Shown here in pieces: positions 1 to 64,000 of a stretch of 64,000 nucleotides of DNA (its first letter is position 1; every line of letters begins with the position of its first letter). The stretch covers positions 1 through 64,000 of the forward strand of contig NZ_JAGQCD010000006.1 in the NCBI RefSeq assembly GCF_024345975.1. Reading direction: 5' to 3'. The translations under genes were made by a program, and so were the position numbers. The notes beneath the pieces are model-generated. The model saw only the letters and a list, made by a program, of their open reading frames with translations. It was not told where the DNA came from and ran no database searches. The stretch is from Cyanobium sp. Cruz-8D1 (lineage in GTDB: Bacteria > Cyanobacteriota > Cyanobacteriia > PCC-6307 > Cyanobiaceae).

Positions 1-486
1 AAAGCCCATCCAGCGCAGCTGAGCTACCGGGGCCATGTGCTGATGGACAACCGTCATGACCTGATCGTCGATTGCCGCGTCACACAAGCCACGGGCACCA
101 GTGAGCGGGATGCCGCCAAGGAGATGGCAGCAGGCCTCGCCGGTGCCCATCAGAAAACGCTCGGTGCCGACAAGAACTACGACACCAAAGGTTTTGTCGC
201 TGAGATGCGGCGGATCGGTGTCACGCCCCACGTGGCCCAGAACACCGCCCGCAGCGGCGGCTCAGCGATCGATGCCCGCACCACCCGCCATGTGGGCTAC
301 GCCAAGTCGATCAATGCCCGCCGGGGGATCGAAAAGGTGTTTGGTTGGATCAAGGCGTTCGGCGGACTGCGCCAGTTCAAACTGCGCGGCACCGAGAACG
401 TCAGTGCTGTATTCGGCCTGCACGTGATCGCCTACAACCTGATCCGCCTGGGCAACTTGCTCAGGCCCACCATGGCGGCGGCATGA
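1..486 (+). CDS. IS5 family transposase, C-terminal part (5' end off the window)
   Basis: C-terminal catalytic half of a DDE-type (RNase H fold) transposase, the enzyme that cuts and rejoins the element ends. The reading frame is open from base 1, so the gene starts upstream of the window. Visible family features are the block TLGADKNYDT, which carries the second acidic residue region, and RGIEKVFGWIKAFGGLRQ, with the catalytic glutamate in the Y/R-G-I-E-x-x-F-G-W-I-K block. It ends normally near LIRLGNLL, typical of IS5 transposases. No frameshift is seen in the visible part, so the element could still be active if its other half is intact. The first catalytic aspartate is not visible. Confidence 0.85.
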   Translation, partial: KAHPAQLSYRGHVLMDNRHDLIVDCRVTQATGTSERDAAKEMAAGLAGAHQKTLGADKNYDTKGFVAEMRRIGVTPHVAQNTARSGGSAIDARTTRHVGYAKSINARRGIEKVFGWIKAFGGLRQFKLRGTENVSAVFGLHVIAYNLIRLGNLLRPTMAAA

Positions 487-661
487 ACCACCAGATGCCC
501 AAAGGTGTGCGCAAACGGCAGCAGCCGGGCCACCAAAACAGTCCAAATGCTGCGAAATCGGGCTGTCTGAGCGCTTGAACTGAACCCATCTGACGAAATC
601 ACCGAGAAATCAGCTCGGAGATGGGAAAACACGACTGCTTAGACGGTTTTTCCGCAAACTC
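1..661 (+). mobile_element. IS5-family insertion sequence, right part
   Basis: The window opens inside an IS5-type element. It carries the C-terminal half of a DDE transposase, then about 175 bases of non-coding right end. That end finishes in a stretch rich in T and C (ggtttttccgcaaactc, 645-661), which in reverse has the look of an IS5-group terminal inverted repeat. The next bases, CTAA at 662-665, fit the YTAR target preference known for one IS5 subgroup. The left end lies outside the window, so the terminal repeat cannot be paired and the target duplication cannot be confirmed. Confidence 0.75.
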
Positions 662-1222
662 CTAAGCCGCCTGCAGCACCCGCCAGCGGCCCCGCAGCAC
701 CTGCTGCAGCGCCGCCATCGCAGCCCCGGCCGCCTCCCCTCGCTCTTCGTCGCTGTCCGGCAGCCAGCCCAGCCAGGGCAGGCCGTCGCGGCGGCGCTTC
801 GCGGGCTGCCAGTCGCCGCCCACCTGCACCAGCCCGGCCAGGGGCACCCGCCAACGCTCAAGCAGGGCGGCGCCGGCCGCCGGCAGTCCCGTGGCCATCT
901 GCTCGCCCCGCAGCACCAGCAGGCAGGGCTGGCGCCAGGCTCCGAGGGCCTCGGCCCAGCTGCCGCCCCGCGTCAGCGGCAGGCCGGGATCCAGGGGCAG
1001 GGCGGCCAGCCACGGGGCCGCCGCCGCCCCTGTCGCTTCCGCGCTCAGGGCCGCCAGGCCGGCATCGGGATCGCCGGCGTCGGCCAGCTCCCGCAGGGCC
1101 ACACCTTCAGCGGCGGCCAGCCGCGCCGCCACCGCCGCCAGGCCCTCCAGCTCCCGCCGCAACCCCAGGCCCACCAGCAGCAGGCCATCGCGGCGCTGCG
1201 TTTCGGTCCCTGAAACCGTCAT
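662..1222 (-). CDS. hypothetical protein next to prs
   Basis: I do not recognise a family. The 186-residue product is Ala/Leu/Gly rich and soluble-looking, with no signal peptide or membrane segment. It has the feel of a nucleotide- or cofactor-handling alpha/beta protein: an early hydrophobic strand DGLLLVGLGLRRE, and later CLLVLRGEQM and LAGLVQVGGDW. The ATG start beginning MTVSG is preferred because longer versions would run into prs. The gene is divergent from prs across about 70 bases. Its stop codon TAG sits exactly at the IS boundary, in the likely IS target site, so the C-terminus is either native with the IS landing at the stop codon, or slightly altered by the insertion. Confidence 0.6.
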   Translation of the reverse strand: MTVSGTETQRRDGLLLVGLGLRRELEGLAAVAARLAAAEGVALRELADAGDPDAGLAALSAEATGAAAAPWLAALPLDPGLPLTRGGSWAEALGAWRQPCLLVLRGEQMATGLPAAGAALLERWRVPLAGLVQVGGDWQPAKRRRDGLPWLGWLPDSDEERGEAAGAAMAALQQVLRGRWRVLQAA

Positions 1223-1289
1223 GGTTGTTTGCACTGTCCGGGCCGGCTCGCTTCTACCATCGTGCTGCGAAGCAACGCCGCCTGCGCCC

Positions 1290-2297
1290 TTGTCCACTTT
1301 CTCAACCGCTGAACGAGTGGAGCAGAGCGGGCAGCCGCCCCTCACCAGCCACGACCCTCGCCGGTTGAGGTTGTTTTGCGGCAACGCCAACCCCGACCTG
1401 GCGCGGGAAATCGGCGCCTATCTCGGTGTGCCCGACGGCCCGAGGGTGATCAAGCGCTTCGCCGATGGTGAGCTCTACATCCAGATTCAGGAGTCGATCC
1501 GCGGCTGCGATGTCTTCCTGGTCCAGCCCACCTGCGCTCCGGTGAACGATCACCTGATGGAGCTGCTGATCATGGTGGATGCCTGCCGGCGGGCCTCGGC
1601 GCGCCAGATCACGGCCGTCATTCCCTACTACGGCTATGCCCGGGCCGACCGCAAGACGGCCGGACGGGAATCGATCACGGCCAAGCTGGTCGCCAACCTG
1701 CTGGTCAAGTCCGGCGTCGAGCGGGTGCTGGCCATGGACCTGCACTCCTCCCAGATCCAGGGCTACTTCGACATCCCCTGCGACCACATCTACGGCTCGC
1801 CGGTCCTGGTTGACTACCTCTCCACCCGGGATCTGGGTGAGGTGGTGGTGGTCTCCCCCGACGTGGGCGGTGTGGCCCGGGCCCGGGCCTTCGCCAAGCA
1901 GATGAAGGATGCGCCCCTGGCGATCATCGACAAGCGGCGCTCCGGCCACAACGTGGCCGAAAGCCTCACTGTGATCGGCGATGTGGTCGGCAAGACGGCG
2001 ATCCTGATCGACGACATGATCGACACTGGCGGCACCATTTTCCAGGGCGCCCAGCTGCTGCGGGCGCGGGGGGCGGCCCGGGTGCTGGCCTGCGCCACCC
2101 ACGCCGTGTTCTCCCCGCCCGCCGTCCAGCGGCTCTCCACCCCGGGCCTGTTCGAGGAGGTGGTGGTGACCAACAGCATCCCCATGCCCCCCGACCTGCA
2201 CTTCCCCCAGTTGCGGGTGCTCTCGATCGCCAACATGCTGGGGGAAACGATCTGGCGGATCCACCAGGAGAGCTCGGTCAGCTCGATGTTCCGCTGA
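1290..2297 (+). CDS. prs: ribose-phosphate pyrophosphokinase (PRPP synthetase)
   Basis: Makes 5-phosphoribosyl 1-diphosphate from ribose 5-phosphate and ATP in the cytosol, feeding purine, pyrimidine, NAD, histidine and tryptophan synthesis. Family blocks are clear: RRLRLFCGNANPDLA, FADGELYIQIQESIRG, the metal/ATP region MDLHSSQIQGYFD, the flexible-loop lysine and arginine in IIDKRRSGHN, and the PRPP-binding loop IDDMIDTGGT. The C-terminus WRIHQESSVSSMFR is complete. The TTG start gives 335 residues and an N-terminus MSTFSTAER that resembles the cyanobacterial form starting with a Thr-Ser-Phe-type block; a GTG at 1317 (326 residues) is the main alternative. Eleven bases separate it from the GH10-like gene, so the two may be co-transcribed. 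Confidence 0.93.
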   Translation: MSTFSTAERVEQSGQPPLTSHDPRRLRLFCGNANPDLAREIGAYLGVPDGPRVIKRFADGELYIQIQESIRGCDVFLVQPTCAPVNDHLMELLIMVDACRRASARQITAVIPYYGYARADRKTAGRESITAKLVANLLVKSGVERVLAMDLHSSQIQGYFDIPCDHIYGSPVLVDYLSTRDLGEVVVVSPDVGGVARARAFAKQMKDAPLAIIDKRRSGHNVAESLTVIGDVVGKTAILIDDMIDTGGTIFQGAQLLRARGAARVLACATHAVFSPPAVQRLSTPGLFEEVVVTNSIPMPPDLHFPQLRVLSIANMLGETIWRIHQESSVSSMFR

Positions 2298-2308
2298 GCG
2301 GCACCGCC

Positions 2309-3601
2309 ATGATCGCTCCCGAACCACCCGTCCAGCGGCTGCCGCTCAAGCGTTTCGCCCATCTCAAGCGCCATCTGCCGGTGCCGCTCACCGTGCTCGT
2401 CACGGCCCTGCTGGCCCTGACGGTGGCAGCTCCCCGGCCGGCCGGCGCCCAGGGCCGCCTGCCAGCAGGCTTCGAGCGACGGGTGGGGGTCTGGCTCACC
2501 AACAGTCCCAGCCCCCTCTATTACGACGCCAACCGCATCGAGGCCGCCGTGGGCCAACTCGATGCCGCCGGCTTCAACACCCTTTATCCCAACGTCTGGA
2601 GCCGGGGGGCCACCTTCCACCGCAGCCGCTGGGCACCGCTGGAGCCGGCCCTGGCCCGCTCCAACCCCGGCCTCGACCCCATCTGCCGCTTCACCAAGGC
2701 GGCCCACCGCCGTGGCATGCAGGTGATCCCCTGGTTCGAGTACGGCCTGATGGAGCCGGCCGACGCCGAGGTGGTGCAGCGCCATCCCGAGTGGGTGCTG
2801 CGCCGCGCCGACGGCAGTGCGCTCTACGCCATGCACGGCGCCAACCTCAAGACCTCCCCGCTCAAGGACCTGCGGGTATGGCTGAATCCGGCCCACCCGG
2901 GGGTGCGTGCCCGCTTCATCGGCCTGATCAGCGAGATAGTCCAGCGCTGCGGGGTCGACGGCATCCAGCTCGATGACCACTTCGCCTGGCCGGTGGAACT
3001 GGGCTACGACCCCTACACCCGTGCCCTCTACCTGGCGGACACCGGCCGGGAGCCTCCCGCCAACTTCAACGATCGCTACTGGATGAAATGGCGCCGCCAG
3101 CGGCTCACCGCCCTGCTGCGGGAACTGCGCAGCACCATGCAGACCGTGGGCGGCCCGCGCCGCACGGTGATCAGCCTGTCGCCGGGCCCCTTCCGTTTCG
3201 CCTACAACCACTGGCTGCAGGACTGGGAGCTCTGGGCCCTGGGTGAACTGGTCGACGACCTGATCGTGCAGAACTACGCCTATTCGGTGAAGGGCTTCGA
3301 GCGCGATCTCGACCAGCCGGCCCTGGTCAAGGCCCGCCGCTGGGGCATGCCCGTGGAGATCGGCATCCTCTCCGGCTTCGGCGGCCGCACCCCCGAGATG
3401 GCCATCCTCGAGCAGAAGGTGCGCCTTGCCGCCGCCCGGGGACACGGGGTGATCTTCTTCTACTGGGAAGGGCTCTGGGGCCAGCACGCCGGGCCGGAGG
3501 GCGCGGCTTTCCGTCTGGCCGCCTTCCGCCGCCTCAACAAAGAAGTGTTCGGAACCGGGAGCGGTGCTGCCCCCAGGATCCAGCCTCCGCCACGCCCCTA
3601 G
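2309..3601 (+). CDS. secreted GH10-like (DUF187/GHL10) glycoside hydrolase family protein
   Basis: A 430-residue exported protein. It has a hydrophobic N-terminal segment (about residues 25-45, LTVLVTALLALTVAAP) ending in an AQG-type cleavage region. A (beta/alpha)8-barrel-like catalytic domain of the DUF187 / GHL10 family follows: RVGVWLTNSPSPLYYD, FNTLYPNVWSRG, GMQVIPWFEYGLM, the acidic strand VDGIQLDDHFAWP, LIVQNYAYSVKGFE and GVIFFYWEGLWG. Members are usually periplasmic or surface proteins thought to act on polysaccharides; the substrate is not known. The tail after about residue 410 is a short Pro-rich extension. It overlaps the convergent pepN by four bases. Confidence 0.85.
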   Translation: MIAPEPPVQRLPLKRFAHLKRHLPVPLTVLVTALLALTVAAPRPAGAQGRLPAGFERRVGVWLTNSPSPLYYDANRIEAAVGQLDAAGFNTLYPNVWSRGATFHRSRWAPLEPALARSNPGLDPICRFTKAAHRRGMQVIPWFEYGLMEPADAEVVQRHPEWVLRRADGSALYAMHGANLKTSPLKDLRVWLNPAHPGVRARFIGLISEIVQRCGVDGIQLDDHFAWPVELGYDPYTRALYLADTGREPPANFNDRYWMKWRRQRLTALLRELRSTMQTVGGPRRTVISLSPGPFRFAYNHWLQDWELWALGELVDDLIVQNYAYSVKGFERDLDQPALVKARRWGMPVEIGILSGFGGRTPEMAILEQKVRLAAARGHGVIFFYWEGLWGQHAGPEGAAFRLAAFRRLNKEVFGTGSGAAPRIQPPPRP

Positions 3602-6324
3602 GTGCTCTGCACCGGTCCGCCCAGACACTGCCCCACCACTTCCCTGGTGTTGGTGGAGAGCTCCGCTGCCGCCAGCTGTTCGAGGGCTTCCTGCATCCGC
3701 TCCCGCCTTCCGGGGCCGTAGCTCTGCCAGCGGCTGAAGACCTTGGCCAGGCGCGAGGCCGTGATCGGATTGCGCTGGTCCAGGGCAGCGATCTGGTCGG
3801 CCATGAAGCGGTAGCCGCTGCCGTCGGCGGCATGGAACACCGGCGGATTGCCCGCCAGTCCCCCCAGCACCGCCCGCACCGAGTTGGGTGCCGCCGGATC
3901 GAAATGCGGATGGTCGAGCAGCCGCTGCACCCGCTCCAGACCATCGGCGAAGGGGGCTGAGGCCTCCAGGGCGAACCAGGAATCGAGGATCACTGGCTTC
4001 TGCTCCCAGCGGGCATAGAAGGCCTCCACCGCCTGCTGGCGGGCGGCGATCGGGTGATCCTGCAGCGCTCGCAGGCCAGCCCGGGCCAGGGTCATCGACG
4101 GGCCATCCACCGCCGCCCGTGCCGCGGCGATCACCAAAGTGTCGCCGGCGGCCGCGCGCCAGCTCCAGATCGAAGCCGTCAGCATCCGGTCGCCCACCCC
4201 CTCCGGCCAGGCCAGGGACCACTGGGCGCTGACCCGCTCCAGGGCCCGCTGCAGCGGTTCGGCCAGGGCCTCCCCGAAGCGGCAACGCAGGGCCTGCAGG
4301 GCAGCGAACAGGGCCGGTGGATCGGGTTGCGGGGCGGCATCCTCCAGTTCGGCCAGCCCCGGCAGGGCCAGGAGCACACTGCGGCTGGCCTCCGAGAGGG
4401 AGGGATCGGCCAGGATCCGCTCGAAGGCAGCGATCAGCGCCTCTTCCAGGACCACATCCACCCGGCCGGCGGCCCGGCGCAACACGGCCCGGCGCAGCAG
4501 CAGCTGGCCCGCGTCCCAGCGGGCGAAGGGGTCGCTGTCGGCGGCCAGCAGGTGCACCAGCTCACTGCAGGGCCGCCCCAGTTCCACCTTCACCGGCGCC
4601 GAGAACTGGCGCAGCAGGGACAGGGCCGGCGGCGGCGCCTGGGCCGGCAACCCTTCGAAGCGAAAGCACTGCTCCTCCTGATCGATCAGCAGCAGGCGGG
4701 TGCCCGCCCCCCAGCGCCGCGGCAGTAGCGGGGCGGCGCCATGGTCGGGGTCTTCGGCCACCAGCCGCATCGGCAGGGGCTGGCCGGCCTGGCTCACCAG
4801 TCCCACGGCCAGCGGGATCACCAGGGGCTGCTTGTGGGGTTGGCCAGGGGTGGCGGGGGTCGACTGGCGCACGTACAGCTCCAGGATCCCGGCCGCCTTG
4901 TTCCAGCGGCGCCGCAGCTGCAGCACGGGCGTGCCCGCCTGGTGGTACCAACGCCGGAACTGCATGAAATCGAAGGGTGGCAGGCGGCAGCTGTCGTCCA
5001 CTTCGCCGGCCGCGTCCTGCATCGCCTGGACGAAGTCTTCGCAAGTGGCGGCGGTGCCGTCATGCCGCTCCACATACAACGCCATGCCCCGCTGGAAGGT
5101 TTCCTCCCCCAGCAGGGTGTGCAGCACCCGGATCACCTCCGAGCCCTTTTCGTAAATCGTGGTGGTATAGAAATTATCGATCGCCTGGTACTGATCCGGC
5201 TGGACCGGATGGGCCGTTGGCCCCGCATCTTCCCGGAACTGGGTGTTACGCAGCATCGCCACGTTCTCGATCCGGTTCAGGGCCTGGCCATGCAGATCGG
5301 CCGAGAAGCTCTGATCCCGGAAGACGGTGAGCCCCTCCTTCAGTGACAGCTGAAACCAGTCGCGGCAGGTGATGCGGTTGCCCGTCCAGTTATGGAAATA
5401 CTCATGGGCGATCACACTTTCGATGCGCTCCAGCTCAGCATCGGTGGCCGTGGCAGCGTCCGCGAGCACCAGCTTGGAATTGAAGATGTTGAGGCTCTTG
5501 TTCTCCATGGCGCCCATGTTGAAGTGGCGCACGGCGACGATGTTGTACTCATTAAGGTCGTACTCCAGGCCATAGACACGCTCGTCCCATGCCATCGCCC
5601 GCTTCAGGGACGCCATGGCGTGGGCGGTGAAGGGGGCATCGCCCGGCTCCACATGCAGGCGCAACTGCACCGTCCGGCCGCTGGCGGTGACGAACTGATC
5701 GCGGATCTCCTCCAGCCGTCCCGCCACCAGGGCAAACAGATAGGAGGGCTTGGGGAACGGGTCGTCCCAGATGGCGTAGTGGCGGGCTTCCCCGTCGGGT
5801 CCGGGCGGCAGGGCGCCGGCCTCGACGCTGTTGCCGTTGGAGAGCAGCACCGGGGCGGTGTGGCGGTCGGCCTCGATCCGCACCCGGAAGCGGCTGAGCA
5901 GGTCGGGGCGATCCGGGTGATACGTGATGCGGCGGAAGCCCTCCGCCTCGCACTGGGTGGTGACCATCCCACCGCTCACGTACAGCCCTTCGAGGCTGGT
6001 GTTGGCCCGCGGATCGACCCATACCGTGCTGGCGATCACAAAGGGTCGCTGGGGCGGCTGCAGCACCAGCAGGCGGTCCCCCTCCAGCTGGATGGCCTCG
6101 GCGGGCAGGGGAACACCGTCGAGCTCCAGGGAGCGCAACTCCAGATCCACGCCCCGCAGCTCCAGCGGCGCGATGGTTCCCTCCAGCGCGTCGGCGCCAG
6201 CCCCGGGGAGGAACGCCAGTCGCGCCTCCACCAGCGCGTGGTCGGCGAACAGGCGCAGCGTCAGATCGGTGCGCTCGAGCCGGTAGGGCGCGGGCCGGTA
6301 GTCGGCGAGGTGCACGACAGCCAT
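3598..6324 (-). CDS. pepN: aminopeptidase N (M1 family zinc metallopeptidase)
   Basis: Cytosolic zinc aminopeptidase that removes N-terminal residues from peptides. The 908-residue length fits the E. coli-like PepN group. Signatures are the exopeptidase motif GAMEN (about 271-275), zinc motif HEYFH (307-311), and the third zinc ligand E330 in SLKEGLTVFRDQ, spaced as HExxH-x18-E. The C-terminal half is the Ig-like domain plus the alpha-helical bowl of this family. The ATG starting MAVVHLADYR matches the usual start of the domain. The small secreted protein gene upstream on the same strand ends seven bases before this start, so they are probably co-transcribed. Confidence 0.95.
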   Translation of the reverse strand: MAVVHLADYRPAPYRLERTDLTLRLFADHALVEARLAFLPGAGADALEGTIAPLELRGVDLELRSLELDGVPLPAEAIQLEGDRLLVLQPPQRPFVIASTVWVDPRANTSLEGLYVSGGMVTTQCEAEGFRRITYHPDRPDLLSRFRVRIEADRHTAPVLLSNGNSVEAGALPPGPDGEARHYAIWDDPFPKPSYLFALVAGRLEEIRDQFVTASGRTVQLRLHVEPGDAPFTAHAMASLKRAMAWDERVYGLEYDLNEYNIVAVRHFNMGAMENKSLNIFNSKLVLADAATATDAELERIESVIAHEYFHNWTGNRITCRDWFQLSLKEGLTVFRDQSFSADLHGQALNRIENVAMLRNTQFREDAGPTAHPVQPDQYQAIDNFYTTTIYEKGSEVIRVLHTLLGEETFQRGMALYVERHDGTAATCEDFVQAMQDAAGEVDDSCRLPPFDFMQFRRWYHQAGTPVLQLRRRWNKAAGILELYVRQSTPATPGQPHKQPLVIPLAVGLVSQAGQPLPMRLVAEDPDHGAAPLLPRRWGAGTRLLLIDQEEQCFRFEGLPAQAPPPALSLLRQFSAPVKVELGRPCSELVHLLAADSDPFARWDAGQLLLRRAVLRRAAGRVDVVLEEALIAAFERILADPSLSEASRSVLLALPGLAELEDAAPQPDPPALFAALQALRCRFGEALAEPLQRALERVSAQWSLAWPEGVGDRMLTASIWSWRAAAGDTLVIAAARAAVDGPSMTLARAGLRALQDHPIAARQQAVEAFYARWEQKPVILDSWFALEASAPFADGLERVQRLLDHPHFDPAAPNSVRAVLGGLAGNPPVFHAADGSGYRFMADQIAALDQRNPITASRLAKVFSRWQSYGPGRRERMQEALEQLAAAELSTNTREVVGQCLGGPVQST

Positions 6325-6331
6325 CAGTGAC

Positions 6332-6784
6332 TCACTTGGGGGCTGGCTTGGCGGCGCCCTGCTGCTTGATGGCGTCCTGAACCTTCTTCATCACGTTGGC
6401 CGGGACCTCCTTGGGGCAGATCTCGGCCGCTCCGAGCACGGCCGAATTGATGGCACCGCGGCGCAATTCCTCGATGGAGAGGGCTTTGGTGCCCACCTGT
6501 TGGATCTCGCCCTTGTGCTGGCCGAGAATCAATTGGGCAATGGTTTCTCCGGCGATGCCCACCGATTTCTCGAAGTCGATACCGGCGGCGCGGGAGATGC
6601 AGACGTTGACGGCGCCGATGCGGGTGTAGAGACCCATCTCGGCGGCGGTGGCGGGTGCGGCATGGGCCGCCACGGGTGCCAGCAGCAACGGCATGGCCAG
6701 CAGGGGTGCTGCCAGCAGCGGCCGGGTGCGGCGAAGCAGGAGAGACAAAGGGGTAGAAATCCGTGAACCCCCATCGTGATGCAT
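6332..6784 (-). CDS. small exported protein, conserved-type hypothetical
   Basis: A 150-residue product with an Arg-containing N-terminus followed by a strong hydrophobic stretch (LLAAPLLAMPLLLAPVAAHA) and an AHA-type signal peptidase site near residue 43, so it is predicted to be periplasmic. The mature part has the pattern MGLYTRIGAVNVCISRA, FEKSVGIAGETIAQLI, two cysteines (in NVCIS and AEICPKE) that could form a disulfide, and a Lys-rich tail. I do not recognise an enzyme active site. Similar small proteins occur in picocyanobacteria under uninformative names. The ATG for MHHDGG was chosen because it leaves a normal-length signal peptide. It lies directly before pepN on the same strand. 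Confidence 0.65.
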   Translation of the reverse strand: MHHDGGSRISTPLSLLLRRTRPLLAAPLLAMPLLLAPVAAHAAPATAAEMGLYTRIGAVNVCISRAAGIDFEKSVGIAGETIAQLILGQHKGEIQQVGTKALSIEELRRGAINSAVLGAAEICPKEVPANVMKKVQDAIKQQGAAKPAPK

Positions 6785-6861
6785 CGCAGCGGCTGCCACA
6801 CCCGCCACAGAGACCGCTCCGCGAGGCGGCCCTGGCGCCAGGGCCAAGGCGCTGACAGCGC

Positions 6862-7419
6862 TTAACCGATCGGCTCTCCCGCGGGCTCCAGCCGGATCTC
6901 GTGGTGGAGCTCCACCAGTTCGAGACTGCCGTGGCGCCAGGTGTGGATCGAGCGGGAGCGGTAGTTGTCCTGGTCCACCAGGCGGATCTGCTCCAGCACC
7001 TCCCAGTCGTCGTAGTGGGACTGGAACGCCATGGTGTGCTCATCGATCTGGCGGATCTGGCTGACGGTGGGGGCCCCCGCCAGGTAGCCGCAGCTGCGCC
7101 GCAACTGGTGACCGCACAGCCAGGCCTCCATGGTGCCCTCGGGCCTGTAATCGGGTTTGCTCTCAAAGAAGGGCTGATGCCCCTCCGCCCACCAGCTGAA
7201 CCGGTAGCCCTCCTCCCCGTCCACCAATTCGCCGTGGACCTCGATGCGGAGGTTCATGTCGACGCGCAGCACCGCATCTTCCTCGGTGAAGAAGTAGGTG
7301 CGGCGCGAGCGCCACAGGCCCAGGTTGCGGGCAAACCAACGCCTCAGGTTGCTGTCGAGGCGGATGCGGCTCTGGACGGGAGCTCCCCTGGAAAGACCTG
7401 GTTGGCTTGGTGCGGTCAT
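6862..7419 (-). CDS. CpeS/CpcS-like lipocalin-fold protein (possible bilin lyase relative)
   Basis: A 185-residue soluble protein. The opening [17 protein letters not shown] resembles the entry strand of the CpeS/CpcS lyase family, where a W-R-S-Q/R-R-T-Y pattern is typical, and it is followed by alternating strands expected of a lipocalin beta-barrel ([81 protein letters not shown]). Family members attach phycobilins to phycobiliproteins or handle related ligands. Catalytic function is inferred only from this resemblance; no phycobiliprotein gene is nearby. It is divergent from sasA, and the ATG used is the first in a plausible context. Confidence 0.55.
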
Positions 7420-7564
7420 GGCTGGCCCACCCCGGCGCAGTCTGGCGAACCCTGAAGTCCTAGCGAGGTTCACGGGGTTGTGCCCAGAACCCCATAAGGT
7501 TGAGTGCATCGCCGCATGCCTGCCGTTGCCGGTCCTGGGGGAGTCCGAGTTCCCGTCGTCGGCG

Positions 7565-8746
7565 GTGGCAACCGCCACCACAGAGTCCGGCGCTGCCAGT
7601 GCGGAGGCCCAGAAACCGCTGCAGCTGCTGCTGGTGGCGGCCCGCCACCACATGGCCTCGGCCGACCTGAGGTCCCTTCTCGGCTTCATGAGCTCCGAGG
7701 AGTGCACCTGCAAGGTGTCGCTGCAGGTGGCCGATCCCGCCGACCATCCCGAGCTGCTCGAACTGCACCGGCTGGTGGCCACCCCGGCCCTGATCAAGCT
7801 CGACCCCCTGCCGAAGCAGGTCTTCGCCGGCAACACCCTGGCGGTGCAGCTGCGCACCTGGCTGCCCCGCTGGCAGCAGATGGAGGTGGTGACCAGCCTG
7901 GGGCTCAGCCTGAGGCCGGCGGAGATCGACGGCAGCCGCAGCCAGCGGGAGGTGCAGCTTGAGGACCAGCTGCTGGTGCTGCGGCAGGAGAACGAAACCC
8001 TGATCGAGCGGCTCGGGGTCCAGGAACGGCTGCTGCGCATGGTGGCCCATGAGCTGCGTACCCCCCTCACCGCCGCCAAGCTGGCCCTGCAAAGCCACGC
8101 CCTGGGCCAGATCGACGAGAGCCGCTTCCGCGACGTGCTCAACCGCCGGCTCGACGACATCGAGGCCCTCTCCAGGGACCTGCTGGAGGTGGGCACCACC
8201 CGCTGGGAGGCCATGTTCAATCCCCAGCGCCTTGACCTGAGCCAGGTGGTGGCCGAAGCGATCCTGGAGCTGGAGAAGCTCTGGCTGGGTCGGGGGTTGC
8301 AGCTGGTCACCGACATCCCCTCCGACCTCCCCGATGTCCATGCCGACCAGCGGCGCATGCGCCAGGTGCTGCTCAACCTGTTGGAGAACGCCCTGAAGTT
8401 CACCCCCGATGGCGGCAAGGTGAGCCTCAGCCTCATGCACCGCACCAGCCAGTGGGTGCAGGTGAGCATCTGCGACAGCGGTCCGGGCATTCCCCGCCAG
8501 GAGCAGCACCGCATCTTCCAGGATCGGGTGCGGTTGCCCCAGACCTCCGGCACCACCTCCGGCTTCGGTGTTGGGCTGTCCGTGTGCCGCCGCATCGCCG
8601 AGGTGCACGGAGGCCGCATCTGGGTGGTGTCCGAACCCGGTGAGGGTGCCTGCTTCAACTTCACGGTGCCGGTCTGGACCGGCCAGAGCTCCCCCGAGCC
8701 GGAGCGCGCCGCCAGCCCACCGTCCGCCGCCAGCGGCCTTCCTTGA
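7565..8746 (+). CDS. sasA: circadian clock output histidine kinase SasA
   Basis: Two-component kinase that reads the KaiC clock state and phosphorylates RpaA. Domain order: N-terminal thioredoxin-like KaiB-type sensor (about residues 18-100, [11 protein letters not shown] to [19 protein letters not shown]), a coiled linker (125-150), HisKA with the phospho-acceptor His162 in [10 protein letters not shown], then HATPase_c with N box ([15 protein letters not shown]), G1 (CDSGPGIP) and G2 ([12 protein letters not shown]). No membrane segment, so cytosolic. The GTG start gives 393 residues, close to the usual length; TTG at 7526 or ATG at 7418 are possible, but the latter adds non-homologous residues. 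The kai genes are not in this window. Confidence 0.92.
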
Positions 8747-8772
8747 CGAAGGGTCCCTCTGGCCCGTAGCGT
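8743..8772 (+). promoter_or_regulatory. candidate sigma70-type promoter for tRNA-Glu
   Basis: A good -35 hexamer TTGACG (8743-8748) overlaps the sasA stop codon. It is followed after 18 bases by a weaker -10 like TAGCGT (8767-8772). This would start transcription roughly 30 bases before the tRNA. The assignment is from pattern and position only. Confidence 0.35.
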
Positions 8773-8810
8773 CCATCACATCAGATCGGCGGCAAGCCGG
8801 CTGTGGCCTC

Positions 8811-8883
8811 GCCCCCATCGTCTAGAGGCCTAGGACACCTCCCTTTCACGGAGGCGACAGGGGTTCGAATCCCCTTGGGGGTA
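8811..8883 (+). tRNA. tRNA-Glu, anticodon TTC
   Basis: A complete 73-base cloverleaf: acceptor GCCCCCA pairs with TGGGGGT (first pair G-T), D stem GTCT/GGAC, anticodon stem CCTCC/GGAGG enclosing loop CTTTCAC with anticodon TTC, and T stem AGGGG/CCCCT with loop TTCGAAT. CCA is not encoded. In cyanobacteria glutamyl-tRNA also supplies the C5 pathway to chlorophyll, heme and phycobilins. Confidence 0.97.
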
Positions 8884-9031
8884 TGCATCGGTTACGGGTC
8901 CGAGCTGATAAAGCTTTGGACCCCAGGGCTATCCGTTGCCCTGTGGGCAGAGACAAGAGCCCCATCGGCGGCTAAGCCCCCATGGCTGGCTCTCGGCCTG
9001 GATCCGCGAAGCCTTTGATCAGCGGAGGGCT

Positions 9032-9550
9032 TCAGTCCGCTTCGAAGCGCCGCTGCGCTTCCCGCTGCACGCCCCGGAGATTGCTGGCCAGATCCTCCTT
9101 GAGGCGCTGCTCGATCAGACCGATCGGCATGCCCGGTTTGCCCTGCACCGTGAGGTCGTAGAGGAGCCAGGTGCTGGTGTCGTCGACACCCACCTGCCAG
9201 AGGCCCTGGAAGCAGCGGAAATCGCCCTCCAGCATGCGGAAGGCGAGGCGGCCCTGGTCAGGCTCTTCATTGAGCTCCAGCTGCACGCGAGCACTGAAGC
9301 GCAGGCCGCAGAACTGCTGGGTGCCCACCTGCTCCAGGGCCACCTGGTTGCCGCGACGCCAGAGCTGGCGGGAACTGGCCAGGTTGGGGATGAACTGATC
9401 GAGGTGGTCGTAGTCGATGAGCACCGACCAGATCCACTCGGGAGCGAGGTTGAGGCGCAACTGCACCGCCAGACGGCGGGTGCCGTGGGGCAGCCGCTCC
9501 ATCTCCTGCTGGATCGTGTCGAGGGCACAACAGGCCTCTCTGGCGACCAT
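9032..9550 (-). CDS. SRPBCC / polyketide-cyclase-like protein
   Basis: A 172-residue cytosolic protein of the START-like SRPBCC fold (Coq10/polyketide cyclase group), which usually forms a helix-grip cavity for hydrophobic ligands. Visible family blocks are RLAVQLRLNLAPEWIWSVLI, DYDHLDQFIPNLASS, GTQQFCGLRFSARVQLEL, LAFRMLEGDF and the terminal helix GLIEQRLKEDLASNLRGV. The ligand is unknown. The ATG start MVAREACC is used, although an in-frame upstream extension could add residues. The gene is divergent from petH across about 230 bases that must hold both promoters. Confidence 0.8.
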   Translation of the reverse strand: MVAREACCALDTIQQEMERLPHGTRRLAVQLRLNLAPEWIWSVLIDYDHLDQFIPNLASSRQLWRRGNQVALEQVGTQQFCGLRFSARVQLELNEEPDQGRLAFRMLEGDFRCFQGLWQVGVDDTSTWLLYDLTVQGKPGMPIGLIEQRLKEDLASNLRGVQREAQRRFEAD

Positions 9551-9734
9551 GGCCTCGGGGGACGGGAGGGTCACGGGGCTGGGAAAGAACGCCAGAAGCT
9601 GTGCCAAGACGGATCGGAGCTCGCTCGGGGCTTGGGGGAAGGTGGCAGCGGTCGGCACCGGGAATGGTGCGACGGAACACAAACTAGCCCGTGTTTCCGC
9701 TTTCCGGTCAAAGAAGGCACACCGATCGGTCTGA

Positions 9735-10958
<1,224 letters not shown>

Positions 10959-10994
10959 CCCCAGCGGCCCACCAGACCCACCAACCGCTCCAAG

Positions 10995-11016
10995 GCCCGC
11001 TTCCGGCGGGCTTTTT
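10995..11016 (+). terminator. rho-independent terminator after petH
   Basis: A perfect six-base stem GCCCGC / GCGGGC around the loop TTCCG is followed directly by five T residues. It lies 36 bases after the petH stop codon and before zwf, so petH and zwf should be separate transcripts. Confidence 0.85.
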
Positions 11017-11122
11017 CCATGGCCGACGATCCGAGAATGCACACACCGGCAGGCTCCCTGCGGCGGCGATGCAGCGGGATGCCGGAGCAGCCGTTAAACC
11101 AGGGTGACCGGACGACCTCCCC

Positions 11123-12646
11123 ATGACCGCCATCCTCACCAATCCCCTGCGGGTGGGTCTGCGCCAGGAGCGGGTGATCTCGCCCCAGTGCATCGTCATC
11201 TTCGGGGCCAGCGGGGATCTCACCCACCGCAAGCTGATCCCGGCCCTGTTCGAGCTGTTCCGCCAGCGCCGCTTGCCCAGCGAATTCGCCGTGCTCGGCT
11301 GCGCCCGGCGGCCCTGGAGCGATGAGGAGTTCCGGGAAAAGATGGGCGCCGCGCTGGCCGAGGAGATCGCCTTGCACCGCAGCGCCTGGGAGCAGTTCGC
11401 CCAGGGCCTCTTCTACGAGCCGGTGGATCTGCAGCAGCCCGACCACCTGGTGCGCCTCGGCCAGCGGCTGGAAGGCATCGACCGGTTGCGGGCCACCCGC
11501 GGCAACCGCACCTTCTACCTCTCGGTGTCGCCGGAGTTCTACGGCAGCGGCTGCCGTGCGCTGGCCGGGGCGGGCCTGCTGGCCGATCCCGAGCGCAGCC
11601 GGGTGGTGATCGAGAAGCCCTTCGGCCGTGATTACGCCAGCGCCCAGGCCCTCAACAAGGTGGTGCAAGCCTGCGCCAAGGAAAGCCAGGTGTTCCGCAT
11701 CGACCATTACCTGGGCAAGGAAACGGTCCAGAACATCCTGGTGTTGCGCTTTGCCAACACGATCTTCGAGCCGATCTGGAACCGCAACTACATCTCCAGC
11801 GTCCAGATCACGGCGGCCGAAACCGTGGGGGTGGAGGAACGGGCCGGCTACTACGAATCCTCCGGCGCCCTGCGGGACATGGTGCAGAACCACCTCACCC
11901 AGATCCTGGCCCTCACCGCCATGGAGGCCCCCGGCCGCTTCGATCCGGAGGCGATCCGCAACGAGAAGGCCAAGGTGCTGCAGTCGGCCCGCCTGGCCAA
12001 TGAGGAAGAGGCCTGGAAGTGCTGTGTGCGGGGCCAGTACGCCGCCGGCGGCAGCCTGGCCAAGCCCCTGCCCGGCTACCGCCAGGAGCCCGGGGTTAAC
12101 CCCAACAGCACCACCGAGACCTACGTGGCCATGAAGGTGGCCATCAACAACTGGCGCTGGCAGGGCGTGCCCTTCTATCTGCGCACTGGTAAGCGGTTGC
12201 CCAAGCGCCTCAGCGAAGTGGTGCTCACCTTCCGCGAGGCCCCGGTGCATCTCTTCGACGCCGCCGGTGGCGCTCCCACCCCCAACCAGCTGATCCTGCG
12301 CATCCAGCCCGATGAGGGCGCCGAGTTCAAGTTCGAGGTCAAGGCCCCCGGCTCCGGGATGCGCAGTCGGCCCGTCGACATGGCCTTCAGCTACGACGAA
12401 TCCTTCGGGGAACCCTCCGATGAGGGCTACGTCCGGTTGCTCGCCGACGCCATGCTGGGGGATCCCACCCTGTTCACCCGCAGCGACGAGGTGGAAGCGG
12501 CCTGGCGGCTCTACACGCCGCTGCTGGCCCTGATCGAGGAATCCCCCTGGCAGCTGCCGGTGCACCCCTACGAAGCCCGCACCTGGGGTCCGGCCGCCGC
12601 CGATGGCCTCCTGGCCGATGACGGCCTGATCTGGCGCCGCCCCTGA
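11123..12646 (+). CDS. zwf: glucose-6-phosphate 1-dehydrogenase
   Basis: Oxidises glucose 6-phosphate to 6-phosphogluconolactone with NADP+, the entry of the oxidative pentose phosphate pathway that supplies NADPH in the dark. The 507-residue protein has the NADP-binding GASGDLTHRKLIPAL (about 28-42), the substrate site RIDHYLGKE (about 192-200) with the conserved Asp-His and Lys, and EKPFGRD before it. It is followed after 75 bases by opcA, its assembly factor, as is usual in cyanobacteria. The start MTAILTNPLRVGLRQERV is typical of the cyanobacterial form. A small GC hairpin (12650-12664) after the stop has no T tract, so read-through into opcA is likely. Confidence 0.97.
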   Translation: MTAILTNPLRVGLRQERVISPQCIVIFGASGDLTHRKLIPALFELFRQRRLPSEFAVLGCARRPWSDEEFREKMGAALAEEIALHRSAWEQFAQGLFYEPVDLQQPDHLVRLGQRLEGIDRLRATRGNRTFYLSVSPEFYGSGCRALAGAGLLADPERSRVVIEKPFGRDYASAQALNKVVQACAKESQVFRIDHYLGKETVQNILVLRFANTIFEPIWNRNYISSVQITAAETVGVEERAGYYESSGALRDMVQNHLTQILALTAMEAPGRFDPEAIRNEKAKVLQSARLANEEEAWKCCVRGQYAAGGSLAKPLPGYRQEPGVNPNSTTETYVAMKVAINNWRWQGVPFYLRTGKRLPKRLSEVVLTFREAPVHLFDAAGGAPTPNQLILRIQPDEGAEFKFEVKAPGSGMRSRPVDMAFSYDESFGEPSDEGYVRLLADAMLGDPTLFTRSDEVEAAWRLYTPLLALIEESPWQLPVHPYEARTWGPAAADGLLADDGLIWRRP

Positions 12647-12721
12647 CGAACGGCCCCTGGCCGTCCCACGTCCGATCCGTTACAGCCGCCCGGCGATCTC
12701 CGCCCCCTCCAGCGCCCCCCT

Positions 12722-14020
12722 ATGGCTCCCCAGCTCACCCTCCAGGCCCCCCTCGATCTGCCGCCCGAGGAGGTCCATCCTTACCTCCAGCGCCTCTGGA
12801 CCCATGACCTGGAGGGGTCCATCGGGGCTGCCACCTTCACCCTGGTGGTGTGGGAGCCCTCCTGGCTGGAGCAGCAGATGGTGCGCATCGGCCGGGTGGA
12901 TGGGCCGATCACCGGCCTGCTGCGCCAGGAGCTTCTCGAGGCGGCCCGGCTGGCGCTGCCGGACACCGACCTGCCCCTCAGCACGGCGCCGATGGATCCC
13001 CGGCTGGCCTGGGCCATCGGCCAGAAAGATGGCGACCACAAGAGCCAGGACCTGCGGGGTCAGTTCGTGGAAAGCGCCATCAGTGCCCACATGCCGCGGC
13101 GGCTGATCACCCTGGCGCCCACCCTCGACCCCGGCCATCCCCTCGAGACCCTCGTGGCCGCTTACTGCCCGCTGCCGGAGGAGGGCGGCGTGGGAGCCGC
13201 CTGCGGGGATGTGGTGGTGCTGCGCGGCGGCATGGGAGCACTCCAGCAGAGCCTCGACCTGTTCCAGACCCTGGTGGACGACAGCCTGCCCTGCTGGGTG
13301 TGGTGGAACAGCAGCCTGGATGAACCCTCCGAGATGCTGGAGGCGCTGGCACCGGTGCCCCGCCGGCTGGTGATCGACAGTTCCCTCGGGGAACCGCGCC
13401 GCTGCCTCGACCTGATGCTGGGTCGGATCAACGCCGGTCAGGCCGTTAACGATCTCAACTGGCTGCGGCTGCGCACCTGGCGTGAATCCTTGGCGATGGT
13501 GTTCGATCCCCCGTCGCGTCGCGATGCCCTCGGCCATGTGGTCCAACTCGACATCGATGTGGAGGGGGATCACCCGGTCAAGGGTCTGCTGCTGGCCGCC
13601 TGGATCGCCGACCGTCTGGGTTGGCACCTGGTGAGCAGCTACGCGGTGGAGGTGGATGGGCCGGGCCCCGGCATCACCGCGGAGTTCGAGCGCACCGACG
13701 GTGTGTCGGTCCAGTTCACGCTCATGCCTGTGCCCATGGGGATCACCAAGACCCACCCCGGCGCCATCGTCGGCATGCGGCTGATCTGCGAACCGGTGCA
13801 CCGGCCGCCCCTGTGCGTGATTCTGTGTTCGGAATCGGGGGGCTGCATGCGGCTGGAGTCGGGCGGCATGGCCAGCATGGAGCTGGCCGAGGACGTGGTG
13901 CCCTTGCCTGAGGAGAGCGAGGAGATGGAGATGGCCCGCCTGCTCTCGGGTGGCCACGATTCCACCGCCCCGTTGCTGGCGGCGGCCGTGCCCCTGGCGG
14001 CCAGCCTGCTGCCAGGCTGA
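12722..14020 (+). CDS. opcA: glucose-6-phosphate dehydrogenase assembly protein OpcA
   Basis: Cyanobacterial factor that assembles and activates Zwf. The 432-residue product has the characteristic blocks WLEQQMVRIGRVDGPITGLL, LPCWVWWNSSLDE, RLVIDSSLGEP, LNWLRLRTWRESLAMVFDP and WIADRLGWHLV. Near the C-terminus, C369 and C375 in ILCSESGGC are six residues apart. From memory, this is the same spacing as the redox pair reported in Anabaena OpcA, where thioredoxin changes G6PDH activity; that regulation here is inference. The gene sits immediately after zwf on the same strand and probably shares its transcript. Confidence 0.95.
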   Translation: MAPQLTLQAPLDLPPEEVHPYLQRLWTHDLEGSIGAATFTLVVWEPSWLEQQMVRIGRVDGPITGLLRQELLEAARLALPDTDLPLSTAPMDPRLAWAIGQKDGDHKSQDLRGQFVESAISAHMPRRLITLAPTLDPGHPLETLVAAYCPLPEEGGVGAACGDVVVLRGGMGALQQSLDLFQTLVDDSLPCWVWWNSSLDEPSEMLEALAPVPRRLVIDSSLGEPRRCLDLMLGRINAGQAVNDLNWLRLRTWRESLAMVFDPPSRRDALGHVVQLDIDVEGDHPVKGLLLAAWIADRLGWHLVSSYAVEVDGPGPGITAEFERTDGVSVQFTLMPVPMGITKTHPGAIVGMRLICEPVHRPPLCVILCSESGGCMRLESGGMASMELAEDVVPLPEESEEMEMARLLSGGHDSTAPLLAAAVPLAASLLPG

Positions 14021-14069
14021 AGCGCCCTCCCTCCCCGGCGAGCCACCCCGCTCACCACCACGCGACCGC

Positions 14070-15548
14070 ATGAGTTGCCTGATCGCCGCCCCCTGCAGCG
14101 GCAGCGGCAAGACCCTCCTGAGTCTCACCCTGGCGGCCGTGGCCCGGGCGCGGGGGGAGAGCCTCCAGGCCTTCAAGGTGGGGCCCGACTACCTCGACCC
14201 CCAGCTGTTGGGGGCCGTGGCGGGTCGCCCCTGCCGCAACCTCGACCCCCTGCTCTGCGGCGAGGAGTGGGTGCGGCGCTGCTACCGCTGGCATGGCGGC
14301 CGGGCCGGGCGGGTGCTGGTGGAGGGGGTCATGGGCCTGTTCGATGGCCGTGGCTCCGGCAGTGAGGGCAGCTCCGCCGCCGTGGCGGATCTGCTGGGGC
14401 TGCCGGTGGTGCTGGTGGTGGAGGCGTCGCGCCAGGCTGGCAGCCTGGCGGCCCTGGTGCGCGGTTTCCGTGACCACGGCCCGCCCCGGGTGGCCCTGGC
14501 CGGAGTGGTGCTCAACCGGGTCGGCAGCGACCGGCACCACCGCCTGCTCGCCGAAGCCCTCGCGGCCATCGAGGTTCCCCTGCTGGGGCTGCTGCCCAGC
14601 CACCCCAGCCTGGAGCTGCCCTCCCGCCACCTGGGCCTGCTCACCCCAGGTGAACTGGGTGACCTGGGCGAGCGCCAGCGGATCTGGGCCGCTCTGGCCG
14701 AAGAACACCTCGATCTGGCCCGTCTCTGGCCCCTGCTGGGGCCGCCGGCCGGCCGGCCGGAACCGCTGGATCCGATTCGCTGGTGCCTGCAGCAGGGCCC
14801 GCCGGAGCCAGCCATCTCCGCCAGCGCCAGTGTCAGCGCCGGATCCGCGGTGGCCCCTGGCCCGCTGCCAGTGGCGATCGCCACCGATGCGGCCTTCCAC
14901 TTCCGGTACCCCGAAGCCCAGGAGCTGCTTGCGGCCTGCGGCCTGCGGCCGGTGCCTTGGAGTCCCCTGGCCGACGAGCCCCTGCCTGAGGACTGCCGCG
15001 CGGTGTTGCTACCCGGGGGCTACCCCGAGCTGCATGCCGCCCAGCTGGCGGCCAGCCGCCGCAGCCTGGGATACCTCAGCGCCGCGGCCCGCGCCGGTCT
15101 GCCGATCGTGGCTGAATGCGGTGGCTTGCTGCTGCTGGGTCGCGAGCTGGAGGATGGCGATGGCAACCGGCACCCCATGGCCGGCCTGCTCCCCTTCAGC
15201 GCCCGCCGGGGTGCCCTCAGCCTCGGCTACCGCCAGGCCCTGCCCGGCGCCGATGGGCTGCTGGTGCGCCGCGGTGAAGCCCTCTGCGGCCATGAGTTCC
15301 ACCGCTGGCAGCTGCGGCCCCAACCGCCCCTCGGTGATGAGTTGTCAGGCGGGGAGTGCCTGTGGCAACTTGATGGCTGGGGAACACCAGCAAGGAGCGA
15401 AGGATGGACCGCCCCGAACGTTCACGCCAGCTGGCTGCACCTCCACTGGGCTGGATGCCCGGCGATTCCCTCGAGACTGGCGAGAGCCGCCGCCAGCGCC
15501 GTGCCGCTGCCGATGAACGCCGTTTCCTTCAGCCCGCTCTCCGGGTGA
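14070..15548 (+). CDS. cbiA: cobyrinate a,c-diamide synthase
   Basis: Cytosolic ATP-dependent amidotransferase of (pseudo)cobalamin synthesis that amidates the a and c side chains of cobyrinate with glutamine. The N-terminal dethiobiotin-synthetase-like domain has a P-loop (APCSGSGKT, about 7-15), KVGPDYLDP and VEGVMGLFDG. The C-terminal class I glutaminase domain has the nucleophile Cys in PIVAECGGLLLLG and the late histidine in VHASWLHLHW. The ATG for MSCLIAAPCS is directly at the domain start. The symbol cobB is also used. The gene starts 49 bases after opcA and overlaps acyP by four bases (GTGA). No cobalamin riboswitch is visible in the short gap. Confidence 0.93.
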   Translation: MSCLIAAPCSGSGKTLLSLTLAAVARARGESLQAFKVGPDYLDPQLLGAVAGRPCRNLDPLLCGEEWVRRCYRWHGGRAGRVLVEGVMGLFDGRGSGSEGSSAAVADLLGLPVVLVVEASRQAGSLAALVRGFRDHGPPRVALAGVVLNRVGSDRHHRLLAEALAAIEVPLLGLLPSHPSLELPSRHLGLLTPGELGDLGERQRIWAALAEEHLDLARLWPLLGPPAGRPEPLDPIRWCLQQGPPEPAISASASVSAGSAVAPGPLPVAIATDAAFHFRYPEAQELLAACGLRPVPWSPLADEPLPEDCRAVLLPGGYPELHAAQLAASRRSLGYLSAAARAGLPIVAECGGLLLLGRELEDGDGNRHPMAGLLPFSARRGALSLGYRQALPGADGLLVRRGEALCGHEFHRWQLRPQPPLGDELSGGECLWQLDGWGTPARSEGWTAPNVHASWLHLHWAGCPAIPSRLARAAASAVPLPMNAVSFSPLSG

Positions 15549-15829
15549 CCACCACCCCCCATGAACGCTGGCGCATGAACGTGCGGGGGCTGGTGCAGGG
15601 GGTGGGCTACCGGGTGGGCTGTCGCCAGAAGGCCATGGATCTTGGCCTCAGTGGCTGGGTGCGCAACCGCTCCGACGGTTCGGTGGAACTGGAGGCGGAG
15701 GGGCTTCCCGATCGGCTGGTGGAACTGCGGCTCTGGTGCGAGAAGGGGCCCCAGGGCGCCCATGTCAGCGGGGTCACCAGCGCCCAGGTGGCGGTGGCTG
15801 GCACCGACTGGTTCGAGATCCGCACCTGA
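15545..15829 (+). CDS. acyP: acylphosphatase
   Basis: A 94-residue enzyme that hydrolyses acyl phosphates such as acetyl phosphate and 1,3-bisphosphoglycerate. The signature block VRGLVQGVGYRVGCRQKAMD contains the phosphate-binding loop and catalytic Arg, and GLSGWVRNRSDGSVELEAEG carries the catalytic Asn. The GTG start overlaps the cbiA stop in the arrangement GTGA and gives a normal family length; an ATG at 15575 would cut into the first strand. Translational coupling to cbiA is likely, though no functional link between the two products is known to me. Confidence 0.92.
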   Translation: MTTTPHERWRMNVRGLVQGVGYRVGCRQKAMDLGLSGWVRNRSDGSVELEAEGLPDRLVELRLWCEKGPQGAHVSGVTSAQVAVAGTDWFEIRT

Positions 15830-15859
15830 ACGCCCGGGGCGCCCGACGTCGCAGAGTGC

Positions 15860-16567
15860 TCATAGTTCCGCGTCCAGATCGTCCAGCATCCGGCGCATGG
15901 CGTAGGGCTCGTCCTGCAGAGGATCCAGCACACCCAGCTGCCGCCGCCAGTCGGCCAGGGGCCGCTCCCAACCCTCCTCCCAGCGCTGCACGCAGAAGGG
16001 GGCACTGGCCAGTCCGATGGCCATGCCGCGGGCGATCGCCTGGCTCACCAGGGCGTAGCGCTCGGGCTGGAAGCGGAAGCTGCCGAAGGACGCAGCCGTG
16101 TTCAAGACGACGAAGGCGGGGAAACCGATCTGCACGGCCGTGATCGCCAGCACTCCGTTCTCCCCTTCGCCGACGGTGGCGAAGCCGCTCACCACGTGGT
16201 GGATGTCATGGGTGGTGGCGAGGCGCTGGATCAGCCACTGCTGCGGCGTTGCCACGGGCCGGGGCCGGGCGAAGTCCGGGTCGTAGCCGAGCCGCAGCAG
16301 CACCCCGGCGACGCTGTGGCCCAGTGTCCCCCGCGGCAGCTGAGCCAGGGACGCCAGATCCAGCTGCAGGGGCGCTGGCGCCTCCGCCAGCAACTCCCGG
16401 CCACCGGGCAGGGCCAGGAAGCGCTCGAGGCAGAAGGACATCTGCTGGCTGTCGGCGAAGTTGTCCACCAGATCGGCCACGCTGGTCAGGGATCCACCGC
16501 TGCGGCCGATGTCCCCCAGCAGCCGCAGGGTGCGAAGCGAGCGCAGGGCTTCCTGGAGACGGGCCAT
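15860..16567 (-). CDS. Coq4-like protein
   Basis: A 235-residue protein of the Coq4 family, defined by the metal motif HDxxH-x11-E. Here it is complete: H120, D121, H124 and E136 in THDIHHVVSGF...GEGE. Flanking Coq4-like blocks are LGHSVAGVLLRLGYDPDFA before and LGVLAITAVQIGFP-type hydrophobic helices after. Eukaryotic COQ4 acts in ubiquinone biosynthesis, reportedly in C1 decarboxylation-hydroxylation of the ring. Cyanobacteria make plastoquinone instead, so a role in that pathway is an inference. No signal peptide. Starts at 16579 and 16594 are also in frame. Convergent with acyP. Confidence 0.8.
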   Translation of the reverse strand: MARLQEALRSLRTLRLLGDIGRSGGSLTSVADLVDNFADSQQMSFCLERFLALPGGRELLAEAPAPLQLDLASLAQLPRGTLGHSVAGVLLRLGYDPDFARPRPVATPQQWLIQRLATTHDIHHVVSGFATVGEGENGVLAITAVQIGFPAFVVLNTAASFGSFRFQPERYALVSQAIARGMAIGLASAPFCVQRWEEGWERPLADWRRQLGVLDPLQDEPYAMRRMLDDLDAEL

Positions 16568-16674
16568 TGGGACGGGCATGCAACCAACCGCCACTCTGAC
16601 GCTTCCCTCAAGCCACCCCCACCACTGGCCTGGGCAGGGCGGTACCGGACAATGGGGTGTGAGAGACCACCGCG

Positions 16675-17361
16675 ATGCCGACCACCAGCCTCTGGCGTGA
16701 ACTGTTCGGATTCGGTCTGGCGATCAGCTTCAGCCCCTTGCACATCGGCCTGCTGCTGCTGATCCTGGTGGGCCCCAGCCCGCTGCGCCGGGGGAGCTGG
16801 TTCGTGATGGGGTGGCTGCTCACCTCCGCGGCGGCCATGGCCCTGCTGCTGGGCGTGGGCCATGGTCTGCTGCTCACCATGGAGCAGGGCACCGATCAGC
16901 GCACTGGCCTCGACCTGCTGGGGGCGGGCGGACTGCTGGCGTTGGGCCTCAACGGGCTGCTTGGTAGACGCCAGGAGGGTGGTCCCCCTGGCTGGACCCG
17001 CCGACTGGATGGTTTCTGCGCCCTGCCCCTGCCGCTGCTTCTCGGCCTCAGTGCCGCCGTGCAGGTGTCGAGCCCCGACGATCTGTTCCTGTATGCCAAG
17101 ACCGCCGCCAGCCTGCTGGAGGCGGGGTTGAGCCGGCCCAGGGAAGTGCTCACCACTGGCGTCTTCAGCCTCTTCACCGGCCTGCTGCTGCTGCTGCCCC
17201 TGGCGGGGCTGGCGCTGGTGGGCCAGGAACGGCTGCTGCCCGTGCTGCAGGCGAGCAAGGGCTGGTTGTTTGCCAACGCCGAGCTGATCGTGGCCGCCGT
17301 CTGCTTCGGCCTGGCCGCCTACCTCGGCTCCCAGGGGATCGAGGGGCTGCGGGCCGGCTGA
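16675..17361 (+). CDS. GAP-family (SfLAP-like) membrane protein
   Basis: A 228-residue integral membrane protein with about six hydrophobic segments and an N-terminal block GFGLAISFSPLHIGLLLLILVGPSPLRRG. This is characteristic of the GAP / Sap family, first described in mycobacteria for export of sulfolipid and glycopeptidolipid. The loop VQVSSPDDLFLYAKTAASLLEAG between the two halves is also typical. The fold resembles LysE-type exporters. The substrate in cyanobacteria is unknown. It stands alone, divergent from the coq4-like gene across 107 bases and convergent with a small membrane protein gene two bases beyond its stop. Confidence 0.8.
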   Translation: MPTTSLWRELFGFGLAISFSPLHIGLLLLILVGPSPLRRGSWFVMGWLLTSAAAMALLLGVGHGLLLTMEQGTDQRTGLDLLGAGGLLALGLNGLLGRRQEGGPPGWTRRLDGFCALPLPLLLGLSAAVQVSSPDDLFLYAKTAASLLEAGLSRPREVLTTGVFSLFTGLLLLLPLAGLALVGQERLLPVLQASKGWLFANAELIVAAVCFGLAAYLGSQGIEGLRAG

Positions 17362-17363
17362 GA

Positions 17364-17726
17364 TCAGGGACCGGCCGGTGGGTCCTCAGCCTCAAGAATC
17401 CGGCCGAGGTACTTGGGATCGTGGATGGTGCCGTGGCGCGATAACGGCAACACCCGCTCCCGTGGTAGCCCCGGCATCGTTGGCCGAGAGCGCAGCCTCA
17501 GCCAGCGTCGCACCACCGCGATCACCCCCACCAGGACCGCTGCGACGAGCAGGGCCCCCACCTCGGTGATCAGCTCTCCGCCGCCAACGATCCCACTGGC
17601 TCCGGCCTGGCTGGCGGAGGACTTGCGGGCCGGTGGGGTGGTGCCCATGTTGGGCGCAGGATCCGCCAGGGGTGGCGACGCGGCGAGCAGGGAATTCAGG
17701 TGAGGCCCCAGCAAAAACAAACGCAT
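17364..17726 (-). CDS. small single-pass membrane protein, hypothetical
   Basis: I do not recognise a family. The 120-residue product has one clear membrane helix (about residues 53-70, ITEVGALLVAAVLVGVIAVV) followed by an Arg-rich cytosolic-type stretch RRWLRLRSRP and a polar tail. The N-terminal part is low in conserved features, and a start at the later Met (MGTTPPARK) is possible. It lies five bases downstream of the helicase gene on the same strand, so it is probably the last gene of that operon. Confidence that it is coding rests on the operon position and membrane segment. Confidence 0.5.
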   Translation of the reverse strand: MRLFLLGPHLNSLLAASPPLADPAPNMGTTPPARKSSASQAGASGIVGGGELITEVGALLVAAVLVGVIAVVRRWLRLRSRPTMPGLPRERVLPLSRHGTIHDPKYLGRILEAEDPPAGP

Positions 17727-17731
17727 CAATG

Positions 17732-19203
17732 CTAGGAGGTGGGCTCCGGTCCGTGCCCTGCGCTGGCGTCAGCCTCCCGCAGCCAGTGTCCCCAGTGCTC
17801 CCGCTCGGCAGCATCACCGGCCCCGGCCATCAGGGTCACCGCCTGGCTGGCCCGGCTGACGGCCACATAGACCAGCCGCTGCCGCAGCAGCAGCTCCCGG
17901 GGCCAGAAGACGTCCTCGTCGATGAAGACTTCGCCGAAGGTGCTGCCCTGGCTGCGGTGGACGGTGAGCACGGCCGCCGGTCCCAGGGAGGCGAAGGCGT
18001 CGCGTACCAGGAAGTAGCGGCGCCAGAAGGGTTTGCCATCTTTCTTGCCCGCCTCGCGTGCCTGCTGGCGTAGCCCCTCCATCACCCCATCCAGGCTGGC
18101 GCGTGGACCGCTGCCGAGGGGCGGCAGCAGCCGCAGGTTCAGCTGGGCCTCCCCTGCCTCCACGGTGGCGGTGAGGGTGTCGATCACGGGGGCGCCGAGG
18201 CAGGCTTCGACACCGAAATCGGCCAGATCACAGCGGTCCGGGCGCACATCGCGCACCACCAGCTCCCGGTTACTGCCCAGCAGCAGGTCCGGTTCCTCGG
18301 CGGCGGCGTCCCCCTCACGGCAGGCCGGCGCCATCACGGCCGTGCGGGTGATGAGCACCTCACCGGGGAGCACGGGCAGCTGGTCCGCCATAGCGCCGTG
18401 CAGGGCGCGGCGGGCGATCGGCACCAGCCGCTCCAGGGACCGGTTGGTGTAGCAGAGGATCCGGGCCAGGTCGGGATCGTCGGCGGCGGCGCTGCGGCGC
18501 AAACCCTCCTGGGCGGCCGCCAGCCAGTCGTCCCGCCCCAGCAGGGACACCCGGCCCGAGCTGGTATGGACCGGGGCCAGCACGGGCGGCCGGCGGCAGG
18601 GCAGGTTCCCGTCCCGCAGGCCGCCGGCCAGGCGCAGCACCGGGCCCTGGTGGCGCACCACATGGGTCAGGGCCACCCGCTGCGCCCGGCCCATGGCAAA
18701 CACCGGACTCTGCTCCTCCCCTACCGGCGGCAACTGGGCCGGATCCCCCACGAACACCAGGCGGGTGCGGTAGGCCTGGGCGCAGCGGAGGGTGATGTCC
18801 AGCAGGCTGCCATCCACCATCGAGGCCTCGTCGACCAGGACCAGTCCCAGGTTTTCGAGGGCCAGGGCGGTCTGCGTGGTTTCCTCGCAGCGCTCCCGAT
18901 CCCCTTCCCGCTTCAGCTTGAGCCGCAGCAGCCGGTGAATGGTGGACGGGTACCAGGTGGGTTGCAGGCCCGCCAGGGCGAGGTGATGGCGCAGAACGCC
19001 CACCGCCTTGTGGGTGGGGGCGACCACGGTCCAGCAGAGGCCGGCCCTCTCCGCCTGGGCCAGGAAGCGCATCGACAGGAACGTCTTGCCGGTGCCGGCA
19101 TAACCCTCCAGCACGAACGCCTGGCCGTCGGCAGGGGCCGACAGCCAGGCGGCGAAGGCCGCGGCGGCGTTCTGCTGGTCGTCGCTCAGGCCGGAGAGAT
19201 CGC

Positions 19204-19207
<4 letters not shown>
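17732..19207 (-). CDS. RecD/Dda-like superfamily 1B DNA helicase
   Basis: A 491-residue ATP-dependent helicase. Motif I is LEGYAGTGKT (Lys41), Ia is VVAPTHKAVGVLR, motif II LVLVDEASMVD, motif III VFVGDPAQLPPVGEE, motif IV region LTHVVRHQGPVLRLA, and the C-terminal UvrD_C_2-type motifs V-VI are LTVHRSQGSTFGEVF and RLVYVAVSRASQAVTLM. The overall order and length resemble phage T4 Dda and the helicase core of RecD2 without its N-terminal extension. The GTG start overlaps the DUF212 stop by four bases (GTGA), which decides it over a TTG five codons upstream. It probably works in DNA repair or replication restart. Confidence 0.85.
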
Positions 19208-20951
<1,744 letters not shown>

Positions 20952-21224
20952 GTCCGTCAGTTCGTGCACAGGCGGACCGCGGCGCTGAGCAAGGACCGAG
21001 AGGATCTTCACGCCATCAGCCTGGCCCGTTCCATGGGGTTGCGCACGATCGCCGAAGGGGTGGAAACCCCGGCCCAGCTGGCCCTGCTGCGCCGGTTCGG
21101 CTGTGATGAGATTCAGGACTATCTGCTGAGCCAGCCCCTGCCCCAGGCGGCCTTCATCCGGGTCATAGAGCAAGCCGTTGCCTTCTCCCTGCCGTCCCCT
21201 CCATCAGGGGAGCAGATCCCCTAG
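20952..21224 (+). pseudogene. C-terminal relic of an EAL-domain phosphodiesterase
   Basis: The translation holds the end of an EAL (c-di-GMP phosphodiesterase) domain: AISLARSMGLRTIAEGVETP, then AQLALLRRFGCDEIQDYLL and SQPLPQAAF. The EGVET block and the C-D-E-x-Q-x-Y-L-L block are hallmarks of this domain's last third. Everything upstream, including the EAL motif and metal-binding residues, is missing; the bases before VRQFVHRR give no domain-like protein. The fragment cannot be catalytic. It runs into the end of folD on the other strand. Confidence 0.75.
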
Positions 21225-22082
21225 GGGATGCTCCAGGCCGTGGCGATAGCACCAGGCCACCACCGTGTTGACCAGCAGCATGGCCACGGTCATCGGCCCC
21301 ACCCCACCCGGCACCGGCGTGATGGCGGCTGCCAGGGGCTCGACCGTCTCGTAATCCACGTCGCCGCAGAGCTTCCCCTCCAGCCGGTGGATGCCCACAT
21401 CCACCACCACCGCCCCCGGTTTGACATGCATCGCGCCGATGAGCCGGGGGCGGCCGGCCGCCACCACCAGCAGATCGGCCTGGCGGGTCACCTCGGCCAG
21501 ATGATGGGTGCGGGAATGGGCCACGGTGACGGTGGCGTCGGCCGCCTGGAGCATCAGGGCCATCGGCTTGCCCACCAGGATGCTGCGGCCGACCACCACC
21601 GCCTGGGCCCCGGCGATCGGCACGTCGGCGCTGCGCAGCATGGCCATCACCCCGGCCGGCGTGCAGCTGCGCGGGCCCCGCTCCCCCTTCAGCAGCCGGC
21701 CCAGGTTGAGGGTGTGCAGACCATCGGCATCCTTGTCCGGGTCGATGGCCGCCAACAGGGGTTCTTCCGCCAGTCCCTCCGGCAGCGGCAGTTGCAGCAG
21801 GATGCCGTCGACCGTCGGGTCGGCGTTGAGGCGTCGGATCAGGGCCAGCACCTCCTCGGCCGGGGTGTCCGCCGCCAGATGGCCGCCATGGCTGCTGATG
21901 CCGACGCGGCCGCAGGCTTTTTCCTTGTTGGCGACATAGACGCCGCTGGCGGGGTCATCCCCCACCCGCAGCACCGCCAGACCCGGGGCCCGTCCTGCCG
22001 CCGCCAGGCCTTCGCTGATCACGGCGCTCAGGCGGCGTTCAATCTCCGCCGCCAGTCGCCGGCCGTCGAGAAGGGTGGCCAT
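21204..22082 (-). CDS. folD: bifunctional methylenetetrahydrofolate dehydrogenase / cyclohydrolase
   Basis: Interconverts 5,10-methylene- and 10-formyl-tetrahydrofolate through the methenyl form using NADP+, supplying one-carbon units. The 292-residue protein has the catalytic Lys-Tyr region [27 protein letters not shown], the nucleotide-binding [17 protein letters not shown] and the C-terminal signature [17 protein letters not shown]. The start [11 protein letters not shown] is standard. Upstream of the crtE operon on the same strand, it is separated from it by the EAL relic. Its 10-formyl product is the donor that sugar formyltransferases use. Confidence 0.96.
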
Positions 22083-22164
22083 GGGGAGAACGCGTTGCCG
22101 ACCCCCAGCATGCACGCAGCAACTCCCTGATGGAGGTTCCGCTCTTGTTGGCTAGCGTGAGTGG

Positions 22165-24255
22165 ATGGAAGTGGGGCTGCGGCGGATCAGGGGACTCTGG
22201 CGCCAGCTGCTGCGGCTCGAGCGTCCTCGCCAGGCCCTGGTGGCCTGGCGCAGCGGGGGCTCCCTGCTTGTGTTGTTGTGCTGCCTCCTGGTGGCGCTGC
22301 TCACCAGCTGGCCCTGGTTGGTGGAGCCCAACCTGCGTCCGGGGATGGCGGCCCCCTTCACCGCCCGGGCGCCCGCCGATGCCACGGTCATCGACAGCAC
22401 CGATCTGGAGCAGCGCCGCAGCCAGATGCTGCCGCGCAGCCAGGTTCAGGTGGTCGACCCCCTGGCCAGCGAGGCCTTGGTGCAACGGCTGGAGCAACGC
22501 CTGCAGAACGTGCGCGAGAAGGTGGCTGACGACCAGCCCCGCCCCGACTCCCTCAACCTCACCGAAGAGGAGCGCCGCTGGCTGACGGGGCTGACGCCTC
22601 CGGAACTGATGCGTTGGAAGGTCTCCCTGCGTCGGGCCCAGCAGCGCATGCTCAGCCAGGGCGTTGTGGCCAGCCTGTCCGAGGGCCAGCTGCTGCAGGC
22701 CTCGGTGCTGCAGCTCAACAACCTCCAACCACCAGCCCGCAGCCTGGGCAGCCGCCTGCTGGCCAGCAGCCTGCAGGGACGCACCAACCTGCGCAGTGAC
22801 AGCTTCCTCAGCCAGCGCCGGATCGAGGACCTGCTCACCCGCCAGGGGCTGCCCACGATCCGGGTGAGGAAGAACGACCTGATCACCCGTCAGGGGGAGG
22901 CGATCAGCCCCCAGTCCTTCGATGTGCTGGAACACTTCGACCTGGTCAATCACCGCCCCCGCCCCGTGGCCTGGCTGGTCCGCTTCAGTGAAGCCCTCGC
23001 GGCTTGCGGCGTGATGCTGCTGGTGATGCGCCGCTGGCGGGCCAGCCTCGAACCGCGTCAGGCCCTGCTGGCGCTGGCGATGCTGGTGCTCGTGCAGGGC
23101 TGCAAGCTCTGGCTGGGTAACCAGGTGAGCCCCCTGGCCCTGCTGGTTCCCCCCACCCTGCTCCTCTCCCAGGGCCTGGGCACGGCGGCCGGCCTGGCCT
23201 GGCTGGCCGTGGCCGCCATGCTCTGGCCGGTGCCGGTGCAGGGCCTGCTGGTGCCCCAGCTGGGGGTGGCGGCCCTGGTGGCGGCGATCGCGGCCGTGCT
23301 TGCCGGGCGCCAACGCAACCGGGCCCAGCTGCTGCAGCTGGCCCTGTTGCTCCCGGTCGGTGCCGTTCTGCTGCAGTGGCTGTTGATCCAGATGTTCAAC
23401 CTCCGCGCCCTGGACACCACCCCGGGACCGTTCAGCGGCAGTGACCTGCTCCAGGAAGCCCTGCTGGTGACGGGGCTGCTGATGGCGGGTCTGCTGCTGG
23501 CGCCCCTGGTGGAAAGCTTCTTCGGCTTGCTGACCCGGGCCAGGCTGATGGAACTGGCCGACCTGGAACGCCCCCTGCTGCGGCGGCTGTCGATGGAGGC
23601 GCCGGGCACCTTCGAGCACACCCTGATGATCTGCGGTCTGGCGGAGGAGGGGGCCCGCGCCATCCAGGCCGATGTGGATCTGATCCGCACCGGAGCCCTG
23701 TATCACGATGTCGGCAAGCTGCATGGTCCCCAATGGTTCATCGAGAACCAGGAGCACGGCGCCAACCCCCACGACGAACTCGACGATCCCTTCGCCAGCG
23801 CCGCCATCCTCCAGGCCCATGTCGACGAGGGCCTCAAGCTGGCCCGTCGCTACCGGCTTCCCCGTCCCCTCGCGGATTTCATCCCCGAGCACCAGGGCAG
23901 GCTCAAGATGGGGTACTTCCTCTACCAGGCCAAGGAGCGGGATCCAACGGTCAGGGAAGAGCAGTTTCGCTACCGCGGCCCTGCCCCCCGCAGCCGCGAG
24001 ACGGCGATCCTGATGCTGGCCGATGGCTGCGAGGCCGCCCTGCGCTCCCTGCCGCCGGGCACCAGTGAGTCGGAGGCCCAGGCGATGGTGCGACGCCTCG
24101 TCGAAGCCAGGCAGAACGATGGCCAGCTCGATGGCAGCGGCATCTCCCGGGCCGAGCTGGAACTGGTGATCAGGGCTTTTGTGCGGGTCTGGCGGCGCAT
24201 GCGCCACCGGCGCATTCCCTACCCCATCTCGCCCCGCAAGGCCTTCAGCGCCTGA
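22165..24255 (+). CDS. 7TM-HD family phosphodiesterase (PgpH-like)
   Basis: A 696-residue membrane protein. One N-terminal helix (about 35-52) is followed by an extracytoplasmic domain (about 55-270), a bundle of about seven helices (275-455), and a cytosolic HD domain with H485 (FEHTL), H514-D515 (YHDVGKL), H531 and H576 (PEHQG). This is the architecture of PgpH, a c-di-AMP phosphodiesterase of Firmicutes, and cyanobacterial homologs are thought to act on c-di-AMP. Substrate here is inferred from family. It is divergent from folD across 82 bases, and its 3' end overlaps the convergent crcB gene by eleven bases. Confidence 0.88.
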   Translation: MEVGLRRIRGLWRQLLRLERPRQALVAWRSGGSLLVLLCCLLVALLTSWPWLVEPNLRPGMAAPFTARAPADATVIDSTDLEQRRSQMLPRSQVQVVDPLASEALVQRLEQRLQNVREKVADDQPRPDSLNLTEEERRWLTGLTPPELMRWKVSLRRAQQRMLSQGVVASLSEGQLLQASVLQLNNLQPPARSLGSRLLASSLQGRTNLRSDSFLSQRRIEDLLTRQGLPTIRVRKNDLITRQGEAISPQSFDVLEHFDLVNHRPRPVAWLVRFSEALAACGVMLLVMRRWRASLEPRQALLALAMLVLVQGCKLWLGNQVSPLALLVPPTLLLSQGLGTAAGLAWLAVAAMLWPVPVQGLLVPQLGVAALVAAIAAVLAGRQRNRAQLLQLALLLPVGAVLLQWLLIQMFNLRALDTTPGPFSGSDLLQEALLVTGLLMAGLLLAPLVESFFGLLTRARLMELADLERPLLRRLSMEAPGTFEHTLMICGLAEEGARAIQADVDLIRTGALYHDVGKLHGPQWFIENQEHGANPHDELDDPFASAAILQAHVDEGLKLARRYRLPRPLADFIPEHQGRLKMGYFLYQAKERDPTVREEQFRYRGPAPRSRETAILMLADGCEAALRSLPPGTSESEAQAMVRRLVEARQNDGQLDGSGISRAELELVIRAFVRVWRRMRHRRIPYPISPRKAFSA

Positions 24256-24664
24256 ACCAGCGGCCTACCACCAGACCCACGCTCACCGCCACCAGCCCCC
24301 CCAGCAGGCTGATCAGCACGACGATCAGCGCTTCGTCGGGGCGCCCGCGGCGCAGGGCCAGGCTGATCTGCAGCATCCAGCTGCTGAAGGTGGTGAGCGA
24401 TCCGCAGAAGCCGATGCCCCCCAGCAGCATCAGCCTGGGGCGAGGGGCCGGCTGCGCCGCGATCACGCCGATCAGGAACGTTCCGAGCAGGTTGGCGATC
24501 AGATCGAACTCGATCAGCCCGGCGTGACCCCCCATCAGGCCCTTGCCAAGGTCCTCCAGGTGCCAGCGCAGCAGGGCTCCGGGCACGGCTCCGGTGGCCA
24601 CCAACAGCAGGTCCCGTGCCTCGCGGCGCAGGGCGGCATGGCCTCCGGTCGGGGACGTTGCCAT
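24245..24664 (-). CDS. crcB: fluoride channel CrcB/Fluc, copy 1
   Basis: A 139-residue, four-helix fluoride channel subunit that exports F- from the cytosol. The family blocks GAVPGALLRWHLE, LIANLLGTFLIGVI and the channel motif GFCGSLTTFSSWMLQ are all visible. CrcB proteins act as antiparallel dimers, either of one protein or of a pair of divergent genes. A second crcB lies eight bases upstream on the same strand, so the two probably form a heterodimer. It overlaps the 3' end of the 7TM-HD gene. Confidence 0.92.
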   Translation of the reverse strand: MATSPTGGHAALRREARDLLLVATGAVPGALLRWHLEDLGKGLMGGHAGLIEFDLIANLLGTFLIGVIAAQPAPRPRLMLLGGIGFCGSLTTFSSWMLQISLALRRGRPDEALIVVLISLLGGLVAVSVGLVVGRWFRR

Positions 24665-24672
24665 GGCGTGTC

Positions 24673-25056
24673 CTAGGAGCTGCCCAGGGCCAGGCCGGCA
24701 GCCACGGCCAGCAGTCCCCCCAGCACCGAACCGCCACAGAGCAGCACGGCCTCCCGGCGTTGGTGCCGGTCCAGGGTGGCGTGCAGTTCGGCGATCCAGG
24801 TGGAGAAGGTGCTGAAGCTGCCCAGAAATCCCGTGCCCAGCAGCAGCAGGGTGCGCCCGGCTGCCAGGCCGCAACTGGACTGCAGACTCACCAGCAGGCC
24901 GATGGCGAAGCAGGCGATCAGATTCACCCCGAAGGTGCCCCAGTGCTTGCGGGGCAGCATCGGCTCGAAATGGTTGATGACCCGGAAGCGCAACAAGGCC
25001 CCCGGCACCGCGCCGATCGCCACGAACAGGGCGTCGTTGCCCCCCGCTGCCGCCAT
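24673..25056 (-). CDS. crcB: fluoride channel CrcB/Fluc, copy 2
   Basis: A 127-residue four-helix partner of the other CrcB. It has GAVPGALLRFRVIN, GTFGVNLIACFAIGLL and the channel motif GTGFLGSFSTFSTWIAELH, with the Phe-rich T-F-S-T block of the ion pathway. The start MAAAGGNDALFV is two bases from the end of the SemiSWEET gene, so the order SemiSWEET - crcB2 - crcB1 forms a compact operon. The two copies are clearly diverged, as expected for opposite membrane orientations. I looked for a fluoride riboswitch upstream and saw none. Confidence 0.92.
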   Translation of the reverse strand: MAAAGGNDALFVAIGAVPGALLRFRVINHFEPMLPRKHWGTFGVNLIACFAIGLLVSLQSSCGLAAGRTLLLLGTGFLGSFSTFSTWIAELHATLDRHQRREAVLLCGGSVLGGLLAVAAGLALGSS

Positions 25057-25057
25057 C

Positions 25058-25363
25058 TCAGCCTTTCCCCCGGGGACCACGGCCCCAGCGTTCTCGCCCG
25101 TCCAGCAGCGCCCGCAGCTTGCGCTCCAGCACCACCGTCGCCGGCACCAGGGTGATCAGATTGGCGGCGATCAGCGGCCCATCGGCCTTGAGCAGCCCGT
25201 AGACGGCCCAGGCCAGGATCCCCAGGGTGAACAGGCCGTACATCCGCAGCGAAATGGCGCTGGTGTCACCGCTGCGCACGGTCTTCACGGCCTGGGGGAA
25301 CAGGCTGAGGGTGGTTAACGTCGCGGCCCCATAGCCAAGGGCACTCACCGCGATGGACTCCAT
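25058..25363 (-). CDS. SemiSWEET (MtN3/PQ-loop) transporter
   Basis: A 101-residue, three-helix protein of the bacterial SemiSWEET family, which dimerises to form a sugar uniporter. The PQ-loop is visible in LSLFPQAVKTVRSGDTSAIS, and the later block MYGLFTLGILAWAVYGLL and NLITLVPATVVLERKL match the family. Substrate is unknown; bacterial members have been shown to move glucose or sucrose. It heads an operon with the two fluoride channel genes, an association without an obvious functional reason. The gene is divergent from the ATP-grasp gene across 51 bases. Confidence 0.88.
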   Translation of the reverse strand: MESIAVSALGYGAATLTTLSLFPQAVKTVRSGDTSAISLRMYGLFTLGILAWAVYGLLKADGPLIAANLITLVPATVVLERKLRALLDGRERWGRGPRGKG

Positions 25364-25414
25364 TGGCGCTGGCCGCTGTTGGGAGCAGCATGACGACATT
25401 CCGCCCCATGCGCC

Positions 25415-26947
25415 GTGGTCCTCAGCTTCCGCGACCTGCAGAAGCAGCTGCAGGCCCCCTGGGGCCGGGAGCATGGCGACGCCGGTACCGGCTCGGCCGG
25501 CGCGGACTTCGATCTGCTCATGGTGCCCTCGCTCACCATGGACCCCTCCCAGCTGGCCCTGGTGACGGGGGCCCACCACTACGAGGAGCGGCAGCTGTTC
25601 TCCCTGATGCGGCTGCGCAATCCCGGAGTGCAGGTGGTCTACGTCACCAGCAAGTTGCTGCCCGAACTGGTGGTGGACGCGGTGCTGGAGCTGATGCCAG
25701 GCGTCCCCACCTCCCATGCCCGCCGGCGGCTGCACCTGTTCGACACCGACGACGGTTCCGCCCGACCCCTGACCCAGAAGCTGCTGGAGCGTCCGGCCCT
25801 GCTGGGGAGGATCCGGGAACGGCTACGGCCCGGCCGCAGCTTCATCAACTGCTACGTGGTGACGGAGCTGGAGAAGACGCTCTCCGAACGCCTGCAGGTG
25901 CCTTTGCTGGGCACCGATCCGGCCCTGGGCTACTGGGGCACCAAGGCCGGCAGCCGGGAACTGTTCGCCCGCTGCGGCGTTCCCCATCCCCCCGGCAGCG
26001 GGCTGGCCCACAGCCCCGGGGATCTGGCCGAGGCGGTGGCCGATCTCTGGGACTCGCACCCCGAACTGGGCGGTTGCGTCATCAAGCTGAACGAGGGCTT
26101 CAGCGGTGAAGGCAATGCCCGGCTCGACTTCACTCCCCTGGCCCTGGCCGGCCTCTCCAGGCGGGAGCGGGTCGCCCGGCTCGCTGAGGCCCTGGAGGGC
26201 CTGCCGATGCCGGCGGCCGCCTGGAAGGAGCTGCTGGCCCAGCAGGGGGCCCTGGCCGAGGCCTGGCTGGAGGGTGGAGAGGTGCTGCGTTCGCCGAGCG
26301 TGCAGGGCACCATCCACCCAGGGGGGATGGTGGAGGTGCTTTCCACCCATGAGCAGATCCTCGGTGGCGCCGGCGGCCAGACCTACCTGGGCTGCTGCTT
26401 CCCCGCCGCCGAGCCCTACCGGGTGGCGCTGATGCAGCACGGCCAGGCCATTGGGCAGGCCCTCGCCGCTGAAGGGGCCCTGGAGCGCTATGGGGTCGAC
26501 TTCATCGCCCGCCGCTTTGCTGAGGACTGGGACCTGCAGGCCATCGAAGTCAACCTGCGCCAGGGCGGCACCACCCATCCCTTCATGGCCCTGCGGGCCA
26601 TCACCGCCGGCAGCCTCGAGCCCAGCACGGGTCGCTTCCTCTCCCCCACGGGGCAACCGCTGCACTACCGCGCCACCGACAATTTCAGCGACCCCCGCCT
26701 GCGGGGCCTGATGCCCCTCGACCTGATCGACATCGTGGCGGAGGCCGGCCTGCACTACGACCCCGCCCGCTTGCAAGGCAGCGTCTTCCATCTGCTGGGC
26801 TGCCTCTCGGAGTTCGGCAAGCTGGGCATGACCTGCATCGGCCGGGATCCGGAGCAGGCCTCGGCCGTCTACCGCTCCACCGTGGCGGAGCTGCTGGCCG
26901 GCGCCAGTGTCCGCAGCGGGGCTCCCCTTCCCCTCTCTGTCGGCTGA
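25415..26947 (+). CDS. PGM1-like ATP-grasp peptide ligase
   Basis: A 510-residue cytosolic ATP-grasp ligase resembling the PGM1 family (named for the pheganomycin peptide ligase). The N-terminal pre-ATP-grasp part includes FDLLMVPSLTMD and NPGVQVVYVTSKLLPE. The ATP-grasp core has LLGTDPALGYWGTKAGSREL, GGCVIKLNEGFSGEGNARL (nucleotide and Mg region), VEVLSTHEQILGG and the metal-binding LQAIEVNLRQGGTTHP. The C-terminal cap carries SVFHLLGCLSEFGKLGMTCIG. It should join a carboxylate to an amine with ATP cleavage; the substrates are unknown. The start codon is GTG. A small membrane coiled-coil protein follows 23 bases later. Confidence 0.85.
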   Translation: MVLSFRDLQKQLQAPWGREHGDAGTGSAGADFDLLMVPSLTMDPSQLALVTGAHHYEERQLFSLMRLRNPGVQVVYVTSKLLPELVVDAVLELMPGVPTSHARRRLHLFDTDDGSARPLTQKLLERPALLGRIRERLRPGRSFINCYVVTELEKTLSERLQVPLLGTDPALGYWGTKAGSRELFARCGVPHPPGSGLAHSPGDLAEAVADLWDSHPELGGCVIKLNEGFSGEGNARLDFTPLALAGLSRRERVARLAEALEGLPMPAAAWKELLAQQGALAEAWLEGGEVLRSPSVQGTIHPGGMVEVLSTHEQILGGAGGQTYLGCCFPAAEPYRVALMQHGQAIGQALAAEGALERYGVDFIARRFAEDWDLQAIEVNLRQGGTTHPFMALRAITAGSLEPSTGRFLSPTGQPLHYRATDNFSDPRLRGLMPLDLIDIVAEAGLHYDPARLQGSVFHLLGCLSEFGKLGMTCIGRDPEQASAVYRSTVAELLAGASVRSGAPLPLSVG

Positions 26948-26970
26948 CGGCCAGGCCCGCGCAGGCCAGC

Positions 26971-27489
26971 ATGGATCAGCACAGGGGGCGCATGGTCTCG
27001 ATCACTGACCGCGACGACGACGGCGCCAGGCGCCCTCCCCAGGCGCCCCCAGGCCCGCCGATCTGGACCGGCTGGTTGCAGCTCGGGCTGAGCACCATGC
27101 TGGCGGTGCTGTTTCTGGTGATCCTGAGCAAGGCGCAGGAGCAGAGCCAGCGGCTGATGCGGCTGGAGCAGCGCCTGCAGGGATTGGAGAACAGCCGCGC
27201 CCTCGATCGCACCTCCGTGCTGGAGGAGCAGCAGCGAGCGATGCTGGGACGCCTGCAAACGCTCGAGACCAGCGCCCAGCGGCTCGAGGCCCTGGAGCGG
27301 CAGCAGGAGCAATGGCGATCCGCCCTGGCCGACATGCAGGGCCGCGCCGTGCGGCGCCCCCAGGCGGATCCGGACTTTTTTCCCGCTGTGCCGCTGCCGT
27401 CCTCAGGACCCGCCGGCCGCCCCAGCCCACCGGCCGCCGACCGCGGCGATGGCGGCGTTCTGCGCCCCCCAGCGCCTGGAAGCCCCTGA
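26971..27489 (+). CDS. membrane-anchored coiled-coil protein, hypothetical
   Basis: A 172-residue protein with a charged, Pro-rich cytosolic N-terminus (1-30), one membrane helix (about 34-53, WLQLGLSTMLAVLFLVILSK), a heptad-type coiled coil rich in Leu, Gln and Glu (about 55-120), and a Pro/Ala-rich tail. No enzyme motif. An ATG at codon 8 (26992) is a possible start. Its close spacing to the PGM1-like ligase suggests co-transcription and perhaps a scaffold role, but this is only context. Confidence 0.65.
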   Translation: MDQHRGRMVSITDRDDDGARRPPQAPPGPPIWTGWLQLGLSTMLAVLFLVILSKAQEQSQRLMRLEQRLQGLENSRALDRTSVLEEQQRAMLGRLQTLETSAQRLEALERQQEQWRSALADMQGRAVRRPQADPDFFPAVPLPSSGPAGRPSPPAADRGDGGVLRPPAPGSP

Positions 27490-27514
27490 GGGCCACCCAC
27501 GCTGACAGGGTGCT

Positions 27515-28351
27515 TCAGCCCTTCACCGCATCACCACTGGCGCTGGGCAGGATGTAGCGCTGCAGCAGCACGAACAGCAGCAACACCGGCAGGATCGAGA
27601 TCACCGAGCCTGCGGCGACCAGGCGCCAGTCGAGGGAGAAACTGCTGGCCAGCTGCTGCAGCCCCAGGGGCAAGGTGTAGAGAGTGGGGTCGTCGAGAAT
27701 GATCAGCGGCCAGAGGAAATCACTCCAGGTGCCGATGAACACGAACATCGCCAGGGTGATCAGGTCGGCCCGGGCCGCCGGCAGCATCACGTTCCACCAC
27801 TCACCGATGGGGGTGCAGCCGTCGATCCGGGCCGCTTCTTCCAGTTCCACCGGCACCGCCAGGAAGCTCTGGCGCAGCAGGAAGATGCCGAAGGCCGTGG
27901 CGGCCTGGGGCACAATCAGGGCCCAGAGCGTGTTGCGCAGACCGATCTGCACCATCAGCAGATACAGCGGGATCATCACCACCTGGAAGGGGATCAGGAT
28001 CGTGGCCACAACCAGGGCCAGCACCAGGCCCCTGCCGCGGAAGCGCATCCGCGCCAGGGGGTAGGCCGCCAGGGAGCAGAACAGCAGGTTGGCCAGCACC
28101 GCCAGCGCGCTGACGATCGTGCTGTTGAGCAGGTAGGTGCCCATGGGGTTGGCGGCGAACAGGCGCCCGTAGGCCTCCAGGCTCGGCTGGCTCGGCAGCA
28201 GGGCCGGGGGGCTGGTGAAGATGTTTTCCGCCGGCCCCTTGAGGGAGGTGCTGACCAGCCACAGCAGGGGCAGCAGCAGCAGCACAGCCACCAGCAGCAG
28301 CAGGGCGAGCTGCAGGCCGGTAGCCAGCGAAGAGCGGTTGGGGGCGTTCAC
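27515..28351 (-). CDS. carbohydrate ABC transporter permease, MalG type
   Basis: A 278-residue permease with six membrane helices and the EAA loop [21 protein letters not shown], which docks the ATPase. The family is the CUT1 sugar permeases (MalG, UgpE, GgtD); TIWALIVPQ-like and [14 protein letters not shown] blocks support this. The expected partners, a MalF-type permease, a binding protein and an ATPase, are not in the window. The GTG start overlaps the leuA stop by four bases (GTGA), so its translation is probably coupled to leuA. In cyanobacteria a compatible-solute (glucosylglycerol/sucrose) or sugar role is plausible but unproven. Confidence 0.88.
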
Positions 28352-29973
28352 AGACGCGGCAGTTCAGCCACCGGAAGCGGGGTCTTCTGGGGGTGGAGCG
28401 GGGCGCGCTGGCTGCCGGAGACGAGCCGGTTGAGGGCGTTGACGAAGGCCTGCGCTGCCGCCACGACGATGTCGGTGTCGGCGGCATGGCCCGAATAGAG
28501 CACCCCCTGGTGGCGCAGGCGGATGGTCACCTCACCCATGGCGTCGATGCCCTCGGTGACGGACTTGATGCTGAATTCCACCAGTTCGTTCGGCACCTGG
28601 GCCAGGTGGTTGAGCGCCTGGCAGACCGCATCCACCGGACCGGTGCCGATGGCCGCCTCGGTCAGGTCGATGCCGTCCCCATCCCGCAGGGTGACGGTGG
28701 CGGTGGGCTGCAGGTTGGTGCCGCAACTCACCTGCACCGATTGCAGCACGTAGCGGGGGCCGTCCTGTTGCTGCACCTGTTCGCTGACGATCGCTTCGAG
28801 ATCCCGGTCGGTGATCTCCCGCTTGCGGTCGGCCAGCTCCTTGAAGCGGGTGAAGGCGTCGTCGAGATCGTGGCGCTCCAGGGTGTAGCCGAGCTCCTCC
28901 AGCCGGGCACGGAAGGCGCTGCGGCCGGAGAGCTTGCCGAGGGAAATCCGGTTGTCGGCCAGGCCGACGGTGCGGGCATCGATGATCTCGTAGGTGAGCC
29001 GGTGCTTGAGCACGCCGTCCTGGTGGATACCGGACTCATGGGCGAAGGCATTGGCACCCACGATCGCCTTGTTGGGCTGCACGGCCATGCCGGTGAGATT
29101 GGAGACCAGCCGGGAGGTCTTGGTGATCTCCTCGGTGCGCACGTTGGTGAGGGAATCGCGTTGCTCGGCCGGCCGGCCCAGGAACGGGTTGAAGTAGCTG
29201 CGGCGGACGTGCAGGGCCATGACCAGCTCCTCAAGGGAGGCGTTGCCTGCCCGTTCGCCGATGCCGTTGATGGTGCATTCCAGCTGGCGAGCACCGTTCT
29301 TGACGGCCTCAAGAAAATTGGCAACGGCCAGCCCCAGATCGTTGTGCCCATGCACCGAGATCACCGCCTGGTCGATGTTGGGCACCGAACGGTTGATGCC
29401 GGCGATGATCGCGCCGAATTCGGCCGGGGTGGTGTATCCCACCGTGTCGGGGATGTTAATGGTGGTGGCGCCGGCGTTGATCGCCGCCTCGATCACCTGG
29501 TGCATGAACGCAGGGTCGCTGCGGCCGGCGTCCTCGCAGGAGAACTCCACGTCCTCCACCAGGGAGCGGGCATAGGCCACCATCTCCGCGGTGATGGCGA
29601 GCACCTCGGCGCGGGTCTTGCGCAGCTTGTGCTCGAGGTGGATGTCGCTGGTGGCGATGAAGGTATGGATGCGCCGGTGGGCGGCGGGGGCCACGGCTTC
29701 GGCGCAGGCCTTGATGTCGCCGCTGGCGGCCCGGGCCAGACCGCAGATCACGGGCCCGTCGGGGGTGCCCACGCTGGCGGCGATCTTTTGAACGGCGTGA
29801 AAATCGCCGCTGCTGGCGAAGGGGAAGCCGGCCTCGATGATGTCCACCCCCAGGCGGGCCAGCTGCTGGGCGATCGCGAGCTTCTCTTCGAGGTTGAGGC
29901 TGGCGCCAGGGGACTGCTCCCCGTCGCGGAGGGTGGTATCGAAGATCAATACCCGGCCGGGATCGCGGGCCAT
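28348..29973 (-). CDS. leuA: 2-isopropylmalate synthase
   Basis: First committed step of leucine synthesis: condenses acetyl-CoA with 2-oxoisovalerate. The 541-residue length is that of the long form with a regulatory domain. The catalytic barrel has [16 protein letters not shown] (about 11-26), [13 protein letters not shown] with metal-binding histidines, and [22 protein letters not shown]-terminal LeuA dimer domain (about 400-520) provides leucine feedback inhibition in this family. It is divergent from the GH57 gene across 97 bases containing two competing hairpins, and is followed by an orphan sugar permease. Confidence 0.96.
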
Positions 29974-30011
29974 GGGGTTAAGCGGAACAGCTATGAGTTA
30001 GATCCACTCTA

Positions 30012-30040
30012 GGGGCCGGACGGCCCCGCTCCAGGAGCGG
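30012..30040. promoter_or_regulatory. two overlapping, mutually exclusive hairpins between leuA and the GH57 gene
   Basis: Stem A is GGGGCC (30012-30017) with GGCCCC (30022-30027). Stem B is CCGCTC (30026-30031) with GAGCGG (30035-30040). They share two bases, so both cannot form fully at once. Either strand could use them in a leader RNA. No leader peptide with Leu codons was recognised, so a role in control is only a possibility. Confidence 0.3.
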
Positions 30041-30070
30041 AACGTACAGTGGCTCCACAGAGGTTTCCCC

Positions 30071-31636
30071 ATGGCCGCAGGCGATCTGGCCCTGGTGTTG
30101 CATGCCCATCTCCCCTACGTGCGATCGGGAGAACCCGGCTCGCTGGAGGAGGACTGGTACTTCCAGGCGCTGCAGGAATGCTATTTGCCGCTCCTGGCCG
30201 TGCTGGAGCGGGCCGCCGCCGATCCAGAGCAGCGGCCGAAACTCACCCTCGGCCTCTCCCCCACCCTGCTGTCGCTGTTGAGCGACAGGGCCCTGAACGG
30301 CCGTTTCCCAGCCTGGCTGGCCCTGCGCCGCACCCTCCTCGACCAGGCGGATCCGGACCTGGCGCTGCCGGCCCGCCAGCTCCAGGTGACGCTCGCGGCC
30401 ATCGAGGCCCAGTGGCGGGAGCTGGGGTGGAGCCTGCTGCCCGGGTTCCGGCGCCTGCAGGAGCAGGGCGTCCTGGATCTGATCACCTGCGGCGCCACCC
30501 ACGGCTATCTGCCCCTGTTGCGGGAGTCGCCGGAGGCGGTGCGGGCCCAGCTGCTCACCGCCGTGCGGGAGCATCAACGGCTGCTCGGTGTGCGCCCGCT
30601 GGGCATCTGGCTGCCGGAGTGTGCCTATTACGAGGACCTCGATCGGCTGCTGGCGGAGTGCGGCCTGCGCTATTCCCTGCTCGACGGCCACGGCCTGCTC
30701 CATGGTCTGCCCCGTCCCCGCTACGGGGTCTATGCGCCGATCTGTTCCCCGGCGGGGGTGGCCTTCTTCGCCCGCGACAGCGAATCCACCCTGCCGGTCT
30801 GGAGTGCCAGCCAGGGGTATCCCGGCGACGGCGCCTACCGGGAGTTCCACCGCGACCTGGGCTGGGACCTGCCGGAAGCCGCCCTGGAGGCCCAGGACAT
30901 CCACGACCGTCGCCCCCTCGGGCTCAAGCTGCACCGGGTGACGGCTCAGGGCTGTCCCCTGGAGTTGAAGCAGCCCTACGACCCGGAACAGGCAGCCCAG
31001 AAGGTGAAGCAGCACGCGACCGCCTTTCTACGGGGCCGCTCCGAGCAGATCGCCCGCCTGGCCGCCACGATCGAGCCGCCACCGCTGTTGGTGGCGCCCT
31101 TTGACGCCGAACTGTTCGGCCACTGGTGGTTCGAAGGGCCCCAGTTCCTGGCCGAACTGTTCCGCCAGGGCCCCGCGATGGACGTGGGCTTCACCCACCT
31201 GCGCGATGTGCTCAGCCAGAACCGGAACCTGCAGGTCTGCCGGCCGGCCCCCTCCAGCTGGGGCCAGGGGGGCTACCACGACTACTGGCTGAACGACACC
31301 AACGCCTGGGTCGTGGCCGAGTGGCAGCGCGCCTCCCGCGCCATGGTGCAACGGGTCAACCGGGGGGTGGGCAGCACCGACCAGCGCGCCCTGCTCACCC
31401 AGGCGGGGCGTGAACTGCTCCTGGCCCAGAGCTCCGACTGGAGCTTCATCCTGCGGGCAGGCACCACCACCGGCCTGGCCCGCGAGCGGATCCGCCGTCA
31501 CCTCGACCGTTTCTGGCGCCTGATCGATGCCCTCGAGCACGGCACCGACCTGCCCCGGGAATGGCTGGTGGGGGTGCAGCGGGAGGACGGGTTGTTCCCG
31601 CAGCTGAATGCAGCTGACTGGGCGACGCGGGCGTAG
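30071..31636 (+). CDS. GH57 family 1,4-alpha-glucan branching enzyme
   Basis: A 521-residue GH57 enzyme that introduces alpha-1,6 branches into glycogen, or a close relative. The GH57 start GDLALVLHAHLPYVR is complete. The nucleophile is E183 in GIWLPECAYYEDL and the acid/base is D345 in VAPFDAELFGHWWFEG; E183 has the same number as in the Thermococcus enzyme. The C-terminal helical part (about 395-521) with SSDWSFILRAG and DRFWRLIDAL is also typical of branching enzymes of this family. glgA lies elsewhere in the window. No signal peptide, so cytosolic. Confidence 0.9.
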   Translation: MAAGDLALVLHAHLPYVRSGEPGSLEEDWYFQALQECYLPLLAVLERAAADPEQRPKLTLGLSPTLLSLLSDRALNGRFPAWLALRRTLLDQADPDLALPARQLQVTLAAIEAQWRELGWSLLPGFRRLQEQGVLDLITCGATHGYLPLLRESPEAVRAQLLTAVREHQRLLGVRPLGIWLPECAYYEDLDRLLAECGLRYSLLDGHGLLHGLPRPRYGVYAPICSPAGVAFFARDSESTLPVWSASQGYPGDGAYREFHRDLGWDLPEAALEAQDIHDRRPLGLKLHRVTAQGCPLELKQPYDPEQAAQKVKQHATAFLRGRSEQIARLAATIEPPPLLVAPFDAELFGHWWFEGPQFLAELFRQGPAMDVGFTHLRDVLSQNRNLQVCRPAPSSWGQGGYHDYWLNDTNAWVVAEWQRASRAMVQRVNRGVGSTDQRALLTQAGRELLLAQSSDWSFILRAGTTTGLARERIRRHLDRFWRLIDALEHGTDLPREWLVGVQREDGLFPQLNAADWATRA

Positions 31637-31642
31637 GACGAC

Positions 31643-32392
31643 TCAGAGGATCTGATCCAGAAAGCGCCGGGTGCGCTGATGGCTGGGGTTGGTGAAGAAC
31701 AGCTCGGGTTCAGCCTCCTCCACGACTTCGCCGTCGGCCATCAGCACCACCCGATGGGCCACATGGCGGGCGAACTTCACCTCGTGGGTCACTACCACCA
31801 TGGTGATGTCCTCGGCGGCGAGGTTCTGCATCACCTCCAGCACTTCCCGCACCATCTCCGGGTCAAGGGAGCTGGTGGGTTCATCGAACAGCAGGATGCG
31901 GGGCTCCATGCAGAGGGCCCGGGCGATCGCCACCCGCTGCTGCTGGCCGCCCGAGAGCTGGCCGGGATACTTGCCCGCCTGTTCGGCGATGCCCACCCGC
32001 TCCAGCAGGGCCCAGGCCTGCTGCTCCACTTCGGCCTTCGGGCGCTTGCGGACGAGCACCGGCGCCAGGGTGAGGTTGTCGAGCACCGAGAGGTGCGGAA
32101 ACAGGTTGAACTGCTGGAACACCATCCCCACCTCCCTTCGGACGGCGTCGATGTTGCGCAGGTCGTTGGAGAGCACGATGCCGTCGACGGTGATGCTGCC
32201 CTTCTGGAAATCCTCCAGGGCATTGAAGGTGCGGATGAAGGTGCTCTTGCCCGAACCCGAGGGGCCCATGATCACCACCACCTCGCCGCGCCGCACCGTC
32301 AGGCTGGCGCCGCGCAACGCCTGGAATCCGTTGGGGTACCACTTCTCGACGGCCCGCGCCTCGATCATCAGTTCGCTGCTGGGTTGGCTCAT
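31643..32392 (-). CDS. polar amino acid ABC transporter, ATP-binding protein
   Basis: A 249-residue ABC ATPase of the GlnQ/AapP/BgtA group. Walker A is GPSGSGKS (43-50), Q loop VFQQFNLFPHLSVLDN, signature LSGGQQQR (146-153), Walker B ILLFDEP (166-172) and switch histidine in VVVTHEVKFA. The start MSQPSS is the only sensible Met. It is the last gene of a five-gene minus-strand cluster (two binding proteins, two permeases, ATPase), matching the AapJQMP / BztABCD layout used for glutamate, glutamine and related amino acids, and the cyanobacterial NatFGH-BgtA system. Confidence 0.93.
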   Translation of the reverse strand: MSQPSSELMIEARAVEKWYPNGFQALRGASLTVRRGEVVVIMGPSGSGKSTFIRTFNALEDFQKGSITVDGIVLSNDLRNIDAVRREVGMVFQQFNLFPHLSVLDNLTLAPVLVRKRPKAEVEQQAWALLERVGIAEQAGKYPGQLSGGQQQRVAIARALCMEPRILLFDEPTSSLDPEMVREVLEVMQNLAAEDITMVVVTHEVKFARHVAHRVVLMADGEVVEEAEPELFFTNPSHQRTRRFLDQIL

Positions 32393-32433
32393 GGGGCGGG
32401 AAGCGTCAACGGAGCGGGGAAGGGGGAAACAAA

Positions 32434-33645
32434 TCAGGTAGCGCTGGGCACCGCGTGGGGATCGAGGCGCCGCTCCAGGGCCCGGCTGCCCAGTCCGAGG
32501 GCGGCACAGCAGCCCCAGAACAGCACCGCCAGGGTGAGGTACACCTCGCCGTTCCGCCCCAGGAAAGCCGGGTTGGCCATCACGGTGCGGGCCGTGCCGA
32601 GCAGTTCGAGCAATCCGATCAGCGACAGCAGGGTGGTGTCCTGCAGCAGCGAGATGAACTGGCCCACGATCGCCGGCAGGGCCACCCGCAGGGCCTGGGG
32701 CAGCACCACATGCTGAAGGGCCTTCGGATACGACAGCCCCAGGGAGCGGGCGGCTTCCAGCTGGCCCCGGGGCACGGCCGCCAGGCCGGAGCGCACCGCC
32801 TCCGCCAGGTAGGCGGCGGCGAAGAAGGTGAGCACCCAGGCCGCCCGCCAGACCCGCTCGGGCGCCAGGCCACCGGGCAGCAGGAAACCGAGGATGTTCT
32901 GGCCGAGGAACAGCAGGGTGATCAGGGGGGCGCCGCGGATGAACTCGATGTAGAGCACCGAACCCCAGCGCAGCAGCGGCAGGTCGCTGCGGCGCCCCAG
33001 CGCCAGCAGTACCCCGATCGGGAAGCACAGCAGGATCGCGAAGCTGGAGGCCAGCAGGGTGAGCATCAGGCCGCCCCATTCCGACGGGGAGACCGTCACC
33101 AGGCCCAGGCCGCCACTGATCAGCACCATGCCCACCAGGTAGAGCACCGGCCACACCAGGGCCGCCAGCCGTTGGCCTGCGGGCGACAGCCTGGCCCCGT
33201 AGCGACCGGCCAGCCAGCGGCAGAAGACGAGCAGCACGGTGAGCCCCCACCAGCGGCCGGCGATGGCGAGGTTCAGATCCAGGGCCCAGGGCAAAGCCAG
33301 GGCGATCAGGCTGAGCAGCCCCACGGCCAGGCGGTCGTTGCGGGGCCAGAGCACGCCAGTGCGGTCGGGGCGGGGGTGGGCCCTGATCAGGCCCCAGGTG
33401 GCACCGCTGGCTGCGACCAGCAGGGCGGTGAGCAGCCAGAGGCGCCACTGTTGCTCCACCGGGTAGCGGCCCACCGCGAACAGGGTGCTGTTCACCTTCA
33501 CCACGGCCCACTGGGCCTGGGTGAGGACCCAACGCAGACATCCGATGGCGGCCAGGCTGATCAGGCTGATCAACACCAGGCTCAGCGCGGCGTCGGCGCG
33601 GGTGGCGAACAGTTCGGCGCGAAGGCGCCGCAAAAGGGGGTTCAT
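32434..33645 (-). CDS. amino acid ABC transporter permease, AapM/BztC type
   Basis: A 403-residue permease longer than the common five-helix HisM type, as in AapM and BztC, with extra N-terminal helices (about 25-160). The EAA loop is in the block GQLEAARSLGLSYPKALQHV with VVLPQALRVALPAIV after it. YIEFIRGAPLITLLFL precedes it, as in the whole family. The start MNPLLRRLRAELF is preferred over an upstream Met. Two bases separate it from the AapQ-type permease, with which it should form the heterodimeric channel. Confidence 0.92.
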   Translation of the reverse strand: MNPLLRRLRAELFATRADAALSLVLISLISLAAIGCLRWVLTQAQWAVVKVNSTLFAVGRYPVEQQWRLWLLTALLVAASGATWGLIRAHPRPDRTGVLWPRNDRLAVGLLSLIALALPWALDLNLAIAGRWWGLTVLLVFCRWLAGRYGARLSPAGQRLAALVWPVLYLVGMVLISGGLGLVTVSPSEWGGLMLTLLASSFAILLCFPIGVLLALGRRSDLPLLRWGSVLYIEFIRGAPLITLLFLGQNILGFLLPGGLAPERVWRAAWVLTFFAAAYLAEAVRSGLAAVPRGQLEAARSLGLSYPKALQHVVLPQALRVALPAIVGQFISLLQDTTLLSLIGLLELLGTARTVMANPAFLGRNGEVYLTLAVLFWGCCAALGLGSRALERRLDPHAVPSAT

Positions 33646-33646
33646 C

Positions 33647-34684
33647 TCAGCGCTCCCGGATCTGCACAAGGCGGTTCAAACCGTTCATCAGAGCGGAGAT
33701 CAAGAGGTCGAGGGTGAGGTAGGCCGCCAGCAGCACGAGGATCACCTCCACCGCCCGTCCGGTCTGGTTGAGCGTGGTCTCGGCCACGGAATAGAGGTCG
33801 GTGTAGCCCACGGCCACGGCCAGGGAGGAGTTCTTGGCCAGGGAGATGTACTGGGTGTTCAGACCCGGCACGATCACCCGCAGCGACTGCGGCAGCACGA
33901 TGCGGCGCAGGGTGGCGAACCAGCTCAGCCCCAGGGAAGAGGCCGCCTCCCACTGCCCCTTGGGAACGGCGGCGATGCCGCCCCGCACCACCTCGGCGAT
34001 GAAGGCCCCCGAATAAACGATCAGGCCGGTGAGCAGGGCGCCGAATTCGACGCTCAGACGCACCGGTGCCTGCCAGACCCCGTTCACCAGGGTGGGGCCC
34101 ATCCAGCGCAGGCCCTCGCCGAACCCGGCGATGTACAGGCCCGATTTGGCCAGCACCACGCCCGGGAGCTGGATGGCCGCCAGGCCGTTGGGCAGGGTGA
34201 GGAACACCACGAAATACCAGAAGACCAGCTGCAGCAGCAGCGGGATGTTGCGCACCACCTCCACGTAGACCCGGGCCAGGCGCCGCAGCAGGCCGTTGTG
34301 GCTGAAGGAGGCCATCCCCACCAGGGTGCCCAGCAGGGTGGCCCCCACCAGACCCACCAGCACCGCCCGGATCGTGTTGACCAGACCGGCGGCCAGGGCG
34401 CGCCAGTAGGGCAGCTGGGCATTGAAGGGAATCACCGATTCCGAGATGTCGAAGCCGGCGGGCTGCTGCAGCCAGCGCCAGCTCAGCAGCAGCCCGGCCG
34501 CCGTCAGGTTGCGGATCAGATTGCCCAGCAGGAAGGCGATCAGCAGCAGCACCAGCAGACCCACCACGGCCTGCACCACCCAGGGAACGACGCGGCGGTC
34601 GCGCCACCAGGGTGGCTTTGGGGCAGGCAGTTTCGCGGCAGACAGTGGCGATGGGGTCGGGTCGGCGGGGGGGACCGGCGCCAT
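33647..34684 (-). CDS. amino acid ABC transporter permease, AapQ/BztB type
   Basis: A 345-residue permease with a cytosolic N-terminal tail and about eight membrane helices, as in AapQ/BztB. Family blocks are YVEVVRNIPLLLQLVFWYF, IAEVVRGGIAAVPKGQWEAA (EAA loop) and RRIVLPQSLRVIVPGLNTQY. The start ATG overlaps the stop of the binding protein by one base (TGATG), implying translational coupling. It pairs with the AapM-type permease downstream. Confidence 0.93.
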   Translation of the reverse strand: MAPVPPADPTPSPLSAAKLPAPKPPWWRDRRVVPWVVQAVVGLLVLLLIAFLLGNLIRNLTAAGLLLSWRWLQQPAGFDISESVIPFNAQLPYWRALAAGLVNTIRAVLVGLVGATLLGTLVGMASFSHNGLLRRLARVYVEVVRNIPLLLQLVFWYFVVFLTLPNGLAAIQLPGVVLAKSGLYIAGFGEGLRWMGPTLVNGVWQAPVRLSVEFGALLTGLIVYSGAFIAEVVRGGIAAVPKGQWEAASSLGLSWFATLRRIVLPQSLRVIVPGLNTQYISLAKNSSLAVAVGYTDLYSVAETTLNQTGRAVEVILVLLAAYLTLDLLISALMNGLNRLVQIRER

Positions 34685-35745
34685 CAACGGAAGGGCGGGG
34701 AGTAGATCAGCCCGCCATCCTTCCACTGGCGGTTGAGGCCCCGGTCGAGCTTGAGAGCGGAGGCGGGGCCCACATTGCGATCAAAGATCTCGCCGTAGTT
34801 GCCCGCCGCCTTCACCGCCTTGACCACGAAGTCGGGCGGCAGGCCCAGCTGCTTGCCGAAGTCACCTTCAACGCCGAGGAACCGTCTCAGGTCGGCGAGG
34901 TTCTTGTTGGCCTTCGCCTCGGCCAGCTTGGCGTCGACGTTCGCCTGGGTGATGCCGCTCTCCTCGGCCTGCATCAGGCCGTAGACGATCCAGCGCACGG
35001 CATCGGCCCAGGCGGGATCGCCGTTGGTGGTGGCGGGGGTGAGGGGCTCCTTGCTCATCACCACCGGCAGCAGGGTGTGGGCATCGGGGTTGGGGAAGCT
35101 GGTGCGCTTGCCGGCCAGCTGGGAGCGGTCGCTGGTGACGGCGACGCAGCGGTCGCCGAGGTAGGCGGCGAAGGTCTGGTCGCTGGTCTGGAACTTCAGC
35201 GGCGTGTAGGGGATGTTCTGCTCCCGCATCCGGTCGGCCAGGTTGAGCTCGGTGGTGGTGCCGCTCTCGACGCAGATCGGCTTGCCGGCGAGGCCCTTGA
35301 GGTCCTTGATGCCGCTGGCCACGGGCACCAGCACGCCCTGACCGTCATAGAAGGTGGTGGGGGCGAAGCTGAGGCCGTTGCCGCCGGCCGCATCGCGGCT
35401 CAGGGTCATGGTGGTATTGCGCGACAGCAGATCCACCTCGCCGCTGGCCAGGGCGGCGAAGCGTTCACTGGAGTTCAGATCGCGGTACTCCACCTTTTCG
35501 GGATCCCCCAGCACCGCGGCGGCCACCGCCTTGCAGACGTCCACATCAAGGCCCAGGTACTTGCCGTCGGGGCCCACGAAGCTGAAGCCGGGCAGCTTGC
35601 CTTCCACGCCGCAGATCAGCTTGCCCCGCCCCGTGATTGTGGAGAGCTTCTGGCTCTGCACACCGCCATCCTCTCCAGCGCAACCGGCCAGCAGGCCGGC
35701 CGCCAACAGGGACACCCCAAGGGAGCGGGTCCGGTTCCAGAACAT
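34684..35745 (-). CDS. amino acid ABC transporter substrate-binding protein 1 (lipoprotein)
   Basis: A 353-residue periplasmic binding protein of the AapJ/BztA type. The signal ends in a lipobox LLAGC with the lipidated Cys at residue 22. The mature part has RGKLICGVEGKLPGFSF, DGKYLGLDVDVCKAVAAAVL, SGEVDLLSRNTTMTLSRD, GQGVLVPVASGIKDLKG and ICVESGTTTELNLADRM, then a C-terminal NVGPASALKLDRGLNRQW. It directly precedes the permeases, so it is the likely main receptor. A second, related binding protein lies 68 bases upstream. Confidence 0.93.
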   Translation of the reverse strand: MFWNRTRSLGVSLLAAGLLAGCAGEDGGVQSQKLSTITGRGKLICGVEGKLPGFSFVGPDGKYLGLDVDVCKAVAAAVLGDPEKVEYRDLNSSERFAALASGEVDLLSRNTTMTLSRDAAGGNGLSFAPTTFYDGQGVLVPVASGIKDLKGLAGKPICVESGTTTELNLADRMREQNIPYTPLKFQTSDQTFAAYLGDRCVAVTSDRSQLAGKRTSFPNPDAHTLLPVVMSKEPLTPATTNGDPAWADAVRWIVYGLMQAEESGITQANVDAKLAEAKANKNLADLRRFLGVEGDFGKQLGLPPDFVVKAVKAAGNYGEIFDRNVGPASALKLDRGLNRQWKDGGLIYSPPFR

Positions 35746-35813
35746 GCGGGCATCTTGAGGTGGCCGCATTGTTGCAGGTGCGGGCCGGCGCAGGTAGGCC
35801 GCCCGGAACCTCC

Positions 35814-36863
35814 TCAGCGGAAGGGCGGGGCGATGTGCAGGCCGCCGCGGCTCCAGAGCCGGTTAAGGCCCCGCTCGAGGCCCAGGGGCGTGGCTGGGCC
35901 CAAGTGGCGCTCGAACAACTCGCCGTAGTTGCCCACCGCCTTCACCACCTGCAGTGTGAAGTCGGCGGGCAGGCCCAGCTGGCGACCGAAATCCCCCTCG
36001 ATCCCCAGGAAGCGGCGTTGCTCCGCCTGGCTGGTGTCCTTCTTGGCGGCGGCCCGCCGGGCCTCCACGTTGGCCTGGGTGAAGCCGCTCTCCTCCGCCT
36101 GGAGCAGGGTGTGGCTGACCCAGCGCACCGCATCGGCCCAGGCCGGATCCGCCTGCACCGTCACCTTGGCGCTGGGCTCCTTGCTGAGCAGCTCGGGGAG
36201 CAGCCCATGGGCGGCAGGATCCTTGAAGCCGCTGCGCTTGGCCGCCAGCAGGGAGCTGTCGCTGGTGATGGCGGCGCAGCGCCCCTGCTCGTAGGCCGGA
36301 TAGGCCTGCTCGCCCGACTGGAAGCGCAGCGGCTGGTAGGCGACCCCCAGTTCCCGCATGCGATCGGCCAGGTTGAGCTCGGTGTTGGTGCCGCTCTCGA
36401 CGCAGATCGGCTTGCCGGCCAGCTGCCGCAGGCGGCGGATGCCGCTGGCCTTGGGCACCATCACCCCCTGGCCGTCATAGAAGAAAACAGGCCCGAAGCT
36501 GAGGGCATTGCCGCCTGGGGCGTCGCGGCTGAGGGTGTGGGTGGAGCTGATCGAGAGCAGGTCCACCTCGCCACTGCTGAGGGCCACGAAGCGCTCGCCT
36601 GCCGTCACCGGCCGGAACTCCACCTTGGTGGGGTCCCCGAGCACCGCGGCAGCCACCGCCCGGCAGAAGTCGGCGTCGATGCCCACGAAGGCGCCGCCGG
36701 GGCCCACCGTGCTGAATCCAGGAACGGCCCCATCCACGGCGCAGACCAGCCTTCCCCGGTCGCGGATCTTGGCCATGGTGGGGCTGCCGGGGTCCCCGTT
36801 GCCGGCGGCGCAGCCCACCAGGGCACCGACCAGCGCCAGCCCCAGCAGGCCCGCTCTACTCAT
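35814..36863 (-). CDS. amino acid ABC transporter substrate-binding protein 2 (lipoprotein)
   Basis: A 349-residue paralog of the adjacent binding protein, with lipobox LVGC and Cys at residue 18. The same blocks occur with changes: RGRLVCAVDGAVPGFSTVG, SGEVDLLSISSTHTLSRD where copy 1 has LLSRNTTMTLSRD, and ICVESGTNTELNLADRM. The change N-T-T-M to S-S-T-H lies next to the ligand pocket in this family, so the two receptors may bind different amino acids and share one transporter. The start codon overlaps the fasciclin gene stop (ATGA). Confidence 0.92.
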   Translation of the reverse strand: MSRAGLLGLALVGALVGCAAGNGDPGSPTMAKIRDRGRLVCAVDGAVPGFSTVGPGGAFVGIDADFCRAVAAAVLGDPTKVEFRPVTAGERFVALSSGEVDLLSISSTHTLSRDAPGGNALSFGPVFFYDGQGVMVPKASGIRRLRQLAGKPICVESGTNTELNLADRMRELGVAYQPLRFQSGEQAYPAYEQGRCAAITSDSSLLAAKRSGFKDPAAHGLLPELLSKEPSAKVTVQADPAWADAVRWVSHTLLQAEESGFTQANVEARRAAAKKDTSQAEQRRFLGIEGDFGRQLGLPADFTLQVVKAVGNYGELFERHLGPATPLGLERGLNRLWSRGGLHIAPPFR

Positions 36864-37261
36864 CCCGGCAGGATCACCCGGTCGATCACATGCACGATGC
36901 CGTTGTCGCAGACGATGTCGGCGGAAACAACGGTGGCGTTCTTGACCTCAAAGGGTTCCGCCCGGCGGATCGCCACCGGTGCCCCCTCCAGGCTCTCCCA
37001 CTCCGGCTGCTCAATCAGTTGCTCCCGCCGGTAGGCCCCGGAGAGCACATGGAATTTGAGGATCCGGGCCAGCTGGGGCACGTTGTCCACCAGGGTCTGG
37101 ACCGTGCCGGGGGGAAGGGCCGCGAAGGCGTCATCGACCGGGGCGAAGACGGTGAAGGGGCCGGGGCTTTCCAGGGCACCCGTGAGCCCGGCCACCTCGA
37201 CGGCGGTGAGCAGGGTGCCGAAGACGCCGGCGCCCTTGGCGGTCTCGATGATGTTGGCCAT
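36860..37261 (-). CDS. fasciclin-domain protein without signal peptide
   Basis: A 133-residue single FAS1 domain. The H1 block GPFTVFAPVDDAFAALPPGTV, LARILKFHVLSGAYRR (H2 region) and IVCDNGIVHVIDRVILPG are all present, so the domain is complete. FAS1 domains usually act outside the cell in adhesion; this one has no signal peptide or anchor, as in many cyanobacterial short forms, so it is predicted cytosolic. It overlaps the second binding protein gene by four bases and lies nine bases after chpX, so the CO2-uptake operon may run through into the amino-acid transporter genes. Confidence 0.9.
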   Translation of the reverse strand: MANIIETAKGAGVFGTLLTAVEVAGLTGALESPGPFTVFAPVDDAFAALPPGTVQTLVDNVPQLARILKFHVLSGAYRREQLIEQPEWESLEGAPVAIRRAEPFEVKNATVVSADIVCDNGIVHVIDRVILPG

Positions 37262-37270
37262 GGGGATCTC

Positions 37271-38581
37271 CTAGCGGTAGTCCTGGGTCTGGATCTGGCT
37301 CAGGCGCGCCTCAGGCCGCAGAAAGCGGTCCATCTGGGCCTCAAAGAAACGCCTGTTGGCCATCAGGTGCTCGGGATCGGTGTCATCGAGCGGATAGAGC
37401 AGGGCGTCGCGCAGGGCCTGGATCACCGCCGAGGTGACGTTGTACATGGAGCGCTGGAAGGTGATGCCCAGCTGGATCAACTGATCCTCCTCACCCCGCT
37501 TGTGGGTCTTGTACAGATCCACGAGATAGGGGGGCAGGAAATGCAGCATGTCCTGCATCAGCAGGGTGGGAGGGATGCCGGCCGAGCCCACGGGGAACAC
37601 GTCGGCATAAAGGATGCCGTAGTGGAAATCGGCCTGATCGGAGGGCACCTGATAGGCCTGGGCGTTGTAGCTCTTGGTGCCCCGGAAGGGTGCCGTGCGG
37701 TAGAACACCGCCTCCACGTAGGGCAAAGCCGCTTCGTAAAGCCAGGTGAAGCCTTCGCTCTTGGGGATGATCTCGAAACACTCACCCTTGATATACACGT
37801 GGTGATAGATGGGCCGGCCAGCCACCGCGAAGATGCCGTTGACCAGGAAATCCATGGCGGCGGGCACTCCGGAGAAACCTCCCTCGTCGTAGATGTCGCT
37901 CATCTCGAAGAACACCGGCGCCATCACCTCCCAGAAGAGGCCGAGGTTGGCGTAGTAGCTCATCTTCTTCACCTGCTCCATGAACATCTCAGGGAACAGG
38001 CGATAGAGGCCGAGCATCAGAGGATTGCCGCGGAAGTAGGCCTTGATGGCGCGATCGGCGTTGGCCCGGTAAGCGTCACTGTCGAGATAGTCGTAGAAGC
38101 GGCCGCCCATGTCCTGATGCCAGAGCATGGCTTCCATGCACGCCTCGGCGAACTCCATGTTGATCCGGTCGTGCCAGAGGTGATGGAGCAGCTTCGGCAT
38201 CTTGCCGGCCTCCCCATTGGCCATGAACTCCAGCAGTTCGGGGTGGGCCTTCTCGCCACCACGCCAGATCCGCAGCTTCGACTGATCGCCGGCGTAGGAA
38301 TTGGGGAGATCGAGGTACTCCTGACTGATGAAGTACTTGAACGCCGGCAGGGGATCGAGAAACACCTGCTCGGCGATGTAGAGCAGGTCGCGCCAGTAGA
38401 AGTCCATCGGCACGGCATAGGCCTTGTAGATGCCGATGATCTGCATCAGGTTCTCCGGCGTGTCCGGCAGCATCGAGCCGCCGGCCTCCAGCCGGTGGAT
38501 CACATCGGCATAGCGATGGGTGGAGGGCGGGATCAGGGGAGCGGTGACGGGCTCGGGGGCCGTGGCGGTGGGGGGCGTCAT
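37271..38581 (-). CDS. chpX: CO2 hydration protein ChpX (CupB/CupA family)
   Basis: A 436-residue membrane-associated subunit that converts CO2 to bicarbonate on specialised NDH-1 complexes. Conserved blocks include YADVIHRLEAGGSMLPDTPE, DQSKLRIWRGGEKAHPELLE and LLHHLWHDRINMEFAEAC. H134 and R139 in that last block have the His/Arg spacing that I recall for the zinc ligands in the CupA structure. The pairing with ndhD and ndhF directly upstream (four-base overlap with ndhD) fixes the role. In alpha-cyanobacteria the constitutive CupB type is the usual form; sequence alone does not let me separate CupA from CupB. Confidence 0.93.
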   Translation of the reverse strand: MTPPTATAPEPVTAPLIPPSTHRYADVIHRLEAGGSMLPDTPENLMQIIGIYKAYAVPMDFYWRDLLYIAEQVFLDPLPAFKYFISQEYLDLPNSYAGDQSKLRIWRGGEKAHPELLEFMANGEAGKMPKLLHHLWHDRINMEFAEACMEAMLWHQDMGGRFYDYLDSDAYRANADRAIKAYFRGNPLMLGLYRLFPEMFMEQVKKMSYYANLGLFWEVMAPVFFEMSDIYDEGGFSGVPAAMDFLVNGIFAVAGRPIYHHVYIKGECFEIIPKSEGFTWLYEAALPYVEAVFYRTAPFRGTKSYNAQAYQVPSDQADFHYGILYADVFPVGSAGIPPTLLMQDMLHFLPPYLVDLYKTHKRGEEDQLIQLGITFQRSMYNVTSAVIQALRDALLYPLDDTDPEHLMANRRFFEAQMDRFLRPEARLSQIQTQDYR

Positions 38582-40134
38582 GACGTGCGCAGCTCCGAGG
38601 CTGAAGGGAGGGTGACGGCGATGAGGGGGGAGGCGGCGGCGGCGAGGCTGAGGGGCTGGGCGGCGGACCGGCTGAGGAACGGCTGGGTGCGCAGGGCCAG
38701 ACCAGTGGATTCGGTCTCACTCCAGCCCGTGAGGGCCGTAGGCCAGAGGCCCGCCGCGATCACCAGCACGGCCAGGGCCATGGCCGGCGCCCGCTCGCTC
38801 CAGCAGGTGGAGGTCCATTCGGCACGCTCGTTGTCGAGGCGGCCGAAGCCCACCCTGTTGAACAGGCGGACGGCGTAGACGGCAGTGAAGCCCGAGGCGA
38901 TCAGGCTGACCAGGGTGATGCGGGGGAAGATGGTCCAGCTGCCCTCGAACACCAGCAGCTCGGCCGGGAAGCCCGCCAGGCCGGGGATACCGGCGGCCGC
39001 CATCATGGCCAGCAGCAGCATGCCCATGGTGAAGGGCAGTCCGCGCAGCGGATTCATCAGGCCGGAGAGCTCGGGGATGGCGGTGGTGCCGGTCTTGCGC
39101 TCGATCAGCCCCACGCAGGCGAACAGCAGGGCCACGATGATGCCGTGGGCGAGCATCTGGGCCACCGCCCCCTGCAGGCTGAGGGGGGTGGCGGCCGACA
39201 GCCCAAGCACCAGCAGGCCCATGTGGCCGAGGGAGCTGAAGGCCATCAGGCGGCGGATGTCGTTCTGGGCGATGGCGTTGAGCGCCCCGTACACCGCGCT
39301 GATGGAGCCGGCGGCGGCGATCCAGGGCGACCAGGCGGCCCAGGTCTCCGGGAGGAAGCCCACGCCGAAGCGCAGCAGGCCGTAGGCGCCCAGCTTGGAG
39401 ACGGAGCCCGCCAGCAGCATCACCACCGGGGTGGGGGTCTGGCCGTAGGTGAAGGGCTGCCAGCCGTGCAGGGGAAAGACGGGAAGCTTCAGGCCGAAGG
39501 AGAGCAGCAGCAGGGCCAGGATCCAGCGTTGGGCCGTGGGGGAGAACTGGGCCTGGCGAAGATCCTCGAAAGCGAAGAGCGGACCGGCGGGATTGAACCA
39601 GGCGAAGGCCAGCACCGCCGCCAGCAGGACCAGGCCGGAGACGGCGCTGTAGAGCAGAAAACGCACCGCGGCACCGGCCCGCTTCTCGCCCCCCCAGACC
39701 GCCACCAGCAGGGTGATCGGGATCAGCACCAGCTCGAAGGCCAGAACGAACAGCAGGGCGTTGCGGGCCAGCAAACCCCCGACGACACCCAGGTTGGTGG
39801 CCAGCATCAGGGAGAAGAACAGCCGCGGCCGGGACTGGTCAGCCGCTGCCGAGAGGATCGAAAGAGAGGTGATCAGCGCGGTGAGCAGCACCAGCGGCAG
39901 CGAGAGGCCATCCAGACCGAGATCGAGCCTGAGCCCGAGTTTCGGCAGCCAGGAGAGCTGCAGGTCGGCGGGGGGGGTCTGCCAACAGAGCAGGCCCACC
40001 AGCAGCTGCAGGGCGCCGAACAGGGCCGCGATGCCGCGGACCCGAACGGAAGCAACGGTTGCCGGCAGCAGGGGCAGCAGCAGGGTGCCGGCCAGGGGTG
40101 CGGCCAGGAGAAGCAGGAGCGTGGACGATCCCAT
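38578..40134 (-). CDS. ndhD: NDH-1 subunit 4 (NdhD3/D4 type) for CO2 uptake
   Basis: A 518-residue proton-pumping subunit of the thylakoid NDH-1 complex with about 14 membrane helices. Family blocks are LAFELVLIPITLLVAVWGGEKR cut by helices, LPVFPLHGWQPFTYGQTPTP with the conserved histidine, and AIAQNDIRRLMAFSSLGHMG containing the lysine-region loop. Its place between ndhF and chpX marks it as the CO2-uptake isoform (D3 or D4) and not the respiratory D1/D2. The start overlaps the ndhF stop by one base (TGATG). Confidence 0.93.
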   Translation of the reverse strand: MGSSTLLLLLAAPLAGTLLLPLLPATVASVRVRGIAALFGALQLLVGLLCWQTPPADLQLSWLPKLGLRLDLGLDGLSLPLVLLTALITSLSILSAAADQSRPRLFFSLMLATNLGVVGGLLARNALLFVLAFELVLIPITLLVAVWGGEKRAGAAVRFLLYSAVSGLVLLAAVLAFAWFNPAGPLFAFEDLRQAQFSPTAQRWILALLLLSFGLKLPVFPLHGWQPFTYGQTPTPVVMLLAGSVSKLGAYGLLRFGVGFLPETWAAWSPWIAAAGSISAVYGALNAIAQNDIRRLMAFSSLGHMGLLVLGLSAATPLSLQGAVAQMLAHGIIVALLFACVGLIERKTGTTAIPELSGLMNPLRGLPFTMGMLLLAMMAAAGIPGLAGFPAELLVFEGSWTIFPRITLVSLIASGFTAVYAVRLFNRVGFGRLDNERAEWTSTCWSERAPAMALAVLVIAAGLWPTALTGWSETESTGLALRTQPFLSRSAAQPLSLAAAASPLIAVTLPSASELRTS

Positions 40135-42050
40135 CAGCGGAACGGGCGAACGAGTTCGGACGGAACGGAAGGGGCGGAGGCCAGCAGCCAGGCGGCCATC
40201 AGCAGCACCCCGAGAACGAGGGTGAGGGCATAGGCCTGGGTGCGGCCGGAGGTGGTGAAGCTGAGGCGGCGTGCACCCTCGAGGGCGGCACTGCCGGAGG
40301 CACCACTGAAGCCCTCGATCAGCCGGTCATCCGACCAGGCGCTGAGCCTGGCCAGGGCCACCACCAGCCACACCACGGTGCGGTGGTAGAAGCGCTCGGT
40401 CTGCATGTCGTGGGCCAGCCAGTCCTGCAGGCCGCCGAGGGCGGCCGGCAGATGGGCCAGGGGGTGGGGCCGCAGGTAAAACACCGCCGAGAGGCCGCCG
40501 CCCACGAGGGTGGAGATCAGCAGGGGCACCGCCAGCGGCCCCCAGCCCGGAAGCGGGGACAGGGCGAAGACGCCGTTGATCACCAGCAGCTGCGGCAGGT
40601 GCAGCACCAGGCCCATGAGCACGAAGGTGGGCAGGGCCATCAGCCACAGCACCTCCGCGGAGCGGGTGGTGAACACCGACGGACGCCCGCCCCAGATCAG
40701 ACCGAACACCCGGATCAGGCCGGCGCTGATCAGGGCATTGGTGAACAGCACCAGGCAACCGAGCAGCACCGGATGGGAGCTCTCGGCCGTGAGCTCCATG
40801 AGCTCGCGCAGGGCGGCGAAGCCACCGAACGGCGGCAAGGCCATCAGGCCGGCGGCGCCTGTGAGGAAGGCCAGGCCCATCAGCGGACGCTTGCTCCACA
40901 GGCCCCCGAGCTGGGTGAGGTCCTGGGTGACGTTGGTGATCACGATGGCGCCGATCACCATCAACATCAGCGCCATCGGCAGCGGATACACCAGCATCAG
41001 GTGATCGGCCACGCTGATGCCGCCCAGACCCACCGCCACGAACAGCAGGCCGAGCCAGCTGCTCACCAGGAAGGAGAGGGCGCGCTTCACATCGATCTGG
41101 GCGAGGGCGATCAGGGAGGCCACCAGGGCCGTGGTTCCGCCCACGATCACGAGCACGGTCTGCACCAGGGGGCTGAGTTCGATCAGGGGCTCGAGCCGCA
41201 GCAGCACCCAGGCGCCGCCCACCACCACCACCGAGTTACGAAGCACGGTGGAGGGCAAAGGGCTCTCCATGGCCTCATCGAGCCACAGGTGCAGGGGGAT
41301 CTGGGCGCACTTGCCCATCGGCCCGGCGATCAAGGCCAGCAGGATCAACGGCAGAACCTGGGGAAGGGGGTTGCCGTTGTTGACCTGATCGGCGGCCCAG
41401 GCCTGCAGCCCATGGAAGTTCCAGGTGCCGGTGATCGGCAGCAGGGCGATCAGGCCCGCCAGCAGGATCAGGTCGCCGATCCGCTTGGTGAGGAACGCAT
41501 CGCGTGCGCCCTTGACCACCAGGGGCTGGTTGTACCAGGTGCCGACGATCAGGTAGGTCCCCAGGGTGAGCAGCTCGAGGATCACGTAGCTGAAGAACAG
41601 CGAGTCCGTGAGCACCAGGGCGCACAGACCGGCCTCGAAGAAGCTCAGGGACCCGAAGAAACGGGGCCAGCCCCAGTCCATCTCCAGATAGCCGATCGCG
41701 TAGATCTGCACCAACACATGCAGGCCGGTGATCACCGTCATCGCGATCAGGGCCGGCTCGGTGATCAGGCCGTCGAAGCCCACCTTGAGCCCGGCGGTCT
41801 CCAGCCAGGTCCAGCCGAAGGTGAGGGGCTTGTAGAGAGCGGCCGCACCGGCGGCGGAATTGGAATGCAGCGCCATCAGGGCGGCGGTGCTGTGGACGAA
41901 GGACACGCTCACCAGGGTGAGGTTGAGATAGCCGCAGGGGCGGGGGCCCGTGCGTGAGATCAGCCCCGGAGACCACAGCAGCGACAGCAGGGACGCCACC
42001 AGGGGGTAGAGCGGAACCAGCCAGGCCGTCTGGGCGAAGAGCAGGGTCAT
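40134..42050 (-). CDS. ndhF: NDH-1 subunit 5 (NdhF3/F4 type) for CO2 uptake
   Basis: A 638-residue antiporter-like subunit with the NdhF/NuoL blocks FEAGLCALVLTDSLFFSYVI, CAQIPLHLWLDEAMESPLPS, IALAQIDVKRALSFLVSSWL and MALPPFGGFAALRE. It lacks much of the very long C-terminal helix of respiratory NdhF1, as expected for isoforms that bind Cup proteins. The start MTLLFAQTAWLVPLYP is the first Met at the first membrane helix; an in-frame extension further upstream has no membrane character. It is the first gene of the operon ndhF - ndhD - chpX, so the promoter should lie in the 144 bases before it. Confidence 0.93.
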   Translation of the reverse strand: MTLLFAQTAWLVPLYPLVASLLSLLWSPGLISRTGPRPCGYLNLTLVSVSFVHSTAALMALHSNSAAGAAALYKPLTFGWTWLETAGLKVGFDGLITEPALIAMTVITGLHVLVQIYAIGYLEMDWGWPRFFGSLSFFEAGLCALVLTDSLFFSYVILELLTLGTYLIVGTWYNQPLVVKGARDAFLTKRIGDLILLAGLIALLPITGTWNFHGLQAWAADQVNNGNPLPQVLPLILLALIAGPMGKCAQIPLHLWLDEAMESPLPSTVLRNSVVVVGGAWVLLRLEPLIELSPLVQTVLVIVGGTTALVASLIALAQIDVKRALSFLVSSWLGLLFVAVGLGGISVADHLMLVYPLPMALMLMVIGAIVITNVTQDLTQLGGLWSKRPLMGLAFLTGAAGLMALPPFGGFAALRELMELTAESSHPVLLGCLVLFTNALISAGLIRVFGLIWGGRPSVFTTRSAEVLWLMALPTFVLMGLVLHLPQLLVINGVFALSPLPGWGPLAVPLLISTLVGGGLSAVFYLRPHPLAHLPAALGGLQDWLAHDMQTERFYHRTVVWLVVALARLSAWSDDRLIEGFSGASGSAALEGARRLSFTTSGRTQAYALTLVLGVLLMAAWLLASAPSVPSELVRPFR

Positions 42051-42124
42051 GGCGGGAGAACGATCGGGATCGGAGATGGCCCGCGTGGTGGCGAACACTA
42101 AGATCACAGGCGACGAGCAGAGGC

Positions 42125-42141
42125 CTTTCCACGAAGGAAAG
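42125..42141. promoter_or_regulatory. perfect inverted repeat between the P-ATPase and ndhF
   Basis: CTTTCC - ACGAA - GGAAAG, a six-base perfect repeat in the only gap between the end of the P-ATPase gene and the CO2-uptake operon (both minus strand). No T tract follows on the minus strand, so it is a weak terminator at best; an operator for ndhF is the alternative. It does not match the NdhR or CmpR consensus as I know them. Confidence 0.3.
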
Positions 42142-42194
42142 ATCTATGGGTTCACCAAGCACTCGTTATCAGTCGGCCGGGGTCGGTGCGGGGC

Positions 42195-44960
42195 TCAGGC
42201 GTCGGCGCTGCGACGACGGCGCCAGAGCCGCCATACCTTCTCGAGTTCCAGGTAAAGGAAAAACACCAGACTGAATCCCACGCAGATGGCCAGATCACGG
42301 GCTGAAAGGGGCACGGTGCCGAAGAATTGGGCCAGCATCGGGACGTAGAGCAGCGACAACTGCAACAACGCTGTGAACACCACAGCCCCCAGCAACCAGG
42401 GATTGCTGAAGGGATTCACCTGGATCAGCGGCAGGTCGCTGCGGGCCGCCAGGGCGTGTCCCATCTGCGCCAGGCACAGCATCGTGAACACCATCGTCTT
42501 CCAGGGAGAGCCGGAGCGGGAGGCGTACAGCATCATCGTGATCGTGATCACGGCGAACACCACCCCGATGCGCAGGATGTAGCTGCCGATGCCCCGGGCG
42601 AAGATGGATTCGCCGGGCTCGGCGGGGGGGCGCTGCATCAGGCCCGCCTCCCCGGGCTCCAGCGCCAGGGCCAGGGCGGGCACGCCGTCAGTGACCAGGT
42701 TCATCCAGAGGATCTGGAGGGGGGTCATCGGCACGCCCATCAGACCCAGCAGGGGGGCGGAGCCGATGGTGATCAGCTCGCCCACATTGCTGCCGAGGAT
42801 GTACTTGATGAAGCGGCGGATGTTCGCATACACCAGCCTGCCCTGCTCCACGGCATTGACGATCGTGGCGAAGTTGTCATCGAGCAGCACCATGTCCGAG
42901 GCTTCCTTGCTCACCTCAGTGCCGGTGATCCCCATGGCCACACCGATGTGGGCCTGCTTGAGGGCCGGGGCGTCGTTGACGCCGTCGCCGGTCATGGCCA
43001 CGATCTGCCCCAGGCCCTGAAGGGCCTTGACGATACGCAGTTTCTGCTCGGGCGGCACCCTGGCGTAGATGTTGCACCGAGCCACGATCGCGGCCAGCCC
43101 GGCGGCATCGGCCTCCTCCAGCTGCCGGCCGAGCACCACCTCGGCACCCGGCTCCACCAGACCGATGCTGACGCCGATGGCCCGGGCGGTGAGGGGGTGG
43201 TCGCCGGTGATCATCACCGGACGGATGCCGGCTTCACGGCAGCGGGCCACCGCCTCGGCCACCTCGGGACGGGCGGGATCCAGCTGGGCCATCAGCCCCA
43301 GCAACACCTGATGCTCCAGTTCGTGCTCGGGGCTGGGGTGGTGGGGGGCGCAGGCGAAGGCCAGCACCCGCAGGCCGGACGCAGCCAGGTCGCGGGCCTG
43401 GTCCAGCCACCACTGGCGCTGGGGGGTACTGAGGGTGGCCACACCGGAGGCGGCGAGCCAGCGATCGCAAGTGCCGAGGATCACTTCAGGGGCCCCCTTG
43501 CTGATCATCAAGGTGGTGGAGCCGGCCGACGTTTCCCCCAGGGGGGCCTGCAGGCTGCCGTCGCGATCCTGCACCCAGACCGCCATCAGCTGACGTTCGG
43601 AGCTGAAGGGAATCTCGGCCTGGCGTTTGTAGTGGCTGCGCAGGGCGAAACCGTCGAGGTCGGCCTTCGCCGCCGCCACCACCAGGGCCCCTTCGGTGGG
43701 GTCACCGAGGATTTCCCAGCGACTATCGGGCTCCTGCTTGAGTTCGGCGTCGCTGCAGAGGACACCGGCCTGGAGCAGAAGATTGCGGCCCCCCGGTGCC
43801 ACACCAGCCGTGACTCCGGCGGGGGGGGTGAGCTCTGTGGTGTGGAAGTCGCCGTGGGGGTCGTAGCCGTTGCCGCTCACCTGCAGCGCCGTGGTGCCGC
43901 TGCGCAGCTCCTGCACCACCTGACGGTTGAGGGTGAGGGTGCCGGTCTTGTCGGTGCAGATCACCGTGACCGAACCCAGGGCTTCCACGGCCGGCAGGCG
44001 GCGGATCAGGGCGGCGCGTTGCACCATCCGCTGGGTGCCGATGGCCAGGGTCACGGTGATCACCGCCGGCAGTCCTTCCGGCACGATCGCCACCGCCATC
44101 GACAGGGCCACCTCCAGCAGATCGAGCAGGCGCTGGCCCAGCAGCCAACCCAGCACCACCACCACGGCCACCAGGGCCAGGGCGGAGACGACCAGCACGT
44201 TGGCCAGGCCATCGAGCCGTTCCTGCAGCGGCGTGGTCTCCCCCCCCGCCGTGTTGATCATCTGGGCGATCTTGCCCAGTTCGGTGTCCATGCCGGTGGC
44301 GCTGACCACGGCCAGGCCGCGGCCGCGCACCACCTCGGTGCCCTGGAACAGGCAGTTCTGACGCTCCAGGACGGGGGTGGAAGGTTCGAACACCAGTCCG
44401 GCCAGCTTGTTCACCGCCTCGGCCTCGCCGGTGAGGGCCGCCTCCCGCAGGCCCAGCTCGGCCACCTCCAGCAGGCGGGCATCGGCCGGTACCCGGTCGC
44501 CGGCCTCCACCCGGATCAGATCCCCCGGCACGAGCTGTTCGCTGGGCAGCCGTTGCCAGAGGCCGTCGCGCCGCACGGTCACCAGCGGTTGGGCCATGTC
44601 GCGCAGGGCCTGAAGCGCCTGCTGGGCGCGACTTTCCTGCAGGTAGCCGAGCAGGGCGTTGAGGCCCACGATCAGCACGATGGCGATCGCATCCTTGGGG
44701 AACCGCTGGGCCGCATAGGCCACACCGGCTGACACCGCCGCCACTGCCAGCAGCATGATCAGCATCACGTTGCTGAACTGATCCCAGAGGATGCGCAGAT
44801 TGCTGCGCCCGGCCTTGAGCTCCAGCCGGTTCAGGCCAAGCCTGGCCAGCCGTTCAGCGCACTGGGCTGTGCTCAGACCCTCGGAGCTGGCCCCCAGCGC
44901 TTCAAGGCACGCCTCAGGAGCCAGGGCGTGCCAGGAGATCGCGGGGGTTGCTGTGTTCAA
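42195..44960 (-). CDS. cation-transporting P-type ATPase, Ca2+ (SERCA-like) type
   Basis: A 921-residue P2-type ATPase with ten predicted membrane helices. The A-domain loop is LTGEA (176-180), M4 VPEGLP (293-298), the phosphorylated Asp is D337 in DKTGTLT, and the hinge is TGDGVNDAPALKQAHIG. M5 has LGSNVGELI and M6 has WMNLVTDGVPALAL, matching the SERCA residues that bind Ca2+ at site II (M4 Glu, M6 Asn and Asp). Calcium export is therefore likely. The start codon is TTG: an in-frame stop lies four codons upstream and no Met or GTG is near. An 18-base palindrome sits three bases before it. Confidence 0.92.
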   Translation of the reverse strand: MNTATPAISWHALAPEACLEALGASSEGLSTAQCAERLARLGLNRLELKAGRSNLRILWDQFSNVMLIMLLAVAAVSAGVAYAAQRFPKDAIAIVLIVGLNALLGYLQESRAQQALQALRDMAQPLVTVRRDGLWQRLPSEQLVPGDLIRVEAGDRVPADARLLEVAELGLREAALTGEAEAVNKLAGLVFEPSTPVLERQNCLFQGTEVVRGRGLAVVSATGMDTELGKIAQMINTAGGETTPLQERLDGLANVLVVSALALVAVVVVLGWLLGQRLLDLLEVALSMAVAIVPEGLPAVITVTLAIGTQRMVQRAALIRRLPAVEALGSVTVICTDKTGTLTLNRQVVQELRSGTTALQVSGNGYDPHGDFHTTELTPPAGVTAGVAPGGRNLLLQAGVLCSDAELKQEPDSRWEILGDPTEGALVVAAAKADLDGFALRSHYKRQAEIPFSSERQLMAVWVQDRDGSLQAPLGETSAGSTTLMISKGAPEVILGTCDRWLAASGVATLSTPQRQWWLDQARDLAASGLRVLAFACAPHHPSPEHELEHQVLLGLMAQLDPARPEVAEAVARCREAGIRPVMITGDHPLTARAIGVSIGLVEPGAEVVLGRQLEEADAAGLAAIVARCNIYARVPPEQKLRIVKALQGLGQIVAMTGDGVNDAPALKQAHIGVAMGITGTEVSKEASDMVLLDDNFATIVNAVEQGRLVYANIRRFIKYILGSNVGELITIGSAPLLGLMGVPMTPLQILWMNLVTDGVPALALALEPGEAGLMQRPPAEPGESIFARGIGSYILRIGVVFAVITITMMLYASRSGSPWKTMVFTMLCLAQMGHALAARSDLPLIQVNPFSNPWLLGAVVFTALLQLSLLYVPMLAQFFGTVPLSARDLAICVGFSLVFFLYLELEKVWRLWRRRRSADA

Positions 44961-44963
44961 CGT

Positions 44964-44981
44964 GGCGATTCACGAATCGCC
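44964..44981. promoter_or_regulatory. 18-base palindrome at the P-ATPase start
   Basis: GGCGATTC-AC-GAATCGCC: eight perfectly paired bases around a two-base centre, three bases upstream of the P-ATPase TTG start and in the divergent gap shared with the KimA-like gene. The symmetry and position suit a dimeric repressor site or a hairpin hiding the ribosome site. It does not resemble an NtcA box (GTA-N8-TAC). Confidence 0.45.
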
Positions 44982-45123
44982 CGAACATTAGGTAGGGGTT
45001 GGCTTGGCGCCCGTTCGCCGTGCACCCATGGTGGGTTGGTCTGACGTGGCTTCTTGGTGCCATGGATGGCCAGGCCCACGGCCCCTGGCGTCCTAAAGCA
45101 GTCATCGGAAAAGCCGACGCCGC

Positions 45124-47004
45124 ATGCCCCGCCTCGACACCCTGCGGCGCCGGCTGATCGGCACTCCCTTGCCCAGCAGCGCCCACCACGGCGAGCGTTA
45201 CAGCAACGCCGAGGCGCTGGCGATCCTCAGCTCCGATGCCCTCTCCTCAGTGGCCTACGCCACCCAGGAAATCGTGCTGGTGCTGGGGATGGGCGGAGTG
45301 GCGGCCCTGCCCTTCACCCTGCCGATCACGGGCCTGATCGTGGCCCTGATGCTGGTGGTGGCCAGCAGCTACCGGCAGACGATCAAGGCCTACCCGCAGG
45401 GGGGCGGCTCCTACCGGGTCTCCCAGCAGAATCTCGGCCAGGGCGCTGGCCTGGTGGCGGGTGCCTCTCTCTCGATCGACTACGTGCTGACGGTGGCGGT
45501 GAGCGTGGCCGCCGGTATCGCCGCCCTCACCTCCTATTTCCCTGCGCTGGCCGCGGTCCGGGTGCCCCTCTGCCTGCTGGCGGTGCTGCTGGTGATGCTT
45601 GCCAACCTGCGGGGGGTGAGCTCCAGCGCCAGGTTCCTGAGCCTGCCCACCTACCTCTTCATGGGCGCGGTCGTCACCCTGCTGGTGGCGGGCTTCCTCA
45701 AGCTGGGGATGGGCCAGCTGCCTCCCCTGCCGCTGGCGGAGCAGCAACGGCTGCTGGCGGCGGCCCACCAGGGCAGCCAGGGCCTGCAGGCCATCGGCCC
45801 CCTGCTGTTGATGCGGGCCTTCAGCTCCGGCTGCGCCGCCCTCACCGGCATCGAGGCGATCAGCGACAGCGTCGCCGCCTTCAAGCCGGTGGAGTGGCGC
45901 AACGCCCGTCGGGTATTGGGGGTGATGGTGCTGATGCTGGCCCTGATGTTCAGCGGCATCAGCGCCCTGGCCCACCAGAGCGGCCTGGTGGTGGAGGAGA
46001 ACGGCCCCACCCTGCTCTATCAGCTGGGGGATCGGATTTTCGGGGATGGCCCGCTGTTGTTCGTGCTGCAGCTCGCCACACTGCTGATCCTGCTGCTGGC
46101 GGCCAACACCGCCTATGCCGATTTCCCCAGGCTGGCGGCCTTCCTGGCCCAGGACGGCTTTCTGCCTCGCCAGCTCTGCTCCCTGGGCGACCGGCTGGTG
46201 TTCAGCAACGGCATCTTTGCCCTCAGCGCCCTGGCCGGCCTGCTGCTGGTGATCGTTGATGGCAGCGTCAGCCGCCTGATCCCCCTTTATGCGGTGGGCG
46301 TGTTCATCAGCTTCACCCTCTCCCAGGCCGGCATGGTGGTGCACTGGTGGAAGCTGCGGGATCGGGGCTGGCGCACCAGGGCGCTGATCAACGGCATCGG
46401 CGCCGGGATCACCGCCGTGGTGGGCGTGGTGCTGCTGGTCAGCAAGTTCACCCAGGGGGCCTGGGTGGTGGTGGTGGCGATTCCGCTGCTGGTGATGCTG
46501 TACCTGCGGATCCGCGCCCATTACGACGCCGTGGCCCGGCGTCTGCGCCTTGACACCGCCGGGCGCCTGCCGTTGCCCGCCGGCCCTCCCCCCGGTGGCG
46601 GCACCCCCACGGTGGTGCTGGTGGGCCAGCTGCACCGCGGCAGCCTGGAAGCTCTCTGCTTCGCCCGCAGCAACGCCAGCGACCTAGTGGCCGTGCATGT
46701 GGATCTCGGCGACGGCCGCGCCGGGGCGTTCCGCGAGCAGTGGAGCCGGCAGCTGCCGGACGTTCCACTGGAGGTGCTGGAGTCCCCCTACCGCTCCCTG
46801 GTGGACCCGGTGGTCGACTTCGTGCGGCGCTTCGAGCGCGAGCATCACAAGGACCGTCACGCCTTCTGCATGGTGGTGCTGCCGGTGTTCGTCACCCGCC
46901 ATCGCTGGGAGAACCTGTTGCACAACCAGTCGACGATTTGCCTCAGGCGCGCTCTGCGCGAGCGCGGCACCCGGGTCGTCACTACGGTCGGCTTCTACCT
47001 CTGA
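45124..47004 (+). CDS. APC superfamily permease, KimA-like
   Basis: A 626-residue membrane protein with about 12 helices (25-480) and a C-terminal cytosolic domain (about 490-626). The opening ALAILSSDALSSVAYATQEI is the hallmark of the APC branch that includes the potassium/proton symporter KimA (formerly YdaO). The cytosolic domain begins TPTVVLVGQLHRGSLEALCFA and has a nucleotide-binding-like alternation of strands, where KimA binds c-di-AMP. Potassium as substrate is inferred from family. Its stop is eight bases before the SLC13 gene, so both are in one transcript. Confidence 0.85.
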   Translation: MPRLDTLRRRLIGTPLPSSAHHGERYSNAEALAILSSDALSSVAYATQEIVLVLGMGGVAALPFTLPITGLIVALMLVVASSYRQTIKAYPQGGGSYRVSQQNLGQGAGLVAGASLSIDYVLTVAVSVAAGIAALTSYFPALAAVRVPLCLLAVLLVMLANLRGVSSSARFLSLPTYLFMGAVVTLLVAGFLKLGMGQLPPLPLAEQQRLLAAAHQGSQGLQAIGPLLLMRAFSSGCAALTGIEAISDSVAAFKPVEWRNARRVLGVMVLMLALMFSGISALAHQSGLVVEENGPTLLYQLGDRIFGDGPLLFVLQLATLLILLLAANTAYADFPRLAAFLAQDGFLPRQLCSLGDRLVFSNGIFALSALAGLLLVIVDGSVSRLIPLYAVGVFISFTLSQAGMVVHWWKLRDRGWRTRALINGIGAGITAVVGVVLLVSKFTQGAWVVVVAIPLLVMLYLRIRAHYDAVARRLRLDTAGRLPLPAGPPPGGGTPTVVLVGQLHRGSLEALCFARSNASDLVAVHVDLGDGRAGAFREQWSRQLPDVPLEVLESPYRSLVDPVVDFVRRFEREHHKDRHAFCMVVLPVFVTRHRWENLLHNQSTICLRRALRERGTRVVTTVGFYL

Positions 47005-47012
47005 ACGAGCCG

Positions 47013-48833
47013 ATGCAAGCGTTCCTCACGGTCGCCGCTACCCCAGATGGACTCATCACCCTGGCGGTGTTCGTCGGGGCCATGGTGTTGTTCGTCAGCG
47101 GTTGGCTCGCCCCCGAGGTGACCGGCCTGCTGGCGGCGGCCCTGCTGGTCAGCTTCCAGGTGCTCAAGCCGGATGAGGCGGTGCAGGGTTTCGGCAGCCC
47201 CGCCCTGATCACCCTGATGGGCCTGTTCGCCGTCTCCGCCGGCCTGTTCCGCAGTGGCGGCCTGGATCGGTTGCGGGCCCTGATCGGTTCCGATGCCGTG
47301 CGCAGCCCCAAGCGGATGATCGCCCTGATGGTGGGGGTGGTGGCCCCCATCTCCAGCTTCATCCCCAACACCCCGATCGTGGCCACCCTGCTGCCGGTGA
47401 TTGAGGGCTGGTGCCACCGGCGTGGCGTTTCTCCTTCCAAGGTGCTGCTGCCCCTGTCGTTCGCCACCGTGCTGGGCGGCACCATCTCCCTGCTCGGCAC
47501 CTCCACCAACCTGCTGGCCAGCGATGTGAGCCGCCAGCTGGGCTTCGGCTCCCTGGAGCTGTTCAGCTTCACGGCCATCGGCATCCCCGTGTGGCTGCTG
47601 GGGGGGCTGTACATGCTGATCGTCTCTGATCGGCTGCTGCCCGACCGCGGCCAGGGGGATGGGGACCTGCTGGGCGGCCTTTCCCGCGACGGCTACCTCA
47701 CCGACGTGCTGATCCCGGAGCAGTCCGAGTTGATCGGCCAGTCGCTGCACAACAGCCGCCTGCAGCGGCGCTTCGACGTGGACGTGCTGGAGCTCCACCG
47801 CGGCCAGGACAGCTTCAGCGCCCCCCTGGCCGACCTGCCCCTGCAGGCCGGCGACCGGCTGCTGCTGCGCTGCAACCGCGACAACCTGCTGCGTCTCCAG
47901 CAGGAGCACACCGTCACCCTCGCCCCGATCGGTGATCAGGAAGAGGACCTGCGCGAGCTGGCCGGCGAGACCACCTCCCCCCAGCGGGTGGTGGAGGTGC
48001 TGCTGCCCAACGGTTCCACCCTGGCCGGGGCGAGCGTGCGGGACATGCGCTTTCGCCAGCGCTACAACGCCACCCTGCTGGCGGTGCGGCGGGGGAACCA
48101 GGTGCTGCGCGAGCTGCTGGGCCGGGTGGTGCTGCAGGCCGGCGACGTGCTGCTGCTGCAGGCGCCGGTGGATGCCATCCGCGGCCTGCAGGCCAACAAC
48201 GACCTGGTGCTGCTCGATGAGCTGGAGAAGGACCTGCCCACCACCGATCGCAAGCTTGTCGCGATGGGGATCACGGCGCTGATGATCCTGCTGCCGATGC
48301 TCAAGATCCTGCCGTTGATGGCCTCGGTGCTGCTGGCGATGGTGGCGATGGTGGCCACGGGCTGCCTGCGCTCCGGGGAGCTGCTGCGCTCCGTTCGCTG
48401 GGATGTGATCCTGCTGCTGGGCTCCCTTTCCTGCTTCAGTGTGGCGATGCAGAAGACCGGCCTGGCGGAGGCCCTGGCCACCGACCTGCTCCAGTCCCTC
48501 CAGGGCTGGCCCGCCTATGGGGTGTTGCTGGTGGTGTTCGTGCTGGGTCAGCTGTTCACCGAGGCGCTCAGCAACGGCACCACCGTGGTGCTGCTGATCC
48601 CGATCGCCACCGAACTGGCCAAGGGGCTGGCGCTGCCACCGATGGCCTTCATCTTCGCCATCACCTTCGCCGCCAGCCAGAGCTTCCTTACCCCGATCGG
48701 CTACCAGACCAACCTGATGGTGTTCGGCCCGGGCCGCTATCGCTTCCTTGACATGGCCCGCTACGGCGCCCCCCTGTCCATCGGTCTGGCCCTGGTGGTG
48801 CCGTGGCTGATCTGCCGCCACTTCGGCCTGTAG
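47013..48833 (+). CDS. SLC13 family permease with two RCK_C domains
   Basis: A 606-residue transporter of the DASS/SLC13 type. The first half of the membrane domain (1-210) has SSFIPNTPIVATLLPVIEGW and LGGTISLLGTSTNLL (the SNT-type hairpin). Two RCK_C (TrkA_C) domains follow (about 230-300 and 326-392), and then the second half with ALSNGTTVVLLIPIATELA and SQSFLTPIGYQTNLMVFG. Relatives move sulfate, dicarboxylates or citrate with sodium. The RCK_C domains are regulatory ligand-binding modules. The start MQAFLTVAATP follows the KimA-like stop closely. Confidence 0.9.
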   Translation: MQAFLTVAATPDGLITLAVFVGAMVLFVSGWLAPEVTGLLAAALLVSFQVLKPDEAVQGFGSPALITLMGLFAVSAGLFRSGGLDRLRALIGSDAVRSPKRMIALMVGVVAPISSFIPNTPIVATLLPVIEGWCHRRGVSPSKVLLPLSFATVLGGTISLLGTSTNLLASDVSRQLGFGSLELFSFTAIGIPVWLLGGLYMLIVSDRLLPDRGQGDGDLLGGLSRDGYLTDVLIPEQSELIGQSLHNSRLQRRFDVDVLELHRGQDSFSAPLADLPLQAGDRLLLRCNRDNLLRLQQEHTVTLAPIGDQEEDLRELAGETTSPQRVVEVLLPNGSTLAGASVRDMRFRQRYNATLLAVRRGNQVLRELLGRVVLQAGDVLLLQAPVDAIRGLQANNDLVLLDELEKDLPTTDRKLVAMGITALMILLPMLKILPLMASVLLAMVAMVATGCLRSGELLRSVRWDVILLLGSLSCFSVAMQKTGLAEALATDLLQSLQGWPAYGVLLVVFVLGQLFTEALSNGTTVVLLIPIATELAKGLALPPMAFIFAITFAASQSFLTPIGYQTNLMVFGPGRYRFLDMARYGAPLSIGLALVVPWLICRHFGL

Positions 48834-48853
48834 GCATCCGCGGCCCGATCGGC

Positions 48854-49519
48854 TCAGGCGGGGGGATCCTGGGCCTCCCGTTCCAGCTGGGCCTCCTCGA
48901 AGCGGGCCACCAGCTTCGGCACCACCAGCACGATCACCAGCAGCACCAGGGCGCCGAGGCCGAACTCGACCACGCCCTTCACCATCTGATCGAAGGGAAT
49001 CCAGCGGCCGCCGAGCCAGGCCAGGCCCACCATCGTCGAGGCCCAGAGCACGGCCCCCAGCATGTTGAACAGCAGGAAGCGGCGGTAGGGCATCCGCACC
49101 GCGCCGGCGATGGGGCCGGCCAGCACCCGCAGCACCGCCACGAACCGGCCCAGCAGCACCGACTTGCCGGCATGGCGCAGGAACCGTTCCCGCAGGACCT
49201 CCATCTGCTCCGGACTGCGGCCCAGCAGCCGTCCGGCCCGCAGCAACAGCCCCCAGCCGGCCCGGCGCCCCACCCAGTAGCCGAGGTTGTCCCCCAGGAT
49301 CGCCCCGCCGGCCGCCGCCCCCATCACCCCGAGCACCTGCAACTGGCCGCTGCCGGCCGCATAGCCCGCCAGCAGGGTGACCGTCTCGCCGGGCAGGGGC
49401 ACGCCGGCGTTCTCCAGCAGCATGGCGCCGAAGACCACCCTGTAGCCCCAGTCGTGGAGGAGGGATTCCAGGGTGGTGAGGCTGATGGTCCCGTCGAACA
49501 CGGCCAGGGGCCAGGTCAT
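48854..49519 (-). CDS. DedA (VTT domain) family membrane protein
   Basis: A 221-residue membrane protein with the DedA signature: LLENAGVPLPGETVTLLAGYAAG, then GAILGDNLGYWVGRRAGW, and the conserved FVAVLRVLAGPIAGAVRMPYRRF with the Arg and Gly residues essential in E. coli members. DedA proteins are thought to be lipid flippases or scramblases for undecaprenyl-phosphate or phospholipids. It lies 24 bases after the deacetylase gene on the same strand, so it may be co-transcribed with the deacetylase and formyltransferase. Confidence 0.92.
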   Translation of the reverse strand: MTWPLAVFDGTISLTTLESLLHDWGYRVVFGAMLLENAGVPLPGETVTLLAGYAAGSGQLQVLGVMGAAAGGAILGDNLGYWVGRRAGWGLLLRAGRLLGRSPEQMEVLRERFLRHAGKSVLLGRFVAVLRVLAGPIAGAVRMPYRRFLLFNMLGAVLWASTMVGLAWLGGRWIPFDQMVKGVVEFGLGALVLLVIVLVVPKLVARFEEAQLEREAQDPPA

Positions 49520-49543
49520 CGCAACACGGAAGGAATCCAGACC

Positions 49544-50551
49544 CTATCTCCCCGGCCAGGCCAGTGTTCCGGTGCAGAGCCAGCGGCGGCGGCGCAGCGG
49601 ATTGGGGTGGGGCCCGGGCCAGGTGAAGCGGGGCAGGGCCAGGGCCGGGGTGGCGGTGGTGACCAGGGCGGCGTCGACGGTGGCCACCTGGAGGTAGTGG
49701 CGGCCGCAGATCTGGGCATCGCCGAGCAGATGGCTGTTGAAGGGATAGGAGAACGCCTGGGGCGCCTCCCCCAGCACCCGGCCGAGCACGGCGCTGGAGC
49801 GGACCAGTTCCTGCTCGAACTCCGCCGCGCTGATGTTGCAGCGGGGGACGTGGTGGTGGCCGTGGCTGCCCAGCTCGTGGCCGGCGTCCCGGGCCCGGCG
49901 CAGGTGGGCCTCTCTGGGGTAGAGGCGATCGGCCGCCGCCGCCAGCTCGCCGGCCGTGCCCCAGCGTTCCGCCAGCTCCGCCAGCAGCTCCCGCACCCTG
50001 GCGACGGGGGTGGCATCCCGCAGCCGGGCGATCAGGGCCGCACCCGCCAGATCGGCCGGCAGAGCCAGGCGCTGCTGGGCCAGCTCCGCCAGCCGGGGCG
50101 CCAGGGCGGGGTGGGCCCCATACCAGTAGAGGGCATGCTCCCAGACCAGCCCCCCGCCGGCGAGCATTCCGGACGACTGGAAGAACACGGCGGGGACGCC
50201 CAGCCCTTCGAGTACCTCCAGCCCCTCCTCGTAGTTGCAGCGCAGGCCGTCATCGAAGCTGACGATCACCGCGAACTCGTTGGCTGACGGGTACCGTCCC
50301 GCCCGCAGATCGGCGTAGGTGAGGAAGCGGGCGCCGCGGCGCTGCAAATAGCCCAGCTCCGCGGCCAGCTCGCCGGGGGGGATCGGCGGGACCCCGAAGC
50401 GGTCGAGGAAGGGCACCCGGCCCGGCTCGTCCACCCGGTGATAGAGCAAACACAGCACGTTCCCCCGCAGGCGCCGGCGCCAGAGGCGATCCAGCGGCGG
50501 CAGAAACAGCAGGTCCGCCGCCCGGTTGGTGACGCGCCCCAGGCGGCTCAT
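49544..50551 (-). CDS. polysaccharide deacetylase (NodB-domain, CE4) family protein
   Basis: A 335-residue protein. The NodB motifs are VIVSFDDGLRCNYEEGLEVL (catalytic Asp and zinc Asp), HELGSHGHHHV with the HxxxH zinc pair, and AFSYPFNSHLLGD (motif 3 position). The catalytic zinc triad appears complete, so it should remove acetyl groups from N-acetylated sugars. A long insertion (about 175-260) follows motif 1, as in envelope-glycan members. No clear signal peptide, so a cytosolic precursor substrate is possible. The start overlaps the formyltransferase stop by four bases. Confidence 0.85.
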   Translation of the reverse strand: MSRLGRVTNRAADLLFLPPLDRLWRRRLRGNVLCLLYHRVDEPGRVPFLDRFGVPPIPPGELAAELGYLQRRGARFLTYADLRAGRYPSANEFAVIVSFDDGLRCNYEEGLEVLEGLGVPAVFFQSSGMLAGGGLVWEHALYWYGAHPALAPRLAELAQQRLALPADLAGAALIARLRDATPVARVRELLAELAERWGTAGELAAAADRLYPREAHLRRARDAGHELGSHGHHHVPRCNISAAEFEQELVRSSAVLGRVLGEAPQAFSYPFNSHLLGDAQICGRHYLQVATVDAALVTTATPALALPRFTWPGPHPNPLRRRRWLCTGTLAWPGR

Positions 50552-51420
50552 GGCTGCTCCCCCCGCACCACCCGCACGGCCCCATCGCGGCGCCCCTGGT
50601 CGGCCAGGTAGGTGCGCACCAGCCCCCTGGCGATGCGGCGGTTGGCCAGCAGCCGCTGCCAGGGCTCGTAGCTGTAGCCGGTGCGCCGCAGGAACAGCTT
50701 GCCCTTCTCCCACTGGGGCACCCGCGGGGCGGTGCCGGCCTCGAGCCGGCGGGCCGCCTCGATCAGCAGCTCGATGCCCACCTGGAAGCTGCGCACCTCG
50801 ATGGTCTCGACGTCGTCGTCTGGTTCCATCGGCACCCTGGCCGACAGGATGATGTCGCCGCTGTCGATGCCGGGGTCGATGTGGTGCACCGTCACCCCCA
50901 CCAGCTCCGGGTGACCCTCCAGGAGCATGTAAAGGTTGCAGTTGGCCCCCCGCGAATAGGGCGACAGCCCGGTGTGCAGGTTGATGAGGCCGTGGCGGAT
51001 CGAGGGGATCAGCTCCAGCACCGGCGCCCGCAGCAGCTGGGTGCCGTTGACCAGGACGATGTCGGCGGAGAGCTGGCGCAGGAAGTCGGCGGTGCGCTGC
51101 TCGTTGATGGCCGACGTGACCAGCACCGGCACCTCGGCCGGCAGCTCCGGCGGGGCGCCGTTGTGGTGGAACAGCTGCCGCTGCAGGGCCGCGCCGCGGC
51201 GGTCGTGGGGCCGCAGCAGCACGCGGGCGATCAGCTGGCGCAGCAACCGCAGGGGCCGGCGGTATCTCGCCAGCCGGGTCGTCCAGCTGCGGCTGTCGGG
51301 CGGAGATACCTGCAAGACCACCCCCACCAGGGTGAACGCCTCGGCCACCCGCCGCACCAGGTGGCGCTGGTAGAGACCGTCGCAGCAGAGCACGGCCACC
51401 CGCAGGGAGCTCACGACCAT
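50548..51420 (-). CDS. formyltransferase-family protein (sugar N-formyltransferase-like)
   Basis: A 290-residue enzyme with the formyltransferase catalytic blocks: [11 protein letters not shown], then [19 protein letters not shown] and [18 protein letters not shown]147, H149 and D186 line up with the catalytic Asn-His-Asp of methionyl-tRNA formyltransferase, so the 10-formyl-tetrahydrofolate chemistry should be intact. It lacks the tRNA-binding C-terminal domain and has a charged helical tail instead. Together with the deacetylase that overlaps it, a sugar amine is the likely acceptor; this is inference. Confidence 0.82.
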
Positions 51421-51505
51421 GGCGTCGCCGGGCGCAGCATCATCTGCGGATGGTACGGACGGTGCGGCCGGAAGGCGGCACAGTGGGACCGATCCAGAGC
51501 CGCCC

Positions 51506-52000
51506 ATGGCCGTCCGAGACGTGCTGACCATCGGAGATCCCCGCCTGCGCCAGGTGAGTGCACCGGTGCAGCGATTCGATGACCCCGCCCTGCCGGTCCT
51601 GCTGCAGGACCTGCGCGACACCATGGCCGCCACGAACGGCGCCGGCCTGGCGGCCCCCCAGATCGGTGTACCGCTGCGGGTGGTGATCTTCGGCCTCAGC
51701 CACAACCCCCGCTACCCGGAGGCGCCCCCCATCCCGGAGACGCTGCTGATCAATCCGGTGCTCACGCCCCTCGGCGACGAAACGGACGATGGCGCCTGGG
51801 AGGGCTGCCTGAGCGTGCCGGGCTGGCGGGCCCTGGTGCCCCGCTGGCGCCTTCTGCGTTACCGGGCCTTCGATCCTGCGGGCCATCCCTTCGAGCGGCA
51901 GGTGGAGGGCTTCCATGCCCGGGTGGTGCAGCACGAATGCGACCACCTCGATGGGGTGCTGTTTCCGGATCGGATGCCGGCGGGGCTGCCCCATGGCTGA
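51506..52000 (+). CDS. def: peptide deformylase
   Basis: Removes the formyl group from the N-terminal methionine of new proteins. The 164-residue protein has all three motifs: [10 protein letters not shown] (45-54), EGCLSVPG (99-106, metal ligand C101) and HECDHLDG (143-150, metal ligands H143, H147 and catalytic E144). The start [15 protein letters not shown] is standard; an in-frame upstream Met would add an unrelated, low-complexity stretch. It is divergent from the formyltransferase gene and overlaps the next gene by eight bases. Confidence 0.96.
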
Positions 52001-53567
52001 GCTCGTCAAGCCAACACCCCGCTGGTGGGTGCGCGGCGACCTGGACGGCTTCCTGGGCCTGGGGCTCGACAACCTGATCCAGATCCTGCTGATCGTCTCG
52101 CTCTGTCGCGGCGTGCTGGGGTATCCCGATGGCCTGATCTTCGGCACGATCCTGCCGGCCACCGGCATCAGCCTGGTGGTGGGCAATGGGGCCTACGCCG
52201 TTCAGGCCCACCGGCTGGGACGGCGCGAGGGCAGAGACGACCGCACCGCCCTTCCCTATGGCATCAACACGGTCAGCCTGTTCGCCTATGTCTTCCTGGT
52301 GATGCTGCCGGTGAAACTGGCCGCCACCGGCCAGGGCCTTGATCCCCAGGCGGCTTCGCTGCTCTCCTGGCGCGCCGGCCTGCTGGCCTGCCTCGGGTCG
52401 GGGCTGATCGAGGCGGGCGGTGCCTTCCTGGTGGCCCCCCTGCGGCATTGGCTGCCCCGGGCGGCCCTGCTCTCCACCCTGGCCGGCATCGCCCTGGGGT
52501 ACATCGGCCTCGGTTTCCTGTTGCGCACCTACGCCGTGCCGGTGGTGGGGCTGGCGGTGCTGGCGGTGATTCTGCTGGCCTACTTCGGCCAGGCCCGGCT
52601 GCCCCTGCCGGGGGGTGTGCTGGCGGTGCTGGTGGGCATCGTCCTGGCCGCGGCCACGGGCCTGCTGCGGCTGGACGGCCCCACCTGGCAAACCAACCTC
52701 GCCCAGGTGGGCCTGCACCTGCCCGTGCCCAGGCTCGGTGCCCTCTGGGAGGGTCGTGACGCCCTGATTCCCTGGCTGGGGGTGACGCTGCCGATGGGTC
52801 TGTTCAACCTGCTGGGGTCGCTGCAGAACCTGGAGAGTGCCGAGGCGGCCGGCGACGCCTACCCGGTGAAGAGTTCGCTGCTGATCAACGGCATCGGCAC
52901 GGTCGCCGCCGCCGGGCTGGGCTCCTGCTTCCCCACCACCATCTACATCGGCCACCCGGGCTGGAAGGGCATGGGGGCCCGCATCGGCTACTCCTGGCTC
53001 AACGGCCTGGTGATGGGCCTGGGCTGCCTGCTGGGGCTGTTCGGAGTGGTGGGCCAGCTGGTGCCGATCGAGGCCGGCATGGCGATCGTGCTCTACATCG
53101 CCCTGGTGATGGCGGCCCAGGCCTTCCAGGCCACGCCGCCGGCCCACGCCCCCGCCGTGGCCCTGGGGCTGCTGCCCGGCCTGGCCGGCTGGGGCTCCCT
53201 GATGCTGAAGGCGGGGCTGCGGGCCGGGGGCAGCGGCACCCCGGCCAACCCCTTCGGTCCCCAGCTGCTGCCGCCGCTGCAACAGGCGGACGTCTGGGCC
53301 GCCGGCGCCTTCGCCCTCGAGCAGGGCCAGATCCTGGCGGCCATGCTGCTGGCGGCGATGCTGGTGTATGTGATCGAGCAGCGCTATCGCGCCGCCGCCC
53401 TCTGCGCCCTGGTGGCGGCGGCCGCCTCCTGGCTGGGCCTCATCCACGCCTGGAGTTTCACCCTGGCCGACACCGTCCTGAACCCTGGCTGGGGCAGCGG
53501 CACCCCCTGGGCCCTGGGTTACCTGGCGATGGCGGTCGTGTTCCTGCTGGGTCGCCCCCAGCGCTGA
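51993..53567 (+). CDS. NCS2-family (nucleobase-like) permease
   Basis: A 524-residue membrane protein with about 14 helices. Blocks such as [61 protein letters not shown] and [21 protein letters not shown] resemble the NCS2 / AzgA-like fold, with the two half-helix segments that form the substrate site. The substrate is unknown; purines, uracil or a related compound are candidates. The start codon lies inside the end of def (eight-base overlap), so the two are translated from one message. pyrC follows 88 bases later. Confidence 0.8.
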
Positions 53568-53655
53568 GCAGGGCCGGTCGTGGGGTGATGCCTAGGGTTG
53601 AACGATTGCACCGCCGCGTCGTCCCAGTGAAAAGCCAGTGGACTCTTTTCGTGTG

Positions 53656-54741
53656 ATGGGCACGTCTGGCATCGATCCGATCGCGCCCCAGCGGCTGCGG
53701 CTGCGCCGTCCTGACGACTGGCATGTGCACCTGCGCGACGGGGCCATGCTCCAGATGGTGGCCCCGGCCACGGCCCGCAGCTTCGCTCGGGCGATCGTGA
53801 TGCCCAACCTCAGCCCGCCGATCACCACGGTGGCGGCGGCCGCGGCCTACGGCGCCCGGATCAGGGCGGCCCTGCCCGTCGGCAGTGATTTCACCCCCCT
53901 GCTCACCGCCTACCTCACCGACACGATCGATCCGGCGGAGATCGAGCGCGGCCACCGCGAGGGGGTCTTCACCGCCTGCAAGCTCTACCCGGCCCATGCC
54001 ACCACCAACGCCGCCGCCGGCGTCACTGACCTGGCTCGGATCGAGCCGGTGCTGGCCACGATGGAGCGGATCGGCATGCCCCTGCTGATCCACGGGGAGG
54101 TGACCGACGCGGAGATCGACATCTTCGACCGCGAAGCCGTGTTCATCGAGCGTCACCTGGCGCCGTTGCTGCAGCGGCACCAAGGCCTGAAGGTGGTGCT
54201 GGAGCACATCACCACCGCCGAGTCGGTCGCCTTCGTGCGTCAGGGGGGGGGCAACTTGGCCGCCACCATCACCCCCCACCACCTGCACATCAACCGCAAC
54301 GCGATGTTCCAGGGCGGGCTGCGGCCGGACTTCTACTGCCTGCCGGTGGCCAAGCGCGAACGGCACCGGCTGGCCCTGCGCCAGGCCGCCACCTCGGGGG
54401 AGCCCTGCTTCTTCCTGGGCACCGATTCGGCCCCCCATCCCCGCTCGGCCAAGGAAAGCGCCTGCGGCTGCGCCGGCATCTACAACGCCCCCTACGCCCT
54501 GGAGAGCTACGCGGCGGTGTTCGAGCAGGAGGGGGCCCTGGATCGCCTGGAGACCTTCGCCAGCCTGCATGGGCCCGCCTTCTACGGACTGCCCCTCAAC
54601 GAGGGAGCGATCACCCTGGTGCGGCAGGCCCACACAGTGCCGCCACGGCTGCATAAAAACGCCGCCGACGGCAGTGCCACCGATCTGGTGCCCTTCCATG
54701 CCGGCCAGGTGCTGCAGTGGCGGCTGGAGGCCGAGGGCTGA
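53656..54741 (+). CDS. pyrC: dihydroorotase (class II)
   Basis: Closes carbamoyl-aspartate to dihydroorotate in pyrimidine synthesis. The 361-residue protein is the E. coli PyrC-like class II type. The zinc ligands are in [12 protein letters not shown], the carbamylated lysine is in [13 protein letters not shown], further histidines are in [10 protein letters not shown] and [10 protein letters not shown], and [15 protein letters not shown] holds the catalytic Asp. The [14 protein letters not shown] is used; a GTG six codons upstream is also in frame. The transposed gene order with the NCS2 permease suits a nucleobase theme but may be chance. Confidence 0.94.
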
Positions 54742-54751
54742 GGGCCAGCCC
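54735..54751. terminator. hairpin at the convergent ends of pyrC and the META protein gene
   Basis: GGGCTG - AGGGC - CAGCCC, a perfect six-base stem that spans the pyrC stop codon and lies just before the end of the convergent META-domain gene. There is no T run on either side, so termination is possible but not shown. Confidence 0.35.
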
Positions 54752-54768
54752 ATGGGCGCCGGGATGGA

Positions 54769-55752
54769 TCAGGGGCGCGGCACCAGCGGCGCCCCGTCCG
54801 CCAGGGAGGGATCGCCGCTCAGCACGGCGGTGCCCGCCGGTGGCCCGCCGGCCGCCGGTAGGCGCTCCTTGCTGCGGTAGCCCCGGCCGTCGAACGCCTC
54901 GCGCACCCAGGTGTCCGGGGCGCCACCCCCGGACTGCAGGCGCCAGAGATCACGCCAGCGGTTGCGGCCCGCCGCCGGGACGATGACCGGCAGCCAGCTG
55001 GTGGGGAAGCTGGTGATGAGGCGGTAGCCGGTGGCTTCCTGGCGGTACACCTGGAGCGTGCAGCCACCGGTGCCGCAGACGTAGGAACCCATCAGGTAGA
55101 TGAGCACGTCCTGACGGCCATCCCCATCGAGATCGGTACGGCCGTACAAGTAGCTGATCCGCCCCATGCCCCCGGCGGCGCTCCCCGGGGTGCGGCGCAG
55201 GTCGGGGAAGGCCGCCAGGATCGCCGCTTCCAGCGCCGGATCGGGCCGGTTGCTGTAGCTGGGCCCGGCGCCGGCGCGGGGTTCCCAGATGAGGATGCCG
55301 CCATCGGCCAGCAGACTCAGGTTCAGCCGGCCGTCCCGCAGCAGGTAGCCCCGCACGAAGGGAAGCTGGCGGGCCAGGGGTTCCCCCAGGCTGGGGGCCG
55401 GGCACAGGACTTTGGTGCTGGCCAGGGGTCCGAAGCGGAAGCCGCCGTTGCCGGGGTCGGCGCTGGGCTCCACCCGCCAGCTGCCCGTGGCGCGGTTGCA
55501 GTCGAGCTGCAGGACCGCCCGGGCATCGGCCTGGAGCGAGAGGGTGTAGCGGGACGCGTCCCGCGGGCGCCTCAGGCCCTGGGCGTCATCCATCGACTGG
55601 ATCCCCACCAGCTGCCAGCTGGTGCCCTGTAGCGGCGGCTTCTGGGGGGCTGCCTGCAGGGGCAGCGACGCCACCACCAGGAGCGAGGCCGCGGCGATGG
55701 CGCCCCCTGTCCAGGTGCCCCGGTGCCGGGCCGTGCTGGCTGCTATGGGCAT
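54769..55752 (-). CDS. exported META-domain protein
   Basis: A 327-residue protein with an N-terminal hydrophobic export segment (about 18-35, IAAASLLVVASLPLQA). Then comes a META (HslJ-like) domain (about 45-160): LQGTSWQLVGIQSMDD, LQLDCNRATGSW with the conserved N-x-x-x-G, and GPLASTKVLCP. The second half (about 175-260) has a Ca-loop-like RTDLDGDGRQDVLIYLMG and cysteines in YVCGTGGCTL. META domains are linked to heat tolerance or envelope functions; the role here is unknown. The tail is Pro/Gly rich. Confidence 0.8.
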   Translation of the reverse strand: MPIAASTARHRGTWTGGAIAAASLLVVASLPLQAAPQKPPLQGTSWQLVGIQSMDDAQGLRRPRDASRYTLSLQADARAVLQLDCNRATGSWRVEPSADPGNGGFRFGPLASTKVLCPAPSLGEPLARQLPFVRGYLLRDGRLNLSLLADGGILIWEPRAGAGPSYSNRPDPALEAAILAAFPDLRRTPGSAAGGMGRISYLYGRTDLDGDGRQDVLIYLMGSYVCGTGGCTLQVYRQEATGYRLITSFPTSWLPVIVPAAGRNRWRDLWRLQSGGGAPDTWVREAFDGRGYRSKERLPAAGGPPAGTAVLSGDPSLADGAPLVPRP

Positions 55753-55842
55753 CGGGCGACTCCTGCGGGCTCTCCACAATCGGACAACAACGCCCCAGAG
55801 GCGGCAGAAGACTGACCATGGTCGTGCCGCCCTGTCGCTGCC

Positions 55843-56259
55843 ATGGGCATCCTGCGCGCCGCCGCCACCTATTTCGCCCTGGTCTTCGGCACCGGCTTCG
55901 TTCTGGGGGCGGTGCGGGTGCCGCTGCTGGTGCCGCGGCTGGGGGAGCGCCTGGCCGAACTGTTGGAGATGCCGTGGATGGCCCTGGCGATGGTGCTGGC
56001 CGCCCGGCTTGTGGTGCGGCGGCAGCTGGCCGGCCGTGGCCCCCTCCCCCGGGTGGCCGCCGGAGCCCTCGCCCTGGCGTTCATGGTGGCGGCGGAGCTG
56101 GCGGTGGGGCTGTTGCTGCAGCAGCGCTCGTTGCAGGACATCCTCATCAACCGCGACCCGGTCTCCGGCGTCGTCTACCTGGCCCTACTGCTCCTCTACG
56201 CGCTGCTGCCGCTGCTGCTGCTGCTGGGCCAGGGCTCCACCACCACGGCGGTGCCGTAG
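55843..56259 (+). CDS. four-helix membrane protein, hypothetical
   Basis: A 138-residue hydrophobic protein with four predicted membrane helices: FALVFGTGFVLGAVRVPLL, WMALAMVLAARLVV, GALALAFMVAAELAVGLLLQ and VVYLALLLLYALLPLLLLLG. It ends shortly after the last helix. A conserved-looking G-x-R-V-P-L-L-V-P-R-L-G follows helix 1. I do not recognise the family. Its final 64 bases overlap the antisense YbjQ relic. The promoter is probably in the 90 bases shared with the META gene. Confidence 0.7.
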   Translation: MGILRAAATYFALVFGTGFVLGAVRVPLLVPRLGERLAELLEMPWMALAMVLAARLVVRRQLAGRGPLPRVAAGALALAFMVAAELAVGLLLQQRSLQDILINRDPVSGVVYLALLLLYALLPLLLLLGQGSTTTAVP

Positions 56260-56399
56260 CAGAGCACTTCGGTGGCGGCGGCGGTGCCGCCCTGCACCTC
56301 GGAGCCGTCGTAGCGGGTGCCGACGATGGCGTTGGCCCCCAAGGCCCGGTCGGCGGTCGGGGGTCGCCCCATCCTGCTGGGAGCGGCTCCGTGCTTCAA
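56196..56399 (-). pseudogene. C-terminal relic of a YbjQ/UPF0145 family protein
   Basis: The minus-strand translation ALGANAIVGTRYDGSEVQGG, then TEVLCYGTAVVVEP, matches the second half of UPF0145 (YbjQ, DUF74) proteins, where A-x-G-A-D/N-A-V/I-V-G-V-R and A-Y-G-T-A-V-V-V are the signature. The first half, normally about 60 residues, is missing; upstream residues MKHGAAPSRMGRPPTAD do not match. It overlaps the end of the four-helix protein gene. Either a broken gene, or less likely a very short functional form. Confidence 0.7.
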
Positions 56400-56409
56400 G
56401 CGGCGGGCT

Positions 56410-57831
56410 TCAGGCGGCCGGGCCGAGGCCGGCCTCGAGCAAGGGAATCGCCCGCTCCAGGGCCACCCCGCGGCTGGCCTTGAGCAGCACCCGATCCCCC
56501 GGCTCGAGCCAGTCGAGCAGCATGGCGGCCGCCTCCTCGGGCGTGGCCGCCCGAGCCAGCCGCGGCACCCCGGCGGCGGCGGCGAGCATCGCCTGGGCTT
56601 CGGCCTCGGCGGCCACGATCACCAGCCCGTCAAGTCCCAGCGCCCGGGCCCGACCGGCCACCTGGCGGTGCAGCTCCAGGCTGCGTTCCCCCAGCTCGAG
56701 CATCGTGCCCAGCACCGCATAGCGGCGGCCTTCCCCGGCTCCGCCCGGGGCCCCCAGCAGCTCCAGGGCCGCCAGCACCGCCTCCGGCGAGGCGTTGTAG
56801 GTCTCATCCAGCAGCTCCACCCCACCCAGGCTCCAGCGTCTGGCCCGCCCCCCCGGCAACTCCACCGCCAGGTCGACGAGGGCTGTGGCCGGGACGCCCA
56901 GCTCCTGGGCCACCGCCACCGCCAGCAGCAGGTTGCGGGCGTTGTGGCGCCCCTCCAGGGGCAGCCGCAGGCTGGGCCCGCCCACCAGGTTGAGGCAGCC
57001 ACCCTCCAGCCGTCCCACCAGGTCCGGCGCCGGCGTCCCGGCTGGGAACGCCGCCAGCTCGTCCTCCAGGGCGACCCGCAGCACCCGTCCCCCCCAGACC
57101 CTCGCCAGGAAGTGCTCCAGCAGCGGATCCCCGGCCGGAATCACCAATACCCCGTCGGGCCCCAGGCCGGCGGTGATCTCGCACTTGGCTTGCCCGATCG
57201 CCTCGCGGCTGCCCAGCCGGCCGATGTGGGCGGTGCCGATGTTGGTGATCACGGCCACATCCGGCTCGGCGCAGCGGCTGAGCCGATCGATTTCCCCCAG
57301 GCCCCGCATCCCCATCTCCACCACCAGGGCCGCCGTGGCCTCGTTGGCCTTCAACAGGGTGAGGGGCGCCCCGACGTCGTTGTTCTCGTTGCCGCTGCTG
57401 GCCACCACCGGCCCCAGGGAGCCCAGGGCCGCCTTGATCAGTTCCCGCGTCGTGGTCTTGCCCGCTGAGCCGGTCACCGCCACCACCGGCATTCCGAGCC
57501 GTCGCCGCCACAGCAGGGCCAGCTGCTGGTAGGCCACCAGGGTGTCCTCCACCAGCCAGATCGGCCGCCCGCCAGTGGTCACAAGCTGCGCCACCACGTC
57601 CCCATCCAGGCGGTCCTTCTGCACCAGGGTTGCCGCCGCCCCGGCGGCAAGGGCCTCAGCCAGGAAGCGGTGCCCGTCGAAGCGCTCTCCCACCAGGGGC
57701 ACGAACAGGGCGCCGGCCAGCGCGCCGCGGCTGTCGGTGCTCACACGGCGGAAGCCTTCCGGTGTGGTGGTTCCGGGGGCCATCAGGGGCTCTCCCCACA
57801 GCTGGCACAGGGGCTCGAACGGCAGCGGCAT
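56410..57831 (-). CDS. murF: UDP-N-acetylmuramoyl-tripeptide-D-alanyl-D-alanine ligase
   Basis: Adds D-Ala-D-Ala to the UDP-MurNAc-tripeptide, the last cytosolic step of peptidoglycan precursor assembly. The 473-residue protein has the STDSRGALAGALFVPLVGE substrate domain, the ATP loop VTGSAGKTTTRE (about 119-130), EMGMRGLGEIDRL, ITNIGTAHIGRLGS and DETYNASPEAVLAAL, all typical of MurF. The start overlaps the stop of the Pro-rich protein by one base (TGATG), so translation is coupled. Confidence 0.95.
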   Translation of the reverse strand: MPLPFEPLCQLWGEPLMAPGTTTPEGFRRVSTDSRGALAGALFVPLVGERFDGHRFLAEALAAGAAATLVQKDRLDGDVVAQLVTTGGRPIWLVEDTLVAYQQLALLWRRRLGMPVVAVTGSAGKTTTRELIKAALGSLGPVVASSGNENNDVGAPLTLLKANEATAALVVEMGMRGLGEIDRLSRCAEPDVAVITNIGTAHIGRLGSREAIGQAKCEITAGLGPDGVLVIPAGDPLLEHFLARVWGGRVLRVALEDELAAFPAGTPAPDLVGRLEGGCLNLVGGPSLRLPLEGRHNARNLLLAVAVAQELGVPATALVDLAVELPGGRARRWSLGGVELLDETYNASPEAVLAALELLGAPGGAGEGRRYAVLGTMLELGERSLELHRQVAGRARALGLDGLVIVAAEAEAQAMLAAAAGVPRLARAATPEEAAAMLLDWLEPGDRVLLKASRGVALERAIPLLEAGLGPAA

Positions 57832-58538
57832 CAGCCTGTGGCACCGGGATCGAGCAGGATCATGCCGGAGCCCACCAGGGCCCTGCGGGCCAGCAGGCGC
57901 TGGCGGCCGTCCACCAGCTCCAGTCGTTCGTAGCCGAGGGCCAGGGCGCGCTGCTGCCAGCGCTCTGCCCAGCGCCGCCGGGTCGCTTCGCTGAGACCGG
58001 TGTAGGCCGGCGCCATGGTGAGCACCAGCCGGCCTTCGCTGGGCGCCGGATGGGCCGAGGCGACCAGATGCTCGGGATCGTCCTGGGCCAGCAGGGCCAG
58101 GAGGGGATCGAGCTCCAGGGGCGGTGGAGGTGGCGGTGGCTCCGGCATGGGCGCGCGTGCGGCCACGGCCGCTGGGGCGACACGTGCGGGCACAGAGACG
58201 GTCGGGGCCTCCTCGGGCGCCGGGGCCAGCAGCGGCGCCGCGGGACGTGCCGCCGGCGGCGGCGACGGCGCGCGATGGGACAACCGGCCCCAGGCCTTCC
58301 CCGCCAGCGCCAGGGTCAGCGCCAGCAGGGCCGCCAGCAGCAACGGCCAGAACAGGGGGGCCAGCCCCTGCGGCCAGAAGCCCGGCACCGACAGATCCCC
58401 CTCCCGATTGCGCCGCCAGAGTTCGCGCAGCCTCAGGCGCAGCGAGGCCAGCACGGCCCGCAAGGCGCGGCCCAACGGGCCCCAGGGACTGGCATAGGGC
58501 GCCGGTAGATCGGAAGCTGGTGGAACCGGATCAGCCAT
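57831..58538 (-). CDS. Pro-rich single-pass membrane protein, hypothetical
   Basis: A 235-residue protein: a cytosolic N-terminus with basic residues (about 24-45), one membrane helix (about 60-80, LAPLFWPLLLAALLALTLAL), a long Pro/Ala linker (90-140) with a run of seven prolines, and a C-terminal folded part of about 95 residues (LELDPLLALLAQDDPEHLV to LLARRALVGSGMILLD). The layout resembles envelope proteins such as SPOR-type or TonB-like linkers, but I see no diagnostic motif. It lies between glgA and murF on the same strand. Confidence 0.7.
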   Translation of the reverse strand: MADPVPPASDLPAPYASPWGPLGRALRAVLASLRLRLRELWRRNREGDLSVPGFWPQGLAPLFWPLLLAALLALTLALAGKAWGRLSHRAPSPPPAARPAAPLLAPAPEEAPTVSVPARVAPAAVAARAPMPEPPPPPPPLELDPLLALLAQDDPEHLVASAHPAPSEGRLVLTMAPAYTGLSEATRRRWAERWQQRALALGYERLELVDGRQRLLARRALVGSGMILLDPGATG

Positions 58539-58562
58539 GGGCGCCGGACACGGGGGGCGAGC

Positions 58563-60107
58563 TCAGGAGTCGTTTCGGCGACGCAGCAGGGCCAGGGGGT
58601 TGCGGGGGCGCGGGGCCGGCGGGGGCGCCTTGCTGCCCACATCCGGCCTGGGGTCGTCGTGCAACAGGCTGGGATCGGCCCCCTGGCCCTGGGAGAAGCG
58701 CTCCACCTGGGCGGCGTCGGGGGTGGGCTCCTTGACGCCGCAGACCTCGCGGTACATGGCGTCGTAGGCCAGGGCCGAGCGGTTCCAGCTGAAGTCGGTG
58801 GTCATGGCCCGGCGCTGCAACTCCTGCCAGCTGGGCTCGTTGCGGTAGGCCTCCCAGGAGCGCACGATCGTGGTGTAGAAGTCGATCGCCTCATAGCGGT
58901 CGAAGCCGTAGCCCGTACCGGTGCCGGCGCTGGGGTCGTTGGGGGGGACGGTGTCCACCAGGCCTCCGACGCGGCGCACCACCGGGATTGAGCCGTAGCG
59001 CATGGCCAGCATCTGGCTGATGCCGCAGGGCTCGAAACGGCTCGGCATCAGGAAGGCGTCGCTGCCCGCATAGATCAGGCGTGAGAGGGCGTCGTCGTAG
59101 GTGAGGAACACGGCGAAGCGGCCGGGGTGGCGGGCCGCCATCTGCCACAGGCCCGACTCGTAGCCGCGCTCACCGGTTCCCAGCACCACGAACTGGCTGT
59201 CGCTGTAGGCCAGCACCCGGTCGGCCACCTGCAGCAGCAGGTCGACGCCCTTCTGATCCACCAGCCGGCTCACCATGCCCATCAGGTAGGTGCGGGGATT
59301 CACGGTCAGCCCCATGCGCTCCTGCAGCAGTCGCTTGCTGGCGCTGCGGCCGGAGAGGTCGTCGGCCGAGAACGGTTGCGGCAGGGTGGGGTCCGTGGCG
59401 GGATCCCAGGCTTCGGTGTCGATGCCGTTGAGGATGCCGCGCAACTTGCCGCTGACGAAGTTGAGCAGGCCGTCGATACGCTCGCCGTATTCGGGCGTGC
59501 GGATCTCCATCGCATAGGTGGGGGATACCGCGTTGACCCGGTCGGCGTACAGCAGGGCCGCGGCCATGGTGTGGTCGCCCTGCATGTACCAGGGGCACCA
59601 GGTCATCCGATCCAGCTTCCAGCGCCAGGGGCCCTGGTAACGCAGGTTGTGGATGGTGAACACCGTGCTGATTTCAGGGTCCTGGTGCATCCACACCGGA
59701 ATCATGCCCGTGTGCCAGTCGTGGCAATGCAGCACCTGGGGCTTCCAGCCTCCGTTCCACGCGAATTCAGCCGTGGCGTTGGCGAAGAAGGTGAAGCGCC
59801 AGTCTTCGTCTTCACCGCCGTAGATGCGCTCCGGATCGAACACCGGATGACCCACCAGATAGATGGGCAGACCGCAGCTGGGGTGGCGGGTTTCGTAGAT
59901 GGCGAAATCGGTGCCCATGGCGTGGCCGCGCCACATCGGCTCCGTGGGAATCTCCAGGCAACTCCACAACTTGCCATAGCCCGGCAGGATGATGCGCACG
60001 TCATGGCCGAGGGCCGCCAGGGCCGGTGGCAGGGAGCCCACCACATCTCCCATGCCCCCCACTTTGATCATCGGAGCGCACTCCGCAGCGGCAAACAGAA
60101 CCCTCAT
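58563..60107 (-). CDS. glgA: glycogen synthase (ADP-glucose)
   Basis: Extends alpha-1,4-glucan from ADP-glucose. The 514-residue GT5 enzyme starts [22 protein letters not shown], with the nucleotide-sugar motif K15-V-G-G-M-G-D-V, and carries [15 protein letters not shown], the catalytic-loop region and C-terminal [20 protein letters not shown] with the acidic residue pair. The last 35 residues are an unrelated, Pro- and Arg-rich extension ([19 protein letters not shown]). It works with the GH57 branching enzyme elsewhere in the window for storage glycogen. It heads the glgA - hypothetical - murF run. Confidence 0.95.
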
Positions 60108-60167
60108 CCGCTCTTGATCCCTGGTGCGCCCGGAACTCTACGGGCTGCCCCGGTGGGCTTCGGTGCC

Positions 60168-60719
60168 TCAGGGCAGCACCGTCACCGGGGTGCCGACCTG
60201 AACCAGTTCGAACAGCTCCTTGACGTCCTCGTCAAAGAGCCGCACGCAGCCATGGGACACGGCGCCGCCGACACTGGCGCGGTTCGGTGTGCCGTGGAAG
60301 CCGGAGGTCACGCACCCCTTCACCTCCAGATGCTCCTGGCCATTGAAACCACTCCGGCCCTTGCAGTCGCGGTGAAAACCGATCCAGCGGGAACCAAGGG
60401 GATTGGTGGGGCCTGGGGGAATGTGCACGCCCTTGGCCGGATGCTCCCAGATCGGATAGGCGGTCTTCTCGATCACGCTGAATGACCCCACTGGCGTCTC
60501 CCAGCCGGGCATGCCCACACCGACGCGGAAACGGCGCAGTTCCCGCTCTCCTTCCATCACCGTCAGCAGCCGCTGGCGGCGGTTCAGCACCAGCTGCCGT
60601 GATGGGGAGAGGGCGTCTGTCTCCACTGGGGCAGCGGCCGCGATGGAAGGCACCAGCACCCACCCCGTCATGGAGCTGATCAGGGCAGCGGCCAGGGGCA
60701 GGGTGACTCGGCGGACCAC
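60168..60719 (-). CDS. L,D-transpeptidase (YkuD family), exported
   Basis: A 183-residue periplasmic enzyme that cross-links peptidoglycan or attaches proteins to it. It has a signal-like N-terminus (about 6-30, TLPLAAALISSMTGWVLVPS), then the YkuD domain: RQLVLNRRQRLLTVMEGERE, GMPGWETPVGSFSVIEK and the catalytic block FHGTPNRASVGGAVSHGCVR with H142, H156, the nucleophile C158 and R160. Two more cysteines (in RDCKGR and VKGCVT) are unusual and could form a disulfide. It is downstream of a cyclase relic and 60 bases upstream of glgA, all on the minus strand. Confidence 0.92.
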   Translation of the reverse strand: MVRRVTLPLAAALISSMTGWVLVPSIAAAAPVETDALSPSRQLVLNRRQRLLTVMEGERELRRFRVGVGMPGWETPVGSFSVIEKTAYPIWEHPAKGVHIPPGPTNPLGSRWIGFHRDCKGRSGFNGQEHLEVKGCVTSGFHGTPNRASVGGAVSHGCVRLFDEDVKELFELVQVGTPVTVLP

Positions 60720-61079
60720 GATCAGGCGGCAGACAGCAGGAGTGGTAGCTGGAGGCTAGCCAGCACCAAGGTGCGACGGCTCATGGGCCAGGCGGGCCAC
60801 GCCAACCGTCCAGCTACGTTTCACCGCCATGACGTCTGCCGCGCTGCTGATGGGTCTGGAGATCACGGCTGCATCGCTTTGGGCCGGAGAATCCTCTACC
60901 GGGGCGATCTGATCAGGTTCCCAAAGGAGAAGAGAACCTCGCTGGAAGCCGACAGCATCGTCTGGGGCCAGAACCTGGCCAATGGTTGGCGACGGGGCCA
61001 CAGGGAAGCAGCGATGACCTCCACCTCTGGACCCGTTGGTCGGTCTTCCAACCCGCCCGTTGGAACTCCCGCTGCCCCT
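60720..61079. other. gene-poor stretch upstream of the L,D-transpeptidase
   Basis: About 360 bases. The minus-strand frame of the GGDEF relic continues without stop to about 60896, but no longer gives domain-like sequence. The part nearest the L,D-transpeptidase start should hold its promoter. Nothing else is recognised. Confidence 0.5.
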
Positions 61080-61481
61080 CCTTTGTAAAAGGGTCGGCGG
61101 CTCTGGAGGCCCGTCAGCGGGCAGATGTAGCCATGTCGCTGGGATTCCATGTGCCGGATCACCATGCCGGCGAGGTCCTTTAGCAACTGATGTTCATTGC
61201 CTGCGGGTTGTGTTGGCTGCGGGCTGAGCATCGCAGCAGATGGCGTGGGCGCAGAAGGCCAGATCCCTCGATGTTTCACTCGCTTCCAGCCCCACCCGCG
61301 ACAGAAACCATTGCCGTTGGCGATCCACCATTGAGATCAGGGCCGTGGGAACACCCAGCATCTGGCTGGCCAGGCGGGTGATGCTATTGAAGTCCCCATC
61401 GGACTCCGTATCGAGAATGTGTTGCTCGTCCAGGGCCGCCTGCCGCTCAGCTTCGTTGTCCGGGATCGGATAGACGGACAC
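61080..61481 (-). pseudogene. GAF-GGDEF sensor cyclase relic with internal deletion
   Basis: From the GTG at 61481 the frame reads VSVYPIPDNEAERQAALDEQ, then HILDTESDGDFNSITRLASQ, QMLGVPTALISMVDRQRQWF and LSRVGLEASETSRDLAFCAH. This is the standard first half of a GAF domain that sits at the N-terminus of GGDEF sensors. It then runs into a stop. The other frame picks up with QPTQPAGNEHQLLKDLAGMV (GAF end) and ICPLTGLQSRRPFY, which resembles D-P-L-T-G-L-x-N-R-R-A-F at the GGDEF start. Roughly 45-50 GAF residues and nearly all the GGDEF domain are gone. Not functional. Confidence 0.8.
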
Positions 61482-61522
61482 CGTTTGTGGCTCCCACGCA
61501 CTAAAGAAGGGCCAGGGGCCGA

Positions 61523-62377
61523 TCAGGGCAGCCAGGGCGCCTCGGAAAAGTCTGGGTCCCGCTTCTCCAGGAAGGCATTGCGTCCCTCCTGGCCTTCGCT
61601 GGTCCGGTAGAAAAGATGGGTGGCCTGGCCCGCCAGCTCCTGGATCCCGGCCAGGCCGTCGGTTTCGGCATTGAAGGCGGCCTTGAGGCAACGGATCGCC
61701 GTGGGGCTGTGCTGCAGCACCTCCCGGGCCCAGGCCACCCCCTCGCGCTCCAGATCCTCCAGGGGCACCACGGCGTTCACCAACCCCATGGCCAGGGCCT
61801 GGTCGGCGTTGTAGCGCCGGCACAGGAACCAGATCTCCCGGGCCTTGCGCTGCCCCACCACCCGGGCCAGATAGCCGGCGCCGAAGCCGCCATCGAAGCT
61901 GCCCACCCGCGGCCCGGTCTGGCCGAAGACGGCATTTTCGGCCGCCAGGCTCAGGTCGCAGAGCAGGTGCAGCACCTGGCCGCCGCCGATGGCATAACCC
62001 GCCACCAGGGCGATCACCACCTTGGGCAGGCTGCGGATGATGCGTTGCAGGTCGAGCACGTTCAGCCGCGGCAGCCCCGCAGCGTCGAGGTAGCCGCCAT
62101 CACCGCGCACGCTCTGGTCGCCTCCGGCGCAGAAGGCCCAGACGCCATCGGCGGCTGGGCCCGCGCCGGTGAACAGCACCACGCCGATGCAGGGGTCGTC
62201 CCGGACCCGGTTGAAGGCATCACAGAGTTCCTGCACGGTGAGCGGCCGGAAGGCGTTGCGCTTCTCGGGCCGGTTGAGGCTGATCCGGGCGATCCCATCG
62301 CCGCTGGTCTCGAAGCGGATGTCGCTGTAGTCGCCGGCGCTGGTCCAGCTCGGCAGGGGCGGGGGAACGGGGGTCAT
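61523..62377 (-). CDS. menB: 1,4-dihydroxy-2-naphthoyl-CoA synthase
   Basis: Closes o-succinylbenzoyl-CoA to the naphthoyl ring in phylloquinone (vitamin K1) synthesis, the quinone of photosystem I. The 284-residue crotonase-fold protein has [20 protein letters not shown], the active-site block [31 protein letters not shown] (oxyanion hole) and [20 protein letters not shown], the last being characteristic of MenB. The start overlaps the menD stop by four bases (ATGA), so menD and menB are translationally coupled. Confidence 0.95.
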
Positions 62378-64000
62378 GGGGACGTGACCTGGGCTGCGGC
62401 CATTGTGCGCAGCCGTTGCCGCAGGGCGGCATCACGGCGTCGGTCGGTGGCGATCACCAGCAGCGCCATCGGCTGCTGCCGTGCCCAGGCCAGATCGCTC
62501 TCCAGGGCCGCCAGGCACGCCACCCGCCGGCCCGGCACCCCGTGCACTGCCGCCAGCGCCAGGGGATCCACCGCCTGGGGCATGGCGAACAATCGCTCGA
62601 AATCCATCGCCGCCGCCGGCTCGGTGCGGATGGGCAGCTGCTCGAAGATGCCGCCCCCCCCGTTGTCGATCAGCACCACGGTGAGGCGTCCCCGCAGCTG
62701 GCTCCGCCACAGCCAGCCATTGGCATCATGGAGCAGGGCCAGATCGCCGCTCACCAGCACCAGCTCGCCCAGGGCCTCGGCCAGGCCGCAGGCGCTCGAG
62801 AGGGTGCCATCGATCCCCGAGGCCCCCCGGAAGCCGTGCATCGGCCGCGTTAGGGCGCCCGGGTGGGCAAAGCTTTCCCAGTCGCGCACGGGGCTGCTGT
62901 TGGCCAGCAGCACCGGCAGCCCCGCCGGCAGCAGCCGGCTGAGCCGGCGGGCCAGGGCCGGCTCCCCCTCCTCTTCGGCCAGCTCCTGCTCCAGCAGTGC
63001 CTGCACCTGAGCCTCCGCCTGGCGCCAGCGGTCCGCCAGCGCCAGCGATTCCCCTGCGGCCTCGCCCGCTTCGGTGGGCTGGGGTTGGGCCGCCAGCCAG
63101 GCCGCCAGGCCAGCGCCGCATTGGGCCCGCACCAGCCGGAGGGGGTCGAGGGGACGCCCGTCCCCTTCGCTCACCAGCACCTGGGGTCCGACCTGGGCGG
63201 CCAGCCAGCGCTGCAGGCGACGGCTGGCGGGCAGGGGCCCCAGGCGCAACACCTGCAGGCCCCCGATCGCCGTCGCACTGGAGGAGCCCTCCGCCAGGAT
63301 CAGGTCGTAGGCCTTCACGGTGGTGAGTCCCGGCAGACCCCGCAGGCTCGAGAGGGCATCGGCCAGCACGGGCCAGCCGCTGCGCCGTTGCCAGCACCGC
63401 AGGGCCTCCACGTGGGCGTGCCAGGCGCAGGGGCTGCCGCGCCAGGGCCCGGCCACCACCACGCCGGGACGGTCCGGGTCCAGGGTCGCGGCGTCTGCGG
63501 TGGCGAAGCGTGGAGGTGCCGGCGGGTTGCCCAACGGGGTCGGGGGGGCAGCGCCCGCTGGCTGGCTGGAGAGCGTGGCGGCCAGTTGGGTCAACTCCCC
63601 GCCACCGGCATGCAGCGGTTCGGCGAAGGGCAGGTTGAGGTGGACCGGGCCAGCGCCGCGCCCGGCCCCATCCCCTTGGGCGGCGGCAAGGGCGGCGCTG
63701 GCGAGGGCCTCCAGCTCCTTGGGCGCCATCGCCGCCAGCCCCTCGGGGGCGCCGCTGCCCAGCCAGCGGCAGCTGCAGGCCAGAAAGGCCTCCTGGTTGA
63801 CGCTCTGGTTGGCGCCGCAGCCCTTGAGCTGGGCCGGCCGGTCGGCCGTGAGCAGCAGCAGGGGCAGGGCGCCGAAATCGGCCTCCACGGCGGCGGGCAG
63901 CAGGTTGGCGACAGCGGTGCCGGAAGTGGTGATCACCGCCACGGGCTGGCCGCTGCCCCGACCCAGGCCGAGGGCGAAAAAGGCGGCGCTGCGCTCATCG
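62374..64000 (-). CDS. menD: MenD (SEPHCHC synthase), 5' end off the window
   Basis: Thiamine-diphosphate enzyme that adds succinic semialdehyde from 2-oxoglutarate to isochorismate in phylloquinone synthesis. The frame is open to the right edge ([20 protein letters not shown] near the edge), so about the first 60 residues are missing. Visible family blocks are [40 protein letters not shown], the ThDP/Mg region [17 protein letters not shown] and [16 protein letters not shown]. It is upstream of menB with coupled translation. The visible part is intact. Confidence 0.94.

Follow-up and report, generated by a model that had tools for sequence, protein, structure and literature searches.

An overlapping formyltransferase and NodB-family deacetylase gene pair in Cyanobium as a candidate unit for replacing N-acetyl with N-formyl on envelope sugars

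The formyltransferase (FT) and NodB-family deacetylase genes that overlap within a 64,000-nucleotide stretch of the Cyanobium sp. Cruz-8D1 genome (here termed the window) probably constitute a unit for N-acyl exchange in an envelope glycan, their two putative activities converting an N-acetyl sugar to an N-formyl sugar. In the first step, a cytosolic NodB would N-deacetylate an acetamido sugar (of the GlcNAc type or another), most likely with the sugar attached to a lipid or a nucleotide. The FT would then transfer a formyl group from 10-formyl-tetrahydrofolate to the freed amine, and the resulting N-formyl sugar would end up in exopolysaccharide, LPS, or a nonulosonic acid. Replacement of acetyl by formyl on a sugar was deduced to be the best reading because FT and NodB genes are widely associated, the FT stands apart from Fmt and PurN, and the NodB is unlike ArnD. 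The evidence obtained comprises the folds of the two proteins, their catalytic residues, joint inheritance, repeated adjacency in either gene order, and the exopolysaccharide context of the pair in Caenimonas. A first-pass annotation of the window had read the pair in the same way, and this reading is supported by the association, the FT placement, and the NodB resemblance; its inclusion of a DedA gene in the unit is not.

Both genes lie on the minus strand (FT, positions 50548-51420; NodB, positions 49544-50551). The four-base overlap described in the first-pass annotation was located at positions 50548-50551, where the FT stop and the NodB start share the minus-strand motif ATGA, and we infer that the two genes are translationally coupled. 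The overlap is also 4 bp in L110, L111, L128, L130, L131, L132, L195-L198, and L203, 1 bp in L109, L113, and L205, and 8 bp in L208; gaps of 37 and 59 nt occur in L199 and L202, respectively, and L200 has an overlap of 38 nt with the starts chosen. The two frames are under purifying selection, with dN/dS values of 0.23 to 0.48 in five comparisons per gene. Scans of positions 48700-51700 for promoters and terminators returned none of either.

The genes on either side of the pair were judged to lie outside the unit. A DedA-family membrane protein gene (PF09335; positions 48854-49519, minus strand) follows NodB after a gap of 24 nt and is a conserved neighbor; a peptide deformylase gene (def; positions 51506-52000, plus strand), which the earlier description did not include, diverges from the upstream side of FT. 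DedA had been suggested as a possible flippase partner, but it is present in 39 of the 42 genus genomes irrespective of the pair and lies beside def at pairless loci, and it was rejected as a third member. The juxtaposition of a deformylase and a formyltransferase makes def a tempting functional partner, and this was likewise rejected since def adjoins DedA in pairless genomes. It is retained in pairless loci that hold both genes (e.g., L084, L086-L091, and L097), and no def match was found in pairless L085 or L096. DedA and def are resident neighbors. Other window neighbors are presumably APC, SLC13, SulP, and P-type ATPase proteins, labels that we assigned as assumptions.

Close FT orthologues (66 to 100% identity) were found in 18 of 400 sampled family genomes, all 18 in the genus of the window, and distant relatives were found in seven more family genomes from other genera. 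NodB was found in the same 18 genomes, together with decayed pieces in genome G010. Within the genus, the pair occurs in 18 of 42 genomes, with both genes present every time and at one site. Inspection of the site in all 18 placed the pair on the SulP-like/def side of DedA; in L093, which has no def or DedA match, the pair adjoins the SulP-like gene. G028 (L084), which lacks the pair, has 38 nt between its DedA and def matches, corresponding to an empty site, and in G010 (L092:4297-5368) decayed FT and NodB remnants lie between def and DedA, which is direct evidence that the unit was lost. On a tree of neighboring genes built by a quick method from 29 of the 42 genomes, with the G010 remnant coded as absent, presence of the pair changes five times, both genes together. 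Sister loci on this tree include L094, which has the pair (metagenome-assembled genome), and L084, which does not. Frameshifts were noted in both FT and NodB of G025 (L042:8109-9983) and in NodB of G008 (L037:9895-10898), representing pseudogenes or sequencing errors.

The pair was also found outside the genus. Scanning of genome contigs gave 16 loci, of which the one not from cyanobacteria was in the betaproteobacterium Caenimonas koreensis DSM 17982, with 59% (FT) and 56% (NodB) identity and an identical 4-bp overlap. That pair lies inside an exopolysaccharide cluster, whose neighbors were named by reading translations rather than by Pfam; they include glycosyltransferase-, polymerase-, FkbM methyltransferase-, and carbamoyltransferase-like genes as well as genes resembling those for GDP-fucose synthase, UDP-xylose synthase, Wzm/Wzt, Wzc, and CpsB. 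In other picocyanobacteria, weaker FT relatives overlap a NodB gene, recognized by Pfam, by 4 bp with the gene order reversed (L128, L130, and L131), and another weaker relative (L129) is without NodB.

Eight plasmid regions around FT matches were examined, and FT and NodB were adjacent in one of them, an annotated NodB-FT arrangement on a Haloarcula halobia plasmid with a 4-bp overlap and with glycosyltransferase and sulfatase genes around it. The Agrobacterium, Halapricum, and Halorubrum regions carry an FT-like gene without NodB, Fmt adjoins def in the S. meliloti region, and the S. kummerowiae region carries no annotation. A region of a Variovorax sp. RA8 plasmid (L138:2710-7787) holds an Arn-type cluster (DegT, glycosyltransferase, FT, UXS, and ArnD) and was used as a control. 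On a Sulfitobacter plasmid (L139:4878-6532), a "methionyl-tRNA formyltransferase" gene overlaps a PIG-L de-N-acetylase gene, with DegT aminotransferase and sugar transferase genes adjoining; this PIG-L protein would be a second deacetylase fold paired with FT. A plasmid search with the L128 FT gave nothing at an E value of 1e-10. The viral contigs searched yielded one partial FT relative, a stretch in IMGVR_UViG_3300028800_000076 (L117:5001-5228) that shares 41% identity with the window FT over its residues 117-196.

A different arrangement was observed in four exopolysaccharide-like clusters of Comamonadaceae, where FT adjoins a conserved protein of approximately 375 to 425 aa with an ESDDWG motif (L124:6311-8396, L125:6011-8156, L126:8812-10904, and L127:7459-9607). 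The idea that these proteins are distant NodB relatives was not borne out, as profile comparison gave a probability of 0.3% and no PDB match was found up to an E value of 5; the one protein tested had no Pfam family above the cutoff, with only GH57 below threshold. Matches to the ESDDWG protein were absent from the short flanks of L165-L167.

The association was assessed in a wider sample by searching a profile of 11 FTs against 241 genomes of the family and 185 from the class to which Caenimonas belongs. The 43 loci found outside the genus of the window comprised 18 short FTs, a class set by reading open-frame length and N-terminal match, and 25 long matches, mostly Fmt sized. NodB adjoins 12 of the 18 short FTs (L151-L156, L160, L164, L168, L169, L170, and L192) and none of the 25 long, Fmt-like matches; no NodB adjoins the remaining six short FTs (L150, L157, L165-L167, and L177). 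These counts are to be read with flanks of at most 1.5 kb, shorter at contig ends, with NodB HMMs built from pair members, which favors positives, and with several positives closely related to profile rows. L150 and L164 were themselves in the search profile, and without them NodB adjoins 11 of 16 short FTs. The L170 NodB was recognized by reading and Pfam rather than by the NodB HMM. The order is NodB-FT in L151-L154, L168, and L170 and FT-NodB in L155, L156, L160, L164, L192, and the window, and the two genes of L169 are on divergent strands. Across 32 genomes, PF01522 matches numbered only 0 to 7 per genome, with any match in 22, and chance adjacency should therefore be well under 1% per locus. 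Association of the FT and NodB genes well beyond the window genome is thus supported, the opposite of the unrelated neighborhoods that the first-pass annotation had named as evidence against a unit.

The same data bear on the view that NodB and FT perform two separate tailoring steps, acting either on distinct sugars or at distinct stages in one glycan, and are adjacent through co-membership of a cluster. This is unlikely. It would fit the many such enzymes present in glycan clusters, the six short FTs without a NodB neighbor, and a PF01522 match approximately 12.5 kb from FT on the same contig in G1010 and G1157. However, in the home genus the pair sits outside any recognized glycan cluster and is nevertheless both lost and retained as two genes, and closely overlapping genes are seen again in either order and with NodBs of different subfamilies. 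In the NodB tree, support was 98/99 for the window clade, 100/99 for the L131 group, 91/88 for L199/L200, and 100/100 for L128/L130, and four subclades are common to the FT and NodB trees. The L208 NodB grouped with an unpaired Haloarcula NodB (99/99, with long branches present), a placement that points to a separate recruitment of NodB.

The assignment of the second gene as a NodB-domain deacetylase with zinc motifs, made in the first-pass annotation, was upheld. The putative polysaccharide N-deacetylase of the NodB/CE4 type (335 aa) matched PF01522 as its sole Pfam family (E value of 8.5e-16; 58.5 bits against a gathering threshold of 23.1). Asp100, Asp101, His230, and His234 did not vary in 14 sequences including the window or in a broad alignment of nine (window, Caenimonas, and seven distant sequences); we take them to be the catalytic Asp and the metal-binding Asp-His-His. 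The AF2 model (pLDDT of 82.8) has the CE4 barrel fold and matched BA0330, IcaB, PplD, PgaB, and BpsB with Z scores of 21.9 to 24.8 and rmsd of 1.9 to 3.1 over 200 to 218 residues, the scores being 24.8 for BA0330, 24.1 for IcaB, and 23.6 for PgaB. NCBIfam comparison of the pair NodBs gave weak matches, below cutoff, to HfsH, PgaB, IcaB, and spore/peptidoglycan deacetylases; the window NodB did not reach the equivalog cutoffs for HfsH (36.5 versus 400) or PgaB (19 versus 321.9). By model structure and HMMs, it resembles the IcaB/PgaB/PplD de-N-acetylases rather than ArnD, with de-N-acetylase activity remaining putative. Several partner NodBs (those of L199 and L203, for example) lack a start codon 5' of the catalytic domain and hence a leader, which suggests that the pair NodBs are cytosolic enzymes, located where the folate donor is. 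Together with the likeness to de-N-acetylases, this favors cytosolic acetyl removal before formylation.

An Arn-like scheme would run in the opposite direction: the FT would formylate a nucleotide amino sugar, the product would be handed on to undecaprenyl phosphate for deformylation by the NodB-fold enzyme, leaving a final sugar with a free amine. DedA, a family with links to the trafficking of undecaprenyl phosphate, adjoins the pair in the window, although its UptA model match was 58.3 bits against a cutoff of 250 and its presence is independent of the pair. The Arn pathway (PMC12650200) likewise combines the two folds, that of NodB in ArnD and that of the FT in the formyltransferase domain of ArnA. 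Two long FT matches, L182 (G1071) and L191 (G1158), have a PF01522 protein 1.5 to 1.7 kb away; these were not counted as adjacent and are probably true Arn loci. The NodB data nevertheless make this scheme decidedly unlikely for the pair. The ArnD model NF011923 found the Variovorax ArnD used as a positive control (2.5e-70) but gave no match to the window NodB at an E value of 0.1 or to five other pair NodBs at 0.01, and ArnD came far lower in the NodB structure list (Z score of 10.8, rmsd of 3.2, 163 residues). Furthermore, DegT, glycosyltransferase, and UXS genes ring the Variovorax Arn cluster, whereas none was recognized next to the window pair. Reading of the window genes, with Pfam applied to four of the proteins, recognized no ArnB, ArnC, or UDP-GlcA decarboxylase, and the 11 DegT matches in the whole window genome include none on the contig of the window (C65).

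The FT gene has an ATG start and encodes 290 aa with the Formyl_trans_N fold. It matched PF00551 (E value of 4.7e-15; 56.2 bits against a gathering threshold of 26.1), and no second Pfam domain was found at an E value of ≤0.01, indicating that the tRNA-binding C-terminal Fmt domain is absent. Asn147, His149, and Asp186 did not vary across 14 sequences (window, cyanobacterial orthologues, and Caenimonas) or in a broad alignment of 11 (window, three close, and seven distant sequences), in agreement with the catalytic residues and the missing domain noted in the first-pass annotation. In profile comparison, the FT matched the sugar N-formyltransferases WbkC, FdtF, WlaRD, and PseJ. The modeling of both proteins that the annotation had proposed gave the expected folds. 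For the FT, the known structures matched were the FDH hydrolase domain, Fmt, ArnA, WbkC, and PurN, all with Z scores of 15 to 19; the scores for ArnA (17.8), WbkC (16.4), and FdtF (14.9) are compatible with a sugar N-formyltransferase fold. A single-sequence PDB search ranked the hydrolase domain of 10-formyl-THF dehydrogenase first. The structural matches of the model do not single out one substrate.

In a 35-protein tree, the window FT grouped with that of Caenimonas (100/100), apart from its own Fmt, PurN, and the Variovorax Arn FT, which runs against the non-sugar placement that the first-pass annotation had allowed for. The grouping of 25 short FTs was weakly supported (94/83), with the Haloarcula and L205 FTs outside it. 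It is highly improbable that the FT is a tRNA-type, purine-type, or 10-formyl-THF-hydrolyzing relative that has been kept next to NodB and def by accident: its top structural relatives are the FDH hydrolase domain and Fmt (tied within 1 Z), but the window genome already contains two other formyltransferases, interpreted as Fmt and PurN, the former grouping with the annotated S. meliloti Fmt (100/99), the FT scored far under the cutoffs of the NCBIfam Fmt (TIGR00460 equivalog, 46.9 versus 201.5), PurN, ArnA, and PRK07579 models, and def stays where the pair is gone.

Acetyl-to-formyl exchange is therefore retained as the preferred reading. The pairs in distant bacteria and one archaeon suggest a common, so far undescribed route to N-formyl sugars. 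More tentatively, they may represent a general, mobile two-enzyme cassette of bacteria and archaea that exchanges N-acetyl for N-formyl on completed or carrier-linked sugars and has been assembled more than once from different NodB subfamilies (perhaps also from PIG-L, as in Sulfitobacter). Three NeuB matches were found in the window genome (L211 and L212, on G000 contigs 33 and 91, and G000:C63:1559-2293), two with DegT within approximately 4 kb, suggesting nonulosonic acid synthesis and making a legionaminic-type sugar possible as the substrate of the window pair. A GlcNAc-type residue is possible as well. The L198, L199, and L202 pairs lie near genes read by eye as NeuB/NeuC/NeuA, and NeuB is also near the NodB-less FT of L201. 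At some loci an aminotransferase could supply the amine, as DegT is directly upstream of FT in L199 and approximately 4 kb away from the pair in L196.

If the deacetylase partner is real, any N-acetyl sugar could be converted and N-formyl sugars should be sought more widely. A cassette of this kind would supply a missing route to N-formyl at N-acetyl-derived positions, as in 5-N-formyl-legionaminic acid, and would allow fast change of surface antigens under pressure from phages or grazers. The patchy, both-or-neither presence among close relatives (e.g., L094 versus L084) provides natural contrasts for direct testing, best from cultured Cyanobium/Synechococcus.

No description of an FT-NodB pair was found in the literature searched, a weak absence as coverage of subscription papers was thin; the passages available from PMC11431627, PMC2823697, PMC5484520, PMC12815270, PMC6137143, and PMC12650200 contain no account of it. 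Passages from texts naming both enzyme types concern Proteus (Arn operon), Helicobacter canadensis (the two gene types listed apart), and siderophores, and PMC5994716 is a corrigendum on Burkholderia Arn.

Among known systems, Arn (the ArnA formyltransferase domain plus ArnD) is alike in having Formyl_trans_N and NodB-fold enzymes on one sugar. It differs in that the pair NodB is IcaB/PgaB-like rather than ArnD-like, in that ArnB/ArnC/UXS-like genes were not recognized beside the pair, and in that the reaction predicted for the pair runs the opposite way. Characterized sugar FTs act on nucleotide amino sugars whose amines are made by aminotransferases. WbkC, FdtF, WlaRD, and PseJ have the fold and the catalytic Asn-His-Asp in common with the window FT by profile, and WbkC and FdtF also by structure, whereas the window FT falls under the curated ArnA and PRK07579 cutoffs and its recurrent partner is a deacetylase. 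The HfsH/IcaB/PgaB N-deacetylases share the CE4 fold and residues and are among the best HMM and structural matches; unlike them, the window NodB is far under the equivalog cutoffs and has an FT partner, and a leader is apparently absent in several partners. For 5-N-formyl-legionaminic acid, the 5-N should derive from an N-acetyl sugar, and a deacetylase would therefore be needed. According to PMC6137143, this sugar is contained in a glycan of Halorubrum sp. PV6, and HrrPV6_1050, co-transcribed with the Leg genes, is the proposed FT gene; N-formyl thus stands where N-acetyl is usual, as predicted for the product of the pair. The main text on that pathway (PMC6137143) has no word starting with "deacetyl," and a deacetylation step is the gap in the Halorubrum route that a pair of the FT-NodB type could fill.
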